Assembly: GCF_030657335.1 (NCBI RefSeq)
Contig: NZ_CP131039.1
Location: 930,001-994,000, forward strand
Direction: 5' to 3'
DNA: 64,000 nucleotides
From: Croceibacterium aestuarii
Lineage (GTDB): Bacteria; Pseudomonadota; Alphaproteobacteria; Sphingomonadales; Sphingomonadaceae
Shown here: piece by piece, positions 1 through 64,000 of the stretch
How the letters are laid out: each line of letters opens with the position of its first letter
How positions within the stretch are numbered: position 1 is the stretch's first letter
Notes under the pieces: model-generated
What the model was told of the DNA's origin: nothing
The model's input: the letters and a program-made list of their open reading frames with translations, nothing else
The model's database searches: none
Translations under genes and position numbers: made by a program

Positions 1-163
1 TGTCGGGCGCGGTGATTTCCTCGAACATGCTCGCGCCTTCGAGGTGCACGTGGCGGCAGTAGTTCTTGAGGATCGCCTTGTGCAGCGGGTTGTCGGTCCG
101 GTCGTGCAGCTCGATCGACGGGTCCATGCAGCGATAGACTTCGGCTTCGTATTTCGATGCCAT
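1..163 (-). CDS. Hypothetical protein, N-terminal part (cut by window edge)
   Basis: An open frame reads from an ATG at 163 on the minus strand out of the left edge; about 54 residues are visible. A good ribosome site (AAAGGAGAGG) sits just upstream of the ATG, so the start is believable. The visible part is hydrophilic, begins MASKYEAEVYRCMDPSIELH and has several His and Cys residues. No signal peptide or known motif is recognised and no function is proposed. It is divergent from the histidine kinase gene, with about 160 bases between the two starts. Confidence 0.6.
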   Translation of the reverse strand, partial: MASKYEAEVYRCMDPSIELHDRTDNPLHKAILKNYCRHVHLEGASMFEEITAPD

Positions 164-323
164 CGGCGTTCCTCTCCTTTGCCGGCGAGGCTGCCACAGA
201 CGGCCGGAATAGAAAAGGACGGAACATTGCCGTGCTCGGCCAGTATCCTGAGCGCCGGCCCTATCTGCCGGAAAGATGCATGCCGGCAGCTGCCGCCGGC
301 AAACGCAGGGAAATGGCACGACG

Positions 324-1466
324 ATGGAAGCGATTGAGCGGTTTTTCTCGGTCCGCGGGTTGGCGCCGCACGGTTACTGCCTGTTCTGGGACCCGGCCCT
401 GGTATGGACCCACGTGGTCTCCGACGTGGTGATCGCGCTGGCCTATTTCTCCATCCCTTTCCTCCTCTGGCGTCTGCTCAGGATCCGCCGCGACATCGAG
501 TTCGGCTGGCTCGTCGCGCTGTTCGCGATCTTCATTCTGGCGTGCGGGATGACGCATGTGATGGGCATCGTAACGCTGTGGGTTCCGGCCTACGGCTGGG
601 AAGCGCTGGTCAAGGCCATCACTGCGGGGGCTTCGCTCGCCACGGCCGCGCTGCTCGTCCCGCTGCTGCCCAAGCTCGTGGCGATACCTTCGCCGGCCGC
701 GCTGCAGGCGGCGAACGAGGCGCTGCGGCGCGAGGCCGAGGTGCGCGAACAGGCCGAGGCCATGTTGCGCCAGTCGCAGAAGATGGAAGCCATCGGCCGG
801 CTCACCGGGGGCATCGCGCACGATTTCAACAACCTGTTGGGGATCGTCATCGGCAACCTCGATCGCGTGCAGCGCAAGGGCGAATTGCCTGAGGATACGA
901 GCCGGGCCATCGACAACGCGGTCGCCGGAGCGGAGCGCGCGGCGGTGCTGATCGACCAGTTGCTGGCGTTCGCCCGGCAGCAGCCGCTGCAACGCCTGCC
1001 GCACGACGTGAACCGGATCGTCGCCGGCATGTCCGAGCTGATCCGCCAGACGCTCGGGTCGCGCATCGACCTCGCCATCGAACTCGAGCCTCACCTGCCA
1101 CAGGCCATCGTGGATCGCCATCAGCTCGAAAGCGCGTTGTTGAACCTCGCGATCAATGCCCGCGATGCAATGGATGAGCAGAAGGGCGGCAGCGTGGAAA
1201 TCTCCACCCGGTCCGGCGACGCAGGCATGATCGAGCTTGCGGTGCGCGACAGCGGCTGCGGCATGGATGCCGAGACGCTGAGCCGCGCCGCCGAGCCCTT
1301 TTTCACCACCAAGCCCGTCAACGAAGGTTCGGGACTGGGCCTGAGCCAGGTGACCGGCACCGTCGAACAACTGGGCGGCCGTGTCGAGATCGAATCCGCG
1401 CCGGGAACCGGGACCGTCGTTCGGCTGTTTCTCCCCTCGCATCCGGGGAGCGCGCCAAACGCATGA
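324..1466 (+). CDS. Sensor histidine kinase with ethylene-receptor-like membrane domain
   Basis: Membrane sensor kinase of 380 residues. Residues about 15-120 form three hydrophobic helices that match the ethylene-binding domain of plant ETR1 and cyanobacterial Etr1. The motif SDVVIALAYFSIP (Asp34, Tyr41, Pro45) is followed by CGMTHV (Cys74, His78). These line up with ETR1 Asp25, Tyr32, Pro36, Cys65 and His69 at a constant offset of 9; Cys65/His69 are the known copper ligands. A short helical linker leads to a dimerisation domain with phospho-His166 (GGIAHDFNN). The ATPase domain follows, with N box near 278, G1 DSGCGM at 309-314 and G2 GSGLGL at 335-340. I chose the ATG at 324; an upstream in-frame ATG at 276 would add 16 non-hydrophobic residues. 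It overlaps the response regulator by 4 bases. The kinase assignment is firm; binding of ethylene or copper is inferred from residues only. Confidence 0.9.
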   Translation: MEAIERFFSVRGLAPHGYCLFWDPALVWTHVVSDVVIALAYFSIPFLLWRLLRIRRDIEFGWLVALFAIFILACGMTHVMGIVTLWVPAYGWEALVKAITAGASLATAALLVPLLPKLVAIPSPAALQAANEALRREAEVREQAEAMLRQSQKMEAIGRLTGGIAHDFNNLLGIVIGNLDRVQRKGELPEDTSRAIDNAVAGAERAAVLIDQLLAFARQQPLQRLPHDVNRIVAGMSELIRQTLGSRIDLAIELEPHLPQAIVDRHQLESALLNLAINARDAMDEQKGGSVEISTRSGDAGMIELAVRDSGCGMDAETLSRAAEPFFTTKPVNEGSGLGLSQVTGTVEQLGGRVEIESAPGTGTVVRLFLPSHPGSAPNA

Positions 1467-1819
1467 AGCCGAAAATCCTGCTGGTCGAGGACGAGCCGCT
1501 GCTGCGCGAAATGACCCGCGAAGATCTGCGGGACCTCGGCTATTGCGCCATCTGCGCCCGCAATGCTCCCGAGGGATGGGACGTGCTGCAGAACGAAGAA
1601 TCGATCGGCGTCCTGATCACCGACATCCGCATGCCGGGCGAATTCGACGGCTGGGAACTGGCGCGCCGCGCGCGAAACCAGCTGCCGTCGCTGGGAATAA
1701 TCTACATCAGCGGTTACTCCGGCGAAGAGCAGCAGCTCGCTGCGGGTGGCGTGTTCCTCAAGAAGCCTTATCGCCTGCCCGATATGGAGCGGGCGCTGTC
1801 GGAGGTCGTGCCGAACTGA
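1463..1819 (+). CDS. Single-domain response regulator (receiver only)
   Basis: CheY-like receiver of 118 residues with no output domain. Acidic pocket VEDE (residues 8-11), phosphoacceptor Asp54 in LITDIRMPG, conserved Ser83 and Lys101 (FLKKPY) are all present. Its ATG overlaps the last codons of the kinase gene (ATGA), so the two are translationally coupled and almost certainly cognate partners. With no DNA-binding domain, it must act by protein interaction or pass phosphate to another protein. Receivers ending in KKPY.LPDME are common beside alphaproteobacterial hybrid-type kinases of this HisKA subtype. Confidence 0.92.
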   Translation: MKPKILLVEDEPLLREMTREDLRDLGYCAICARNAPEGWDVLQNEESIGVLITDIRMPGEFDGWELARRARNQLPSLGIIYISGYSGEEQQLAAGGVFLKKPYRLPDMERALSEVVPN

Positions 1820-1847
1820 CGTGCGCGGTCGCGCCGGACCATTGCCG

Positions 1848-2282
1848 TCAGCGATGAATCTTGGCCAGCAGGCGGCGTAGTTCGGCCAGTTCCTCGGCCG
1901 TGAGGTCGGCCACCAGCGCGTCGTCGGCCTGCTTGATGAGAGCGCGCAGTTCGGTCACCCGTTCGTGCCCGGCGGCAGTCAGGAAGATGCCGAAGCTGCG
2001 CCGGTCGTCCGGGGCGATGCGCCGCTCGACGCAATCGCGCGCCTCCCAGAAGTCGATCGCCAGCGTGGCGGCCGGGCGCGACAGTCCCAGCGCGTTGGCC
2101 AGCTGGGTCTGCTGCGCGCCCGGATTGGTCGCAATCAGTTCGAGCATCGAGGCGCGCAGCGGGGTGATCCCAGAATCGCCGAACACCTTCTGCAGCAGCG
2201 AATAGCCCAGGATCCATGCGAGCTTGATCGCGAACCCGGTGCGATCGTTAAGCAGGCCGTAGTCGAGCGGACCGTCCGACAT
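1848..2282 (-). CDS. MarR-family transcriptional regulator
   Basis: Winged-helix regulator of 144 residues. The DNA-binding core has QTQLANALGLSRPAATLAID as recognition region and a wing with DDRR (APDDRRSFGIFLT), the usual MarR signature. The C-terminal helices form the dimer interface. I chose the ATG at 2282 because it gives the usual MarR length; two further in-frame ATGs lie upstream at 2342 and beyond without a ribosome site. The gene is divergent from a TonB receptor and shares a 193-base intergenic region that contains repeats, so it probably controls the receptor in response to the receptor's substrate. The substrate is unknown. Confidence 0.88.
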   Translation of the reverse strand: MSDGPLDYGLLNDRTGFAIKLAWILGYSLLQKVFGDSGITPLRASMLELIATNPGAQQTQLANALGLSRPAATLAIDFWEARDCVERRIAPDDRRSFGIFLTAAGHERVTELRALIKQADDALVADLTAEELAELRRLLAKIHR

Positions 2283-2383
2283 CTTCGGTGCCCTGCCGCG
2301 AACGTCATCGATGCTCAGCCGGTCTTCACCGTCGATCTGCATCGGCCGAGACTGGTCGCAATGCGACATAAATGCAACTAGCT

Positions 2384-2429
2384 TGTTATTGCCAATATCT
2401 GTTATTGCCTGTAACAAAGTTGTCGACAA
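2384..2429. promoter_or_regulatory. Putative MarR operator region between marR and TonB receptor
   Basis: This AT-rich patch in otherwise GC-rich DNA carries a 10-base direct repeat, TGTTATTGCC, at 2384-2393 and 2400-2409, spaced 16 bases start to start. It also has a perfect palindrome TTGTCGACAA at 2420-2429. It lies about 50 bases ahead of the receptor ATG, where an operator overlapping a promoter would be expected. That MarR binds here is inference. Confidence 0.4.
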
Positions 2430-2475
2430 ATTCGTCGGGCCAAGTTCGGGGCCCGACGCCGTGGGAGGAATTGGA

Positions 2476-4872
2476 ATGAACAAGCAAGTGCCCGCCTTGC
2501 GCCGGGGCCTTATGGCTGCCTGCGCTCTTTCGACACTGGCGATTGCCGCCGCGGTGGCACCGTCGGTGGCGGCCGCGCAGGACGCCGACGCTGCCCAAGC
2601 CGAAGAGGGCGAGGCCGTCCAGGGCGGCGACATCGTGGTGACCGCGCGGCGGCGCGAGGAATCGCTGCAGCAGACCCCGATCGCGATCTCCGCCTTCTCG
2701 GCCGAAGCGCTCGAGGCGCGCCAGATCACCTCGTCGCAGGATCTCGAGAAGATCACGCCGAGCCTGCAGTTCAAGCCGGCCGGGCAATTGTCGGGCAACA
2801 GCTCCGCCTCGGTCGTGTTCATTCGCGGCATCGGCCAGCTCGATCCGACCGCAGCCGTCGACCCTGGCGTCGGCATGTACATCGACGAGGTCTATGTCGG
2901 CCGTTCGGTCGGCGGGACCATCGAATTCGGCGACGTGGCCAGCGTCGAAGTCCTGCGCGGCCCGCAAGGCACGCTGTTCGGACGCAACACCATCGGCGGC
3001 GCGATCCTGGTCCGCACCAAGAAGCCCGAATTCGACGAACTTTCGGCGACCGGCCGGATCCGCTTCGGCGACTTCCACCTGTTCGAGGCCTACGCTGCGG
3101 CCAACGTGCCGCTGTCGCAGAACCTCGCGGTGCGCGTTTCGGGAGGCCACCGTACGCGCGACGGTTACGTGACCCGCGCCTACGACGGGCTCGATCTCGG
3201 CAACGAGAACGTTTCGACCGCCAATGCCGCCCTGCGCTGGGAGCCTACGGCGACCTTCGAGCTTTCGCTGCGCGGAGACTATACCAAGCGCAAGGAGCAC
3301 GGCGCGCCGTTCGTGTTCGCCGGCATCAACGAGGATGCGCCGGTCCCGGCCATTGTTAGCGTGGCAGCCGGCTGCCCCGGCGCGACGATGCCCTTCCCGG
3401 GCACTCCGAACCCCGGCCCGCCGCATGTCCCGAGCATCAACGACCCGCGCTGCGCCAACGACTTCTACGAGATGGGTCCGTTCACCAACGGCGGCACCGC
3501 CGACGTTCTCAGCACCTCGGAAGTCTGGGGCGTGTCGGGCACGGCGCGCCTCGATCTCAGCGACAGCGTGACGCTGAAGAGCATCACTGCCTATCGTTCG
3601 ACCGAATCGCGCGGCATTCGCGACGCCGACAACACCCCGTTCCTGATCATCACCACCGATGTGGGTTCGCAGTCGAAACAGTTCAGCCAGGAACTGCAGC
3701 TGCAATACGATGCGGGACCGGTCAACGCGATCCTCGGCGGCTACTACTTCGATGAAGACACGACCGAGCGGGCGACGGTGCCGCTGTCGTTCCCGCCGTC
3801 GCCCCCGGTCATAGCCTCGATCTTGGCCGGCGGCCCGGGCACCCGCGACCTGCAGGTCTCGGATCTCGAGACCCGCTCGCTCGCGGCCTTCGGCGAAATC
3901 TCGTACGAGATCGCCCCCCGGCTCGAGCTGACCGGCGGTCTGCGCTACACCGAGGATCGCAAGACCTATCAGGGCACGGTGCTCAACCTGTTCCCGGCGA
4001 CCCTCCCCGATCCGGACCCGCTGCCGACCAAGGCGATCCCCGAGGGTGGGCCGCTGTTCATCTACAGCACACCCAATCGCAAGACGTTCTCGGCGCTAAC
4101 CGGCTCGGCCAGCGCGCGCTACGAGATGAACGACTGGCTCAACACGTACGTGTCCTATTCTCGCAGCTTCAAATCCGGCGGGTTCAACACCCGCTACAAC
4201 GCTCCGCCTCCGGGTTTCGTACCGGTCCCGTTCGACGAGGAGTCGGTCGACAGCTACGAGGTCGGCGCGAAGATCTCGGTCGATCGGTTCCGGCTCAATC
4301 TCGCGGCGTTCCAGGCCAACTACAACGACATCCAGCTCGTGTTCCGCCAAGGCGTGGTGCCGCTGCTGTTCAACGCCGGCAAGGCGCGCATCCGCGGCTT
4401 CGAAGCGGAGGCCAGCTACCACCCGTTCGGCGGGCTCCAGCTCGATGCCGGGATGAGCGTGCTCGACGACAAGATCCTGTCGATTACGCCGGTGCCGGGC
4501 GCAACGGCTACGGTCGCGCCGGGCGAGGACCTGCCGCTGACGCCGTCGTTCCAGGGCAACTTTGCGATCGGCTACGATCTTGAGCTCAACGACGAGTACA
4601 CGCTGACGCCGCGCTTCGACGGCAGCTACACCTCGCACCTGACCTTCATCACCGGCAGCGTGCCCGAGATCGAACAACCGGCCTATTTCGTCGCCAACGG
4701 CTCGATCCAACTCGCCTCGAACGTCGGTTGGAAACTGCAGGCCGGCGTCATCAACCTATTCGACAAGCGGTATCTTATCCAGGGCAACGCATCGCTCGGC
4801 ACGCTCGGCTATGCGGAGAAGATCTACGCTCGCCCGCGGAACTGGTACGTGCAAGTCTCGGCAGACTTCTGA
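2476..4872 (+). CDS. TonB-dependent outer-membrane receptor
   Basis: Outer-membrane receptor of 798 residues. It has a signal peptide ending near AAAQ, a TonB-box-like stretch DIVVTARRREESLQ, and a plug domain (residues about 50-170) containing FIRGIGQ and VEVLRGPQGTLFGRNTIGG. A beta-barrel follows and ends in an aromatic-terminated strand (YVQVSADF). The start at 2476 has the ribosome site GGGAGGAA; the frame is open further upstream but lacks a signal peptide there. This is the general sphingomonad TBDR type (NTIGGA, FKSGGFN) often tied to plant- or aromatic-derived substrates, but the ligand cannot be read from sequence. It is divergent from a MarR gene that is its likely regulator. Confidence 0.93.
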   Translation: MNKQVPALRRGLMAACALSTLAIAAAVAPSVAAAQDADAAQAEEGEAVQGGDIVVTARRREESLQQTPIAISAFSAEALEARQITSSQDLEKITPSLQFKPAGQLSGNSSASVVFIRGIGQLDPTAAVDPGVGMYIDEVYVGRSVGGTIEFGDVASVEVLRGPQGTLFGRNTIGGAILVRTKKPEFDELSATGRIRFGDFHLFEAYAAANVPLSQNLAVRVSGGHRTRDGYVTRAYDGLDLGNENVSTANAALRWEPTATFELSLRGDYTKRKEHGAPFVFAGINEDAPVPAIVSVAAGCPGATMPFPGTPNPGPPHVPSINDPRCANDFYEMGPFTNGGTADVLSTSEVWGVSGTARLDLSDSVTLKSITAYRSTESRGIRDADNTPFLIITTDVGSQSKQFSQELQLQYDAGPVNAILGGYYFDEDTTERATVPLSFPPSPPVIASILAGGPGTRDLQVSDLETRSLAAFGEISYEIAPRLELTGGLRYTEDRKTYQGTVLNLFPATLPDPDPLPTKAIPEGGPLFIYSTPNRKTFSALTGSASARYEMNDWLNTYVSYSRSFKSGGFNTRYNAPPPGFVPVPFDEESVDSYEVGAKISVDRFRLNLAAFQANYNDIQLVFRQGVVPLLFNAGKARIRGFEAEASYHPFGGLQLDAGMSVLDDKILSITPVPGATATVAPGEDLPLTPSFQGNFAIGYDLELNDEYTLTPRFDGSYTSHLTFITGSVPEIEQPAYFVANGSIQLASNVGWKLQAGVINLFDKRYLIQGNASLGTLGYAEKIYARPRNWYVQVSADF

Positions 4873-4878
4873 GGGGGG

Positions 4879-4928
4879 CCGCCCGTAATCGGGCGGGGCG
4901 GGCGCGGCAGGGTCTCCCTGTCGCGCCC
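4879..4928. terminator. Two GC-rich hairpins between convergent genes
   Basis: Two adjacent inverted repeats lie between the TonB receptor and ftsK, which converge. The first is CCGCCCG-TAAT-CGGGCGG (4879-4896). The second has a 13-base stem with one G-T pair (4900-4912 with 4916-4928) and a three-base loop. Neither is followed by a T-run, so they are probable but not classic terminators. Confidence 0.5.
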
Positions 4929-4980
4929 GTAGTGCATTCTGCGGGGGGAAATTGTTGCGTTCGGGGTTCGAAGCCGCGCC

Positions 4981-7308
4981 CTAGAGTGGGTTGCCGTCGC
5001 GGTCGCGGTAGATGTCGCGGCGGCCGACGTGGTTGGCCGGTCCGACGATGCCGTCCTCCTCCATGCGCTCGATCAGTTTTGCAGCGGTGTTGTAGCCGAC
5101 GCCGAGCTGGCGCTGGAGCCATGAACCCGATGCCTTCTGGTTCTCCCATACGATCTGGCAGGCCTGGCGGTAGCGGCGCTCCTCCGGATTGTCGGAGGCG
5201 GTGAATTCGTCCTCGAACGCGAACCCGCCGTCCTCGGGCTCTTCGGTGACTGAGTCGACGTATTCCGGCGCGCCCTGGCCGCGCCAGTGTTGGGCCACCT
5301 GTTCGACTTCCTCGTCGGACACGAAGGGTCCGTGGACGCGGGTCAGCGCGCCGCTCGACGGCTTGTAGAGCATGTCGCCCTTGCCGAGCAGCTGCTCGGC
5401 GCCCTGCTCGCCCAGGATCGTGCGGCTGTCGATCCGGCTGGTGACGTTGAAGCTGATGCGCGTCGGCAGGTTCGCCTTGATGACGCCGGTGATGACGTCG
5501 ACCGAGGGACGCTGCGTCGCCATGATCAGATGGATGCCGGCGGCGCGCGATTTCTGGCTCAGGCGCTGGATCAGCACCTCGATTTCCTTGCCGACGGTGA
5601 CCATGAGGTCGGCCAGTTCGTCGACGATCAGCACGATCTGCGGCAGCACCTCGTAGTCGAGCTGCTCTTCCTCGTAGATCTCGTCGCCGGTCTCGGGGTC
5701 GAAGCCGGTCTGCACCCGGCGTCCGAGCGGCTTGCCCTTGGCGATCGCCGCCTTCACGCGCTCGTTGAACCCGCCGATGTTGCGCGCACCGATGTCGCTC
5801 ATCATGCGGTAGCGCTTCTCCATCTCCTCGACCGCCCACTTGAGCGCGCGGACCGACTTGTGCGGCTCGGTCACCACGGGCGAGAGGAGGTGCGGGATGT
5901 CGTCGTAAGACTTGAGTTCGAGAACCTTGGGATCGACCAGGATCAGCCGGCACTCGTTGGGCGTGAAGCGGTACAGCAGGCTGAGCAGGATCGTGTTGAG
6001 TCCGACCGACTTGCCCGAGCCTGTGGTCCCGGCAACCAGCAGGTGGGGCATGGCGGCGAGGTCGGCGACGATCGGTTCGCCGGCGATGTCCTTGCCGAGG
6101 ATGATCGGCAGCGCGCCTTTGTGGTGCTGGAAGGCCTCGGAGGCGGCGAGCTCCTTGAAGCTGACCATCTGCCGGTCGGCGTTGGGAAGCTCGATGCCCA
6201 TCACGGTCTTGCCCGGGATCGGGCTGACGCGGGCGCTGATCGCGCTCATGTTGCGGGCGATATCCTCGGCCAGGCCGACCACCCGGCTGGCCTTGATGCC
6301 CGGCGCCGGCTCCAGTTCGTACATCGTCACCACCGGGCCCGTGCGCACCGCGGTGATTTCGCCCTTGACGTTGAAATCGTCGAGCACGGTTTCGAGCAGG
6401 CGGGCGTTACGTTCGAGCGCGAGCTTGTCGAGCTTCTTGCCCTTGTCGGGGGGCGGGTCGGCGAGGAGGTCGAGACTGGGCAGCTCGTAGGCGGCGAACA
6501 GGTCTCTCTGGGTGCCCTTCTTGCCCGGCGTGGCGGGCTTGGCCGCGCTGCGCGGATCGGTGATCTCGGGCGGTTTGCGGGCGGCCGCCTCGACCGTTGG
6601 ATCAGGCCGCGGCTCGCGCGCCGGACGGTCCTTCTTCTGCGGCTTGAACGGGTTTTCGCTTCGCGGCAGCGCGGGCATGCGGCGCAGCGCTTGCGGCAAG
6701 GCCAACAGCTTCGCCCAGTCGAAAGCGAAGACCCGGCCGACGAGAAACGCACCGATCCCGAGCGAGGCCAGACCGGCGCCGAGGATGGTCCAGAACCGCC
6801 CTGCCTCGGGCATGCGGGCCGCGACCGCCTCGATCGCACCCGCCCCGAGCAGGCCGGTCAGGCCGCCGTAGCCGGCCGGGCGATCCCATTTCTGCGCGTC
6901 GGTCATTAGCGCCAGCACCGTGCCGAGAAGCGCCATGCCGAGCAGCAGCATGATCACCGCGCGCCACCAGCGGAACCCGTGCGGCGTCTCTTCCTGCTCG
7001 GCATCGCTCCACAGCTTGCGCGCGAAGACATAGGCCAACGGCACCAGCAGGTAGGCGAGCAGGCCGAAGCCGAGGTAGGCCATGTCCGCCGCCCAGGCCC
7101 CGGCGCGGCCCATCCAGTTGGCCACAGGGCCTGCCGCAGCGGTGGAGAAGGAGGGGTCGGTTTGCTCGTAGGAGAACAGCGCGAGCAGCAGGAAGGCGGT
7201 GAAGGCGTAGAGCAGCACGCTGCCGGTTACCTGCAGCGCGCGCGCCGCCGCCCGCCGAAACGCCGCGCGCCAGTCGACCGGCTCTGCCTTTGCTGCCCGT
7301 GTGGCCAT
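4981..7308 (-). CDS. ftsK: DNA translocase FtsK
   Basis: Septum-located DNA pump of 775 residues that clears chromosome ends during division. Four to five hydrophobic segments occupy residues about 28-195. A Pro/Lys-rich linker leads to the motor: Walker A AGTTGSGKS (about 426-434) and Walker B IVLIVDELADLMV (about 560). A C-terminal winged-helix gamma domain (residues about 705-775, YNTAAKLIERMEEDGIVG) would read KOPS sites. The linker is short compared with E. coli FtsK, as in other alphaproteobacteria. The ribosome site AGGGA precedes the ATG. A thiamine-phosphate-synthase-like gene lies 46 bases upstream on the same strand. Confidence 0.96.
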   Translation of the reverse strand: MATRAAKAEPVDWRAAFRRAAARALQVTGSVLLYAFTAFLLLALFSYEQTDPSFSTAAAGPVANWMGRAGAWAADMAYLGFGLLAYLLVPLAYVFARKLWSDAEQEETPHGFRWWRAVIMLLLGMALLGTVLALMTDAQKWDRPAGYGGLTGLLGAGAIEAVAARMPEAGRFWTILGAGLASLGIGAFLVGRVFAFDWAKLLALPQALRRMPALPRSENPFKPQKKDRPAREPRPDPTVEAAARKPPEITDPRSAAKPATPGKKGTQRDLFAAYELPSLDLLADPPPDKGKKLDKLALERNARLLETVLDDFNVKGEITAVRTGPVVTMYELEPAPGIKASRVVGLAEDIARNMSAISARVSPIPGKTVMGIELPNADRQMVSFKELAASEAFQHHKGALPIILGKDIAGEPIVADLAAMPHLLVAGTTGSGKSVGLNTILLSLLYRFTPNECRLILVDPKVLELKSYDDIPHLLSPVVTEPHKSVRALKWAVEEMEKRYRMMSDIGARNIGGFNERVKAAIAKGKPLGRRVQTGFDPETGDEIYEEEQLDYEVLPQIVLIVDELADLMVTVGKEIEVLIQRLSQKSRAAGIHLIMATQRPSVDVITGVIKANLPTRISFNVTSRIDSRTILGEQGAEQLLGKGDMLYKPSSGALTRVHGPFVSDEEVEQVAQHWRGQGAPEYVDSVTEEPEDGGFAFEDEFTASDNPEERRYRQACQIVWENQKASGSWLQRQLGVGYNTAAKLIERMEEDGIVGPANHVGRRDIYRDRDGNPL

Positions 7309-7354
7309 GCTTCGATCCCTTCCCGGTCAAGAATCGCAGACCGAGGACTCGGGG

Positions 7355-7888
7355 TCAAGAAAGTCCGTCGATGGCGGCCCAGCCGGGCCAGGCGAGGCGG
7401 CGCGCGGTGTCCGGCGTCATGCCTCCGAGAGCGATCACCGGCATTTGCGCCTGCGCGGCGAGCAGCCGGAAGCGCGCCGGGCCGAGCGCCACCGCGCCCG
7501 GGTGCGAGCGCGTCGCGAAAGCGGGCGAGAGCAGCAGGGCGTCGGCGCCGATGCGGTTGGCCTGGCCGATCTCGGCCATGTCGTGGGCGGTGGCCAGCGT
7601 GAGCAGATCGCGCCTGGGATAGAGCGCACGCGGCGCGCCGTAAGCGCCGTCGGCACCCCATTCGAGCGCGGTCATGGTGCTGTCGGCGAGGATCAGCACA
7701 TGCCCGCGCGACCGGGCTGCGCGAGCCAGCGCATGCCACCGTGCGACCCGCTCGGCGGGGGCCAGGTGATAGTGGCGGTAGATGAAGCCGGAACCGCGCG
7801 GCAGGCGCTCCAGCGCCGCCTCCAGGCGGGCGTCGTTGCGGGCGTCGGAGAGCAGCCACAGGGCGGGGAGGTACTGGCGCGCGGGCAT
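7355..7888 (-). CDS. Thiamine phosphate synthase-like (ThiE/TenI family) protein
   Basis: TIM-barrel protein of 177 residues, shorter than typical ThiE (about 210). Family features include ADALLLSPAFATRSHPG near the phosphate/thiazole region and PVIALGGMT in the C-terminal phosphate loop. The N-terminal part diverges from true ThiE, and no other thiamine genes are nearby. It may therefore be a TenI-like homologue rather than an active thiamine phosphate synthase. The start at 7888 (MPARQYLPAL) is chosen because longer frames would run into the divergent YggS gene. The two divergent starts are only about 22 bases apart. Confidence 0.75.
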   Translation of the reverse strand: MPARQYLPALWLLSDARNDARLEAALERLPRGSGFIYRHYHLAPAERVARWHALARAARSRGHVLILADSTMTALEWGADGAYGAPRALYPRRDLLTLATAHDMAEIGQANRIGADALLLSPAFATRSHPGAVALGPARFRLLAAQAQMPVIALGGMTPDTARRLAWPGWAAIDGLS

Positions 7889-7910
7889 CGCTGCGCTATA
7901 GCGCCGGCCC

Positions 7911-8588
7911 ATGGCCGAAACCCATACCCAATCCGCAGCCGCCCGCCTTGCCGCCGTCGAAGAGCGCATCGCTCATGCCTGCAAGTTCGCCGGGCGCGGG
8001 CGGGACGAGGTGACGCTGGTCGCGATCAGCAAAACGCACGACGAGGCGTCAATCGCGCGCTTGATCGAAGCGGGACAGCGGGTGTTCGGCGAGAACCGCG
8101 TGCAGGAAACGCAGGCCAAGTGGCCGGCGCTGCGCGAGCGCTATTCCCGCGTGGAACTGCACCTCGTGGGCACGCTGCAATCGAACAAGGCCGAGGACGC
8201 CGTGGCGCTGTTCGACTGCATCCACTCGCTCGACCGCCCGAGCCTGGTGAAGGCTCTGGGCAAGGCGATGGACAAGACCGGGCGGCAGGTGCCCTGTTTC
8301 ATCCAGGTCGATATCGGCGAGGAAGAGCAAAAGGGCGGCTGCGCGATCGCCGAGGTGCCCGGACTGCTCGAACAGGCGCGCGGCGCCGATATCCCGGTGG
8401 TCGGCCTGATGTGCGTTCCCCCGCTGGGGATCGAGCCGGCCCCGTTCTTCGCCCTGCTCGACAAGCTGGCGCGCGACAATGGCCTGGAGGGCCGCTCTAT
8501 GGGCATGAGCGGCGACTACGAGACCGCGATCATGCTCGGCGCGACGCATGTGCGGGTGGGCACGGCGCTGTTCGGAGCGCGGGACTGA
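7911..8588 (+). CDS. YggS/PROSC-family PLP homeostasis protein
   Basis: Pyridoxal-phosphate-binding protein of 225 residues of the alanine-racemase N-terminal-domain family. It has no known catalytic reaction; the family controls PLP supply and amino-acid pools. The PLP-binding lysine is Lys41 in LVAISKTH. The motifs FGENRVQE, HLVGTLQSNK, GLMCVPP and MGMSGDYETAI are all present and diagnostic. Its length matches the family. It stands alone, divergent from the ThiE-like gene. Confidence 0.94.
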   Translation: MAETHTQSAAARLAAVEERIAHACKFAGRGRDEVTLVAISKTHDEASIARLIEAGQRVFGENRVQETQAKWPALRERYSRVELHLVGTLQSNKAEDAVALFDCIHSLDRPSLVKALGKAMDKTGRQVPCFIQVDIGEEEQKGGCAIAEVPGLLEQARGADIPVVGLMCVPPLGIEPAPFFALLDKLARDNGLEGRSMGMSGDYETAIMLGATHVRVGTALFGARD

Positions 8589-8680
8589 CCGCGGCCGGCG
8601 GCGCCGTGGTTGCGAAACGGCAACCGTATCGTTCCTTGCCAAACCGATTTGACGGATGCAAAATCCCGGCAAATATCGGT

Positions 8681-8700
8681 GCGGGACAACAAAGTCCCGC
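8681..8700 (+). promoter_or_regulatory. Perfect hairpin directly upstream of the G8-protein ribosome site
   Basis: GCGGGAC-AACAAA-GTCCCGC is a perfect 7-base stem with a six-base A-rich loop. It ends one to two bases before the ribosome site GGAGGGG of the 8718 start. In a transcript it could block or present the ribosome site. It lies after the YggS stop, so it could also be a weak terminator, but there is no T-run. Confidence 0.4.
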
Positions 8701-8717
8701 CGGAGGGGATTATCGTC

Positions 8718-11321
8718 ATGCGCATGCTGTCTCGCCTGTCCTTGCTGTCCTGGCTGCTTCCCGTGTCGGCGTTGCTCGGCCTGGGCGCCGCCGCCCAGGC
8801 GCAGGACGGACACGCCCACGCGGAGACGCCGGCCGACTCGGCGCCGACGCCGGCCAGGGAGCGGCTGTGGTCCGATCCGGCCGCCTGGCCTGAAGGAAAG
8901 GTGCCGCGCGAAGGGGATGCGGTGACGATCGGCCGGGACATGAACGTCGTCCTCGACGTCGCCCCTCCGGCGCTGCGCAGCCTGACGATCGACGGGACGC
9001 TTAGCTTCGCGGACACGCGCGACATCGAGCTGACGACGGAGTGGATCTACCTGCGGCGGGGCACGCTGCAGATTGGCAGCGAAGCCAAGCCCTATACCCA
9101 CAAGGCGACGATCACGCTGACCGACACCGTCCCCGACGAAGACATCAACACCATGGGGGATCGCGGCATCCTCAACATGGGCGGCACGCTCGAGCTGCAC
9201 GGCGACCGGACGAATGCGTGGACCAAGCTGGCGGGCACTGCCGAGGCCGGCAGCACCCGGATCGAGGTCCTCGATGCCTCCGGCTGGCGCAAGGGCGACG
9301 AGATCGTCCTCGCCTCCACCGACTTCAATCCCCGCCAGGCCGAGCGCCGCCATATCGCCGCCATCAGCGGCAACCGGCTGACGCTCGATCGCCCGCTCGA
9401 CTACATGCACTACGGGAAGATTACCTACGGCGTCGACGAGCGCGGCGAAGTCGGGCTGCTGACCCGCAACATCAAGGTCCAGGCGTCGGACGACGCGGAG
9501 AAATCCTATTTCGGCGGGCACATCATGGCGATGGCCGGCGGGAAGATGCACGTTTCCGGGGTCGAGCTCTATCGCATGGGCCAGAACATGCACCTCGCCC
9601 GCTATCCCATTCACTGGCACATCATCGGCGAAGGCGCCGGCCAGTACATCCAGAACTCGGCGATTCACGACACCTACAGCCGCTGCGTGACGGTGCACGG
9701 AACGAACAACGTCCGGGTCGAAAACAATGTCACCTTCAACACCGTCGGCCACTGTTTCTTCCTCGAGGATGCCGTGGAGACGGGTAACCAGTTTATCCGC
9801 AACTTGGCGATTCAGACCAAGTGCCATCCCGACGACAAGCCCTGCGTGCCGACCAACCTGGTCCTCGCGCACCAGTCCACCGAGGGTCAGAAGGCCAAGG
9901 ACATCCTGATCCCGTCGGACAACACGGCCTCCTCGTTCTGGATCACCAATCCCGACAACATCTACCGCGACAACGTGGCCGCCGGGTCCGACGAGATCGG
10001 CTTCTGGTACGCCTTGCCGACGCACCCCACGGGGGCTTTCCTTGAAAAGGAAGGCAGCGACAAGATCTGGCCCGGCCGGACCAAAGTGCGCGAGTTCAGC
10101 GGCAACGTCGCCCATTCCAATTTCGACGGCATGGTCCTCGACCGCGGTCAGGCGCCCGACGGCACGTTCGGCATCGCCGGCCCCAACTTGACCAGCTACG
10201 CCGATCCGACCGATCCCAAGAGCGGGCTGGTGGTGTCGGAATTCGACAACTTCACCGGCTACAAGAATCGCAACGGCGCGATATGGGGCCGCGGCGAATA
10301 CCATCTCTACAAGGGCCTGAAGCTGGCCGACAATGCGATCGGCTTCACCCATGCCTCGGGCATTCCCGGCATCGCGCCCTACACCTCGCGCGTGGTCGAT
10401 TCGTTGTTCGTGGGGGAGAGCGACAATATCGGCAACCCGCGGACTCCCGAGGAGATTGCCTATGGCCGCAGCCTGCCGTCGGCCTCGGCGGATTTTCCGA
10501 TCCGCGGGTACGAGTATTACGATTTCCACCACGAACTCGAAAACACGACCTTCGTGAACTTCGAGCCCAACCAGCTGCGCGATGCGGGGGCGATATCCTA
10601 TCTGCTGTTCACCAGCTTCGGCATGAGCACCGACAACACGGTCAAGGGTCTCAAGTTCGTCAATGCCCAGCCGGTCAGCTTCCCGCCGATCCAGAAGCGC
10701 TGGGCCTCGGACTACGGCCGCAGCGCTGCTTACAAGAGCGCGGCGTTCCACGATCTCGATGGATCGGTTGGGGGAATCCCCGGCGCTACCATCGTCATCG
10801 ACAACGGCATCGCCTCCGATGAGGACGTTTGCGAGATCAAGGCGAGCTGGAACGCGGCGGTATGCAAGGGCGACATGGGTCGGTTCAGCATCGCCGGCGA
10901 CTTCAGCGGCTTCCAGACCGGCCCGATCACCGATCCCATCATCCTGCAGCGCAACGGCCGGCGGTTCGAATACGTCGGCGAAACCACGATCGGCAGCGGT
11001 GCCGAAGTGCGGGTCGAGACGGCTCGCGACACGCTGTCGCTGGCGCTGACCGAAATGGACGACGGCTCGTCGGTGATTCTCGAGTTTCCCGGGTTCACCG
11101 CCGCCACCGGAGCGGTGGAGCAACCGAGCCTCGAGGCGCTGCGCAAAGCCGGCGAGACCTCGTACTTCAAGGACGGCGACACGCTCTGGGCCAAGCTGGT
11201 GGTCGACAATTCCGCCGGACTGACGGTTTCGCCAGGGAGCAATGCGCCCCCCGGGCTCGCCGCCCGCGCCTTGCCGGTGGGAGCCCGGCTCGACGTGAGC
11301 AAGGAAGGCCTCGGCGGCTGA
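8718..11321 (+). CDS. Secreted G8-domain, right-handed beta-helix protein (CEMIP/TMEM2-like)
   Basis: Large exported protein of 867 residues. Signal peptide residues 1-29 (ends AAAQAQ) are followed by a short His-containing stretch. A G8 domain lies at about 48-165 (WSDPAAWPEG, DEDINTMGDRGILNMGG). A long beta-helix follows with the motif RYPIHWH (295-301) and repeated PbH1-like turns. The same order, G8 then beta-helix with a YPIHFH-like motif, is found in animal CEMIP and TMEM2, which bind and degrade hyaluronan. The bacterial substrate is unknown; a polysaccharide is a fair inference. The start at 8718 has ribosome site GGAGGGG and gives a clean signal peptide; the open frame extends upstream without one. 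It stands alone, followed by a terminator-like hairpin. Confidence 0.85.
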   Translation: MRMLSRLSLLSWLLPVSALLGLGAAAQAQDGHAHAETPADSAPTPARERLWSDPAAWPEGKVPREGDAVTIGRDMNVVLDVAPPALRSLTIDGTLSFADTRDIELTTEWIYLRRGTLQIGSEAKPYTHKATITLTDTVPDEDINTMGDRGILNMGGTLELHGDRTNAWTKLAGTAEAGSTRIEVLDASGWRKGDEIVLASTDFNPRQAERRHIAAISGNRLTLDRPLDYMHYGKITYGVDERGEVGLLTRNIKVQASDDAEKSYFGGHIMAMAGGKMHVSGVELYRMGQNMHLARYPIHWHIIGEGAGQYIQNSAIHDTYSRCVTVHGTNNVRVENNVTFNTVGHCFFLEDAVETGNQFIRNLAIQTKCHPDDKPCVPTNLVLAHQSTEGQKAKDILIPSDNTASSFWITNPDNIYRDNVAAGSDEIGFWYALPTHPTGAFLEKEGSDKIWPGRTKVREFSGNVAHSNFDGMVLDRGQAPDGTFGIAGPNLTSYADPTDPKSGLVVSEFDNFTGYKNRNGAIWGRGEYHLYKGLKLADNAIGFTHASGIPGIAPYTSRVVDSLFVGESDNIGNPRTPEEIAYGRSLPSASADFPIRGYEYYDFHHELENTTFVNFEPNQLRDAGAISYLLFTSFGMSTDNTVKGLKFVNAQPVSFPPIQKRWASDYGRSAAYKSAAFHDLDGSVGGIPGATIVIDNGIASDEDVCEIKASWNAAVCKGDMGRFSIAGDFSGFQTGPITDPIILQRNGRRFEYVGETTIGSGAEVRVETARDTLSLALTEMDDGSSVILEFPGFTAATGAVEQPSLEALRKAGETSYFKDGDTLWAKLVVDNSAGLTVSPGSNAPPGLAARALPVGARLDVSKEGLGG

Positions 11322-11327
11322 CCGGGC

Positions 11328-11356
11328 GCGAGCCCCGGCGCTGCCGGGTGGCTCGC
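11328..11356 (+). terminator. Terminator-like hairpin after the G8 gene
   Basis: GCGAGCC (11328-11334) pairs with GGCTCGC (11350-11356), with an inner CGG/CCG pairing, followed by the pyrimidine-rich TCCTTTC. It lies 7 bases after the G8-protein stop, between two convergent genes. Confidence 0.55.
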
Positions 11357-11394
11357 TCCTTTCGCAGTGTCCGTCCTCGCTGCGCCGTCCGCGG

Positions 11395-12576
<1,182 letters not shown>

Positions 12577-12681
12577 TTAAACAACGCGGCGATTGGGCAA
12601 CAATGGCCCGGTTCTCAAGCGGCGAGGCGATGGGACAACAAACACTCCGCCCTCAAGCAGCGAAACGGTAGGGGCGTCCAA

Positions 12682-15438
12682 CTAAGCCGCTTCGCTCTCG
12701 CGCTGGCGCTCGTCGCTCGCCGCGTCCAGCAGCGCCGCCTCGATGCCCTTGAGGCGGTCGGTGGTCGTCACCTTTCCGCCGAGCAGGTCGGTGACGTAGA
12801 AGGTGTCGGCGGCGCGTTCGCCATAGTTGGTGATGTGCGCCGAATTGACCATCAGCTTGCTCTCGAACAGCGCCCGGGCGAGGCGGTTGAGCAGCGCCGG
12901 GCGGTCGCGCGCCGAGACCTCGATCACGGTGAAGCGGCCCGAAGCCTTGTTGTCGAAGCTGACCCACGGGCGGACCTCGAAGCTGTTCGCCCGGCTGCGC
13001 GCGAGCGGCCGCTTGGCCAGCTGCGGGACCAGCTCGATCTTCCCGGCCAGCGCGTCCTCGATCGACTTGCGCAGCCGGTCGAGCTGGCCCTGTTCCTTGA
13101 ACGGCTTGCCGAGCGGGTCCTGGACCAGGAAATTGTCGACCGCCTTGCCGGCGCGGTTGGTGTGGATCCGCGCGTCGATGATGTTGCCGCCGGCGAGATG
13201 GATCGCCCCGGCGACGCGGAAGAACAGGCCCGGATGGTCGTCGCCGATCACCGTCACCAGCGTCGCCCCGCGCGCGGCGTAGTATTCGGTGTGGATCGAC
13301 AGCTTGTGTTCGCGCTCCTTGGCGGCGCCGTAATGCACCAGGTTGAGGGCGATGATGTCTTCGGGCTCGGCGATCCAGTAGGCATCGTCGAAGCGGCTCG
13401 CCAGCTCGTCGATCAGCCCCGCCTTGTCGCCGAGCAGGTCGGCAACCCGGTGCTTCTTCGCCGCCACGCGCTCGGCTCGTCCGTGCCGCTTGTGGCCGAG
13501 GCGCAGCTGCTCGAGGGCGAGCTCGTAGAGATTGCCGAGCAGCTGTCGCTTCCACGAGTTCCAGATGCCGGGCCCGACGGCGCGGATGTCGACCACCGTG
13601 AGCACCAGCAATTGCCGCAACCGCTCGACGCTTTCGACCTGAGCGACGAAGTCGAGGATCGTCTTGGGATCGGCGAGGTCGCGCTTGAACGCGGTGGAGC
13701 TCATCAGCAGGTGCCAGCGGACCAGCCAGCTGACCAGCTCGGTCTCCTTGTCGTCGAGCCCCAGACGCGGGCACAGCTCGAGCGCGACCTCGGCCCCCAG
13801 CACCGAGTGGTCGCCGCCGCGGCCCTTGGCGATGTCGTGCAGCAGCGTGGCGACGTAGAGCACCCTGCGGCTGGCCAGTTCCGGAATGATCTCGGTCGAC
13901 AGCGGATGGTCATCCCGGTGCTTGCCCTGCTCTATAGCCGCCAGCAGGCCGATCGCCCGGATGGTGTGCTCGTCGACCGTGTAGTGGTGGTACATGTCGA
14001 ACTGCATCTGCGCGCCGACCTTGCCGAAGTCGGGTACGAAACGGCCGAAAACCCCGGCCTCGTTCATCCACCTGAGCACCGTTTCCGGATCGTTGCGTCC
14101 GGTCAGCAGCTTGAGAAACAGCTCGTTGGCACGCGGGTCGTGGCGGACGTCGTGATCGATGCACTTCACGTCGCGGGTCGCCATGCGCATCGATTCGGAG
14201 TGGATTTCGAGCGAGTGCTCCTCGGCGAGCTGGAAAATCTCGATGAGCCGCACCGGATCCTTGACGAACCAGTCGTCGGAAGGCGCGGCGATGCGGCCGC
14301 CGAACACGCGATAGCCCTTGAGCGTGCGCGACTTCTGGCGAAAGCCGGCGAGCAGGCCGCGGGCGCGCCGCTTGCTGGCCATTTGCTCGTCGATGTGGGC
14401 GAGGAACACCCCGGTCAGGCTGCCGACCTGGCGCGCCTGGAGGAAATAGTACTGCATGAAGCGCTCGACCGCGCTCTTGCCCGGACGGTCGGCGAAGTTC
14501 ATCCGCCGCGCCACCTCGCGCTGCAGGTCGAAGGTCAGCCGGTCCTCGGCGCGCCGGGTGATGGTATGCAGGTGGCAGCGCACCGCCAGCAGGAACCCTT
14601 CGGCGCGGCGGAAGGTGCGGTATTCGCGCTGCGTGAACAGCCCCGCGTCGACCAGCTCTGCGGCGCTCTGCACCCGGTGCAGGTACTTGCCGATCCAATA
14701 CAGCGTCTGCAGGTCGCGCAGGCCGCCCTTGCCGTCCTTGACGTTGGGCTCGACGACGTAGCGGCTGTCGCCCATGCGCTTGTGCCGCTCGTCGCGCTCG
14801 GCCAGCTTCTCTCTGACGAACTGCGCCTCGCTGCCGGGCACGACATCCTTCCAGAAGCGCTGCACGGCCGCATCGTAGAGCTCCTGGTCGCCCCACAGGT
14901 AGCGCCCCTCGAGCAGCGCGGTGCGAATGGTCAGGTCGCTCTTGGCCATGCGCACCATCTCGTCGAGCGAGCGGCTCGAATGGCCGACCTTCAGGCCGAG
15001 GTCCCACAGGTAGTAGAGCAGCGCCTCGATAACCTGCTCGCACCAGGCCGTGGCCTTGGCGGGGGTGATAAAGGCGATGTCGATGTCCGAATGCGGCGCC
15101 ATTTCGCCGCGCCCGTAGCCGCCGACGGCGATCAGCGTCAGGCGCTCGCCCGACGTGCGATTGGCCGCGGGGTAGACGTCGCTGGTCACGTGGTCGTGCA
15201 TGACCCGGATCAGCTGGTCGATGAGGAACGACTGGCTGTGCGCCACTTCGTGCCCGGCGCTGGGATGCTCGGCCAGGCGGCGGGCCACTTCGGCCCGGCC
15301 GTCGTCCAGCGCACCGCGCAGCAGCTCGACGACCTGGGGGCGCGCATCCGGCATGCCGCGGTCGGACACCGCCGCCGCAACCGCCTCGGCGAGTGCGCGG
15401 CGGTCGACGATGGCCCGCTGGTTGGGGATGGAACTCAT
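12682..15438 (-). CDS. glnD: PII uridylyltransferase / uridylyl-removing enzyme
   Basis: Bifunctional nitrogen sensor of 918 residues. It adds UMP to PII when glutamine is low and removes it when glutamine is high. The nucleotidyltransferase domain has GGYGRGEMAPHSDIDI (106-121, catalytic Asp118/Asp120). A linker leads to an HD domain (HHYTVDEHT, then LLHDIAKGRGGDHS), and two ACT domains end the protein (TLVTVIGDDHPGLF and FTVIEVSARDRPALLNRLA). Its length is normal. I chose MSSIPNQRA at 15438; the open frame upstream adds 24 unlikely residues and would reach toward lgt. It is divergent from lgt. Confidence 0.96.
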   Translation of the reverse strand: MSSIPNQRAIVDRRALAEAVAAAVSDRGMPDARPQVVELLRGALDDGRAEVARRLAEHPSAGHEVAHSQSFLIDQLIRVMHDHVTSDVYPAANRTSGERLTLIAVGGYGRGEMAPHSDIDIAFITPAKATAWCEQVIEALLYYLWDLGLKVGHSSRSLDEMVRMAKSDLTIRTALLEGRYLWGDQELYDAAVQRFWKDVVPGSEAQFVREKLAERDERHKRMGDSRYVVEPNVKDGKGGLRDLQTLYWIGKYLHRVQSAAELVDAGLFTQREYRTFRRAEGFLLAVRCHLHTITRRAEDRLTFDLQREVARRMNFADRPGKSAVERFMQYYFLQARQVGSLTGVFLAHIDEQMASKRRARGLLAGFRQKSRTLKGYRVFGGRIAAPSDDWFVKDPVRLIEIFQLAEEHSLEIHSESMRMATRDVKCIDHDVRHDPRANELFLKLLTGRNDPETVLRWMNEAGVFGRFVPDFGKVGAQMQFDMYHHYTVDEHTIRAIGLLAAIEQGKHRDDHPLSTEIIPELASRRVLYVATLLHDIAKGRGGDHSVLGAEVALELCPRLGLDDKETELVSWLVRWHLLMSSTAFKRDLADPKTILDFVAQVESVERLRQLLVLTVVDIRAVGPGIWNSWKRQLLGNLYELALEQLRLGHKRHGRAERVAAKKHRVADLLGDKAGLIDELASRFDDAYWIAEPEDIIALNLVHYGAAKEREHKLSIHTEYYAARGATLVTVIGDDHPGLFFRVAGAIHLAGGNIIDARIHTNRAGKAVDNFLVQDPLGKPFKEQGQLDRLRKSIEDALAGKIELVPQLAKRPLARSRANSFEVRPWVSFDNKASGRFTVIEVSARDRPALLNRLARALFESKLMVNSAHITNYGERAADTFYVTDLLGGKVTTTDRLKGIEAALLDAASDERQRESEAA

Positions 15439-15542
15439 GGCAGTGACATAGAGAATGCCGCGGCGCATGCAATGCGAGCCACCCTTTCGCGCTCCGCCGG
15501 CATGTGGCAAGGGGCCTGCGAACCGCGGGATTTCCAGGATAT

Positions 15543-16448
15543 ATGCTCGACATTCTTGCCGTCACCGCCAGCGACCCGATCCACTGGGCCGACCTCGGCC
15601 TGCGTCCCGGCATCCCGCTCGGCTTCTTCACGCTGCGGTTCTATTCGCTGGCCTATCTCGCCGGCCTGCTGCTGGCCTACTGGCACGTTTCGAAGATGAT
15701 CAAGGCGCCCGGGGCGCCGATGGCGCAGCGCCATGTCGACGACCTGTTCTTCTACTGCACGCTGGGCGTTATCCTCGGCGGACGGCTCGGTTATGCGCTG
15801 TTCTATACCGGCGGCGAGACCGACAAGCCGAGCCTGTTCACGCATTTCACGCCCACCGAGACGATCAGCTGGGACCTGCTGCGGCTGTGGGACGGGGGGA
15901 TGAGCTTCCACGGCGGCGTGATCGGCGTGCTCCTCGCCATCGCCTGGGTCTCTGTCCGCAACAAGCTCTCCTTCATCCGCGTTGCCGATTACATCTCGGT
16001 CAACGTCGGCTTCGGGATGTTCTTCGGCCGTATCGCCAACTTCATCAACGGCGAGCTGTGGGGCCGCCCGGTCGAAAGCGACGTGCCGTGGGCGATGGTG
16101 TTCCCGGGCGGCGGACCGGTCGCGCGCCATCCCAGCCAGCTCTACGAAGCCCTGCTCGAAGGGGCGCTGGTCGCGGCCATCATGGTGCCGCTGTTCTGGA
16201 AGACTCGGGCGCGTTTTCGCCCCGGCATCCTCGTCGGCACTTTCACTGCGCTGATCGCCAGCGCGCGCTTCGTCGTCGAGTTTTTCCGCCAGCCCGATGA
16301 GCAGCTGACCGATTTCGCCATGCGCACGGGCCTCAGCATGGGTCAGTGGCTGTCGATCCCGCTGATTCTCGCCAGCATCGCGGTTATCGTCTGGGCGCTG
16401 CGCCGTCCGCCGCTCGCTTCGGGAGCGGGGAGCGCGGCAGCCAGGTGA
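15543..16448 (+). CDS. lgt: Prolipoprotein diacylglyceryl transferase
   Basis: Inner-membrane enzyme of 301 residues that moves diacylglycerol from phosphatidylglycerol to the lipobox cysteine of prolipoproteins. It has seven hydrophobic segments. Signature pieces are GGRLGYALFY, SFHGGVIGV, GRIANFINGELWGRP and RHPSQLYEALLEG. The start at 15543 has the near ribosome site AGGA. It overlaps the following methyltransferase by one base (TGATG), so the two are an operon. Several lipoproteins in this window would be its substrates. Confidence 0.96.
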   Translation: MLDILAVTASDPIHWADLGLRPGIPLGFFTLRFYSLAYLAGLLLAYWHVSKMIKAPGAPMAQRHVDDLFFYCTLGVILGGRLGYALFYTGGETDKPSLFTHFTPTETISWDLLRLWDGGMSFHGGVIGVLLAIAWVSVRNKLSFIRVADYISVNVGFGMFFGRIANFINGELWGRPVESDVPWAMVFPGGGPVARHPSQLYEALLEGALVAAIMVPLFWKTRARFRPGILVGTFTALIASARFVVEFFRQPDEQLTDFAMRTGLSMGQWLSIPLILASIAVIVWALRRPPLASGAGSAAAR

Positions 16449-17497
16449 TGAACGAGCAGCCGCTCGCAGACATTTTCCGCCGGTTGATTGCCGCGACGGG
16501 CCCGATAAGCCTGACGCAATACATGGCCGAGGCGAATGCCCGGTACTATACGAGCGCCGACCCCCTCGGCGAGGGCGGAGATTTCGTCACGGCGCCCGAA
16601 ATCAGCCAGATGTTCGGCGAGCTGATCGGACTGTGGCTTGCCGACATGTGGATCCGCGCCGGACGCGAATGGCCGGTGATGTACGTCGAACTGGGTCCTG
16701 GGCGCGGCACGTTGGCGCGCGATGCGCTCAGGGCGATGAGGCGCTATGGCCTCGATCCCGAGGTGCATTTCGTCGAGACCTCGACCCCGCTCAAGGAACT
16801 GCAGCTCGAGGCGGTGCCGCACGCGCAGTTCCATGACGATTTGTCGCGAGTGCCGATGGACGGACCGATGCTGCTGGTCGGCAACGAATTCCTCGATGCG
16901 CTGCCGATCCGGCAGCTGCTCAGGACGCCCGCCGGCTGGCGCGAAATGGTGGTCGTGCCCGACGGTGAGAAATTTGCCTGCATCCCCGGCCCCCGGCCGA
17001 TGGACGCCGCCGTGCCCGAGCTGCGCCGGGATCTGCCCGAGGGCACGCTGCTCGAAACCTGCCCGGCGGCTGCGGCGATCGTCTACGAGATTGCCGGGCG
17101 GCTGGTGCAGCAGGGCGGCGCGGCCTTGCTGATCGACTATGGTCATGCCGAGGAGCGCACGGGTTCGACCTTCCAGGCGGTGCGGCGGCACCGGAAGGCC
17201 GACCCTTTCGCCAAACCGGGGCAGGCCGATCTGACCGCGCACGTCGATTTCCACGCCCTCGCCCGGGTGGCGGAATCGCGCGAGGCGCGCTGGCTCGGCA
17301 CGGCCACGCAGGGCGACTGGCTCAAGGCGCTCGGCATCGAAGGGCGCGCCGAAGCGCTCGGCGAATACGCCCCGCAACACCGCGACGCGCTCCATTCGGC
17401 CATGCACCGCCTGATAGACCCGGACCAGATGGGCGAGCTGTTCAAGGTCATGGGCCTCGCCGCCCCCGGCTGGCCCGAGCCGGTCGGGTTCGGCTAA
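16448..17497 (+). CDS. MidA/NDUFAF7-family class I SAM-dependent methyltransferase
   Basis: Protein of 349 residues in the former DUF185 family. Human NDUFAF7 dimethylates an arginine of complex I subunit NDUFS2, and alphaproteobacteria encode the same family, so a role in complex I assembly is likely but inferred. Motifs are YYTSADPLGEGGDFVTAPEIS near residue 32, VELGPGRGTL (SAM site), and LVGNEFLDALPIRQ. The ATG overlaps the lgt stop; alphaproteobacteria often keep lgt next to this gene. Confidence 0.92.
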   Translation: MNEQPLADIFRRLIAATGPISLTQYMAEANARYYTSADPLGEGGDFVTAPEISQMFGELIGLWLADMWIRAGREWPVMYVELGPGRGTLARDALRAMRRYGLDPEVHFVETSTPLKELQLEAVPHAQFHDDLSRVPMDGPMLLVGNEFLDALPIRQLLRTPAGWREMVVVPDGEKFACIPGPRPMDAAVPELRRDLPEGTLLETCPAAAAIVYEIAGRLVQQGGAALLIDYGHAEERTGSTFQAVRRHRKADPFAKPGQADLTAHVDFHALARVAESREARWLGTATQGDWLKALGIEGRAEALGEYAPQHRDALHSAMHRLIDPDQMGELFKVMGLAAPGWPEPVGFG

Positions 17498-17502
17498 CCC
17501 GG

Positions 17503-18771
17503 ATGCCCGCCGGCCACCGTGTTTCGCGGACTTCGCTTGCCGTGGCGGCGTTCTCGACCGTGGTCGAATGGTACGACTTCACGCTTTACCTCTACTTCTC
17601 GACGGTGCTGGCGCGGGTGTTCTTCGGTGGCGGCGAGGGGGCGCTGGTCACCGCGCTGATGGGCTTCGCGCTGGCCTACCTGATGCGTCCGGTCGGGGCG
17701 GCGGCGTTCGGGCACATCGGCGACCGTTACGGACGGCGGCCGATGCTGCTGATCTCGATGGCGATCATGTCGCTGGCCATGCTCGGCACCGCGCTGCTGC
17801 CGACCTACGGCCAGGTCGGGATCGCGGCGGCCTGGCTGCTCTTCGCCCTGCGCTGCGTGATGGGGTTCTCGGTCGGCGGCGAATACACCGGGGTCATCGC
17901 CTATCTGCTCGAAGGCGCGGACCCGCGCCGACGCGGCCTGGTCGCGTCGCTCGCCGCCGCTTCGAGCGAGATCGGCGCGCTCCTCGCGGTCGGTGTGTCC
18001 GCTCTGACCGTCAGCCTGACCAGCGAGGATCAGCTGGCGAGCTGGGGCTGGCGCGTGCCGTTCTTCGTCGGCGCGGCATTGGCCGGCGGGGTGTGGTTCG
18101 CGCGCCAGTCGATGGAGGAATCGCCCGAATGGGCCGCGCTGCACAAGGCCGACGCGCTCCATGCCAACCCGCTCGGCCACGCGGTCACCCGGCAGAAAGC
18201 GGCACTGCTGCGCGCTTTCGCAATCTCGGCGCTCGGTTCGATCACCTATTACGTCGGCATCAGCTATGTGCCCGCCTTTCTCGACACGACCGGCACGCTG
18301 GGCGAGGAGCGCGTGCTGTGGCTCTCGACCGCCGCAGCGGTGGCGGTCATCCTCGTCACTCCGCTCGTCGGGCTCCTGTCGGACCGTTTCGGACGCAAGC
18401 CCGCGCTGGTGGTCATCGCCTTGCTCAGCGCGGTCCTGCCGATATCGCTGTTCACGTTGATGGCCGGCGGCACCGCCAGCGAGGCGCTGGGCGGGGCGCT
18501 GGTCCTGGCGCTGGTCGCGGGGGGTATGAGCGCGATCGGAGCAATCGCTTGCGGAGAGCAGTTCGGCGAGGCCAGCCGGGCCAGCGGACTGGGGCTCGGC
18601 TATACGCTGGCGACCGCGTTGTTCGGCGGTCTGACCCCGTGGCTGGCGCAGCTGCTGGTCGAACGGACCGGCGCGCCGCAAGTGCCCGGGATCATGATCG
18701 CAATGGTCGCGGTGGCCGCGCTACCGGTGTTCCTGACCATGCGCGAGACCGCGCCCGGCCGCCTGCGCTAG
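17503..18771 (+). CDS. MFS transporter, metabolite:H+ symporter (MHS) type
   Basis: Inner-membrane carrier of 422 residues with about 12 hydrophobic segments. VVEWYDFTLYLYFS at the first helix and GHIGDRYGRRPML between helices 2 and 3 are marks of the MHS group (ProP, KgtP, ShiA). The substrate is probably an organic acid, amino acid or osmolyte; sequence alone does not say which. It starts 5 bases after the methyltransferase stop, so may be cotranscribed with lgt. Its 3' end overlaps the convergent kinase gene by 4 bases. Confidence 0.9.
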   Translation: MPAGHRVSRTSLAVAAFSTVVEWYDFTLYLYFSTVLARVFFGGGEGALVTALMGFALAYLMRPVGAAAFGHIGDRYGRRPMLLISMAIMSLAMLGTALLPTYGQVGIAAAWLLFALRCVMGFSVGGEYTGVIAYLLEGADPRRRGLVASLAAASSEIGALLAVGVSALTVSLTSEDQLASWGWRVPFFVGAALAGGVWFARQSMEESPEWAALHKADALHANPLGHAVTRQKAALLRAFAISALGSITYYVGISYVPAFLDTTGTLGEERVLWLSTAAAVAVILVTPLVGLLSDRFGRKPALVVIALLSAVLPISLFTLMAGGTASEALGGALVLALVAGGMSAIGAIACGEQFGEASRASGLGLGYTLATALFGGLTPWLAQLLVERTGAPQVPGIMIAMVAVAALPVFLTMRETAPGRLR

Positions 18772-20279
18772 GCGCCTATCGCCTGCTTCGAGACCTGGAG
18801 TTCGACGACGAGCCCGCCCGGCTCGAAACGGCGCTGCCACGAACCGCCGAGCTGCCCGGTCACGCTCATTTCGACGAGGCGCGAGCCGAAACCATCGGCC
18901 GGCTCCTCGTCGGGTGTGCTGCCGCCGTGTTCGGTCCAAGTCAGCAGCAGCATGTCGGCGTCGTCGCGCACGGCGAGGTCGACGTGGCCGCCAGCGGCCG
19001 CCAGCGCACCGTACTTCGCCGAATTGGTCGCCAGCTCGTGGAACACCAGCGCCAGCGGCGTCGCCGCGCGGCTGGCGATCGCGCAGTCGTCACCGCTGAT
19101 CCGGACGCGGCCGCCGTCGCCGCTGCCGTAAGGGGCGAACAGTTCCCCCAGCAGGCCGAGCAGGTTGTCGCGTTCGGCACCGTCTGTGGGGCGGACGAAA
19201 TCATGCGCGCGGCCGAGCGCGCGGATGGTCTGCGTCAGGCTATCGGCAAAGGGCTTGTGTTCGGGCTGCGAGCGGACCGAGAGACTGACCAGTCCGGCAA
19301 TCACAGCGAAGATGTTCTTGATACGGTGCGACAGCTCCTTGGCCAGGAGATCGCGGCTTTCCGAGAGGCGGCGCGTCTCGTCAATGTCGGTCATGGTGCC
19401 GAACCACTGCACCACCTTGCCGTCGCCGCCGATCATCGGCACCGCCCGCGTGAGCATCCAGCGGTATTCGCCGTCGAAGCGCCGAAGCCGGTTTTCGTAT
19501 TCGAAAGGCTTCGCGTCGGCGATCGATTGCTCCCACGCCGCAATCATCGGTGCGTAATCGTCGGGGTGGACGAAGACCGCGCCGCCCTGGCTCAGGTCGC
19601 CGAGCGGCGCGCCGGTGAATTCGAACCACCGGCGGTTGAAGTAATTGGGCCTGCCCTCGGGGCCGGCCGACCAGGCGATGTCGGGGATCGAATCCGCCAT
19701 CGCCTTGAGACGGGCGTCGCTCCGCTCGAGTTCGCGCGCCGACCTCAGGTCCGCCCGCCGCGCCCTCAGCCGCCGCATGACCGCAGCGGTGAGCACGGTC
19801 AGGCCCTGCCGCTGCAGCGCGGTCAACCCGTCCTTGCGCGGCACGGAGTCGATGACGCAGAGTGAGCCGAGCGGTGCGCCCTCCTCGGACACCAGCGGCA
19901 TCCCGGCGTAAAAGCGAATGTGGGGCGGCCCGGTCACCAGCGGATTGTCCGCAAAGCGTGCGTCCGCCGTCGCGTCCGGGACCACCATCCCTTCGGCGAG
20001 GAGCATGGCGTAGGCGCAGAAAGACATTTCGCGCGGCGTCTCGCTGGCGTCCAGCCCGGCGCGGGCGAGGAAGCGCTGGCGCTCTTCCTCGACCAGGCTG
20101 ACCAGCGCGATAGGGGCATCGCACAGCCGCGCGGCGAATTCGGCAATCGCACCGAGTTCCGGGTCGTCTTGCAGCGAATCGAGACCATAGCTCGCGAGCA
20201 GGCGCTCGCGGTCCGCCTCGGGAGGGGTGCGCGGCGCGAGGGGAGCCGCTTGGGCCCGGGATTCGGTTTCAATTTTCAA
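18768..20279 (-). CDS. HWE-family sensor histidine kinase (GAF-PAS-kinase), soluble
   Basis: Cytoplasmic sensor of 503 residues without membrane segments. A GAF domain (about 30-175, with FCAYAM and RFYAGMPL) is followed by a PAS domain with PAC (about 205-320, [21 protein letters not shown]). The kinase core has phospho-His in [20 protein letters not shown] and the WTE motif (LLTWTEHGG). His, Trp and Glu in these places define the HWE family, typical of alphaproteobacteria, often linked to light or general stress signalling. The GAF domain lacks an obvious bilin cysteine, so phytochrome activity is not suggested. No response regulator is adjacent. Confidence 0.92.
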
Positions 20280-20428
20280 TAATTTGCCTCGGATTGGCTG
20301 CTAGAGTAATTTTTCGCCCGGCAAAAGAGGCTAGTCGGTCCAGGCCGCGCGCCAAAGTGCTTACACCCGAAACCGGTTTGCGCGGGCGACAGGGCGCGGC
20401 TATGCGCCCGGCTGAAGAGGATATTCCC

Positions 20429-21589
20429 ATGCGCGCCACTCCCGACTTCGATTTTGCCCTCGGCGAGAATGCCGAGATGATCCGCGAGACTGTCGCTCGC
20501 TTTGCCGACGAGCAGATAGCACCGCTGGCCGAGGCGATCGATCGCGAGGATCGCTTTCCCGAGCCTCTGTGGCAGGCGATGGGTGAACTGGGCCTGCACG
20601 GCATCACCGTGCCCGAGGCGGACGGGGGTCTCGGTCTCGGCTACCTCGAACATGTCGTCGCCATCGAGGAGGTCAGCCGGGCGAGCGCTTCGGTCGGGCT
20701 CAGTTACGGGGCCCATTCGAACTTGTGCGTCAATCAAATCGCCCGCTGGGGCACGACCGAACAGAAGGCCAAGTACCTGCCCGGGCTGATCAGCGGCGAA
20801 CACGTCGGTGCGCTGGCGATGAGCGAGCCGGGTGCCGGATCGGACGTCGTCTCGATGAAATTGAAAGCCGAAGCCGTGCAGGGCGGCTATGTGCTCAACG
20901 GGACCAAGTTCTGGATCACCAACGGCCACATTGCCGATACCCTGGTGGTCTACGCAAAGACCGATCCGGCCGCGGGCAGCAAGGGGATCACCGCCTTTCT
21001 GATCGAGAAGGACTTTGAGGGTTTCGCTCCGGGCCAGAAGATCGACAAGCTCGGCATGCGCGGCAGCCCGACCAGCGAGCTGGTGTTCGACGACTGCCAC
21101 GTGCCCGAAGACAACGTGCTCGGCGAAGTCGGGCAGGGGGTAAAGGTGTTGATGAGCGGGCTCGACTACGAGCGCGCGGTGCTCGCCGGGGTCCAGCTCG
21201 GCATCATGCAGGCCTGCCTCGACACCGTGATTCCCTATGTCCGCGAGCGGCATCAGTTCGGCAAGGCGATCGGCCACTTCCAGCTGATGCAGGCCAAGGT
21301 CGCCGACATGTACGTCGCGCTGCAATCGGCCCGCGCCTACACCTATGCAGTGGCCCGCGCCTGCGATGCCGGCAAGACCACCCGGTTCGACGCCGCCGGC
21401 GCGATCCTGCTCGCGTCGGAGAACGCCTTCCGCGTCGCCGGCGAGGCGATTCAGGCGCTCGGCGGGGCCGGTTACACGACCGACTGGCCGGTCGAACGCT
21501 ATTTGCGCGATGCGAAATTGCTCGACATCGGCGCGGGGACCAACGAGATTCGGCGGATGCTGATCGGTCGGGAACTGATCGGGCTCTAG
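20429..21589 (+). CDS. ivd: Isovaleryl-CoA dehydrogenase
   Basis: FAD acyl-CoA dehydrogenase of 386 residues oxidising isovaleryl-CoA to 3-methylcrotonyl-CoA in leucine breakdown. The catalytic base is Glu248 in [11 protein letters not shown], the position used by isovaleryl-CoA dehydrogenases. At the usual acyl-CoA dehydrogenase site it has [10 protein letters not shown] with Gly instead of Glu, which fits this subfamily. [11 protein letters not shown] and WITNGHIAD are the family signatures. The start at 20429 follows GAAGAGG; the open frame extends upstream but reads as non-coding. The carboxylase beta subunit of the same pathway lies 2.3 kb downstream, after two unrelated esterase genes. 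Confidence 0.93.
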
Positions 21590-21701
21590 TCTGCGGGTCG
21601 CCGGGAGCAGAGCCCGTTCCCAACGCGCGACACTTAGTTACTCGACAATGCCGCCGCGACCGGTGACACTGCCCGCCTGATTCCTTGGGAGGGGCAACCG
21701 G

Positions 21702-22712
21702 ATGAAATTTCTGCTCACCGCTCTGGCCGCGGGCCTGGCGCTCGCCGCTGCACCCGCCGCCGCGCAAGACATGGCGCGGCTCAGCTGGCAGACGATGCAC
21801 AGCAAGGCGATGGAAGGGAACCTCGAGGGCAACAGCGCCGACCGCACCGTCCTGGTCGTCACCCCGCCGGGCTACGACGAGCATCCGAACAAGCGCTATC
21901 CGGTGGTCTACTTCCTCCACGGCTACTGGGCGACGCCGCAGATGTACGAGGACATGGCCAAGTTCGAGGAGGCGGTGCAGGGCGCCGCGGCGGACGGCAG
22001 CGAGGTCATCCTCGTCATGCCCGACGGCTATTCCAAGCTGAAGGGCGGGTTCTACTCGAACTCGCCGACGGTCGGGAACTACCAGGATTTCGTCGGCAAG
22101 GATCTCGTCGCCTGGGTCGACAAGACCTACCGCACGATACCCACGCGCGCGGGCCGCGGCCTGTCGGGGCATTCGATGGGTGGCTACGGCACGCTGCGGC
22201 TCGGCATGACCTATCCCGAGACCTTCGACAGTCTGTTTGTAATGAGCGCCTGCTGCCTGGCGCCGATGACCGTCACCCCCGAGGCATTGCAGAAGGCGGC
22301 GGCGATGACGGACGAAGATGCTGCCAAGGCGGATTTCGGCGGGCTGGCCGGGGTTTCCACCCTGGCGGCCTGGGCGCCCGATCCGCACAATCCCCCACTC
22401 TACATAGACACTTCGATGACCGACGACGGCAAGGTCGATCCGCTGGTCAATGCCGAGCTGACGGCCAATGCGATGCTCGCCTGGGTGCCCTCGCACATCC
22501 CGGCGCTGAAGAGCTTCGATGCCATCGCACTCGACATCGGAACCAAGGACTTCTTGCTCGCCCAGAACCAGCAGCTGCACGACCAGTTGACCCATTTCGG
22601 CGTCGAGCACTCATGGACCAATTACGACGGCGACCACGGTAACCGCATCGCCGCGCGGATTCGCAGCGAACTGCTGCCGTTCTTCGCCAAACACTTGGAG
22701 AAAGCCCACTGA
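21702..22712 (+). CDS. Secreted alpha/beta-hydrolase esterase (esterase D / PF00756 type), copy 1
   Basis: Exported esterase of 336 residues with a signal peptide (cleavage near AAAAQ at 20-22). The putative triad is Ser158 in GHSMGGYG, Asp in DIGTKDF and His in YDGDHGN. VVYFLHGY is the oxyanion region. The family includes S-formylglutathione hydrolases, feruloyl esterases and mycolyltransferases; export argues against a formaldehyde role. Ribosome site GGGAGGGG precedes the ATG. It overlaps the next gene by one base (TGATG), and that gene is a clear paralogue with the same EGNLEGNSADR motif, so the pair arose by tandem duplication. Confidence 0.88.
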   Translation: MKFLLTALAAGLALAAAPAAAQDMARLSWQTMHSKAMEGNLEGNSADRTVLVVTPPGYDEHPNKRYPVVYFLHGYWATPQMYEDMAKFEEAVQGAAADGSEVILVMPDGYSKLKGGFYSNSPTVGNYQDFVGKDLVAWVDKTYRTIPTRAGRGLSGHSMGGYGTLRLGMTYPETFDSLFVMSACCLAPMTVTPEALQKAAAMTDEDAAKADFGGLAGVSTLAAWAPDPHNPPLYIDTSMTDDGKVDPLVNAELTANAMLAWVPSHIPALKSFDAIALDIGTKDFLLAQNQQLHDQLTHFGVEHSWTNYDGDHGNRIAARIRSELLPFFAKHLEKAH

Positions 22713-23782
22713 TGCGCATTCTGGTCGCCACCCTCGCCCTCGCCGCTGCCGCCGCGGTTCCCGCCCTCGGCCAGGAGGGCGGCGCGCCCGCCGGCCGTCC
22801 CGCGTTTGTCAACATCACCGCGCCGGCGCCGACGATTCCCGACGGCATCACGGTCGAAAGCCCCAAGGTCCATGGCAAGTCGCTCGAAGGCAACCTCGAA
22901 GGCAATAGCGCCGACCGCGAGGTCATGGTCGTACTGCCGCCGAGCTACGGCAAGGAGCCGGGGCGGCGCTACCCGGTGGTCTACTATCTTCACGGCTTCG
23001 CCATCGATGGGCGCAACTTCTACAACTTCATGAAGGTGCCCGAGGCAGTCGCGGCCAATGCCGAGCAGGGTAACGAGTTCATCGTGGTCGTGCCTGACAC
23101 GCTGACCAAGATGGGCGGCTCGATGTATTCGAACTCCGTGACGACCGGCAACTTCCGCGAGTTCGTCGCCAAGGACCTCGTCGCCTACATCGACAGCCAT
23201 TATCGCACGATCGCCAGCAAGGACGGGCGCGGGCTCGCCGGGCATTCAATGGGCGGCTATGGCACCTGGGTCACCGCGATGACCTATCCCGGCGTGTTCG
23301 ATTCGATCTGGGCGCAGAGCGCCTGCTGCGTGAGCCCGCGCGACGAGACGGTCGAAAGCGCCAAGGCGATGGGAGACGTGCCGATCGCCGGGGTCGACCA
23401 GTCCGGCTTCGGCATGCGCGCCGGCCTCGCCTCGATGACCGCGTGGAGCCCCAACCCCAAGAACCCGCAGTTCTACGCCGACTTCCCGCTCGGGGCCGAC
23501 GGCAAGGTCGACGCGCTCGTCATCGCCAAGTGGGCGAACAATTCGCCGCTGGCGATGGTGCCGAGCCGTATCGATGCCTTGAAGAGCTACGACGCGATCG
23601 GTTCCGACGTCGGCACCAAGGACGGCCTGGTTCGCGACGACACCATGATACACGAGGAACTCGACGATTTCGGTATCGAGCACACGTTCCTGACCTACGA
23701 AGGCACCCACGTCGACAAGATCGCCGAGCGCTTCAAGGACGTCGTCCTTCCGTTCATGGCCAAGCACCTGCAGATGAAGTGA
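22712..23782 (+). CDS. Secreted alpha/beta-hydrolase esterase, tandem copy 2
   Basis: Paralogue of the preceding gene, 356 residues, with its own signal peptide (ends ALGQ). Nucleophile Ser179 is in GHSMGGYGTW, the acid is in VGTKDGL and the His in YEGTHVD. It shares SLEGNLEGNSADR, YPVVYYLHGF, SNSVTTGNF and MSACC/QSACC-type stretches with copy 1, and adds about 20 residues after the signal peptide. The start codon overlaps the previous stop, so both are made from one message. The two products probably act on related esters outside the cytoplasm; substrates are unknown. Confidence 0.88.
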   Translation: MRILVATLALAAAAAVPALGQEGGAPAGRPAFVNITAPAPTIPDGITVESPKVHGKSLEGNLEGNSADREVMVVLPPSYGKEPGRRYPVVYYLHGFAIDGRNFYNFMKVPEAVAANAEQGNEFIVVVPDTLTKMGGSMYSNSVTTGNFREFVAKDLVAYIDSHYRTIASKDGRGLAGHSMGGYGTWVTAMTYPGVFDSIWAQSACCVSPRDETVESAKAMGDVPIAGVDQSGFGMRAGLASMTAWSPNPKNPQFYADFPLGADGKVDALVIAKWANNSPLAMVPSRIDALKSYDAIGSDVGTKDGLVRDDTMIHEELDDFGIEHTFLTYEGTHVDKIAERFKDVVLPFMAKHLQMK

Positions 23783-23860
23783 GCGCATCGCGGCTTGGCC
23801 TTCCCGCTCTCGGCGTCTAGTCACGCCTGAAACCGGATATTTGGGAAGGACAGGGCCGCG

Positions 23861-25462
23861 GTGAGCGCACCCACACTCGACAGCAAGCTCGACCTCGATA
23901 GCCCCGAAGCCAAGGCCCGCGCGGCGCACAACCGTGCCCTGGCCGAGGAATTGCGGGCCAAAGTGGCCGAAGCGGCGCTAGGCGGCAGCGAGAAGTCGCG
24001 CGAACGCCACGTTTCACGCGGCAAGCTTCTGCCGCGCGAGCGGGTCGAGCGCCTGCTCGATCCCGGCTCGCCGTTCCTCGAGATCGGCCAGCTCGCCGCC
24101 AACGGGATGTACGAGGGCGACGTCGCCGGCGCCTCGATGATCGCCGGCATCGGCCGCGTCTCGGGCCGCCAGGTGATGATCGCCGCCAACGATGCGACGG
24201 TGAAGGGTGGCAGCTACTACCCGATGACGGTCAAGAAGCACCTGCGCGCGCAGGAGATCGCTTGGCAGAACCGGCTGCCGTGCATCTACCTCGTCGACAG
24301 CGGCGGGGCCAACCTGCCCTATCAGGCCGAGGTCTTCCCCGACCGCGACCATTTCGGCCGCATTTTCTACAACCAGGCGCAGATGAGCGCCGATCGCATT
24401 CCGCAGATCGCCTGCGTGATGGGCAGCTGCACCGCCGGCGGCGCCTACGTCCCGGCGATGAGCGACGAGAGCGTGATCGTACGCGAACAGGGCACGATCT
24501 TCCTCGCCGGACCGCCCCTGGTGAAGGCTGCGACGGGCGAGGAGATCAGCGCCGAGGACCTCGGCGGCGGCGACCTCCACGCGAAGAAATCGGGCGTGGT
24601 CGACCACCTCGCCGAGAACGACGAGCACGCGCTGACCATCGTGCGCGACATCGTCAGTCACCTCGGGGCGAACGAGGGGGCGAGCCTCGACTTGCGCGAG
24701 CCGCGCCCGCCGAAGTTCGACGCCGAGGAGCTCTATGCGATCGTGCCCGAGGACGTGCGCGCGCCTTACGACGTGCACGAGGTCATCGCCCGGCTGGTCG
24801 ATGGATCCGAGTTCCACGAGTTCAAGGCGCATCACGGCTCGACGCTGGTGTGCGGCTTCGCGCATGTCTGGGGCATGCCGGTGGCGATCCTCGCCAACAA
24901 CGGCGTGCTGTTTTCCGAAAGCGCGCAGAAGGGCGCGCACTTCATCGAACTCGCCTGCCAGCGCGGCATTCCGCTGCTGTTCCTGCAGAACATCTCGGGC
25001 TTCATGGTCGGCGGCAAGTACGAGGCGGAAGGCATCGCCAAGCACGGGGCCAAGCTGGTCACCGCGGTCGCCACGGCGCAGGTGCCCAAGATCACCGTGG
25101 TGATCGGAGGCAGCTTCGGCGCCGGCAACTACGGCATGTGCGGCCGCGCCTATTCCCCGCGCTTCCTGTTCACCTGGCCCAATGCGCGCATCAGCGTGAT
25201 GGGCGGCGAGCAAGCCGCGAGCGTGCTTGCCACCGTCCACCGCGACGCAGAGACATGGTCGAAAGAGGAAGAGGAAGCGTTCAAGGCCCCGATCCGCGAG
25301 ACTTACGAGCGCGAGGGCAACCCGTACTACGCCACCGCCCGCCTGTGGGATGACGGGGTGATCGACCCTGTTCAGACCCGCGACGTGCTCGGCCTCGCGC
25401 TGGCCGCGACGCTCGAAGCGCCGATCCCCGCGCAGCCGAAGTTCGGCGTGTTCCGGATGTAG
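23861..25462 (+). CDS. Methylcrotonyl-CoA carboxylase beta subunit (carboxyltransferase)
   Basis: Carboxyltransferase of 533 residues that moves the biotin-bound carboxyl group to 3-methylcrotonyl-CoA in leucine breakdown. Diagnostic stretches are [57 protein letters not shown] and [11 protein letters not shown]. The length is right for MccB. The start is GTG at 23861 after GGAAGGA. The biotin-carrying alpha subunit, enoyl-CoA hydratase and HMG-CoA lyase, usually in the same liu cluster, are not in this window. A related acyl-CoA carboxylase beta is the alternative, but the neighbouring isovaleryl-CoA dehydrogenase supports this call. Confidence 0.9.
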
Positions 25463-25530
25463 CCCGGCCTTCCCCGTTTTTATCGCCGCAAAGGCTTTCC
25501 GAAGGCGGCCGGGCGGAATAGGGCAGTGGC

Positions 25531-26061
25531 ATGGCGAGCGAGGGGGCATTGCAGCGCAAGGCAGCCGAAGCAGGTAGCGTCGCGGTCCATCGCGAGGGCG
25601 AGACGCCGCCGGACATCTTGCTGACCGTGTTGCTGGTGCTGGTCGGGCGCCGCTGGCGTTCGCTGCTCGACGAGAAGCTGCGGCCGACGGGTCAGTCGAG
25701 CGCGCGCATGGAGGCGCTCTCGGCAATCAGGAATTCGCCCCCGCGCAGTGCGCAGGTCGAAATCGCCAAGCGTCTGCGCATCGAAGGACCGACGCTGACG
25801 CGGATGATCGATACGCTGGAGAAAGACGGGCTCGTTGCGCGCCTGCCCGACCCGGCGGATCGCCGCTCCAAACTCTTGCAGCTGACCCCCGCCGGCGATC
25901 AGGCGCTGCAGGAAATCTTCGACCTTGCGGATGTCTATCGTACCCGCCTGCTCGAGGGAATCGACGACGGCGACAAGGTGGCGCTGGCGCGCATTCTGGG
26001 GGGATTGCTCGAGCGTCTCGACGAGGGCTTGGCGGGGGACGGCTCGGGCCAGCCCGCTTGA
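25531..26061 (+). CDS. MarR-family transcriptional regulator
   Basis: Winged-helix regulator of 176 residues. An N-terminal extension of about 25 residues is followed by a MarR fold with QVEIAKRLRIEGPTLTRMID as the helix-turn-helix and LPDPADRRSKLLQLT as the wing. Its position after the carboxylase gene suggests it may control leucine or acyl-CoA catabolism, or an efflux function, but no operator was seen. It precedes trxB on the same strand with a 59-base gap. Confidence 0.88.
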   Translation: MASEGALQRKAAEAGSVAVHREGETPPDILLTVLLVLVGRRWRSLLDEKLRPTGQSSARMEALSAIRNSPPRSAQVEIAKRLRIEGPTLTRMIDTLEKDGLVARLPDPADRRSKLLQLTPAGDQALQEIFDLADVYRTRLLEGIDDGDKVALARILGGLLERLDEGLAGDGSGQPA

Positions 26062-26120
26062 TTGGCGCCCCGCCGCCGCTACCTAGGGGCTGAGGCGATT
26101 CTTCATCAGAGACGGACCAC

Positions 26121-27104
26121 ATGGCGACTCACACCACCCGCATGCTCATCATCGGCTCCGGCCCCGCCGGCCTTTCTGCCGCCATCTACGGCGCGCGTGC
26201 CGGGATGGAGCCGATCGTCGTGCAGGGCCTGCAGCCCGGCGGCCAACTGACCATCACCACCGACGTCGAGAACTACCCGGGCTTCCGCGAGGTTATCCAG
26301 GGGCCGTGGCTGATGCAGGAGATGCAGGCGCAGGCCGAACATGTCGGTACGCGGATGATGTGGGACACCATCACCGAGGTCGACATCGCCGGCGGCACGC
26401 CGTTCAAGGCGATCGGCGACAGCGGCGACGAATATGTCGGCGACGTGCTGGTCATCGCCACCGGGGCGCAGGCCAAGTGGCTCGGCGCGCCGGGCGAGGA
26501 GGCGCTGTCGGGCAAGGGCGTCAGCGCCTGCGCGACCTGCGACGGGTTCTTCTACCGCGGCAAGAAGGTCGCGGTGATCGGCGGCGGCAACACCGCGGTC
26601 GAGGAAGCGCTTTACCTGACCAACCATTCGGACGACGTGACCCTGATCCACCGCCGCGACGAATTGCGCGCGGAGAAGATCCTGCAGGACCGGCTGTTCG
26701 CCCATCCCAAGATCTCGGTGCTGTGGAACAAGACGGTCGAGGAATTCCTCGGCGATCCGGCTGGTGCCGGACTGACCGGCCTGAAACTGCTGGATACCGT
26801 CACCGGCGAATCCAGCGAGTTCGCCTGCGAGGGCGCCTTCGTCGCGATCGGCCATGCCCCGGCGACCGAGCTCTTCAAGGGGAAGCTGGAGATGGACGCA
26901 AACGGCTACCTGCTGGTCGAACCGGGTACGCCGAAGACCAACGTCCCCGGCGTCTTCGCCTGCGGCGACGTGATGGACCACGTCTATCGCCAGGCCGTCA
27001 CGGCCGCGGGCACCGGCTGCATGGCCGCGCTCGACGCCGAGCGGTTTCTCGCGACATTGGAATTCGCCGCCCGCGAAGCCGAACAGGCCGAAGCCGCCGA
27101 GTGA
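26121..27104 (+). CDS. trxB: Thioredoxin-disulfide reductase
   Basis: NADPH-dependent flavoenzyme of 327 residues that reduces thioredoxin. FAD motif IGSGPAGLSAAIYGARA is near residue 11, the redox pair is Cys137/Cys140 in SACATCDGF, and the NADPH motif is GGGNTAVEEAL. The C-terminal GVFACGDVMDHVYRQAVTAAGTGC is the typical FAD-binding end. The length is normal for the low-molecular-weight bacterial type. It supplies electrons for NrdAB, which is also in this window, and for thioredoxin-like proteins. Confidence 0.97.
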   Translation: MATHTTRMLIIGSGPAGLSAAIYGARAGMEPIVVQGLQPGGQLTITTDVENYPGFREVIQGPWLMQEMQAQAEHVGTRMMWDTITEVDIAGGTPFKAIGDSGDEYVGDVLVIATGAQAKWLGAPGEEALSGKGVSACATCDGFFYRGKKVAVIGGGNTAVEEALYLTNHSDDVTLIHRRDELRAEKILQDRLFAHPKISVLWNKTVEEFLGDPAGAGLTGLKLLDTVTGESSEFACEGAFVAIGHAPATELFKGKLEMDANGYLLVEPGTPKTNVPGVFACGDVMDHVYRQAVTAAGTGCMAALDAERFLATLEFAAREAEQAEAAE

Positions 27105-27219
27105 GCTCCGCTAGGCGGTGAGACAGGGCGCACGGCAGCGCGGCGGGACCGGGAACTGGATCCCGGCTCTTCCGTAGTTGTCACCGTGAGCGGGAGGGGC
27201 CCACAGGAAAGGTGCCCCG

Positions 27220-27807
27220 ATGCAGACGCAGACAGCCATTCTCATCCTGATCGCCGCGGCGGTGGTGCTGGCGCTGGCCTTCTGGTTCATCGCCCGGCGC
27301 AAGAACACGGCTGCGCTGCGCGAACACTATGGCGACGAATACGACCGGACGGTCGAAGCCCGCGGCGGCGTGGCCGATGCCGAACGCGATCTCGAAGAGC
27401 GAGAGAAGCGGGTCAAGCATCTCGACATCCGCCCGCTCGGCCTCCAGCAGCGAAGCGAGTTCATCGACGAGTGGCGTGAAGTGAAGGCGGTGTTCGTCGA
27501 CAGCCCGGTTGAAGCGGTACACCACGCCGATCGCCTGCTGGCGGAGATCATGACCGCGCGCGGTTATCCCATGGCCGACTTCGACCGCCGCTACGAAGAC
27601 CTGACCGTCGACCACGGCGAAGTGGCGCGGCACTACCGAGAGGGACACGAGATCGTGCTCAGCTATGGCAGGGACAATGCCTCTACCGAGGATCTGCGAC
27701 AGGCCATGATCCACTTCGAGGCGCTGTTCGACGACCTCGTCAACGAAGTGACAGGCGTCGACAAGACCCGCCCCGTCGACCGCTCGGCGACGACCAGGAT
27801 CGGCTGA
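27220..27807 (+). CDS. Conserved membrane-anchored protein of unknown function
   Basis: Protein of 195 residues with one N-terminal membrane helix (about 7-24) followed by a basic turn (ARRKN) and a soluble, acidic helical domain. Stretches such as LREHYGDEYDRTVE, FIDEWREVKAVFVDSP, RGYPMADFDRRYEDLTVDH and STEDLRQAMIHFEALFDDL match a widely conserved family I recall as hypothetical proteins in actinobacteria and proteobacteria. The function is unknown. The ribosome site is GGAAAGG ahead of ATG 27220. It converges on gyrB. Confidence 0.85.
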   Translation: MQTQTAILILIAAAVVLALAFWFIARRKNTAALREHYGDEYDRTVEARGGVADAERDLEEREKRVKHLDIRPLGLQQRSEFIDEWREVKAVFVDSPVEAVHHADRLLAEIMTARGYPMADFDRRYEDLTVDHGEVARHYREGHEIVLSYGRDNASTEDLRQAMIHFEALFDDLVNEVTGVDKTRPVDRSATTRIG

Positions 27808-27867
27808 CCCGCCTGACTTCGAGGCGATTCGGCCGGACGGGCCTTGCGGCGTCCCTGCCGTGTCCGA

Positions 27868-30597
<2,730 letters not shown>

Positions 30598-30681
30598 TCA
30601 GACGATCGTTGCCGACAGCATCGCGCCGCTAAGGGTGGCGGCAGCGAGGAAGACCAGGATGTGCGATGCGATGGTGCGCAT
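30598..30681 (-). CDS. Tiny hydrophobic protein (27 residues)
   Basis: An ATG at 30681 is preceded at good spacing by CAGGAG and opens a 27-residue frame: Met-Arg-Thr at the start, a basic/polar N-end, then a hydrophobic stretch ILVFLAAATLSGAML. It resembles a single membrane helix or bare signal peptide. A promoter-like repeat and a hairpin lie upstream and a strong terminator downstream, which supports a real small gene. It could be a small membrane protein or toxin-like peptide, or a leader peptide ahead of gyrB. It is seen in sequence only; no family is known to me. Confidence 0.55.
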   Translation of the reverse strand: MRTIASHILVFLAAATLSGAMLSATIV

Positions 30682-30706
30682 GGCGTAGCTCCTGTTCTGG
30701 TTATTC

Positions 30707-30748
30707 GCCGGCTGGGGGCTGGGGGGAGAGGGGTGCCTCCCAGCCGGC
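30707..30748 (-). promoter_or_regulatory. Perfect 10-base hairpin in the 5' leader of the tiny ORF
   Basis: GCCGGCTGGG (30707-30716) is an exact inverted repeat of CCCAGCCGGC (30739-30748) with a 22-base loop that is pyrimidine-rich on the minus strand. It sits between the promoter-like repeat at 30760-30796 and the ribosome site of the 27-residue ORF, so it would form in the transcript leader. Confidence 0.5.
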
Positions 30749-30759
30749 TTGAGCGGTCA

Positions 30760-30796
30760 AATAGTGTTGCATGACATACAACTCAAATGCGAAAAC
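30760..30796 (-). promoter_or_regulatory. Promoter-like repeat A upstream of the tiny ORF
   Basis: Read on the minus strand, this AT-rich stretch begins TTTTCGCATTTG and closely resembles repeat B at 31373-31412 (TTTTCGCACTTG), which lies ahead of the UrcA-like gene. By eye, about 21 of 31 positions agree. It contains an imperfect 17-base palindrome GTTGCATGACATACAAC (30766-30782), and a further TGTTGC...GCAACA inverted repeat lies at 30806-30824. These are likely promoter/operator copies for a shared regulator; this is inference. Confidence 0.45.
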
Positions 30797-30856
30797 CGCG
30801 ACGGTTGTTGCGTAGCGTGCAACAGCCTGTCGCCAATCTTCGAGTGAGCTGAGTGG

Positions 30857-30937
30857 CTACATCCACACGAGCGGGAGCGGATAGCGCCCGGCGCATTCGA
30901 AGTAGGAATTGAGGATTTGCTTGGCGATGCGGAGCAT
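30857..30937 (-). CDS. Possible tiny protein (26 residues)
   Basis: ATG at 30937 with AAAGG eight bases upstream opens a 26-residue frame (begins MLRIAKQILNSYFECAG, ends in Trp-Met). It is amphipathic with one Cys. It lies downstream of the UrcA-like gene on the same strand and upstream of the promoter-like repeat A. It has no known family. It is weaker than the 27-residue ORF because composition and conservation cannot be judged from one sequence. Confidence 0.35.
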   Translation of the reverse strand: MLRIAKQILNSYFECAGRYPLPLVWM

Positions 30938-30988
30938 GATTGGCCTTTCTGTTTGGAAGGGATGGAGGAGAATTCGCGTGCTCGCGGC

Positions 30989-31019
30989 CGGCCCGGGGGA
31001 GAGGAGGAGAGCCGGGCCG
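30989..31019 (-). terminator. Hairpin after the UrcA-like gene
   Basis: CGGCCCGG (30989-30996) pairs with CCGGGCCG (31012-31019) around a purine-rich (plus strand) loop of 15 bases. It lies 19 bases after the UrcA-like stop. The loop composition resembles that of the two hairpins flanking the 27-residue ORF. There is no T-run. Confidence 0.4.
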
Positions 31020-31037
31020 ACCGCAAGGGGGTGAAGG

Positions 31038-31337
31038 TCAGCGCAGCGCGACGGTGATCGCGGCGGGCTCGGCGGCCCCGGCGAGCTTGCGGTCGATCTC
31101 GCCGCGCACCTCGCTCCGGCAGTCCTTGTAAAGCTGCCAGCCCTTGAGATCCCGCAAGAAGGGCTTCTCGCATGCACGATCGAGCGCGACTTCGATCTTC
31201 TGGTCGAGCGTGGGAGTATGACGTTCTGAGGGTCGCGGCGCGGGTCGCTCGCCGATCACCAGCACGGTGGATTGCGCCGAAGCGGGCACGGCCCCCAGCA
31301 CCGACGTGGCAAGAGCGGCGATCAGAAGTTTCATCAT
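31038..31337 (-). CDS. Small secreted protein, UrcA-like
   Basis: Exported protein of 99 residues with a signal peptide (MMKLLIAALATSV...ASAQ). The mature part is basic and has two Cys residues in the spacing CEKPFLRDLKGWQLYKDC. Small sphingomonad and caulobacter proteins of the UrcA family share this plan: signal peptide, a paired-Cys helical region, and an Ala-rich end. The match is weak and the function of UrcA is unknown. The start at 31337 has ribosome site GGAGGAAG. A promoter-like repeat lies directly upstream at 31373-31412. Confidence 0.6.
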   Translation of the reverse strand: MMKLLIAALATSVLGAVPASAQSTVLVIGERPAPRPSERHTPTLDQKIEVALDRACEKPFLRDLKGWQLYKDCRSEVRGEIDRKLAGAAEPAAITVALR

Positions 31338-31372
31338 CGTCTTCCTCCGGGCAGTTTGTAAGTGTCGCATAC

Positions 31373-31412
31373 AATGTTGCGGTGCAGCATATATATTGCA
31401 AGTGCGAAAAAA
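31373..31412 (-). promoter_or_regulatory. Promoter-like repeat B upstream of the UrcA-like gene
   Basis: On the minus strand it reads TTTTTTCGCACTTGCAATAT and then CTGCACCGCAACATT, the counterpart of repeat A at 30760-30796. It is AT-rich against the GC-rich background, and TTGCAA could serve as a -35 element. It lies 36-75 bases ahead of the UrcA-like ATG. Confidence 0.45.
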
Positions 31413-31556
31413 CGCAGTTCCAATGCATTCGATGCAACACGGCGACCTGTCCGCCCGACGGGCTCAGGCGCATGGTGGATGCACAGGCCGCACACCGGTC
31501 TCGGCGCGGGCGCTGCCTCGCTTTACAGCCCGGCGCGGCCTCACTATCGCCCCGCC

Positions 31557-33131
<1,575 letters not shown>

Positions 33132-33132
33132 G

Positions 33133-33757
33133 ATGGCCCAAGCGACGGTGATCTTTGCCGCTGGGCGGGGAGGCTCGCCCGAGCGCCACTTCGCGACGCT
33201 GGCGCGTTTCGAGAAACGAGGCCTGCAGGTGGTCGCTCCGGATCTTCCGATGATCGCCACGATGCGGCCGACCGCAGACGATCTTCTCGATAGGGCAGTA
33301 GCGCTGGCCGCTGCGCTTGATGCTGCTTCCCCCATTTGGACCAGTTGTTGGCGTCGGCCACTCTGTCGGAGCGACTAAACTGCTTGCCATGACGGGTGCG
33401 AAAATCTGGATGGCGCCGGGCGACTGCCTGTCCATTCCGCGCGAGCCGAGAGTCGAAAAACTCGCCATGCTCGCACCTCCGGTGGAATGCTTCGCAGCTC
33501 CGGGAGCGCTCGACGAGGTGACCTTGCCGCTGTTTCTGCGTTCCGGCGGCCGCGATAAGATTACCCCGCCCGGTAGCCACCGAGAATTCCTGCGCGCCCT
33601 GCCGGAATGCGTCGAGGTGGATTACCAAGTCGTGGCTGAGGCTGGACACTTCAGCTTCATGGACAAGTTCCCCCCGGGTGAGACGGAAACGCTGCCCGAC
33701 GGGCCGGGCTATCGTGCCCAGCTTGTCGCTGAAATCCTTGATTTCGCTCATCTTTGA
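33133..33757 (+). pseudogene. Alpha/beta hydrolase broken by a one-base frameshift
   Basis: Translation from ATG 33133 gives MAQATVIFAAGRGGSPERHF and continues sensibly to LAAALDAASP, then becomes nonsense and stops at 33378. The next frame continues the protein (FGPVVGVGHSVGATKLLAMT... to GYRAQLVAEILDFAHL, stop 33755-33757). Removing one C from the C5 run at 33329-33333 joins the halves exactly as ...AASPFGPVVGVGHSVG. The restored protein has about 207 residues with nucleophile Ser in GHSVG, a late acid in RSGGRDK and His in AEAGHFS, so it is a small alpha/beta hydrolase. Either a recent inactivating mutation or a sequencing error in the C-run explains this. It starts two bases after the guaA stop. 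Confidence 0.85.
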
Positions 33758-33864
33758 CCATCGTCTGGCGGATCGAGTGGGTACAATCGGAACGACTCTT
33801 CTCTTTCGGCCGTTCGACCCCTCGTAAGCCGCACTCACGCGGCGACGAATCACGAGAGGTCGCC

Positions 33865-34314
33865 ATGAACAGAACAATTGTCTCGATCACCGCGCTTGCC
33901 GGGGCCGCCAGTCTGGCTGCCTGCGCGACGCTCGAAGAGGAGGCGGTCGACGCCACTTCGGACACCTACCATGCGACGCTGCTGGGCTCGAACGAGGTTG
34001 GCGGAGGCGATCCCGATGCTTCCGGCCGGGCCGAAATCTCGATTTCCGATGCATTCAACCAGGTCTGTTACGAACTCAAGGATCTGAAGGGCCTCGACAC
34101 CGTCACCGCGGCGCATATCCACTTCGGTAAGGCCGGGACGAACGGACCGCCGGTGCTGACCCTGACCAAGTCGAACCAGGGCGAATGGAAGGGCTGCAAG
34201 GACGGCGCGGAATGGACGCAGAACCGCCTGCAGGGCAACCCGCAGGATTTCTACGTCAACGTCCACACGACGGCTTACCCGAACGGGGCAATCCGCGGCC
34301 AACTGGTCGATTGA
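33865..34314 (+). CDS. CHRD-domain lipoprotein
   Basis: Lipoprotein of 149 residues. Signal peptide with lipobox LAAC (Cys20), then a CHRD domain: YHATLLGSNEV, AHIHFGKAGTNGPPVLTL and FYVNVHTTAYPNGAIRGQL. The domain occurs in chordin and in many bacterial surface proteins; its bacterial function is unknown. Start 33865 follows CACGAGAGG. It ends in a strong bidirectional hairpin shared with the convergent DoxX-like gene. Confidence 0.88.
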   Translation: MNRTIVSITALAGAASLAACATLEEEAVDATSDTYHATLLGSNEVGGGDPDASGRAEISISDAFNQVCYELKDLKGLDTVTAAHIHFGKAGTNGPPVLTLTKSNQGEWKGCKDGAEWTQNRLQGNPQDFYVNVHTTAYPNGAIRGQLVD

Positions 34315-34319
34315 TCGCG

Positions 34320-34347
34320 GCGCTCACTCGCTCCGGCGAGTGAGCGC
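34320..34347. terminator. Perfect 12-base hairpin between convergent genes
   Basis: GCGCTCACTCGC-TCCG-GCGAGTGAGCGC is an exact inverted repeat with a tetraloop, 6 bases after the CHRD stop. It overlaps the last codons of the convergent DoxX-like gene. There is no long T-run, but the stem is strong and placed to end both transcripts. Confidence 0.65.
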
Positions 34348-34959
34348 TCGCACCAGTCCAATGAGCAGCAGCACGGCGGGAACGGCCAAAGTGGCCAGGC
34401 CGGTCAGACCGTTGAGGCCGGGGACATGCTTCCAGTAGAAGACCATGGCCACAACCAGCACGAGCCCCGCACTGATGTATGCTTTTACCGGCACGCTCGA
34501 CATCGGATTGACGAACAGGCTCTCGTAATTCTGCCCGGGCAACGAAGTCTCCCCATCGGCCACCTGCCCCGCCGACAGCATGTCGCGGTAATACGGCAGG
34601 TAGGCGAAGCATAGCGCCGCATTGAGCGCGACGGTCAGCAGCGCCAGCACGCTGAGCACCGCATCGCCCTCGATCAACAGCGCGATGAACGCGCCGACGA
34701 CATTGACCGGCATCAGCGCCGCGAGCGCGAAAGGCACCAGCCGATCGACGATCAGCAGCGCGCCGGCGGCGATGGCGATGAACTTGGCCACTGCCAGCAG
34801 TCCGCTCTGGTCGAGCTGGCCCATCAGCCGCGCCGCCATCGGATCGTGCCACGCCATCGGCGGCACGAAGGGCACCAGGAAGGGCAGGAAATAGGCCAAC
34901 GCCGTCACGGCCATGAGCAGGCCGAGCAGCAGGCGCAGCGCATCGAGCGGGCGGATCAT
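34324..34959 (-). CDS. DoxX-like inner-membrane protein (larger of a pair)
   Basis: Membrane protein of 211 residues with about five to six hydrophobic segments, first at residues 10-30. It is DoxX-like in its LLGLLMAVTALAYFLPF start and the AVAKFIAIAAGALLIV segment, with a longer loop (about 120-150) between later helices. The start at 34959 has ribosome site GGAGG and overlaps the stop of the upstream DoxX gene by 4 bases. DoxX-family proteins are linked to redox and thiosulfate metabolism in some species; no such role can be read here. Confidence 0.75.
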   Translation of the reverse strand: MIRPLDALRLLLGLLMAVTALAYFLPFLVPFVPPMAWHDPMAARLMGQLDQSGLLAVAKFIAIAAGALLIVDRLVPFALAALMPVNVVGAFIALLIEGDAVLSVLALLTVALNAALCFAYLPYYRDMLSAGQVADGETSLPGQNYESLFVNPMSSVPVKAYISAGLVLVVAMVFYWKHVPGLNGLTGLATLAVPAVLLLIGLVRALTRRSE

Positions 34960-35384
34960 GGCTGCACCTCCTTCTGCCCCCAAGGCCAGCGCGGAGTTGC
35001 GTGGCGCACGAACATCGGCCGGTAGCTATCCCAGTAGGCGAGCAGCAGCAGCACGTTGCAGGTCAGCACCGACCAGCCGTAGATCGCCGAGGCGGTCCAC
35101 CAGCCCTGCAGCTCGGTGTCCCAGTACCAGACCGTGAAGGAGACCGGCAGGACCATGACCAGGAACAGCGGCAGGCGAATCCCGAGCAGCACTGCGATTC
35201 CGGCAACCAATTCGGTCGCCTTGACGAATGTGAACAGCCCGCTGTCGAGCAGGGCGGTGAACACCCCGATGCTGAGCGGCTCGTTGCCGGTCGGCTGCGG
35301 GTAGAGGCGGATGAAATGGTTGAGGCCCGCGGGTATCATCCACGCGGCATAGATCAGGCGCACGAACCAGACTGCGTAACGCAT
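34956..35384 (-). CDS. DoxX-family membrane protein (smaller of a pair)
   Basis: Membrane protein of 142 residues with four hydrophobic segments. LIYAAWMIPAGLNHFIRLYP followed by FTFVKATELVAGIAVLLG is the DoxX-family plan. The start at 35384 is preceded by GGGGGAGGG. It overlaps the next gene by 4 bases, forming a two-gene operon of related membrane proteins. It is divergent from a thioredoxin-fold lipoprotein, which hints at a shared envelope redox role but does not prove it. Confidence 0.8.
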   Translation of the reverse strand: MRYAVWFVRLIYAAWMIPAGLNHFIRLYPQPTGNEPLSIGVFTALLDSGLFTFVKATELVAGIAVLLGIRLPLFLVMVLPVSFTVWYWDTELQGWWTASAIYGWSVLTCNVLLLLAYWDSYRPMFVRHATPRWPWGQKEVQP

Positions 35385-35567
35385 AAAGCCCTCCCCCAGG
35401 CCAGGCAGGGCGGCGGGTTCGGCCAGCCTGTTCCCCTGGGACAGGGTAGGCTGCGGCGAAAGCGATTGTAAATGCCCATGTCGGGGTACCGGCGCTTCCG
35501 GTTGCATCCGCAACCTTGCCCCGCGATGCGAGTCGGGCCACAAGCGCGACCGACGAAAGGGATTTGC

Positions 35568-37079
35568 ATGCGCTATACGACCGTTGCCGCTGCCTTCGCG
35601 CTGACGCTTGCCACCGCCGCCTGCCAGAACGGCAGCGACCAGGCCGAAGTCGCCCAGGCCAGCGAAATCGCCTGGCGCCACGGCGACGTTGCCGATGCGC
35701 TGACCGAAGCCAAGGAAGCCGGCAAGCCGGTCATCCTTTACTGGGGTGCGGTGTGGTGCCCGCCGTGCAACCAGATGAAGGCCACGCTTTTCCGCGACCC
35801 GGAATTCATTGCCGAGACGCAGAACTTCATTCCCGTCTATCTCGACGGCGATACCGAGGGTGCACAGCGCTGGGGCGAACAGTTCGGCATCAGCGGCTAT
35901 CCGACCGTCATCATCCTGCAACCCGACGGGACCGAGATCACGCGCATCGCCAGCGCGACGATGGCCGGCGAGTTGCCCCACCTGCTGGAGGTCGCGGCCA
36001 AGCGCACGACCTCGATCGAAACTCTGTTGGCCAAGGCCCGGGCCAACACCGCCAACCTCGACAAGGAGGACTGGACCATTCTGGGCGGGTTCGACTGGAT
36101 GAACGATCCCAAGCACTTTTCCGACCTGACCAAGGCCGGGACGCTGCTCGGCCGGCTCGCGCAATCGGCGCCGACGCCCGAACTGCAGCGCCGCTTCGGC
36201 CTGCTAGCCTTGGCGGTCGAAGCCGACGACACGCTCACCGCCGAACAGCAGGCACGGGTCGAACGCGTGCTTGGCGGCATGCTCGAAGACAAAGACGAGA
36301 TCCTCGCCAACCGGCAGGAGCTGACATATTACGCTCCCGACTTGGTCAACGCCTTGCCCGCGGGCGAGGCGCGCGAGCGGTTGACCGGCAAGCTGATCGA
36401 GGCCGGCGACACGATCTTCGCCGCCGACGGACTTTCGCTGACGGACCGGGTCGACGCCGCGAATATCGACATCGCACTCGCCAATTCGAATGGCGGAAAG
36501 GTCCCGGCCGACGTTCTGGCGAAGGTTCGCGAGCGGGCCGAGTGGGCCGATGCCCACGCCAAGGACAAGCAGCAGCGGCAATCGGTGATGGACGATGCCG
36601 CTTACCTGCTCAAGGACGCCGGAGACATCGAGGCGGGCCGCAAAATCCTGCTCGGCGAACTCGAGACCTCCGAAGCGCCCTACTATTACATGAGCAGCCT
36701 TGCCGACTTCGCCGAAGCGCAAGGCAAGGACGCGGAGGCGATCGACTGGGCGCACAAGGCTTACGAGGCCTCGCGCGGCCCGGCGACGCGGGTGCAGTGG
36801 GCCATCTCGTGGTCGAACTACGTGATGCGCCTCACGCCGAAAGACAAAAAGGCCGTCGAGGCCAGCGCGCAAGCCGTGCTCGCGGAGTTGGCCAAGAACC
36901 AGGAGGGCTATTTCCAGCGGACCCGAGTCAAGATCGACAAGTGGGGCCAGTCGCTGGCCGAATGGGCGGCCAAGAACGGCGGCAGCGAAGTGCTCGACGG
37001 TCTGCGCACCGAGATGGCGGAGTTGTGCACCAAGCAGGGGGGCAAGGCCGAAAGCTGCCAGTCGTGGGCGAAAGCCTGA
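35568..37079 (+). CDS. Thioredoxin-fold lipoprotein with long helical C-terminal region
   Basis: Lipoprotein of 503 residues. Signal peptide with lipobox TAAC (Cys19), then a thioredoxin-like domain with WCPPC (Cys64, Cys67) and cis-Pro in SGYPTVII, residues about 35-150. The remaining 350 residues are Ala/Glu-rich, helical and TPR-like (for example ADFAEAQGKDAEAIDWAHKA). It probably acts as a periplasmic disulfide reductase or isomerase held to a membrane. Start 35568 follows GAAAGGG. The 3' end overlaps a GNAT gene by 16 bases. Confidence 0.88.
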   Translation: MRYTTVAAAFALTLATAACQNGSDQAEVAQASEIAWRHGDVADALTEAKEAGKPVILYWGAVWCPPCNQMKATLFRDPEFIAETQNFIPVYLDGDTEGAQRWGEQFGISGYPTVIILQPDGTEITRIASATMAGELPHLLEVAAKRTTSIETLLAKARANTANLDKEDWTILGGFDWMNDPKHFSDLTKAGTLLGRLAQSAPTPELQRRFGLLALAVEADDTLTAEQQARVERVLGGMLEDKDEILANRQELTYYAPDLVNALPAGEARERLTGKLIEAGDTIFAADGLSLTDRVDAANIDIALANSNGGKVPADVLAKVRERAEWADAHAKDKQQRQSVMDDAAYLLKDAGDIEAGRKILLGELETSEAPYYYMSSLADFAEAQGKDAEAIDWAHKAYEASRGPATRVQWAISWSNYVMRLTPKDKKAVEASAQAVLAELAKNQEGYFQRTRVKIDKWGQSLAEWAAKNGGSEVLDGLRTEMAELCTKQGGKAESCQSWAKA

Positions 37080-37501
37080 TCCGGGCGGCCGCGGCGGAGG
37101 ACAGCGCGGCGCTCGCCCGGTTGGTCGGCCAGCTCGGCTACGACTCCACCGCGGCCGAGATCGAAGAGCGCTTGGATCAGTTATCGGCCGAAGGATGCGC
37201 GGTTTTGGTCGCCGTGCGCGGGGGCGAGGTGGTCGGCTGTCTCAGCACCTCGCTGATGCGCGTGATCCACCGCCCCGCACCCGTCGGGCGGATTTCGATG
37301 ATGGTGATCGAGGAGCGGCTGCGCGGCCAGGGCATCGGCGCAGAACTGGTCGCCGCTGCCGAGCGGCACCTGCTCGCGTCGGGCTGCCGATTGATCGAAG
37401 TGACGAGCAACCTCGCCCGCGAACGGGCGCACGCCTTTTACGAACATCTCGGCTACGAGAAAACCAGCGTGCGCCTGTCGCGCGAACTCGCGACGAAATG
37501 A
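37064..37501 (+). CDS. GNAT-family N-acetyltransferase
   Basis: Acetyl-CoA-dependent transferase of 145 residues. The acetyl-CoA loop is RLRGQGIGAELVAAAERH, followed by EVTSNLARERAHAFYEHLGY, the usual GNAT end. The best start is GTG 37064, inside the end of the preceding gene; no in-frame ATG occurs early enough. The acceptor is unknown. It is followed directly by a strong terminator. Confidence 0.88.
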   Translation: MGESLIRAAAAEDSAALARLVGQLGYDSTAAEIEERLDQLSAEGCAVLVAVRGGEVVGCLSTSLMRVIHRPAPVGRISMMVIEERLRGQGIGAELVAAAERHLLASGCRLIEVTSNLARERAHAFYEHLGYEKTSVRLSRELATK

Positions 37502-37528
37502 AAAGGGCCGCAGTAACGCGGCCCTTTT
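37501..37528. terminator. Bidirectional intrinsic terminator
   Basis: AAAAGGGCCGC-AGTAAC-GCGGCCCTTTT is a perfect 11-base stem with A-run and T-run flanks, suited to both strands. It lies between the convergent GNAT gene and the small secreted protein gene. Confidence 0.92.
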
Positions 37529-37551
37529 CGAAATCTTGTGGTACGCGAGCC

Positions 37552-37785
37552 CTACGGGCTGGCGGGAAGGTCGCTGGTGTCGAAGCTGTCGTCGTTCGAA
37601 ACCAGGAGAGCCACCGCGACGGCTGCGCCGAGCACGGCAAGAATGGGGAGAAGCGAACCGCCGGCCAATTCTTCCTTCTGCGAAACATGCGAGGACCCGC
37701 GAGCTTCGGCGGCCTGCGCTGCCAGCGGTGTGGCAATAAGCCCAGCGGCCGCGAGCGCGGTGAAAGTGGTTTTGGCGATCTTCAT
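37552..37785 (-). CDS. Small exported single-helix protein of unknown function
   Basis: Protein of 77 residues with a signal peptide (MKIAKTTFTALAAAG...AAQAAEA), a short polar stretch and one membrane helix (SLLPILAVLGAAVAVALLV), ending in an acidic tail DDSFDTSDLPASP. This layout is frequent among small sphingomonad proteins I recall as hypothetical. The start at 37785 has ribosome site AGGGAG. Its function is unknown. Confidence 0.75.
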   Translation of the reverse strand: MKIAKTTFTALAAAGLIATPLAAQAAEARGSSHVSQKEELAGGSLLPILAVLGAAVAVALLVSNDDSFDTSDLPASP

Positions 37786-37973
37786 ATACGACTCCCTATA
37801 ATGCATCTCGTCTTTGCCCTCAACGACGAGTCGGGTCAAGCGTTCCCGGAAGCCGCGCCTTATCTCAGACGCTTCGAAACGCAAGAAGAATGCGCTGCAA
37901 ATGGTTCGATCAACCGGATCTCCGGATGGGCGTTGCCCCAGGCGAAATGGCGAGATTCGACCGGTCCCGCCGG

Positions 37974-38528
37974 TCACCAGGCAAAGCCCGCGGCAATTGC
38001 CTCTTGCTCAAGAGCGGTTGGCGCTCTGCCAAGCACGGCATTGCGGTGCGGAAAGCGGCCAAAACGGGCAATCATTCGGCGATGCGCGCGGGCAAAAGCG
38101 AGTGCCCTCGAATCACCGAGTTCGGCGAAAAAGCGCACACTCGCGATCTGGTCCCGGCGATCCTCGCTATGCATCAGCGGCATGGCCAGAAACTGGCGTT
38201 CGTGAAGTCCCAGCCCCGTATCCCAGCCGCGTTCGAGCGCGCCCTTGGCGATGGCGCGGGCAAGCGGGTCGCTGGTGAAGGCGAGCGCCGACTGGCGGTG
38301 CAGGTTGCGCGGGATTTGGTCGAACAGAAGCACGGCACCGCGCGCGATATATGCATCGCCCAGGAAGTCGGAGGCAGGGCGGCGTCGCAGCGCGTCCCAC
38401 CATCGGCCGAAGCGCCGCGCCAGTTCTCGATCGAGCGCGGGGTCGGAAGCAAACCAATCGGCCGGGCCGAGATGGTGAAACCAGAAATGCAGCAGGTCAG
38501 CCGCCCATGGGCGCCGGGCGGCTGCCAA
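37974..38528 (-). CDS. DUF924 family protein
   Basis: Soluble helical protein of 184 residues. DLLHFWFHHLGPADWFASDPALD at the start, LLFDQIPRNLHR and the ALAFARAHRRMIARFGRFPHRNAVLGR region are the DUF924 signatures. The fold is TPR-like and the function is unknown. It begins 4 bases after the stop of the secreted protein gene upstream, so they form an operon. Confidence 0.9.
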   Translation of the reverse strand: MAAARRPWAADLLHFWFHHLGPADWFASDPALDRELARRFGRWWDALRRRPASDFLGDAYIARGAVLLFDQIPRNLHRQSALAFTSDPLARAIAKGALERGWDTGLGLHERQFLAMPLMHSEDRRDQIASVRFFAELGDSRALAFARAHRRMIARFGRFPHRNAVLGRAPTALEQEAIAAGFAW

Positions 38529-38532
38529 ACGG

Positions 38533-38934
38533 TCAGCCCTCCCGGGTGTAGGGCACGAATTCGGTCAGGAAGACGATTCCCGTCGTCATCCCGCTCGACC
38601 TGTCGATGGTGTGCATCTGGTCCTGGACGCACAGCTGGCTCGGGCTGAAACGGTTGATTACCAGGATGTCCGAGGTGTCGAGTTGCCGGGGCTGCGCGGG
38701 CCGGGCGACGTAAATCGTCTTGCCGTGGCCGTAGACCATGGCGACCTGGTCGATGATCTCGGGGCTGTCACTGCGCAAAGTGTTGATGCAGCTTACCGGT
38801 TCGCCGGCGGTCCGCCCATCGATCAGCTTCGCCAGCCGCTCCTCGCCCCGTGCCACGCGGTCTCCGGCAACGGCGGGTGAAATCGCGCCGAACGCAATTG
38901 CAGCGCCGGCGATGCAGGAAAGAAAGGTCTTCAT
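38533..38934 (-). CDS. Secreted protein of unknown function
   Basis: Exported protein of 133 residues: signal peptide to AVAGD (about residue 24), then RVARGEERLAKLIDGRTAGE, which I recall as recurring in sphingomonad hypothetical proteins. It has two Cys (SCINTLRS and QLCVQD) that may form a disulfide. The start at 38934 follows GGAGACAC. It is cotranscribed with the DUF924 gene. Confidence 0.78.
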   Translation of the reverse strand: MKTFLSCIAGAAIAFGAISPAVAGDRVARGEERLAKLIDGRTAGEPVSCINTLRSDSPEIIDQVAMVYGHGKTIYVARPAQPRQLDTSDILVINRFSPSQLCVQDQMHTIDRSSGMTTGIVFLTEFVPYTREG

Positions 38935-38995
38935 CGTGTGTCTCCTGACCGGATTCTTACACCGGACCGGGTGAACACCGGCTGACCGCCTGATC

Positions 38996-39256
38996 TCAGG
39001 CGACGCTCGCGTCGCCCGGTTCGGGCAGGTCGCCGGGCGAAACCTCGTGGATGCCGTGTTCGGCCGCGCTGCCCCTCAGCACGAAACGACGATCGCAGTA
39101 ACCGCAATCGACGTAGCCCTTTTCGTCGATCTCGAGCCAGACGCGCGGGTGCCCGAGCGATGCCGGGCGATAGCCCGCTCCGCCGCGGATTGCGCCGGCG
39201 CCGTCGCACGAGACGCGGCGGGTGTCGGTCAGGGTGATTTCGGGTACGTATTCCAC
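38996..39256 (-). CDS. CHCC zinc-finger protein (complex I-associated type)
   Basis: Small protein of about 86 residues with a C-H-C-C zinc site: [16 protein letters not shown] and [12 protein letters not shown]. The same domain ends mitochondrial NDUFS6, a complex I accessory subunit, and stand-alone copies are common in alphaproteobacteria. The start is uncertain: GTG at 39256 is given; TTG at 39292 is possible. The residues after the zinc site ([17 protein letters not shown]) are unconserved to my eye. Confidence 0.82.
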
Positions 39257-39299
39257 GGCCCCGCCGTTATCGCGAAGCGCGGGTTCTGGCAACAGCGGT

Positions 39300-39896
39300 T
39301 CAGTTGAACTGGATCTGCACGAGCACGGTGCCGTGGTAGACCCCGGCGGGCTGGGCGGCGCCGACATGCAGGGTTCCGCCGAGCCTGAATTCGGTGATGC
39401 CGTTGGCGGTGTCGATGTTGTAGCGGCCAAGGTTCCAGCCGCTTCCGCCGCCGTTTGCGCTCGTCATCCCCGTCGTTCCGAGAGTGATGGCGTCCATCGT
39501 CATGCTGTTTCCGGCCCCGGCGGCCAGCGTAACGGTCCCGCCGTTGGTCTCGCGGATGCGCACCTTCCAGTTGCGCTTACCGTAGATATTGAAGCGGGCG
39601 GCGCGGCACACCCCGCTGCGGACAAGCCCGCTCGATGCCGTGCAGTTCGCGGTGCTGGCCGGGGTCAGGACGATGGTGCCGGCGGCGTTTGGCTGGACGA
39701 TCGAGCCGAAGGCCATGTCGGCGGTCTTGGCGATGGATCCCGGAGTCTGGATGACTGTCAGCGCGTCGGCGCTGGCCGTGTCCTGCGCCCTCGCTTGCCC
39801 GGGCGCCAAGATGCACGGCACAGCGGCGGCGAGCGCGAGAACCGCGCGCGGGCCCTGCGCTGGCAGGCAAGGTTTGCAGGATGTTATAGGCCCCAT
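39300..39896 (-). CDS. DUF4402 secreted protein (pilin/spore-coat-like)
   Basis: Exported protein of 198 residues. Signal peptide ([11 protein letters not shown]...ARAQ), then a beta-rich DUF4402 domain: [18 protein letters not shown], a Cys pair in [18 protein letters not shown], and the C-terminal [20 protein letters not shown], which resembles CFA/I or spore-coat U adhesin subunits. No chaperone or usher gene is next to it, so assembly into a fibre is not supported here. The start at 39896 has only a weak ribosome site. Confidence 0.85.
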
Positions 39897-40008
39897 CGTG
39901 CCGCTCTTACGATAGCAGCCGATAGGGGATGGTTGCCCTGCATGGTTAAGACGGCGGCAACAAACGACAGCTTTACGCCGTGCGTCCCGCGCCTCTAAAG
40001 GCGAGCGC

Positions 40009-40959
40009 ATGAGCGACACCGCACCCGCCATCGCCATCCGCGACCTGGTCAAGGAATATGCCGCATCGCCCGGCGCACCGCCCAAGCTGGCGCTCAAGGG
40101 GGTGACCTTCGATGTCCCCGAAGGCGGCATCTTCGGGCTGCTCGGGCCGAACGGCGCCGGCAAGTCGACGCTGATCAACATCATGGCCGGGCTGGTCACC
40201 AAGACCTCGGGCACGGTGGAGATCTGGGGCCACGATATCGACCGTGACCACCGCAACGCCAAGCTCAACATCGGCATCGTGCCGCAGGAGATCGTCTTCG
40301 ATCCGTTCTTCACGCCCTTCGAAGTGCTCGAAAACCAGGGCGGGATGTACGGCGTGCCCAAGGCGCTGCGCCGGTCGATGGAACTGCTCCGCGCGGTGCA
40401 CCTCGAAGACAAGCGCGACGCCTATTCGCGCACGCTATCGGGCGGCATGAAACGGCGCCTGCTGATCGCCAAGGCGATGGTCCACTCGCCGCCGATCCTG
40501 GTGCTCGACGAGCCGACGGCGGGCGTCGACGTCGAACTGCGCCGTCAGCTGTGGGAGCTGGTCACCGAACTCAACGCCGAGGGCGTGACCGTGGTCCTGA
40601 CGACCCACTACCTCGAGGAGGCCGAGGAGCTCTGCGACCGCATCGCCATCATCAACCACGGCGAACTGATCGCCAACAAGCCGACCCGCGAAATGATCGG
40701 CATGATGGGGGAAAAGGTGGTCGAGGTGACGGTCGACAGGGACATCGGGGAGATCCCGAGCGACCCCGCGTTCCACAAGTGCGAAAAGACGGGCGAGCGG
40801 AGTATCGCGATAACTTTCGACAAGTCCCGGGTCAGCGCCGGCCAGGTGCTCGCCCGGCTGCAGGCCCAGGGTTTCACGATAGAGGACGTGACGACTCGCG
40901 AGGCGGACTTGGAAGACGTTTTCGTACAGCTCACCAGCGGCGTGCCCGAAGCGGCCTGA
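40009..40959 (+). CDS. ABC-2 type transporter ATP-binding protein
   Basis: ATPase of 316 residues. Walker A GPNGAGKST, signature LSGGMKRRL, Walker B ILVLDEPTAGVD and the H-loop TTHYLEEAEEL are intact; a C-terminal region (about 235-310) as in drug or polysaccharide exporters of the DrrA/YadG type follows. The usual permease gene is not adjacent: nadB follows after 39 bases. The partner must be elsewhere or upstream of a rearrangement. Confidence 0.93.
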   Translation: MSDTAPAIAIRDLVKEYAASPGAPPKLALKGVTFDVPEGGIFGLLGPNGAGKSTLINIMAGLVTKTSGTVEIWGHDIDRDHRNAKLNIGIVPQEIVFDPFFTPFEVLENQGGMYGVPKALRRSMELLRAVHLEDKRDAYSRTLSGGMKRRLLIAKAMVHSPPILVLDEPTAGVDVELRRQLWELVTELNAEGVTVVLTTHYLEEAEELCDRIAIINHGELIANKPTREMIGMMGEKVVEVTVDRDIGEIPSDPAFHKCEKTGERSIAITFDKSRVSAGQVLARLQAQGFTIEDVTTREADLEDVFVQLTSGVPEAA

Positions 40960-40998
40960 ACGCTTGCCGAGCAAGGCGCGGCAAGCCATGACGGCGCC

Positions 40999-42585
40999 AT
41001 GACAGGCAAGGCCAGCGACGTTCTCGTAATCGGCTCCGGCGCCGCCGGTCTCACCGCGGCGCTGACGCTTGCGCAGCGCTGCAAGGTGACGGTGCTGGCC
41101 AAGGGTCCGCTGACCAGCGGTTCGACCGCCTGGGCGCAGGGGGGGATCGCCGCGGTGCTCGATGCCGGCGACACCTTCGCGGAACATATTCGCGACACGA
41201 TGACCGCCGGCGCGGGGCTCAACCGGCGCGAGACGGTCGAATACGTCATCGAGCGTGCCCCCGCAGCGATCGAGCGGCTGGTCCAGCTCGGCGTGCCCTT
41301 CAACACCGAGGGGCCGGCGCTGCACCTGACCCGCGAGGGCGGGCACAGCCACCGCCGCATCGTCCACGTCAACGACGCGACTGGCTGGGCGGTGCAGGCC
41401 GCGCTGCTCAAGGCGGCCGAGGAAAACCCCAACATCACCCTGCTGCCCGAACACACCTGCATCGATCTGATCACGGGCAAGAACGAAGCGCGCTTTTCCG
41501 GTTCGGGCCGGGTCTGGGGCGCCTATGCACTCGACACCGCGAGCGGCAAGGTCGAGGCTTATACCGCGCGCGCCACGGTCATGGCTTCGGGCGGAGCGGG
41601 CCGGGTCTACCAGTTCTCGACCGCGCCGCGCGGAGCGACCGGAGACGGCATCGCCATGGCCTGGCGCGCCGGGGCGCGGGTCTCGAACATGGAATTCATG
41701 CAGTTCCACCCGACCTGCCTGTACAATCTCGAGGTCAAGAACTTCCTCATCACCGAGGCGGTGCGCGGCGAGGGGGGGCGGCTGATCAATCCGGTCACCG
41801 GCGAGCGCTACATGGAGCGCTACGACCCCGAGCGGATGGAACTGGCTCCGCGCGATATCGTCGCCCGGGCCAACGACGATCAGATCAAACGCTACGGTCT
41901 CGACTACGTCCACCTCGACATCAGCCACCAGCCGCCCGATTTCGTCCGTGAGCATTTCCCGACGATCCACGAGAAGTTGCTCGGTCTCGGCATCGACATG
42001 ACGAAGCAGCCGATCCCGGTCGTGCCCGCGCAGCACTACACCTGCGGCGGCGTGCTGATCGGGCTCGACGCACGCACCGATCTGCCGGGGCTATGGGCGG
42101 CGGGCGAGTGCACCGAGAGCGGGCTGCACGGCGCCAACCGCCTCGCGTCGAACAGCCTGCTCGAATGCTTCGTGTTCGGCGAGGCGGCGGCGCGCGACAT
42201 CCTCGCCTGCTGGGACAAGCTCGACGCGGTGCCGCCGATCCGCGCCTGGGACGAAAGCCGCGTGACCGACTCCGACGAAGAGGTGGTCATCAAGCAGAAC
42301 TGGACCGAGATCCGCCGCTTCATGTGGAACTACGTCGGCATTGTCCGCACCACCAAGCGGCTCGAGCGCGCCGCGCACCGGATCGCGCTGCTATCGGGCG
42401 AGATCGCCGACTACTACGGCCACTTCCGCGTCACCACCGATCTCATCGAACTGCGCAACTTGCAGCAATGCGCCGACCTGATCGTACGCAGCGCGCTGCA
42501 CCGCCACGAAAGTCGCGGGCTGCACTACACGCTCGACTATCCCGAGACCGCAGAAGTGGCGGTCGATACGGTACTGGTGCCGTGA
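40999..42585 (+). CDS. nadB: L-aspartate oxidase
   Basis: FAD enzyme of 528 residues that oxidises aspartate to iminoaspartate, the first step of de novo NAD synthesis. FAD motif VIGSGAAGLTAALTLAQ, SGSTAWAQGGIAAVL (typical of NadB), catalytic region HYTCGGVLIGLDARTDLPGLWAAGECTESGLHGANRLASNSLLECFVFG. Fumarate-reductase/succinate-dehydrogenase relatives would have a covalent FAD His; NadB does not. nadA and nadC are not in the window. Confidence 0.95.
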   Translation: MTGKASDVLVIGSGAAGLTAALTLAQRCKVTVLAKGPLTSGSTAWAQGGIAAVLDAGDTFAEHIRDTMTAGAGLNRRETVEYVIERAPAAIERLVQLGVPFNTEGPALHLTREGGHSHRRIVHVNDATGWAVQAALLKAAEENPNITLLPEHTCIDLITGKNEARFSGSGRVWGAYALDTASGKVEAYTARATVMASGGAGRVYQFSTAPRGATGDGIAMAWRAGARVSNMEFMQFHPTCLYNLEVKNFLITEAVRGEGGRLINPVTGERYMERYDPERMELAPRDIVARANDDQIKRYGLDYVHLDISHQPPDFVREHFPTIHEKLLGLGIDMTKQPIPVVPAQHYTCGGVLIGLDARTDLPGLWAAGECTESGLHGANRLASNSLLECFVFGEAAARDILACWDKLDAVPPIRAWDESRVTDSDEEVVIKQNWTEIRRFMWNYVGIVRTTKRLERAAHRIALLSGEIADYYGHFRVTTDLIELRNLQQCADLIVRSALHRHESRGLHYTLDYPETAEVAVDTVLVP

Positions 42586-42678
42586 GACCCAATTCTGTAG
42601 CGTCGCACCCATACTGACCGGGGGGCCTTGCATGCACGAGCCGCGTTCGACCTGCGCTTTGCCCGCGGGTGCAAATTG

Positions 42679-44064
42679 ATGAGCGACGCGGCCGCCGACC
42701 GGCGCGGCGATACCTGGTTCGGCCACCCCAAAGGGCTGCTGTTCCTCTCCTTCACCGAGGCGTGGGAGCGGTTCTCGTTCTACGGGATGCGCGGTCTGCT
42801 GGTGCTTTACATGGTGCAGGAACTGCTGCTGCCCGGCAGGATCGAGAAGATCGCCGGAATGGCCGGCTACCGCGCGGCGGTGGAGAGCGTGTTCGGGCCG
42901 CTCAGCACGACCGCCTTCGCCAGCCAGACCTTCGGGCTCTACGCCGGTTTCGTCTATTTCACTCCGCTGTTCGGGGGTATCGTCGCCGACCGCTGGCTGG
43001 GCGCGCGCAAGACGGTGTTGATCGGCATCGCGTTGATGACGGCGGGTCACCTGGCGATGTCGTTCGACGCCAGCTTCCTGCTCGCGCTGCTCCTGCTGGT
43101 GCTCGGCTCGGGCTGCCTCAAGGGCAACGTCGCGGCGCAGGTCGGCCACCTTTATCCACGCGATGACGAATCGCGGCGCACGCGCGGCTTCACGGTGTTC
43201 TCGACCGGCATCAACGTCGGGGCAATGCTCGGCCCCTTGCTCTGCGGCTTGCTCGCCCAGGTCTACGGCTGGCACTTCGGGTTCGGTCTGGCGGCGGTGA
43301 TGATGCTGCTCGCCGGGGCGGTCTATATCGCCGGGTGGCGGCATTTCGCCGACGACAAGCCGCTGCGCAGGAACGCAACCACTCCGGCGATGCAATCGGC
43401 CGACTGGCGCATGCTGGGCCTGGTATTCGTCGTCGTCGCGCTCAACCTGTTCTGGATCCTGCCCTACGACCAGAGCGCGAACATCGGGATGCTCTGGGTG
43501 GCGGGGAGCGTAGACCTCGCCACTCCGCTCGGCAACGTGCCGCCGGCATGGTTCAATGCCGAGGATCCGCTTGCATCGGTCCTGATCGCGCCGGTGCTGG
43601 TCGCGCTGTGGAGCTGGCAGGCCAGGCGCGGGACCGAGCCGCACGACACCGGTAAGATGGCGCAAGGCTCGGTGGTCATGGCGCTGTCGATGCTCGCGCT
43701 GGCGGCGGGGGCGTGGCAGACGGGCGTCTCCGGCAAGGCCGCAATCGTCTGGCCGGCGATCGCCTATTTCCTGTCGGGGGTCGCCTTCATGTTCAGCTGG
43801 CCGACCATCCTGGCGCTCGTTTCGCGCCGCGCCCCGCCGGGTGTCAATGCCATGGCGGTCGCCGCAGCCTATCTGGCGCTGTTTGTCTCGGGCATCGTCG
43901 TCGGCTGGCTCGGACGGTTCTACGAGCAGATGCCGCACTGGCAGTTCTGGCTGCTGCACGCGGCAATGTGCCTTGCCGGCGCGGTGCTGCTGACGATCCT
44001 CGGTCCCATGTTGCGGCGGCGGATGGATGCACTCGACGCGCAGCCTTCCTCCGCGCCGGGCTAA
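42679..44064 (+). CDS. POT-family proton:oligopeptide transporter
   Basis: Inner-membrane carrier of 461 residues with about 14 hydrophobic segments. The proton-coupling motif ExxER is Glu27-Ala-Trp-Glu30-Arg31 in FTEAWERFSFYGMRGL, and FYFTPLFGGIVADRWLGARK and GINVGAMLGPLLCG are POT signatures. It imports di- and tripeptides. The start at 42679 is chosen to place the ExxER in helix 1; the open frame extends 17 residues upstream. The ribosome site is weak. Confidence 0.92.
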   Translation: MSDAAADRRGDTWFGHPKGLLFLSFTEAWERFSFYGMRGLLVLYMVQELLLPGRIEKIAGMAGYRAAVESVFGPLSTTAFASQTFGLYAGFVYFTPLFGGIVADRWLGARKTVLIGIALMTAGHLAMSFDASFLLALLLLVLGSGCLKGNVAAQVGHLYPRDDESRRTRGFTVFSTGINVGAMLGPLLCGLLAQVYGWHFGFGLAAVMMLLAGAVYIAGWRHFADDKPLRRNATTPAMQSADWRMLGLVFVVVALNLFWILPYDQSANIGMLWVAGSVDLATPLGNVPPAWFNAEDPLASVLIAPVLVALWSWQARRGTEPHDTGKMAQGSVVMALSMLALAAGAWQTGVSGKAAIVWPAIAYFLSGVAFMFSWPTILALVSRRAPPGVNAMAVAAAYLALFVSGIVVGWLGRFYEQMPHWQFWLLHAAMCLAGAVLLTILGPMLRRRMDALDAQPSSAPG

Positions 44065-44284
44065 AAGCGCGCCCGCCTAGCGGAAGGCATGCAGGAAACG
44101 CCGCGAAGCGAAAGCGATTTTGGCAGAGCCGTGCCGCTGCCCGATGGAACCGGCCCCGCGGTGACCGGTTCTTCCGGGCAGAATGGCGAAAGCGCATTTC
44201 CTCCCGCCGGCGCGTAGCGGCACTCCCGGTCTGCGAGACGGCGAGCCTGTTCGCGGCCCGGCGGGGCCGGGCCCCGCAGCTGCC

Positions 44285-44920
44285 GTGACCGCCCCGTCGC
44301 CCGGCAATCCGCGCTTGCGGCGCGCGGCCTGCGCTGCGCCTCTCTGCGTCCTGGCGGCTTTGGCCGCCGCTTGTTCCGCCGGGGAGAAGCAGGATGAGCC
44401 CGAGGCCCGAGGCTCTGTCGCCGCGAACCCGCAACCTGCCGCCAGCGAGAACACCGGCGACGAGGAGGGGGCGCGTGCCTGGCGCTACACCTCGGTCACC
44501 GATTGCACGAAGGTGCGCGAAGAGAACGAGGAGATGCCCTATGTCGAGCTGCGCTGCGACGGGCCGGCCGGCTACGCACTGCGCATCAGCGATTCGGACG
44601 GCCGCAACGCCGTGGCTGTCATCGACCCGCAAGGGGAGGAAACGCCGCTCGAGCTCTCGCGCCTCGGGAGCGGGGGCTTCAGCTCGGTCGGCCAGACAGC
44701 GGAATGGCGCGGACCCTCGGCGGGCGCCTTCACTCCGGATGCGCTGATCCTGCGCTACAACCTGTCGGAAAGTCCGTACCCGGAGCCGCCGGTTCCCTAC
44801 CTCCTGGCGATTCGCCTCCAGCCCGAGCCGTGCGTCGTTGCGAAAATCGCGCCCGGTCCGGCACAGAACGCCGTCTCGCGACGCCGCGCCGACGATCCGG
44901 GCGCGTGCCTGTTCGATTGA
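44285..44920 (+). CDS. Lipoprotein of unknown function
   Basis: Putative lipoprotein of about 211 residues. A basic-hydrophobic N-terminus (RLRRAACAAPLCVLAALAAAC) ends in a lipobox, followed by an acidic, Pro/Ala-rich linker (to about residue 65) and a globular domain with two further Cys (TDCTKV, LRCDG). The GTG at 44285 is chosen because it places the signal peptide at the start; an ATG at 44183 in the same frame adds a non-hydrophobic lead of 34 residues. No family is recognised. Confidence 0.6.
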   Translation: MTAPSPGNPRLRRAACAAPLCVLAALAAACSAGEKQDEPEARGSVAANPQPAASENTGDEEGARAWRYTSVTDCTKVREENEEMPYVELRCDGPAGYALRISDSDGRNAVAVIDPQGEETPLELSRLGSGGFSSVGQTAEWRGPSAGAFTPDALILRYNLSESPYPEPPVPYLLAIRLQPEPCVVAKIAPGPAQNAVSRRRADDPGACLFD

Positions 44921-45416
44921 TTGTTGCGCCGATCGGCGCTGGGCGATTGCAAAATTCCGGTGGCGGATTCGTTTGATTCATAGCCCGCCGGGGACAAAAA
45001 AAATTTCGGAGAAATCATTTTGACTCTTGCGCTGCGCGCCGGCCCAGCTTTCCCCGCGCGTCGCGCCGTATGGCGAGCGTAAGACACCTGCCGGTCGGGC
45101 GCGAAAACACGGTCAATTCGGGTTTAACCCTCTTGAACAGGATTCGCCATTGAATCACTATGGCTAGTGGTTCGGTTGCGGGGCACACCCACAAGACCTA
45201 GATTCCGCTCGCGCAGCCGAAAGGCCAGCGCTGGGGCAGATTCGGGACTTCGGGACGCTCTGGCAACCGTCGCTGGGGACAGGCGGGGGATAAGTTTTTG
45301 CCCGCCCTCCGGCCTGAATTGCTAGGGTGAGCTTTCGCTCTCGCGATTCGAACATACATGGAACATCGCGCTCCGGGAGGAGTCGCGGCGCAACTGACAT
45401 CGGGGGATTGCGAGCA
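44921..45416 (+). other. Long intergenic region upstream of nrdA
   Basis: No convincing gene was found in these 496 bases. The region is AT-richer than its surroundings, with a poly-A run near 44995-45003 and a TTGACT at 45020-45025 that could be a -35 element, although no clear -10 follows. NrdR-box-like sequences lie at 45155-45204. Confidence 0.5.
45155..45204 (+). promoter_or_regulatory. NrdR-box-like sites upstream of nrdA
   Basis: TCACTATGGCTAGTGG (45155-45170) has CACTA and TAGTG arms and fits the core of the NrdR box (ACACTATATATAGTGT-like). A second, weaker copy CCACAAGACCTAGATT lies at 45189-45204, starting 34 bases on. NrdR binds paired boxes to repress ribonucleotide reductase genes. 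Spacing is not the most common, so the second is tentative. Confidence 0.55.
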
Positions 45417-47429
45417 ATGGAATTTCGGAACGGGGACGACGCGGCAATGGGCTTGGGCGAGCTGGAACTCGAGACGATGGAAAAGGCCGCCGAGGCGACC
45501 CCGAAAAAGGCGGTAGAGATGGAAAAGAAGGACAGTGGCAGCGATTCGCTGGTGATCGAGCAGGCGGCGGCAGACGCCATGGCCGAGGCGGCGAAAGCTG
45601 TGGCCGCGCCTGTGCACGATTCGAAAGCGGTCCACGCGCGCCGGTTCAGCATCGCAACCGATCCCGCGCGCGACGAGCTGCTGACCGATTTCGGCAAGGA
45701 AACGCTCAACGATCGCTACCTGCTGCCCGGGGAAAGCTACCAGGATCTGTTTGCCCGCGTCGCCGATGCCTATGCCGACGACCAGGATCACGCACAGCGG
45801 CTCTACGACTATATCTCGAAGCTGTGGTTCATGCCGGCGACCCCGGTGCTGTCGAACGGCGGCACTGGGCGGGGTCTGCCGATCAGCTGCTATCTCAACT
45901 CGGTGTCCGACAGCCTCGAAGGCATCGTCGGCACCTGGAACGAGAACGTCTGGTTGGCCAGTCGGGGCGGCGGCATCGGCACATATTGGGGTCAGGTGCG
46001 CGGTATCGGCGAGCCGGTCGGGCTCAACGGCAAGACCAGCGGCATCATTCCGTTCGTGCGGGTGATGGATTCGCTCACCCTGGCGATCTCGCAGGGTTCG
46101 CTGCGGCGCGGGTCGGCGGCTTGCTACCTCGACGTCTCGCATCCGGAAATCGAGGAGTTCCTCGAGATCCGCAAGCCGTCGGGCGACTTCAATCGCAAGG
46201 CGCTCAACCTGCACCACGGCGTGCTGCTGTCCGATGCGTTCATGGAAGCAGTGCGGGCGGGCGAATCGTGGGATCTGACCAGCCCGAAGGACGGTTCGGT
46301 CCGCGCCACGGTCGATGCCCGCTCGCTGTTCCAGAAGCTGGTCGAAACCCGCCTCGCCACCGGCGAGCCCTACATCGTCTTTTCGGACACGGTGAACCGG
46401 ATGATGCCGGCGCACCACCGCGAGCTGGGCCTCAAGGTCTCGACCTCCAACCTGTGCTCGGAAATCACCCTGCCGACCGGTGTCGACCACCTCGGCAACG
46501 ATCGCACCGCAGTGTGCTGCCTGAGCTCGCTCAACCTCGAGACCTGGGACGAGTGGAACGAGGACAAGCGGTTCATCGAGGACGTCATGCGCTTCCTCGA
46601 CAACGTCCTGCAGGACTACATCGACCGCGCTCCGCCGGAGATGGCGCGCGCGCGCTATTCGGCGATGCGCGAACGCAGCGTCGGCATGGGCGTGATGGGC
46701 TTCCATTCGTTCCTGCAGTCCAAGGGCATCGGCTTCGAAGGGCCGATGGCCAAGGTCTGGAACCTGAAGATGTTCAAGCACATCAACCAGAAGGCCAACG
46801 AGGCCTCGATGATGCTGGCCAAGGAACGCGGGCCCTGCCCCGACGCCGAGGAAACCGGCGCGATGGAGCGCTTTTCCTGCAAGATGGCGATCGCCCCGAC
46901 CGCATCGATCTCGATCATCTGCGGCGGCACCAGCGCCTGCATCGAGCCGATCCCGGCGAACATCTATACCCACAAGACGCTGTCGGGCAGCTTCGTGGTC
47001 AAGAACCCCTATCTCGAGAAGTTGCTGCGCGAGAAGAGCAAGGATTCGACCACCGTGTGGAACTCGATCCTCGAGCGCGGCGGCTCGGTCCAGCATCTCG
47101 ACTTCCTCTCCCCGGAGGAGAAGGCGACGTTCAAGACCAGCTTCGAGATCGACCAGCGCTGGCTGCTCGAATTCGCCGGCGACCGCTCGCCGTTCATCGA
47201 CCAGGCGCAGAGCCTCAACCTGTTCATCCCGGCCGACGTCGACAAGTGGGACCTGATGATGCTCCACTTCCAGGCCTGGGAGAAGGGCATCAAGTCGCTC
47301 TACTACCTCCGCTCCAAGTCGGTGCAGCGCGCCGGGTTCGCCGGCGGGGTCGAGGCGGACAACACCGCCGAGGCGGCGAAGTACGAACTGCCGACCACCG
47401 ACTACGACGAGTGCCTCGCCTGCCAATAG
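45417..47429 (+). CDS. nrdA: Ribonucleoside-diphosphate reductase alpha subunit
   Basis: Catalytic subunit of class I ribonucleotide reductase, 670 residues. Active-site stretches are LPISCYLNSVSDSL (catalytic Cys), AVCCLSSLNLE, and the C-terminal swinging Cys pair in DYDECLACQ. The catalytic barrel is conserved (GGGIGTYWGQVRGIGEPV, SQGSLRRGSAACYLD). Instead of the usual N-terminal ATP-cone, the first 75 residues are low-complexity and Glu/Lys/Ala-rich, so this form may lack overall dATP inhibition. The start at 45417 follows a GGGGGA; the open frame extends 30 residues upstream. The beta subunit is 1.7 kb downstream. Confidence 0.94.
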   Translation: MEFRNGDDAAMGLGELELETMEKAAEATPKKAVEMEKKDSGSDSLVIEQAAADAMAEAAKAVAAPVHDSKAVHARRFSIATDPARDELLTDFGKETLNDRYLLPGESYQDLFARVADAYADDQDHAQRLYDYISKLWFMPATPVLSNGGTGRGLPISCYLNSVSDSLEGIVGTWNENVWLASRGGGIGTYWGQVRGIGEPVGLNGKTSGIIPFVRVMDSLTLAISQGSLRRGSAACYLDVSHPEIEEFLEIRKPSGDFNRKALNLHHGVLLSDAFMEAVRAGESWDLTSPKDGSVRATVDARSLFQKLVETRLATGEPYIVFSDTVNRMMPAHHRELGLKVSTSNLCSEITLPTGVDHLGNDRTAVCCLSSLNLETWDEWNEDKRFIEDVMRFLDNVLQDYIDRAPPEMARARYSAMRERSVGMGVMGFHSFLQSKGIGFEGPMAKVWNLKMFKHINQKANEASMMLAKERGPCPDAEETGAMERFSCKMAIAPTASISIICGGTSACIEPIPANIYTHKTLSGSFVVKNPYLEKLLREKSKDSTTVWNSILERGGSVQHLDFLSPEEKATFKTSFEIDQRWLLEFAGDRSPFIDQAQSLNLFIPADVDKWDLMMLHFQAWEKGIKSLYYLRSKSVQRAGFAGGVEADNTAEAAKYELPTTDYDECLACQ

Positions 47430-47509
47430 CGGCCCGCTATCGCCCGAGCCTTTGCCCCGCGGCCAAGCTGGCGTATGTTGGCGCGGGAAATTGCATGGGG
47501 AGAGGCGCT

Positions 47510-48019
47510 ATGGCTCTTGGACTACGTATCTCGGCGCTCGCCGCGGCCGCGCTGCTGGCCGGCCCGGGCCAGGCCCGCACGGTCGGCGCGTGGGAGGTTT
47601 CGCGCACCGGCCCCGATGCCTGCATGATGAGCGCGCTGTTCGGGTCTGACGGAAACGTCTTCACCCTGGCGCTGCTGTGGCATGCCAGCGAGCGCCGCCT
47701 CGAAGTCCTCGCCGCGGGCAACGACTGGCAGGAGCTGCGCCGGCGCGAAGGCAAGACCGCGGCGCTCGAACTGACCTTCGACGGCCGCGTGCCATATTCC
47801 GAGTGGCTCAGCGAACAGGCCGCCTTCACCGACCTGAGCGGCGGGCTCGACGGGATCGTCGGCGACTGGGGCAGCGAGCACAGCGGCGACCTCGCCAAGG
47901 CGGTCACCGGCTCGAAGAACGTGACGGTGAAGGTCGGCGCCACCGACTTCGGCTCGTTCGACCTGTCGGGGGCCGACGCCGCCTATCGCGAACTGCTGCG
48001 CTGCGGCGAGAGCGCCTGA
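47510..48019 (+). CDS. Small secreted protein of unknown function
   Basis: Exported protein of 169 residues: signal peptide (MALGLRISALAAAALLAG...QA), then a globular domain with Cys in GPDACMMS and LLRCGES near the end, which may be bridged. The pattern VGAWEVSRTGPDACMM...LAL recurs in sphingomonad hypothetical proteins as far as I recall. The start at 47510 has ribosome site GGGGAGAGG. It lies between nrdA and nrdB, but a link to nucleotide metabolism is not implied. Confidence 0.78.
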   Translation: MALGLRISALAAAALLAGPGQARTVGAWEVSRTGPDACMMSALFGSDGNVFTLALLWHASERRLEVLAAGNDWQELRRREGKTAALELTFDGRVPYSEWLSEQAAFTDLSGGLDGIVGDWGSEHSGDLAKAVTGSKNVTVKVGATDFGSFDLSGADAAYRELLRCGESA

Positions 48020-48092
48020 CAAGCTGCTGAGCAAAGCGGCAAATTTTCGGGCGGTGGCGAATTGTTAACCATTGCCGGCTATTCCCGTGCCC

Positions 48093-48434
48093 ATGCCAGC
48101 GCCGATCATCCGCGCCGAAAAGTACCACGGGACCGCCGAGCTCGGCCTGTCGCGCTACCTCGTCATGTACATCGCGCAGATCGGCTGGGTGCTGCTCGGC
48201 GTCTACCTGCTCCGCAACGCCTACTGGCCTTCGACCTGCACGCCCAAGGGCTTTGCCGAGGTCTACGCCTGTTCGATGCGCCTGCCCGAAACCCGCCACT
48301 GGATCGAGGCGGCGCTGCTGACCTGGCTGTGGTCGACCCCGATCCTCGTCGCGCTCGACATCATCCGCCGCTACCGCGCCTGGGCCGAGAAGCGCGCCGA
48401 CAGGGCGCTGCCGATCAAGCCGCGCCGCGACTAG
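48093..48434 (+). CDS. Small membrane protein of unknown function
   Basis: Protein of 113 residues with two membrane helices (about YLVMYIAQIGWVLLGVYLL and WIEAALLTWLWSTPILVAL) and a basic C-terminus (RRYRAWAEKRAD...KPRRD). Two Cys lie in the loop between helices (STCTPKGFAEVYACS), which would be periplasmic if the positive end is inside. An ATG at 48072 is an alternative start. The ribosome site is poor. Confidence 0.7.
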   Translation: MPAPIIRAEKYHGTAELGLSRYLVMYIAQIGWVLLGVYLLRNAYWPSTCTPKGFAEVYACSMRLPETRHWIEAALLTWLWSTPILVALDIIRRYRAWAEKRADRALPIKPRRD

Positions 48435-48444
48435 GCCCGCCGCG

Positions 48445-48654
48445 TCACGCCGGCGGGCGCGGGTCTTCGCCCTTGCCGCCGCGGTCTTCGGAATAGCCTT
48501 CCTGTTTCGCTCCGCTCGCATCGCGGGCGGTCGGCTTGCCTTCTTCGCCCTCGGCGTGGGCTTCCCTGGTCCCGGCGGACGACGCCGGCGGTTGTCCGCC
48601 GCGCTTGCCGATCTGGGCACCCAGCTGCTGCTGTTGGGGCTGGTGATACCACAT
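48445..48654 (-). CDS. Small hydrophilic Gln/Gly/Glu-rich protein
   Basis: A 69-residue, highly polar protein beginning MWYHQPQQQQLGAQ, probably disordered. A GGAG lies about 10 bases upstream of the start. Proteins with this start are, as far as I recall, found as hypotheticals in related genomes, but the evidence here is limited to frame, ribosome site and location. Its function is unknown. Confidence 0.5.
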   Translation of the reverse strand: MWYHQPQQQQLGAQIGKRGGQPPASSAGTREAHAEGEEGKPTARDASGAKQEGYSEDRGGKGEDPRPPA

Positions 48655-48719
48655 CGCGTGCGTGCTCCTTCGGCGGATAGACTCTCATCGCCGCGCCCGG
48701 TTCCGCGCCGCCGTAGCGC

Positions 48720-48914
48720 CTAGCTTCGGCGCTGCTCCGGGCTGCGGGCCGCGCGGTCGAGCGCGCGGCGTGTCGTTGCCTCTTCGTCCTCCTCGTCGCG
48801 CCGCGCCTCGGCGCGCGCCTGGTCCTCGCGCGGGCCGGTGCGCGGCGGCTCGCCGGGGGCCTCGCTCGGCACCTGCGTGACGATGCGGGAATCGTCGGGT
48901 TCGTACTCGCCCAT
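48720..48914 (-). CDS. Small charged protein of unknown function
   Basis: A 64-residue, disordered, charged protein beginning MGEYEPDDSRIVTQ and rich in Arg/Glu. A strong ribosome site (GAGGAGATG spacing) precedes the ATG at 48914. The gene is divergent from nrdB with about 250 bases between starts. A related style of small Arg-rich gene occurs on the minus strand at 55584-55742. Its function is unknown. Confidence 0.6.
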   Translation of the reverse strand: MGEYEPDDSRIVTQVPSEAPGEPPRTGPREDQARAEARRDEEDEEATTRRALDRAARSPEQRRS

Positions 48915-49125
48915 GGTTCATCTCCTCGTTGGGTTTGACGCCCCGGCAACGCCGCATCCGCGCACGCCGTTCCGCGCTTTGCGGCAGGCCGTGCGCCGCG
49001 CGCTCCGTTATCCCCAATCGCGAGCCTTGCCGCGCTTCGCCTCGCCGCCCCGCGGGCATAGCGTGCAAGCCTTGAGTCGCGCGGGCAAAATAGTTCCCGA
49101 CAGCGATTCCCTTATCCCGCCTCCA

Positions 49126-49141
49126 TCGCTATATATGGGGG
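49126..49141 (+). promoter_or_regulatory. NrdR-box-like site upstream of nrdB
   Basis: TCGCTATATATGGGGG matches the CTATATAT core of the NrdR box and ends 23 bases before the nrdB ATG. It may also be part of a -10 region. A matching second box was not found, so this is suggestive only. Confidence 0.4.
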
Positions 49142-49164
49142 CCGACGCGAACCGGAGACACCAG

Positions 49165-50235
49165 ATGCCGCTGCTTGAAGCCCGCAAGACCTACAAGCCC
49201 TTCGAATATCCGTGGGCCTACGAGTTCTGGAAGCGCCAGCAGCAGATCCACTGGATGCCCGAGGAAGTGCCGCTGGGCGAGGATTGCCGCGACTGGGCGC
49301 AGAAGCTTTCCGAGCACGAGCGCAACCTGCTCACCCAGATATTCCGCTTCTTCACCCAGGCCGACATCGACGTGCAGAACTGCTACCACGAGCAGTACGG
49401 CCGGGTGTTCAAGCCGACCGAGATCAAGATGATGCTCGCCGCCTTCTCCAACATGGAGACGGTGCACATCGCCGCCTACAGCCACCTGCTCGACACGATC
49501 GGCATGCCCGAAAGCGAATACGGCATGTTCCTCGAATACGAGGAGATGAAGGACAAGCACGATTACCTGCAGCAGTTCGGCGTCGACAGCGACGAGGACA
49601 TCGCCCGTACGCTGGCCATGTTCGGCGGCTTCACCGAAGGGCTGCAGCTCTTCGCCAGCTTCGCCATGCTGATGAACTTCCCGCGCTTCAACAAGATGAA
49701 GGGCATGGGCCAGATCATCTCGTGGAGCGTGCGCGACGAGAGCCTGCACTGCGAGGGCATCACCCGCCTGTTCCACGCCTTCACCAAGGAACGCGACTGT
49801 CTGACCAAGGCGGTCAAGGAAGACATCATCGACATGTGCCAGAAGACGGTGCGGCTCGAGGATGCCTTCATCGACCTCGCCTTCGAGGCCGGCCCGGTGC
49901 CGGGCATGACGGCCAAGGAAATCAAGAAGTATATCCGCTACATCGCCGACTGGCGGCTCGGCCAGCTCGGCCTGCAGAGCATTTACATGGTCGAGGACCA
50001 CCCCCTCCCCTGGCTCGCCCCGCTGCTCAACGGCGTCGAGCATGCCAACTTCTTCGAAACCCGCGCCACCGAATATTCGAAGGCCGCGACCAAGGGGAAC
50101 TGGAACGACGTCTGGGCCAGCTTCGACAAGCGCCAGAAAGCCAAGGCCGCGAACGAGGAAGAGGCCGAGGACGACGGGCCGGGGTTGTTTGGGGACGGGG
50201 CTACGGGTGAGGCCGGGAGTGTGGCGGCGGAGTAG
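49165..50235 (+). CDS. nrdB: Ribonucleoside-diphosphate reductase beta subunit
   Basis: Diiron, radical-carrying subunit of 356 residues. Iron ligands Glu98 and His101 are in NMETVHIAAYSH, with the radical tyrosine position filled by Tyr105 (four after the His, as Tyr122 in E. coli), and a second pair in RDESLHCEGITRLFH. This makes it tyrosyl-radical class Ia-like rather than the Phe-type class Ic. Start 49165 follows CGGAGAC. It is separated from nrdA by four small genes. The final residues (ATGEAGSVAAE) should carry the peptide that docks into NrdA. Confidence 0.95.
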   Translation: MPLLEARKTYKPFEYPWAYEFWKRQQQIHWMPEEVPLGEDCRDWAQKLSEHERNLLTQIFRFFTQADIDVQNCYHEQYGRVFKPTEIKMMLAAFSNMETVHIAAYSHLLDTIGMPESEYGMFLEYEEMKDKHDYLQQFGVDSDEDIARTLAMFGGFTEGLQLFASFAMLMNFPRFNKMKGMGQIISWSVRDESLHCEGITRLFHAFTKERDCLTKAVKEDIIDMCQKTVRLEDAFIDLAFEAGPVPGMTAKEIKKYIRYIADWRLGQLGLQSIYMVEDHPLPWLAPLLNGVEHANFFETRATEYSKAATKGNWNDVWASFDKRQKAKAANEEEAEDDGPGLFGDGATGEAGSVAAE

Positions 50236-50507
50236 GACAAATTTCAAAGCTTTATTCTGAATGCGAGAAATGCAGTGGATCCGGCATTTGGACACCGCGA
50301 CCGGAAAAACGTCCGGGCGGTGGAATGACGTTACATAGCCCGCGCGACTGCCCAGATTGCGAGGGCATTGGTGCTATTCCGACGACCCAAGGTGTCGCCA
50401 TTCTGGACCTAATCCAGCGCTGGCGCAGAGCGGGGAAGCTGCGCTGAAAGTTGGAACAAAACGGAACATATGCTATTCATTTCATGAACGAATGAGCGAG
50501 TCGCGCT

Positions 50508-51440
50508 ATGTCTGTCAAAGTCTTCATTTCATATTCTCACGCGGATGACGATCTGCTCGACAGGTTGCACAAGCATCTCGCGCAACTGCGCCGCGATGGA
50601 ACGATAATCGCGTGGTATGACCGGGAAATCACGGCTGGACGTCGATTGGACGATACGATTGGCACCGAACTAGAAGATGCTGATATCTTTCTCGCGTGCG
50701 CTAGTCCCGATTGGATCGACTCGAACTATGCATATGAAACGGAATTCAAGCGGGCCCTTGAAAAAGAAATCCAGGGCACAGCGGTCATTGTGCCCGTCAT
50801 CTTCAAGCCGTGCGATTGGCTATCAACACCACTTCAGCAATTCAGAGCTTTGCCGAAGGATGGAAAGCCTATCACTGAATTCACTAATCAAGATGTCGCG
50901 CTTCTGGATGTCGTCACCGGGCTAAGGGCACTCGCCAGACAGCGATCCACGACTGAATATAAGGGTCAAGCCGATGTTGCCCAAGTGGAGCGCCCTGTTT
51001 CTAGATACCGGGTTCAGCGCGAATTTGATGAATTGGACAAACGCGACTTCGTAGAGACCGCGTTCAAGGAAATGTATCGCTTCTTTGAGGCGTCTGTCGC
51101 TGAACTAAATTCGATTGAGGAAATCGAATGTCGTTTGTCGCCACTTGAGAGTGACTACTTCTCCTGCACGGTCATCAATCGAGGTGTGAAAAGAGGATTC
51201 GAAACTGTGCATGTACGCAAAGGCGGAACTTGGGGCGCTATCGATCTCCTCTTCGGCGAGCATAACCAATCTAATACATCAAACGGGGGCTTTAGTGTGG
51301 TAGCCGACAACTACCAGCTAGCCCTTTCGCCATTGATGTTTCAATTCGGCGGCCGCGAGGAAGATGTTTTGAATGCTAGGGACGCGGCCAAGATGGTGTG
51401 GGACAATTTACTTTCAAAAGTTGGCATCGAATATGCCTGA
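50508..51440 (+). CDS. TIR-domain protein with unknown C-terminal domain
   Basis: Protein of 310 residues. The N-terminal TIR domain (about 1-143) starts VFISYSHADDDL, has IAWYDREITAGRRLDD and DADIFLACASPDWIDS, and the YETEFKRAL helix with Glu79 at the place of the NADase catalytic glutamate. Residues about 165-310 form a separate domain rich in Glu and aromatic residues, with no motif I know. Bacterial TIR proteins often degrade NAD or make signalling nucleotides in anti-phage defence. The gene is AT-rich relative to its neighbours and flanked by unrelated housekeeping genes, which suggests acquisition. It overlaps a zinc-ribbon gene by 8 bases. Confidence 0.88.
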   Translation: MSVKVFISYSHADDDLLDRLHKHLAQLRRDGTIIAWYDREITAGRRLDDTIGTELEDADIFLACASPDWIDSNYAYETEFKRALEKEIQGTAVIVPVIFKPCDWLSTPLQQFRALPKDGKPITEFTNQDVALLDVVTGLRALARQRSTTEYKGQADVAQVERPVSRYRVQREFDELDKRDFVETAFKEMYRFFEASVAELNSIEEIECRLSPLESDYFSCTVINRGVKRGFETVHVRKGGTWGAIDLLFGEHNQSNTSNGGFSVVADNYQLALSPLMFQFGGREEDVLNARDAAKMVWDNLLSKVGIEYA

Positions 51441-51591
51441 GCCCGTGGGATTTAGGTGCGATGATTGCGGCTACGGATTCGTGGAAGCCGTCCTTACCGA
51501 TGGTGAGAAGTCCGAACTCAGGCGAACGAACCAAACTTGGTCTTCTCTCCGTTGCCCAAAGTGCGACAGCATTAAGCTCAGCCGAGTTTAG
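51433..51591 (+). CDS. Small zinc-ribbon protein overlapping the TIR gene
   Basis: Protein of 52 residues from ATG 51433, which lies within the last codons of the TIR gene. It has two CxxC knuckles (FRCDDCGYG and LRCPKCDS) 33 residues apart, a zinc-ribbon layout. The overlap and lack of a separate ribosome site suggest translational coupling to the TIR gene. It could be a regulator, sensor or partner of the TIR protein; this is inference. Confidence 0.68.
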   Translation: MPEPVGFRCDDCGYGFVEAVLTDGEKSELRRTNQTWSSLRCPKCDSIKLSRV

Positions 51592-51639
51592 CTGAGGTGA
51601 GATACTGAGGCCCCAAAGAAAGTCCTGGAGTTCGCGGAA

Positions 51640-52134
51640 ATGCGCCTGACCAGCAACGAAATTGATCTTCCGCTCTCAGCTTTCGAGATTACCGAGTTAC
51701 ACAGCAAGAGTAGCGTCTTCGGCCTCTTTCTCCCGTCGCGCTCAAGCGAATACCCTAGCATTGTCGATGGTCTAGATGGGCACCTAATTGTGGTACCACT
51801 TGAAGGGCCAAGAGCCTTCAAGAGGTTTCTTCTCCAGACGGGTGGACGCCTTGAAGGACTACTGTTCCCCGATATCAAATTCGCGGTGAATCTAGCGAGC
51901 CACGCAAATCCCAATTTGGAGGGGCAACGCGGAGACCTCACAATAATTGACGGCAAGGTTCATCTGTCTACCACAGACGCGCGTAACGGCTGGGAAGATG
52001 TTGAACCTTTCCCCCTTCAGTCTCCTCCGAAGCTCGGATCCGATGTCCGAGCTCGGTTCCAACAATGGTCGCTCTTCATTGAACTTGGACGAGTTGAGAT
52101 AGAACTCTGGAAGACTGCGCCCAACTTGGAATGA
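51640..52134 (+). CDS. Hypothetical protein in the TIR island
   Basis: Soluble protein of 164 residues, beta-rich by appearance, with no signal peptide, Cys pair or known motif. It starts MRLTSNEIDLPLSAFEITEL. Its base composition matches the AT-rich TIR gene rather than the neighbouring chromosome. It lies 48 bases after the zinc-ribbon stop, on the same strand, so it may belong to the same unit. No function is proposed. Confidence 0.62.
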   Translation: MRLTSNEIDLPLSAFEITELHSKSSVFGLFLPSRSSEYPSIVDGLDGHLIVVPLEGPRAFKRFLLQTGGRLEGLLFPDIKFAVNLASHANPNLEGQRGDLTIIDGKVHLSTTDARNGWEDVEPFPLQSPPKLGSDVRARFQQWSLFIELGRVEIELWKTAPNLE

Positions 52135-52236
52135 AAGCGAAGTAATCTCACCGCCAATAGTCCGCCCGTTCCGCGCCGTCGAACCGGCCGGAGGTGAGGC
52201 AGGGATTGCGCTAACAGCTTACCAATCCCAGCATGC

Positions 52237-52443
52237 CTAATTGCGCCTCGTGGTAACGAGTTCGCGGTCGCAATCGACACACAACCCTTGGCCGCGAGTG
52301 AAGTCGCTGGTCGTTCCCAACGCCATCGTGACCCGGTTGGCCTGCTGGTGGCGAAGTGCCAGATGGTCGGCAACGCAGCTATCGCATATTTCGTCCGGCC
52401 TGCGCTTCGTGAGGTAGTCGTTCACGCGTTGTGCGATGATCAT
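52237..52443 (-). CDS. Small Cys-rich protein, probable zinc binding
   Basis: Protein of 68 residues with two CxxC motifs (ICDSCVADHL and LCVDCDRE), joined by an alpha-helical Gln/Arg-rich stretch ending in ALGTTSDFTRGQG. I recall this arrangement in short alphaproteobacterial proteins of unknown function. The start at 52443 follows AGGACAGG; an ATG six codons upstream is possible. It lies just downstream of the decayed winged-helix gene on the same strand. Confidence 0.65.
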   Translation of the reverse strand: MIIAQRVNDYLTKRRPDEICDSCVADHLALRHQQANRVTMALGTTSDFTRGQGLCVDCDRELVTTRRN

Positions 52444-52457
52444 CGTCCTGTCCTTCT

Positions 52458-52698
52458 TCAACCCACCAGTCGATACGCGCCGCGATCATCGATGAATTCG
52501 AGTACACCCTTCGCGTAACTAATGCAGTTCGCGGCTCAGCGTCTGTTGGGGCGTCTGACCCTGCGAGCCGGTTTCACTTACGATCCAGTCGAGCTTAGCG
52601 TCGACCAGCTCCTGCCGGGAGAATTCCGCGCTGCCGATGCTGGTGACGTGCTGCCGCACAGCATCTTCGACCACTTCGGACCAATCTCTGCCAGGCAT
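52458..52698 (-). pseudogene. Decayed winged-helix-like gene
   Basis: From ATG 52698 (GGAG nine bases upstream) a sensible 59-residue frame runs MPGRDWSEVVEDAVRQHV ... QTPQQTLSRELH and ends in a TAG at 52519-52521. Past a one-base shift, another frame continues GVLEFIDDRGAYRLVG to a stop at 52458. Together they look like SRELxxLREGVLEF-type winged-helix ends, as in DpnI-like C-terminal domains. A nonsense codon (CAG to TAG) plus a frameshift would explain the break. The small Cys-rich gene begins 15 bases later. Confidence 0.6.
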
Positions 52699-52735
52699 CG
52701 GTTCCATCTCCGTTGAACGCCGCCATCTTGCGGCA

Positions 52736-52924
52736 ATGGCGCAGCGCAGGGAAGAACCCAAAGTGCGGATGGTCTGCGAGGATTGCGGATCGGAGGAAGT
52801 CACTCGGGACGCGTGGGCCGAATGGAACGTCGACATGCAGCACTGGCAACTCGGCGCAGTGTTCGATTACGCCTATTGTCACCGCTGTCAGGCAAATGCT
52901 CACATTGAGGAGCGGCCGATCTAG
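52736..52924 (+). CDS. Small zinc-ribbon-like protein
   Basis: Protein of 62 residues with CEDCGSEEV near the N-terminus and YCHRCQANAH near the end. The middle (RDAWAEWNVDMQHWQLGAVFDYA) is Trp-rich. This resembles sphingomonad hypothetical zinc-ribbon proteins with WAEWD-type cores that I recall. It starts at 52736, divergent from the decayed gene. Its role is unknown; many such proteins sit in plasmid or accessory regions. Confidence 0.65.
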   Translation: MAQRREEPKVRMVCEDCGSEEVTRDAWAEWNVDMQHWQLGAVFDYAYCHRCQANAHIEERPI

Positions 52925-52961
52925 GCTGGTCCGGAAGGCAGCTTTTGCCCGTTACCCTTTT

Positions 52962-53031
52962 CGTCACTCCCGCGTAGGCGGGAGTCCAGGTCCGGCGTCT
53001 CGACTGGATTCCCGCCTTCGCGGGAATGACG
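52962..53031. repeat. Dispersed inverted repeat of the GCGGGAATGAC type
   Basis: The left arm CGTCACTCCCGCGTAGGCGGG...CCAG (52962-52988) is inverted against CTGGATTCCCGCC...AATGACG (53004-53031), each arm itself containing a small CCCGCC...GGCGGG hairpin. It looks like the widely scattered intergenic repeat built on CCCGCxTTCGCGGGAATGA found in many proteobacteria. It sits at the right edge of the AT-rich accessory region, so it may mark an insertion boundary. Confidence 0.8.
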
Positions 53032-53049
53032 AATTGGAGATGCCAAGCC

Positions 53050-53754
53050 CTAGCACCAGTCCCGCCGATACCCGCGCCATTCCTCGGCCAGCCCTTCGGC
53101 GACCAGCGTGCCGCCCAGACTCCGGCCTCCCCGAGTCACGATACGCAGCGCGCGGCCGTACTTGTCGCGCTCGCGCCCCGTTCCGTCGGCGTTCGCTGCG
53201 AGCGTGAACGGGCCGGCGTTGAGCAGGGCCAGGAAGCGCGTCGTCGCCTGCGCGCCGAGCGCGGCTTCGCGCGGGCAGCCGGGCGAACCCACCTCGGGCG
53301 CGTTGATGTCGGCCACGCGGATCTTCTCGCCTGCATACCAGAAGGTGTCGCCGTCGATCACGCAGTTGCCGCCCGCGCGGCCCCTGCCGTTGCACAGCCC
53401 GAAACGCGCTCTCTCGCGGTCCTGCCCCTGCGCGAACCCGGCGGGCGCAGGCGCGCGGGCCGGGGTGAGCTGCGCCAGATCGGGCTGCGCGGCGTCGAGC
53501 TCGGCCGGGCTGGTGTCCCACCCGCGCGGGCGCGGCGCCTCGCCGGTCACCGCCACCGTCACCGCGGGCAGGTCGGTCGGGCCCGCATCGCGCGACGGCC
53601 AGTCCCAGGCGAACACCGCGGTGAACACCGCCAGCGGTAGCATGATCATGATCGGCGAGAAGAGCGAGTGCCCGTCCTCCTTTCGCGGCGCAGCCGCGGG
53701 CGGCGCGTTGGCGACGACGCGCAGCGGAACGGCTTTGAACGGCTTGCGGGCCAT
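53050..53754 (-). CDS. Thermonuclease-family (SNase-like) protein, membrane-anchored
   Basis: Protein of 234 residues. One hydrophobic segment (about FSPIMIMLPLAVFTAVFA) anchors a nuclease domain: CVIDGDTFWYAGEKIRVADINAPEV, then GRERDKYGRALRIV and GGTLVAEGLAEEWRG. The catalytic Asp/Arg/Glu positions of staphylococcal nuclease (D in DGDTF, R in IRVADINAPE, E and R in RDKYGR) are present. The start is given at 53754; MGG at 53763 is possible. Such anchored nucleases are common in sphingomonads. Confidence 0.85.
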   Translation of the reverse strand: MARKPFKAVPLRVVANAPPAAAPRKEDGHSLFSPIMIMLPLAVFTAVFAWDWPSRDAGPTDLPAVTVAVTGEAPRPRGWDTSPAELDAAQPDLAQLTPARAPAPAGFAQGQDRERARFGLCNGRGRAGGNCVIDGDTFWYAGEKIRVADINAPEVGSPGCPREAALGAQATTRFLALLNAGPFTLAANADGTGRERDKYGRALRIVTRGGRSLGGTLVAEGLAEEWRGYRRDWC

Positions 53755-53790
53755 GCCGCCCATTCTGCACGCGCGTCCGTCACCGAACGA

Positions 53791-54201
53791 TTAAGCCCGG
53801 TTCGCGGCTCCCGGTCGGCGCACGGCCCACGGCATCAGCGCAAAGCCGACCTGTCCCGCCAGCCCCAGCAGCCCCGGCGTGCGCCCCAGCCCGGCCAGCC
53901 ACTCTCCGGCCGAGCCGCCCAGCGCCAGCGCCAGCAGCAGTTCGGCCGCCAGCAGCAGCGCGAAGGCCAGCGCGCCCATCGCCAGCGCCTCACGCGCGGC
54001 GGCGATGCCCTCGCGGCGGGTCAGCCAGCGCGCCGCCAGCCAGCTCGCGGCGAGCATGACCGGCAGTTCGAGCAGCACCGCCCCGGTCTCGCCCAGCAGC
54101 GGGGCCAGCAGCAGCACCCGCGCGGTTCCCAGCACGAAGCCGAGCGCGAAGATCGCGGCGAAGTAGAGCGCCGCGGCGCGGGCGATGCGCGGCCATGTCA
54201 T
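53791..54201 (-). CDS. Membrane protein of unknown function
   Basis: Protein of 136 residues, Ala/Leu-rich, with about four hydrophobic segments. It starts MTWPRIARAAALYFAAIFAL. The motif FVLGTARVLLLAPLLGE with a polar Gly/Arg pair in the first loop recurs in small alphaproteobacterial hypotheticals I recall. It lies 37 bases upstream of the thermonuclease gene on the same strand. Its function is unknown. Confidence 0.75.
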   Translation of the reverse strand: MTWPRIARAAALYFAAIFALGFVLGTARVLLLAPLLGETGAVLLELPVMLAASWLAARWLTRREGIAAAREALAMGALAFALLLAAELLLALALGGSAGEWLAGLGRTPGLLGLAGQVGFALMPWAVRRPGAANRA

Positions 54202-54293
54202 CGCGGCGCAGCCTATCACCGCGCGCCGCCTCGCGGGAGGGCGCGCATTTTGCATTTTCCTACACGCCCCGCCTGTGCCTAATACCCTCGGCC

Positions 54294-54755
54294 ATGAAAC
54301 ACTGGCCCACACCTTCGCCTCGCACCGCGCCGCCCACCCGCCGCCGCGTTCCGCTGTTCCATCCCGTGCCCGTCGGCCCGCGCCAGGACGGCTGGACCGT
54401 CCAGCGGCAGGCGTGGTTCATCGGCTGCCTGGCCGAGACCCGCTCGGTGATCGAGGCGTGCCGGCGCGTCGGGATGGGGCGCGAGAGCGCCTACCGGTTG
54501 CGCAAGCGGCCCGGCGCGGCGGGGTTTGCCGCCGCCTGGGACGCGGCGCTGGGAAAGCCGCACCAGAGTGTGGACTTGGCATCGGCGAAGTCCACAGGGC
54601 TCGGCGCGCGCTACCGCTTCGAGGCCGGGCTGATCCGCACGGTCATGGACCGCGGCCGCTATGCCGCAAGTGCCCGGAAAGAGGACGATAATGCCATGCT
54701 GCAGGTCCTCGCGCAGTGCGATCGCGGCGCGCGGCCGGCGGGCGGCGGCGGGTGA
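54294..54755 (+). CDS. Helix-turn-helix protein of unknown function
   Basis: Protein of 153 residues. Residues about 40-80 contain RQAWFIGCLAETRSVIEACRRVGMGRESAYRLRKRPGA, a helix-turn-helix like that of phage terminase small subunits and transposase-like DNA-binding modules. I recall this as a common sphingomonad hypothetical (AFIEALAET...ACRxVGMSxxSAYxLRRRPGA). No other phage gene is nearby. It may be a domesticated DNA-binding protein. The start is at 54294, with no strong ribosome site. Confidence 0.72.
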   Translation: MKHWPTPSPRTAPPTRRRVPLFHPVPVGPRQDGWTVQRQAWFIGCLAETRSVIEACRRVGMGRESAYRLRKRPGAAGFAAAWDAALGKPHQSVDLASAKSTGLGARYRFEAGLIRTVMDRGRYAASARKEDDNAMLQVLAQCDRGARPAGGGG

Positions 54756-54831
54756 AAGCCACACATTTCTCGCACCGCGTTTGCGGTCCATGTCGCGGGG
54801 AGCCTCCCCCGCGCCCGCGCGTTGTCCTGCC

Positions 54832-55068
54832 ATGCCTTCGACCGCGATACGCCGCTATGCCTATCGCCCCGACGCGGCGACGCTCGACGTCGAATTCGTC
54901 GGCGGGCGGACCTACCGCTATCACGCGGTGCCCGAACCGGTCGCGCGCGGGCTCGCCGGGGCGCGCTCGAAGGGCGGTTATTTCAACCGCTACTTGCGCG
55001 ACCGCTATGCTTTCGAGCACCTGCGCGGCGGCTGGGAGGCGCCGGACGAGGAAGCCGATCCGGCCTGA
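54832..55068 (+). CDS. KTSC-domain protein
   Basis: Protein of 78 residues that is nearly all a KTSC domain: TLDVEFVGGRTYRYHAVPEPVA, ARSKGGYFNRYLRDRYAFEHL. The domain is named for the motif around Lys-Thr-Ser-Cys; it occurs alone or with Lys-tRNA synthetases, and its function is unclear. Here the stretch SKGGYFN replaces the usual SKGSYFN variant. The start is at 54832. Confidence 0.85.
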   Translation: MPSTAIRRYAYRPDAATLDVEFVGGRTYRYHAVPEPVARGLAGARSKGGYFNRYLRDRYAFEHLRGGWEAPDEEADPA

Positions 55069-55170
55069 TCTGCGCCGCCGGCGGCGCGGCTGGCGGAGCG
55101 AGAGAGTGAGGGAGAGGGAACCCGCCGGCCGCTCCGGCGTCGCCTGAGTGAAAGCCAAGAGGAGGATACG

Positions 55171-55317
55171 ATGAATCCCGTCACCCGCGCCGACCGCGAG
55201 CGCGAGCTCGAAGCGCTGCTCGCCGAGATCAAGGCCCACCCCGAACGCGACATGAGCGCCGAGCGCGAGCGCGCCGCAGTGCTCCGGCGCACCCTCGACG
55301 CCGGTCACGACGCCTGA
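55171..55317 (+). CDS. Small charged helical protein (48 residues)
   Basis: ATG 55171 has a strong ribosome site (AAGAGGAGG) and opens a 48-residue frame rich in Arg, Glu and Ala: begins MNPVTRADRERELEALLAEI, ends LDAGHDA. Likely one or two helices. It is too short to name. The strong ribosome site and lack of an overlapping gene support it. Confidence 0.6.
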   Translation: MNPVTRADRERELEALLAEIKAHPERDMSAERERAAVLRRTLDAGHDA

Positions 55318-55371
55318 ACCGGGGGGCGTGCGCGAACCTCGCCTTAACCGGTTGCCGCTAGGGCTGGGGCC

Positions 55372-55587
55372 ATGTTCAACAAGTACCAGAACATGTTCCG
55401 CAGCCGCTGGAAGGCGCTGTGGTGGGCGGCCGGGGTGTGCCTGACCGCCTATTGCACGGTTCCCTCGCAGGAGCAGACCGACGCGCAGGTCGCGGCGGCC
55501 GCGTCCGCGGCGCATCCCGCGCACGTCAATCCCTGGGCGCTCGACAAGAGCGCGCAGCGCCGCAGTCCGGGCGGGTCGGGCGGCTAG
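55372..55587 (+). CDS. Small membrane-anchored protein
   Basis: Protein of 71 residues: basic N-terminus (MFNKYQNMFRSRWK), one membrane helix (ALWWAAGVCLTAYCTV) and an Ala/Gln-rich tail. Its TAG stop overlaps the stop of the convergent minus-strand gene at 55584. The family is unknown. Confidence 0.6.
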   Translation: MFNKYQNMFRSRWKALWWAAGVCLTAYCTVPSQEQTDAQVAAAASAAHPAHVNPWALDKSAQRRSPGGSGG

Positions 55588-55742
55588 GGTAGGTCGCGCA
55601 GTTCGGTGCGGCGATCGCTGCCCGAACGGCGTTCGGCGCGGCGGCGCTCGGGATGGGTCACCGGCACCTGGCAGGTCCGGCGATCGGTGCCGGTGCGGCG
55701 GCCGACGTGCTCGTCCTCGGCAATGTGCGTCGTCGTGGCCAT
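55584..55742 (-). CDS. Small Arg-rich protein (52 residues)
   Basis: ATG at 55742 with ribosome site GGGAGG opens a 52-residue frame: begins MATTTHIAEDEHVGRRTGTD, then TCQVPVTHPERRRAERRSGSDRR. It is polar and very basic, probably disordered, with one Cys. It converges on the small membrane protein, sharing 4 bases at the stops. Confidence 0.6.
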   Translation of the reverse strand: MATTTHIAEDEHVGRRTGTDRRTCQVPVTHPERRRAERRSGSDRRTELRDLP

Positions 55743-56160
55743 CTCGGCCTCCCGGTCCCGCCCGCTGGTGCGCGCCCGTGCGGCGCGCCGGCCATCGGCC
55801 AGGTTCTCGCGCGCAGTTTAGACCGGCTCGGTTGTCATCGCGTTAACGCCGCTCGGCGGTGGGCACGGGCCCAACGAAAGAAGGGGCGGCAGCTTGCGCC
55901 GCCGCCCCTTGCGACCCTCGGAACCGGCCCTCAGGAGGGGAGGGAGGTCGCGGCCGGTCCGTGAGGGCTCCGTGATCGGGTGCTCTCGCAGGCAAGACGA
56001 AGCCGGTGCGATCTGGCTCCCGTGCTTGCGGCAGGCCGCGCCGCCCGCGCGGCGACCCGCCTGCGCCGGCAATTGCGCGCACACTTGTGCTAGGCAGGCC
56101 GGGACCGAGCCGCTACAGCCGCGCCCCACGAAACCGAGGGCTGCGAGAGGATTGGTGCAC
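55743..56160. other. Intergenic region ahead of argB; possible small RNA on minus strand
   Basis: No gene is convincing in these 418 bases. The sequence is GC-rich with several potential stems and holds a terminator-like hairpin at 55881-55910 oriented for a minus-strand transcript, although no protein-coding gene lies upstream of it on that strand. A structured small RNA spanning roughly 55880-56100 is possible; I could not match it to a known family (it has no SRP, RNase P or tmRNA hallmark). Confidence 0.35.
55881..55910 (-). terminator. Intrinsic terminator-like hairpin
   Basis: AAGGGGCGGC-(10)-GCCGCCCCTT is a perfect 10-base stem. On the minus strand it is followed by TCTTTCGTT, so it would end a minus-strand transcript starting between about 55950 and 56160. 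Confidence 0.65.
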
Positions 56161-57063
56161 GTGAGCGAGGACAGGCAGATGCTCGCCAAGGCCGAGACTC
56201 TGATCGAGGCGCTGCCCTATTTCCAGCGCTATTCGGGTCGTACTTTCGTCGTCAAGTACGGCGGCCACGCCATGGGCGATCCCGACGCGGCGCAGGATTT
56301 CGCGCAGGACATCGTGCTGCTCAAGGCGGTCGGCATCAATCCGGTGGTCGTCCACGGCGGCGGCCCGCAGATCGGCGCCATGCTGCGCAAGATGGGCGTG
56401 GAGAGCACCTTCGTCGACGGCTTGCGCGTGACCGACAAGCAGACCGCGGAGGTCGCCGAAATGGTCCTCTCGGGCGCGATCAACAAGGAAATCGTCGGCT
56501 GGCTGGCGCAGTCGGGAGGCAAGGCGCTGGGCATTTCCGGCAAGGACGGCGGGCTGGTCACCGCGCGCAAGGTCAGCCGCACGGCCAAGGATCCCGACAG
56601 CAACATCGAGCGGGTCGTCGACCTCGGTTTCGTCGGTGAGCCCGAGACGATCGACACGACGATCCTCGAAACCGCCAGCAAGGCCGGGATGATCCCGGTG
56701 GTCGCCCCGATCGCCGCGGGCGCAGACGGGCACACCTACAACATCAACGCCGATACGATGGCCGGCGCCATTGCCGCCGCGCTCGGCGCCGCCCGGCTGT
56801 TCCTGCTCACCGACGTGACCGGCGTGCTCGACAAGCAGGGCACGCTGCTGACCGATCTGACCCCGCGCGATATCGAGCAACTCAAGGCCGACGGGACGAT
56901 TAGCGGCGGGATGATCCCCAAGCTCGAGACTTGCGTGCATGCCGTCGAAGGCGGCTGCGAGGCGGCGGTCGTGCTCGACGGGCGCGTCGGCCACGCCATG
57001 CTGCTCGAATTCTTCACCAGCCGCGGCGCCGGTACGTTGATCCGCAAGGCCGCTAGCGCTTGA
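56161..57063 (+). CDS. argB: Acetylglutamate kinase
   Basis: Enzyme of 300 residues phosphorylating N-acetylglutamate in arginine synthesis. Motifs are [64 protein letters not shown] and [17 protein letters not shown]. The start is GTG 56161 (10 bases after GAGAGG); GTG 56155 and ATG 56179 are alternatives. No other arg gene is in the window. Confidence 0.96.
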
Positions 57064-57119
57064 AGCCTGCCGCTGTCTTAGTCTAACGATACACCGGCAA
57101 TTCCACCGAAAGGCATCCG

Positions 57120-57398
57120 ATGTACGCGCTTATCCAGATCATCGCCCTCCTGACGAACATCGTCGTCATGCTGGTGATCGTGCAATTCGTCATTGGGCTG
57201 CTGTTTGCCTTCAACGTGGTCAATTCCTCGAACCAGTTCCTCGTCCAGGTCTATCGCTCTATCAATTCGCTGCTCGAACCGGTCCTCGGGCCGATCCGCC
57301 GGATCATGCCGGAAACCGGAGCGATCGACTTCTCGCCGCTGGTGCTGGTGCTTGGCCTGCAGATCCTGCTGATCGTGCTGCAGGGAATAGCCTACTGA
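57120..57398 (+). CDS. YggT-family membrane protein
   Basis: Protein of 92 residues with two membrane helices ([18 protein letters not shown] and [16 protein letters not shown]) flanking the conserved loop [28 protein letters not shown]. YggT proteins are linked to osmotic stress and cell division in some bacteria; the function is unknown here. It overlaps folD by one base (TGATG). Confidence 0.92.
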
Positions 57399-58288
57399 TG
57401 GGCGCAGGCCTGATCGACGGGAAGGCGTTCGCCGCCGGCCTGCGCGAGAAGGTCGCGAAACACGCCGCCGCATTCGAGGAGAAGGCGGGTCGCAAGGCGG
57501 GCCTCGCCGTGGTGCTGGTCGGCGAAGACCCCGCGAGCGAGGTCTATGTCCGTTCCAAGGGCAAGGCGACCGAGGCCGCCGGCATGAATTCGTGGGAACA
57601 TCGATTGCCCGCGGACACCGACGAAGCGACGCTGCTGGCCAAGGTGCGGGAACTCAACGCCGACCCGGCGGTCGACGGCATCCTCGTCCAGCTGCCTCTG
57701 CCCAGAGGGCTCGATGACCAGAAAGTCATCGACACGATCGATCCCGACAAGGACGTCGACGGCTTCCACATCGTCAACGCCGGCCGCCTCGCCGTGGGGC
57801 AGGAAGGGTTCGTCCCCTGCACGCCGCTTGGCTGCATGATGCTGCTCAAGGATACGCTCGGCGACATGTCCGGGCTCGAGGCGGTGGTGATCGGGCGTTC
57901 CAACATCGTCGGGCGGCCGATGGCGCGGCTGCTCGCCGACGCCAACTGCACGGTGACTGCGGCGCATAGTCGCACGCGCAACCTGCCCGAGGTCGTGCAC
58001 CGTGCCGACATCGTCGTTGCGGCGGTCGGTCAGCCGGAAATGGTCAAGGGCGACTGGATCAAGCCCGGGGCCACCGTGATCGACGTCGGCATCAACCGCG
58101 TCGGCGCAGTCGGCGAACTCAAGCGACTGGTCGGCGATGTCGATTTCTCATCGGTCAGCAAGGTGGCCGGGGCGATAACGCCGGTTCCCGGAGGGGTCGG
58201 GCCAATGACGATCGCCGTACTGCTGCGCAACACGCTCGTTTCGGCCTATCGCCGCGAAGGCCTCGACCTGCCGAAGGATGCCCTCTGA
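57398..58288 (+). CDS. folD: Methylenetetrahydrofolate dehydrogenase/cyclohydrolase
   Basis: Bifunctional enzyme of 296 residues interconverting methylene-, methenyl- and 10-formyl-tetrahydrofolate with NADP. Landmarks are [65 protein letters not shown] and [21 protein letters not shown]. The start overlaps the yggT stop. The following lipoprotein also overlaps by one base, so yggT-folD-lipoprotein-marC reads as one operon. Confidence 0.97.
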
Positions 58289-59004
58289 TGCGCTACGCCG
58301 CTGCCCTTGCTTCTCTTGCGATCCTGGCCGGCTGCAGTGCTGGGCCGGGCCGGCCGGGGGACGCCGGGCGGGGGCGCGATTTGCGGCCGGTCGCCCATCC
58401 CAGCGAGGTCATCGCGGCCGAACTGGCGTTCGCCCGGATGGCGCGGGAGAAGGGCACCTGGACTGCCTTTCGCGAGTTCTCGACCGATGACGCGCTGATG
58501 GCCAGCCCTCGCCTGGTCAAGGCCCACGAGGCGCTCAAGGGCCAGGACGATCCGGCTGAGCCGATTGTCTGGGGCCCGGATCATGTCTGGTCGAGCTGCG
58601 ACGGCTCGTTTGCGGTCAGCACGGGCGGAGCGCGATATCCGGACGGACACCGGGCGCGCTTCGTGACCGTCTGGCAGCGGCAGCGCAAGGGCGACTATCG
58701 CTGGGTGCTCGACCAGGGCCTGCCCGACGATACGGCCGACGTCTCTCCCGACATGATTGCGGGGGACGTTGCCGAGTGTCCGGCCGGTCCCCCGCCGCGT
58801 AGGCTCGACTATCGCCGGGGCGAAAACTGGGCGGTCAACGTTTCGAACGACGGCACGCTGGCGTGGGACACGCGGGTTGCCGCCGACTGCAGCCGGACCA
58901 TCGTCATCCGCACGCGGCAAGGTGATGGCATGAAAGAGGTGTTCCGCCGCACCGCGCCGGCCCCGCAAGTCCCGGCCGGGCAGGCGGCGCCGGATTGCGG
59001 CTGA
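58288..59004 (+). CDS. Lipoprotein, NTF2-like fold suspected
   Basis: Lipoprotein of 238 residues. Signal peptide with lipobox LAGC (Cys16), then VIAAELAFARMAREKGTWTAFREFSTDDALM, the pattern of NTF2-like (SnoaL-type) domains, and WGPDHVWSSCDGSFAVSTGGARY. The C-terminal third is Pro/Arg-rich. Its function is unknown. It overlaps folD by one base and precedes marC by one base. Confidence 0.8.
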   Translation: MRYAAALASLAILAGCSAGPGRPGDAGRGRDLRPVAHPSEVIAAELAFARMAREKGTWTAFREFSTDDALMASPRLVKAHEALKGQDDPAEPIVWGPDHVWSSCDGSFAVSTGGARYPDGHRARFVTVWQRQRKGDYRWVLDQGLPDDTADVSPDMIAGDVAECPAGPPPRRLDYRRGENWAVNVSNDGTLAWDTRVAADCSRTIVIRTRQGDGMKEVFRRTAPAPQVPAGQAAPDCG

Positions 59005-59005
59005 C

Positions 59006-59641
59006 ATGCTCGACCTGTTCCTCTCCGCCTTCATAACCCTGTTCGTGGTGATCGACCCGCCGGGGTGTGCGCCGATCTATGCGGGACTCGTGGCCGACGC
59101 CGACGCCCGCCAGCAGCGCGCGATGGCCATTCGCGCGACGCTGATTGCCTCGGTGATCCTCGTCGCCTTCGCGCTGTTCGGCGAACAATTGCTCGGCGCG
59201 CTGCATATCGAACTCGACAGCTTCCGCATCGCCGGCGGGTTCATGCTCTTTCTCATCGCGCTCGAGATGGTGTTCGAAAAGCGCACACAGCGGCGCGAGG
59301 AACGCGCCGAGAAGATTCGCGTCCAGAACGAGCAGACACCCGAGATCGAAGACGTTTCGGTTTTTCCGATGGCGATGCCGATGCTGGCCGGTCCGGGCGC
59401 CATCGCCTCTATCATGCTGATGACCGCGCGCGCCCACGGGACCGAGCAGACGCTGGTGATCCTTGGCGCCTTGGCTGCGGTGATGGCTCTGACCTTGATC
59501 GCGCTGGTCCTCGCCTCGCCCCTGATGAAGATCTTCGGCGATAAGGTGGAAGCGGTCATCACCCGCCTGCTCGGCGTGCTGCTCGCGGCGCTGGCCGCCC
59601 AGTTCGTTATCGACGGGCTGCGGGGGAGCTTCGGGGGCTAG
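59006..59641 (+). CDS. MarC-family integral membrane protein
   Basis: Protein of 211 residues with about six hydrophobic segments. FLSAFITLFVVIDPPGCAPIY and FPMAMPMLAGPGAIASIMLM are the MarC/UPF0056 signatures; ITRLLGVLLAALAAQFVIDGL ends the protein. The old link to multiple antibiotic resistance is not supported in E. coli, so no drug role is claimed. It is the last gene of the folD operon and converges on a LON-substrate-binding gene two bases away. Confidence 0.93.
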   Translation: MLDLFLSAFITLFVVIDPPGCAPIYAGLVADADARQQRAMAIRATLIASVILVAFALFGEQLLGALHIELDSFRIAGGFMLFLIALEMVFEKRTQRREERAEKIRVQNEQTPEIEDVSVFPMAMPMLAGPGAIASIMLMTARAHGTEQTLVILGALAAVMALTLIALVLASPLMKIFGDKVEAVITRLLGVLLAALAAQFVIDGLRGSFGG

Positions 59642-59643
59642 CG

Positions 59644-60258
59644 CTATTGCAGGGTGACCCGGCCCTCGTCGGGATCGCTCCGGCCGAAGAACTGCATCAG
59701 CTGAACCAGCAGCTCGCAGCGTTCGGCGATGGTGCCCGCTTCGAGCAGGGCCTGCTTGGCAGCGGCGTCGAACGGGGCGATCTGTGCCACGCCGTTGATC
59801 AGGGATTCGTCGTCGAGCTGCGCGACCGAACTCCAGTCGACCGAATAGCCCTGCTGGTCCGCGAAGTTGCGGGCTTCGCGTTCGAAGCTTGCGCGCTCGA
59901 CCGCGCTGAGCGTTTCGAAGTCCGGATCGGCAATCAGCTCGGCTTCGATCTGGCGGAATGGTGTCGAGACATCGATTTCGCGCAGCAGGCGGAAGCGTGA
60001 CTGGCCTTCGAGAACGATATTGTAGCGACCGTCCTCGAGAGCCTCGACATCCTCGATCCGGCCGACACAGCCCACGGAGAACAGCGGCGCGCCCTCGCGG
60101 TCGGACTGCGGCTGGATCATGGCGATGCGCCGGTCTCTGGCCAGTGCGCTGCCGACCAGCGCACGATAGCGCGGTTCGAAGATGTGCAGCGGCAACTGCA
60201 GTCCGGGAAACAGGATCACCCCGTGAAGCGGGAAGATCGAGAGCCGCTCGGCGCTCAT
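59644..60258 (-). CDS. LON peptidase substrate-binding-domain protein
   Basis: Protein of 204 residues of the N-terminal Lon domain (PUA-like) type without a protease: LSIFPLHGVILFPGLQLPLHIFEPRYRAL, then CVGRIEDVEALEDGRYNIVLEGQSRFRLL. The start at 60258 overlaps the stop of the upstream thioredoxin-like gene by 4 bases, so the two form a protein-quality-control operon, a pairing common in alphaproteobacteria. Confidence 0.93.
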   Translation of the reverse strand: MSAERLSIFPLHGVILFPGLQLPLHIFEPRYRALVGSALARDRRIAMIQPQSDREGAPLFSVGCVGRIEDVEALEDGRYNIVLEGQSRFRLLREIDVSTPFRQIEAELIADPDFETLSAVERASFEREARNFADQQGYSVDWSSVAQLDDESLINGVAQIAPFDAAAKQALLEAGTIAERCELLVQLMQFFGRSDPDEGRVTLQ

Positions 60259-61178
60259 CCGAACAGGAGCAGCGAAAGCCTGCGACGCTGCGCGGCGACC
60301 CACGGATCATCGAGCCCGACGGCCTCGAAGATTTGCAGCAGCTTGGCCCGGGCCGCACCGTCTTCCCACTCGGGCTGGGTTTCGACCAACTTGAGCAGTG
60401 TGTCGGCCGCGGCGTCGCGCTCGCCCGCGGCGAAAGCGGCTTGGGCGAAATCGAATTGTGCCTGGGCATCGGCAGGGCGCTCGGCGGCGGCCTTGCGCAG
60501 CGCATCGAGTTCGCCTGGGTCGACCTGCGTCCCGGCGAGTTCGATGGCGCTGTGCGCCTGGTTCACCAGCGGGTCCTTCTGCAGGTCTTCGGGAAGGGAG
60601 GAATAGACCGCCTGAGCCTCCTCGGTGCGGCCCGCGGCGACGAGGGCGCGGATCAGGCCCGATTGTACGCCGGGCTCGTCCGGTGCCATCGCTGCTATCT
60701 GCTGGAATACCGAAGCGGCGCGCTCGGCATCGCCGTCGGCCAGCACCTGTTCGCCCATCGCCACGAGGCCGCCGATGTCGGGCTTGGCCGCATCGCCGCC
60801 GCCCGCTGCTCCGGCCTTGACCGGAAGCTGCGACAACAACTGATCGAGCGCCTGCTTCAACTGCGATTCGCTTCGCATCGGCGTCAGGTCGGCGACGGGC
60901 TGACCCTGGAATATCGCATAAACCGTCGGGATCGAGCGGACCTGGAACTGGCTGGCGATGAACTGTTCCTCGTCGACGTTGAGCTTGGCCAGGATCACGC
61001 CCTTGTCGGCATATTCGCCGCAGACCTTTTCGAGCATGGGCGCGAGTGCTTTGCACGGGCCACACCATTCGGCCCAGAAATCCAGCACCACGAGCTTGTC
61101 CTGCGATGGCGCGACCACGTCCTTCTGGAAGCGTTCGACAGCCTTTTGTTCGTCGATATTGAGACCCATGCTCGCCAA
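60255..61178 (-). CDS. YbbN/CnoX-like thioredoxin with TPR region
   Basis: Protein of 307 residues. The thioredoxin domain (about 1-120) has WAEWCGPCK (Cys39, Cys42) and cis-Pro in RSIPTVYAI. A helical TPR-like half follows. Family member CnoX (YbbN) is a chaperone-redoxin acting with GroEL; CnoX of E. coli lacks the CxxC pair, whereas this one keeps it. The start is TTG at 61178: AGGAG lies 8 bases upstream of TTG but 17 from the next ATG at 61169, so TTG is preferred. Confidence 0.9.
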   Translation of the reverse strand: MASMGLNIDEQKAVERFQKDVVAPSQDKLVVLDFWAEWCGPCKALAPMLEKVCGEYADKGVILAKLNVDEEQFIASQFQVRSIPTVYAIFQGQPVADLTPMRSESQLKQALDQLLSQLPVKAGAAGGGDAAKPDIGGLVAMGEQVLADGDAERAASVFQQIAAMAPDEPGVQSGLIRALVAAGRTEEAQAVYSSLPEDLQKDPLVNQAHSAIELAGTQVDPGELDALRKAAAERPADAQAQFDFAQAAFAAGERDAAADTLLKLVETQPEWEDGAARAKLLQIFEAVGLDDPWVAAQRRRLSLLLFG

Positions 61179-61365
61179 GGGTGAAGCTCCTGCTGCTGCT
61201 CACGAAAATGTGCGGCCAATGTGGGCCTTCGCACGCCATTGTGAAGGGCGCGGACGCCATGGGCAAGGGCGGCGGCGCAGGCGCGCGATTTCCTCTTGCG
61301 GGGGCGCAAGGCGGCTGCTAACCGCGCGCTTCCCACGGAAACCGCGTGTTTCCGAGCGCCAGTGA

Positions 61366-61440
61366 GCGGGCGTAGCTCAGGGGTAGAGCACAACCTTGCC
61401 AAGGTTGGGGTCGGGCGTTCGAATCGCCTCGCCCGCTCCA
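61366..61440 (+). tRNA. tRNA-Gly (GCC)
   Basis: Complete cloverleaf of 75 bases: acceptor stem GCGGGCG (61366-61372) with CGCCCGC (61430-61436), D arm GTAGCTCAGGGGTAGAGC, anticodon stem-loop CAACCTTGCCAAGGTTG with anticodon GCC at 61398-61400, T-loop GTTCGAATC. The 3' CCA is encoded (61438-61440). It lies between the thioredoxin-like gene and a short-chain dehydrogenase. Confidence 0.97.
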
Positions 61441-61516
61441 TTTTCCAGATCGTCGCAGCCTGTCTCGACTCCGTGCCGCGCGCGCGATAGCGCGGGTGCG
61501 CAAAGGAGAATTACGC

Positions 61517-62314
61517 ATGGGTAAGCTCGATGGACACGTTGCCATGGTCACCGGCGCTGGCCGCGGGTTCGGCCGGGCGATTGCCGAACGACTGGCGGCA
61601 GAGGGCGCCAAAGTTGCGCTTTTGGCGCGGTCGCCGGGGGAGATCGGCGAGGCTGCCGCGGCTATCGGCAGCAACGCCTTGGCGGTGCCGTGCGACGTGA
61701 CCGACCCGCGCTTGGTCGACAGCGCCGTGGCCACCGTTTCGAGCGAACTCGGCGCGATCGACATCCTCGTCTCCAACGCCGGGATTCCGGGCCCGTTCGG
61801 GCCGCTATGGGAAGTCGATCCCGAAGCGTGGTGGCAGGCCCAGGCGGTGCACATTCGTGCCCCCATGCTGCTGCTCAACCGGTTGCTTCCGGGTATGATC
61901 GAGCGGGGGACCGGTCACGCGGTGTGCGTTTCGGCCAAGGCGGCGCGGATCGTTGCACCCAACCTCTCGGCCTATTGCACGGGCAAGATCGCCCAGAACC
62001 GCATTGTCGCCGAGGCGGCCGCCGAGCTGGAAGGAACCGGCGTGGCGGTGTTCGCGATCGATCCCGGGTTCGTATTCACCAAGCTGGCGCGCGACACGAT
62101 GGAAGACCCTGCGGCGCAAAAACACCTCGCCGGTATGGTCGCGCGGCTCAAGCAGCGCGAAACCGATCCCGGGGCCGACGCCGATCTCGAGCGCTGCGCC
62201 GACCGGGTGCTGGCGCTCGTCTCGGGCAAGTACGATGTGCTGTCCGGCAATTACTACGAACTCGACGACGATCTCGATGCGGCCTTGGCGGAACGGAAGA
62301 GCGCGCAGGGCTGA
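61517..62314 (+). CDS. Short-chain dehydrogenase/reductase
   Basis: NAD(P)-dependent oxidoreductase of 265 residues. Cofactor motif TGAGRGFG (12-19), NAG in VSNAGIP, catalytic Ser139 and Tyr153-x3-Lys157 (YCTGK). The Ser-Tyr-Lys triad is complete. The substrate is unknown. The ribosome site AAAGGAG precedes ATG 61517. It stands alone downstream of the tRNA. Confidence 0.93.
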   Translation: MGKLDGHVAMVTGAGRGFGRAIAERLAAEGAKVALLARSPGEIGEAAAAIGSNALAVPCDVTDPRLVDSAVATVSSELGAIDILVSNAGIPGPFGPLWEVDPEAWWQAQAVHIRAPMLLLNRLLPGMIERGTGHAVCVSAKAARIVAPNLSAYCTGKIAQNRIVAEAAAELEGTGVAVFAIDPGFVFTKLARDTMEDPAAQKHLAGMVARLKQRETDPGADADLERCADRVLALVSGKYDVLSGNYYELDDDLDAALAERKSAQG

Positions 62315-62392
62315 TCGGCTGGTCGCAATTTCGGTGCGATCCGGCTCAGGCCTGTTTCGAGCAACGAGCTTGCCGCGGCATTAGGCTCCAGC

Positions 62393-62815
62393 ATGTTATA
62401 TTGTAACGCTAACGCGCAGAAGCGTCACGCGAGTGTCGGCATCATTCGCCGTCGGCACGCCCCTGCGCGTGGCTGGCTCCACCTCTCGCGCGTTCTGCTT
62501 TGCGCGGCGCTGCTCGTGCAGTGCGTGTTCGTCCAGTCGCATGTCCACGCTGCCCAGCCGGTGGGCCGCGCGGTGGCTGCTCAGTTGCACGGGGCAGACC
62601 GGGCGGCGAGCGTGTCGACCGATTCCGTCAACAAGGCGCCCGAATACTGTCTGCAGTGCTGGGAAGCGGCGATCGCGGGGCACTACGTCGCGCCGAACGC
62701 CAGTTTGGCTCCCCCGCCACCGCCCTCCATGCTTTGGGGTACTATCGCAGCAATGGCTCAGTGGTCGCTGCGACAGCCGCCACGCGGCTGGTTGGGCCGG
62801 GCTCCACCGCAATAA
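62393..62815 (+). CDS. Small exported His/Cys-containing protein, probable zinc-uptake partner
   Basis: Protein of up to 140 residues. A hydrophobic segment (LLCAALLVQCVFVQ) is followed by SHVHAAQP and later EYCLQCWEAAIAGHYV, which could bind metal; the C-terminus is Pro/Trp-rich. Similar DUF2946-like small proteins with paired Cys and His often precede cation TonB receptors. The ATG at 62393 lies inside a Zur-like palindrome, so the true start may be further on; no clear alternative exists in frame before the hydrophobic segment. The ZnuD-like receptor gene starts 109 bases after its stop. Confidence 0.6.
   Translation: MLYCNANAQKRHASVGIIRRRHAPARGWLHLSRVLLCAALLVQCVFVQSHVHAAQPVGRAVAAQLHGADRAASVSTDSVNKAPEYCLQCWEAAIAGHYVAPNASLAPPPPPSMLWGTIAAMAQWSLRQPPRGWLGRAPPQ
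62395..62407 (+). promoter_or_regulatory. Zur-like palindrome
   Basis: GTTATATTGTAAC has GTTA and TAAC arms with a near-symmetric centre and resembles Zur/Fur-family operators (GTTATAnTATAAC-like). It stands out as AT-rich in GC-rich DNA. It overlaps the possible start codon of the small His/Cys protein and lies upstream of a ZnuD-like receptor, consistent with zinc-dependent repression. Binding is inferred. Confidence 0.45.
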
Positions 62816-62924
62816 CTCCGATTCATCGCTAAGAGTCCTGCCGGCGCAACCTGCGACGGACTTGTTTCCAGCGGCACCGGCGCGCTCAGGCTTGGCCGGC
62901 GCGCCGCACTCCGGAGTTTCAACC

Positions 62925-64000
62925 ATGCGTTTCCTGTTTCTTGCCGGCGTGGCAGCCGCCGCGCTTCATCCCGATCTCGCCGCCGCCCAGGACCAGTCTC
63001 CCGCGCCGGACCTAGCGAGCGAGGACGAAATCATCGTCACCGCCTCGCCTTTCGGACACGAGCTCGACGACACCCCGGCAATCACGTCCTCGGTCGACAG
63101 CGACGATATTCTCAAGAGCGGTGGCTCCTCGATCGCCGCAGCGCTGTCGAAAGTGCCGGGCGTCGCCGGCACGGGCTTCGCCTCGGGCGCCAGCCGCCCG
63201 GTTATCCGCGGAATGGACTCCAACCGTGTCCGCCTGCTCGAGAACGGCACCGGTGTGTCCGACGTGTCCGACGTCGGGCCCGACCACGGCGTGCCGATCG
63301 ACCCGCTGTCGGCCCGGCGCATCGAGGTCGTGCGCGGCGCAGCGACCCTGCGTTATGGCAGCCAGGCCATCGGCGGCGTGGTCAACGCGATCAACGACCG
63401 CGTGCCGACGTCGCTTCCGGCCAGCCCGTTCTCCGGAGAGGTGACCGGCAGCTACGGCACGGTCGACGACGCCTGGCAGGGCTCGGCGCTGGCCGACGCG
63501 GCGGTCGGCAATCTCGCGCTCCACGCCGATGCCTTCGTCCGCGACGCCGGCGACTATTCGACGCCGCTGGGAACCGAGGCGAACACCTTCTTCACCGGCC
63601 ACGGGGCTTCGCTGGGCGGGTCATATTTCTTCGGCGGCAGCGACAGCCATGTCGGCGCGGCAATCGAGCGATACGATGCCAAGTACGGCATTCCGGCCGA
63701 GACCAGCCACATCGACATGACCCAGACCAAGCTGCTGACGCGCTCGTCGTTCGCGCTCGGCACGGGACTGCTCAAGACGCTCAACGTCGATGGCAGCTAC
63801 GCCGACTACCAGCATTCCGAGATCGATAGCGCCGGCATGATCGCCGCGACATTCACGAACAAGGAATACGATACCCGCGCCGAATTGCTCCTCAACCCGA
63901 TCGGCATGCTCGCCAACGCGGCGCTCGGCGCAGAATACCAGCACCGCGACTTCGCCGCGCTCGGCGATGCGAGCAGCTACCTGCTGCCGACCACCAGCGA
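62925..64000 (+). CDS. ZnuD-like TonB-dependent receptor, N-terminal part (cut by window end)
   Basis: An open frame of about 358 residues continues past the right edge. Signal peptide (MRFLFLAGVAAAALHPD..AAAQ), TonB-box-like EDEIIVTASP, and a plug with SRPVIRGMDSNRVRLLENG, GVSDVSDVGPDHGVPIDP and IEVVRGAATLRYGSQAIGGVVN. This plug is characteristic of the ZnuD/heme-type metal receptor group, in which ZnuD imports zinc. The ribosome site GGAG sits before ATG 62925. With the Zur-like site upstream, zinc uptake is the leading proposal; a heme role is an alternative. Confidence 0.85.
   Translation, partial: MRFLFLAGVAAAALHPDLAAAQDQSPAPDLASEDEIIVTASPFGHELDDTPAITSSVDSDDILKSGGSSIAAALSKVPGVAGTGFASGASRPVIRGMDSNRVRLLENGTGVSDVSDVGPDHGVPIDPLSARRIEVVRGAATLRYGSQAIGGVVNAINDRVPTSLPASPFSGEVTGSYGTVDDAWQGSALADAAVGNLALHADAFVRDAGDYSTPLGTEANTFFTGHGASLGGSYFFGGSDSHVGAAIERYDAKYGIPAETSHIDMTQTKLLTRSSFALGTGLLKTLNVDGSYADYQHSEIDSAGMIAATFTNKEYDTRAELLLNPIGMLANAALGAEYQHRDFAALGDASSYLLPTTS

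Follow-up and report, generated by a model that had tools for sequence, protein, structure and literature searches.

The window analyzed here, a stretch of 64,000 nucleotides, spans positions 930001 to 994000 of the single contig of the 3.35-Mb genome of Croceibacterium aestuarii. Within it, nrdB is followed by genes for a TIR-domain protein, a small zinc-ribbon protein, and a third protein, in that order (Table 1). The three genes lie in an island with a GC content of 0.50 to 0.54 (500-base windows, 50250 to 52249), against 0.57 to 0.76 in the remaining 500-base windows of the region from 44 to 60 kb. The original prediction had described a base composition unlike that of the flanks, a 52-residue gene with two CxxC motifs starting inside the last codons of the TIR gene, and another gene behind it, and all of these features held up. 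The ATG of the ribbon gene lies at 51433, and the TIR stop codon is at 51438 to 51440, giving an overlap of 8 nt; the stop codon of the ribbon gene ends at 51591.

Table 1. Genes of the island behind nrdB (positions within the window)
Feature	Coordinates	Strand	Evidence
TIR-domain protein, ThsB-like with C-terminal domain, 310 aa; predicted NADase or NAD cyclase	50508..51440	+	TIR_2, PADLOC ThsB, Glu79
Zinc-ribbon protein, 52 aa; predicted regulatory or recognition subunit	51433..51591	+	Four Cys, TIR/DUF4062 neighborhood
Third protein, 164 aa; predicted optional sensor or adaptor	51640..52134	+	Profile excluding the window protein, hhalign

The site behind nrdB is variable between relatives and takes up defense genes, as evidenced by a TIR stretch that is missing from six relatives and by an AbiU-like fragment in one of these six. 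The TIR gene lies behind nrdB in the chromosomes of four genomes (the window, L002, L007, and L034). Six relatives that lack this TIR (three from the same genus) do have nrdB, and blastn against them with the stretch from the TIR gene to the third gene came back empty. One of the six, a same-genus relative (L079, 980 to 1486, minus strand), carries a 169-aa open reading frame directly behind nrdB that matches the first 77 AbiU positions (PADLOC, 4.6e-19).

Several minor features surround these genes. A small CxxCxGxG open reading frame sits between nrdB and the TIR gene in both the window (50325 to 50447) and L002 (1202 to 1432); it matches the Anti-TRAP model at 3.6e-7, which is under that model's cut-off. 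A short stretch just 3' of the third gene, at the island edge (52147 to 52207), is a dispersed repeat, with two matching sites near nrdB in L078 and a single one in L079. Also, an open stretch 3' of the TIR and ribbon genes of L002 (2697 to 3173) resembles, by eye, the start of a cytosine DNA methyltransferase. A promoter and terminator scan gave counts close to the shuffled means.

The TIR protein and its relatives

The assignment of a TIR domain with a catalytic-type glutamate was borne out. Pfam TIR_2 matches residues 5 to 110 (2.6e-16), and Glu79, kept in every one of the 13 TIR proteins of alignment A1, aligns with a glutamate of the solved TIR protein 7uxr. The original prediction went astray in calling the C-terminal domain unfamiliar. 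Despite the lack of a Pfam model for it, this domain belongs to a described family, since it falls inside the PADLOC ThsB1/ThsB profile, which matches residues 4 to 304 of 310 (1.2e-57) and is also matched by all 13 members of A1. Judged by sequence, the system in the window is predicted to work like a TIR NADase system. Fold prediction for the TIR protein with one relative scored 41.1, and the third protein alone reached a mean pLDDT of 39.7; both values were too poor for a fold search, and neither the third protein nor the C-terminal domain of the TIR protein yielded a usable fold.

Relatives of the TIR protein are patchily distributed. At 1e-3, they occur in 5 of 98 related genomes, the window's own included, two as full-length proteins and three as the TIR domain only. 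At 1e-30, they occur in 12 of 397 family genomes and 7 of 385 class genomes, with the own genome in both counts. Among plasmids, 40 records match, 27 of them over 80% or more of the query; 24 of the 40 are predicted to be mobilizable or conjugative, in a collection that consists of plasmids only. ParA lies behind the TIR gene in two Methylobacterium-group plasmids. Searches of phage records with the TIR and third genes found little, as did searches of viral contigs with single proteins. Alignment A1 retrieved six relatives from the viral contigs, all in the TIR domain only, and PHROGs gave weak hits only, one for the TIR domain (3.7e-4) and others for the ribbon.

Comparison with described systems brings out partial likenesses to several of them. 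The TIR protein fits the Thoeris ThsB profile nearly end to end; unlike Thoeris, the window genome is without a SIR2-type ThsA and has two small partner genes instead. A search for ThsA with SIR2_2 gave 0 matches in the own genome, while the control matched in 2 of 14 genomes; STALD and ThsA_Macro also gave 0 matches there, with controls that were silent as well. Because a SIR2-type ThsA did not turn up in the genome, the locus is not a standard type I Thoeris system. Cat1, a CRISPR-associated TIR protein, has the TIR domain closest to A1 among solved structures (9mud; 5.8e-14, profile positions 1 to 99), but the match is limited to that domain. Finally, the locus resembles retron type VI in that the same TIR family follows RT_VI-like reverse transcriptases in L009 and L073, which fits one enzyme serving several sensors. 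No reverse transcriptase was recognized among the open reading frames of the window from 48000 to 55000, as judged by inspection of the list of these frames. In L009 (3019 to 4960) and L073 (2082 to 3957), the reverse transcriptases match PADLOC RT_VI at 1.3e-90 and 1.2e-85, respectively, with a helix-turn-helix gene before them and the TIR gene directly behind.

Two small partner families and an exchange of enzyme

Linkage was counted over 30 loci with a full-length or nearly full-length TIR protein including the C-terminal domain. These comprise 17 of the 27 plasmid records and 13 genome loci (together, the window, L002, L007 to L018, L020, L021, L030 to L035, L037, L038, and L070 to L075). 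Duplicates of the same place, the broken L069 and L076, and TIR-domain-only matches were left out; so was L022, which has the coordinates and length of the L076 match and was taken as the same place. Profiles for the ribbon and the third gene were run on all 30 loci, with flanks of 1.5 kb for most genome loci and 3 to 6 kb for the others, and 1.2 kb before the TIR gene in L014. The ribbon was found in 11 loci (the window, L002, L007, L008, L012, L016, L020, L030, L033, L034, and L037, with L012 and L016 being near-copies) and the third gene in 7 (the window, L008, L013, L014, L031, L033, and L035). Three loci have both partners (the window, L008, and L033), and 15 have neither.

These counts confirm part of the three-gene coupling that had been proposed. 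The TIR C-terminal domain does co-occur with the zinc ribbon (11 of 30), and the third gene recurs as well (7 of 30); however, the exact order of TIR gene, ribbon, and third gene recurs in only one other opened locus, that of Sulfitobacter mediterraneus (L008), and differs in L033, where the ribbon lies behind the third gene. The original prediction held that a TIR gene standing alone in relatives would speak against the coupling, and such genes account for half of the loci, which in part tells against it. The closest relatives, L002, L007, and L034, have the ribbon and, by profile, lack the third gene.

The sole phylogenetic control for co-occurrence is a tree that includes 24 of the 30 TIR proteins. 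On this tree, the ribbon label changes 4 times, against a shuffled mean of 8.1, and 2 of 500 shuffles were as low, a clustering to which near-copies in the tree add. The ribbon occurs in both deep halves of the tree, and within the clade of the window, L002, L007, and L034 it is present in 4 of 4 members, behind nrdB in each. We regard as strong the conclusion that the TIR-ribbon linkage recurs well beyond the window genome.

The ribbon reading frame is more than a product of chance, as evidenced by its four cysteines, which are kept in 14 of 14 aligned ribbon proteins. In 8 of the 11 ribbon-TIR loci, the ribbon gene overlaps the TIR gene, and in L020 and L037 it starts within 14 nt. Four more loci have strong ribbon matches, namely L065, L066, and, before a DUF4062 gene, L050 and L052. 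In all 15 opened loci with a strong match, the ribbon therefore has as its neighbor either TIR, in 13 cases (including one remnant), or DUF4062, in 2 cases. This count is biased because eleven of the loci were found by looking next to TIR genes; the ribbons of L050 and L052 came up in loci fetched via the third gene, and the searches would miss more divergent, unlinked ribbons. The ribbon lies after the enzyme in most TIR loci and before it in L050, L052, and L065.

Searches with the ribbon itself gave a similar picture. Nine plasmid records matched, 9 of 9 beside a TIR gene: in seven, the match falls on a TIR-annotated gene or abuts one; in another, it immediately precedes a TIR gene; and in the last, it follows the NGR234 remnant. 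In the 98 relatives, 4 genomes matched at 0.01, of which the two strong ones adjoin a TIR gene; the weak partial matches in G050 and G010 (0.003 and 0.008) were not counted, nor, again, was that in L028. A search of 218 class genomes gave 2 with a match at 1e-6; each match has a TIR gene next to it and was already a member of the profile. The remnant on pNGR234a (L066, 3685 to 4159) consists of a TIR C-terminal piece whose end is overlapped by an open ribbon reading frame, and it is separate from the full TIR gene and third gene of the same plasmid (L013). Behind the ribbon of L020, the reverse strand encodes a 282-aa predicted membrane protein with no Pfam match, followed by an open reading frame, cut by the locus end, that by eye resembles a DUF4062 protein.

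The third gene, as had been supposed, follows as a genuine linked gene. Its family, of about 150 to 170 aa, is found beside TIR genes, DUF4062 genes, or genes for predicted membrane proteins, and the window copy is a diverged member. The genes behind TIR in NGR234, Sulfitobacter mediterraneus, Bradyrhizobium sp. 184, G798, and G762 are mutual homologues, and a profile of these five members, without the window protein, finds the window third gene at an E value of 3.1e-5 in a six-frame search of the whole own genome. A nine-member profile, again without the window protein, scores it at 41.3 bits, whereas no decoy among 5,381 (5,000 shuffles and 381 window open reading frames) exceeded 8.0 bits. 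These two results mark the third reading frame as more than chance, and hhalign of the window protein with the family gives a probability of 94.7. As a query itself, the window gene found little in plasmids and in five relatives besides its own genome.

In 397 family genomes, the third-gene profile matches 16 at 0.1 and 8 at 1e-3. Of these eight, three have the gene beside TIR (the window, G798, and G762, the latter two in the profile), two beside DUF4062 and the ribbon (G505, which is L050, and G668, which is L052), and two before a predicted membrane protein (G663, which is L049, and G571, which is L051); the eighth, in G518, is a 28-residue fragment and was not counted. Matches above 1e-3 in family genomes were not counted either, except L035 (G742), which was accepted at 22.2 bits and 5e-5. 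The 154-aa, 173-aa, and 177-aa candidates near the TIR gene in L037, L012, and L032 were rejected at 1.8, −2.6, and 9.2 bits, respectively (decoy, 8.0). The class sample gave one match in 385 genomes, the window's own. Eight plasmid records matched, of which NGR234, one Sulfitobacter record, one Bradyrhizobium record, and Ensifer were opened; two others were short Rhizobium matches. The Ensifer match (L067) is partial (profile positions 51 to 123), with no TIR or ribbon found in 8.2 kb.

Neither the ribbon nor the third protein reached the cut-off of a named family in Pfam, NCBIfam, or PADLOC. For the third family, no model was found in these collections when homologues were checked too, nor did any known effector model fit. 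Profile comparisons of the third family with the DUF4062 proteins and with the TIR family, and of the TIR family with the DUF4062 proteins, gave no match; against solved structures, the third family hit one chain only, at an E value of 1.7. In L049 (1498 to 2633) and L051 (1423 to 2426), the third-family gene overlaps by 4 nt the start of the membrane-protein gene (217 and 179 aa, respectively; the membrane nature is our reading of the sequence), and no TIR or ribbon match was found within the 3.3 to 3.5 kb around it. These two loci are possible sensor-pore pairs.

In L050 and L052, the order is ribbon, DUF4062 gene, and third gene, which is the same set with the enzyme exchanged; the proteins match PF13271 (DUF4062) at 1.9e-21 and 1.9e-18. 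A 2026 preprint (PMC13174449) reports that DUF4062 is a TIR-like NADase and protects E. coli against phage through abortive infection. Its system, Swarozyc, is a single DUF4062 protein that works without ribbon- or third-gene-like partners and whose auxiliary domain engages the phage portal; the word "zinc" is absent from the main text. The two loci are like Swarozyc in that DUF4062 replaces TIR beside the same ribbon and third-gene families, whereas the enzyme in the window has a TIR_2 domain and no DUF4062 match. Full-length DUF4062 relatives on plasmids (L062 to L064) have neither partner by profile in 3 of 3 cases, so the ribbon/third-gene module is not general for DUF4062 either. New here are the two partner families and the swap of one enzyme for another. 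In the literature searched, no title or abstract opening describes a zinc ribbon that accompanies a TIR or DUF4062 protein; the TIR survey under doi 10.64898/2025.12.03.692087 could describe the system.

Candidate roles of the enzyme and its partners

We propose, with about even confidence, that the three genes form a short operon for abortive infection in which a NADase is gated by exchangeable partners. The TIR protein would be the enzyme: it would assemble once phage infection is sensed, complete its active site around Glu79, and then destroy or cyclize NAD, presumably killing the cell. The ribbon would attach to the enzyme and serve as its regulatory or recognition subunit, and the overlap of its start with the TIR gene could couple translation of the two. 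The third protein may act as a second, optional sensor or adaptor. This proposal is favored by Glu79, the ThsB match, the linkage of both partner families, the DUF4062 exchange, the retron reverse transcriptases before TIR in L009 and L073, and the AbiU-like fragment behind nrdB. It is weighed down by the 15 of 30 TIR loci without partners, the closest relatives without the third gene, the partnerless L062 to L064, and the partner-free Swarozyc.

The presence of the same partners beside two kinds of NADase suggests a common job: sensing, assembly, or restraint. Restraint would be the whole task if the ribbon, and perhaps the third protein, were an inhibitor that forms a toxin-antitoxin-like pair with a toxic TIR NADase and holds it back until infection. 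The overlapping genes, the fixed neighborhood, and the sharing of partners between two NADases are what such a pair would look like; however, the ribbon is missing from 19 of 30 TIR loci and hence is no general antidote, and its place behind the enzyme in most TIR loci gives way to one ahead of it in L050, L052, and L065. We consider this explanation unlikely, and the 19 loci make a trigger-specific subunit more likely than a general antidote.

Rather improbable is an orphan Thoeris ThsB, with the TIR protein making a cyclic ADP-ribose signal for an effector elsewhere or for the third gene product. The near full-length ThsB match, shared by 13 of 13 A1 members, would suit this arrangement, but a SIR2_2 protein is absent from the own genome (with a control that matched in 2 of 14 genomes), and the third family fits no known effector model. 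It is very unlikely that the unit is not antiviral and instead uses its TIR NADase for the maintenance or competition of mobile elements: against the 40 plasmid records with relatives (24 are predicted to be mobilizable or conjugative, in a plasmid-only collection) and the ParA genes after TIR in two Methylobacterium-group plasmids stand the chromosomal copies behind nrdB in the window, L002, L007, and L034 and neighbors of the defense type. Least credible, despite the 15 of 30 TIR loci without both partners, is that the small genes merely share defense islands with the TIR gene by chance, since the ribbon and TIR genes overlap or nearly touch in 10 of the 11 loci that have both, across the two deep branches of the TIR tree, and the same partners occur next to DUF4062.

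Returning to the gated NADase, we put forward more tentatively that the ribbon and third protein may constitute a recognition-and-gating module, not described before, that can be attached to different death enzymes, namely TIR NADases (the window), DUF4062 (Swarozyc-like) NADases (L050 and L052), and, where the third protein occurs by itself, predicted membrane proteins (L049 and L051). Small partner families that recur with both TIR and DUF4062 offer a direct handle on how such enzymes sense infection. The ribbon gene is easily missed in annotation, and surveys of annotated genes may therefore not see it: the PLSDB gene table, which is known to be incomplete, omits the ribbon in L008, L012, and L016, the three opened loci where it overlaps an intact TIR gene. 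On a Methylorubrum extorquens CM4 plasmid (L065, 3989 to 4902), the ribbon is annotated as "zinc ribbon domain-containing protein" and immediately precedes a gene for a 249-aa TIR protein with a different architecture.
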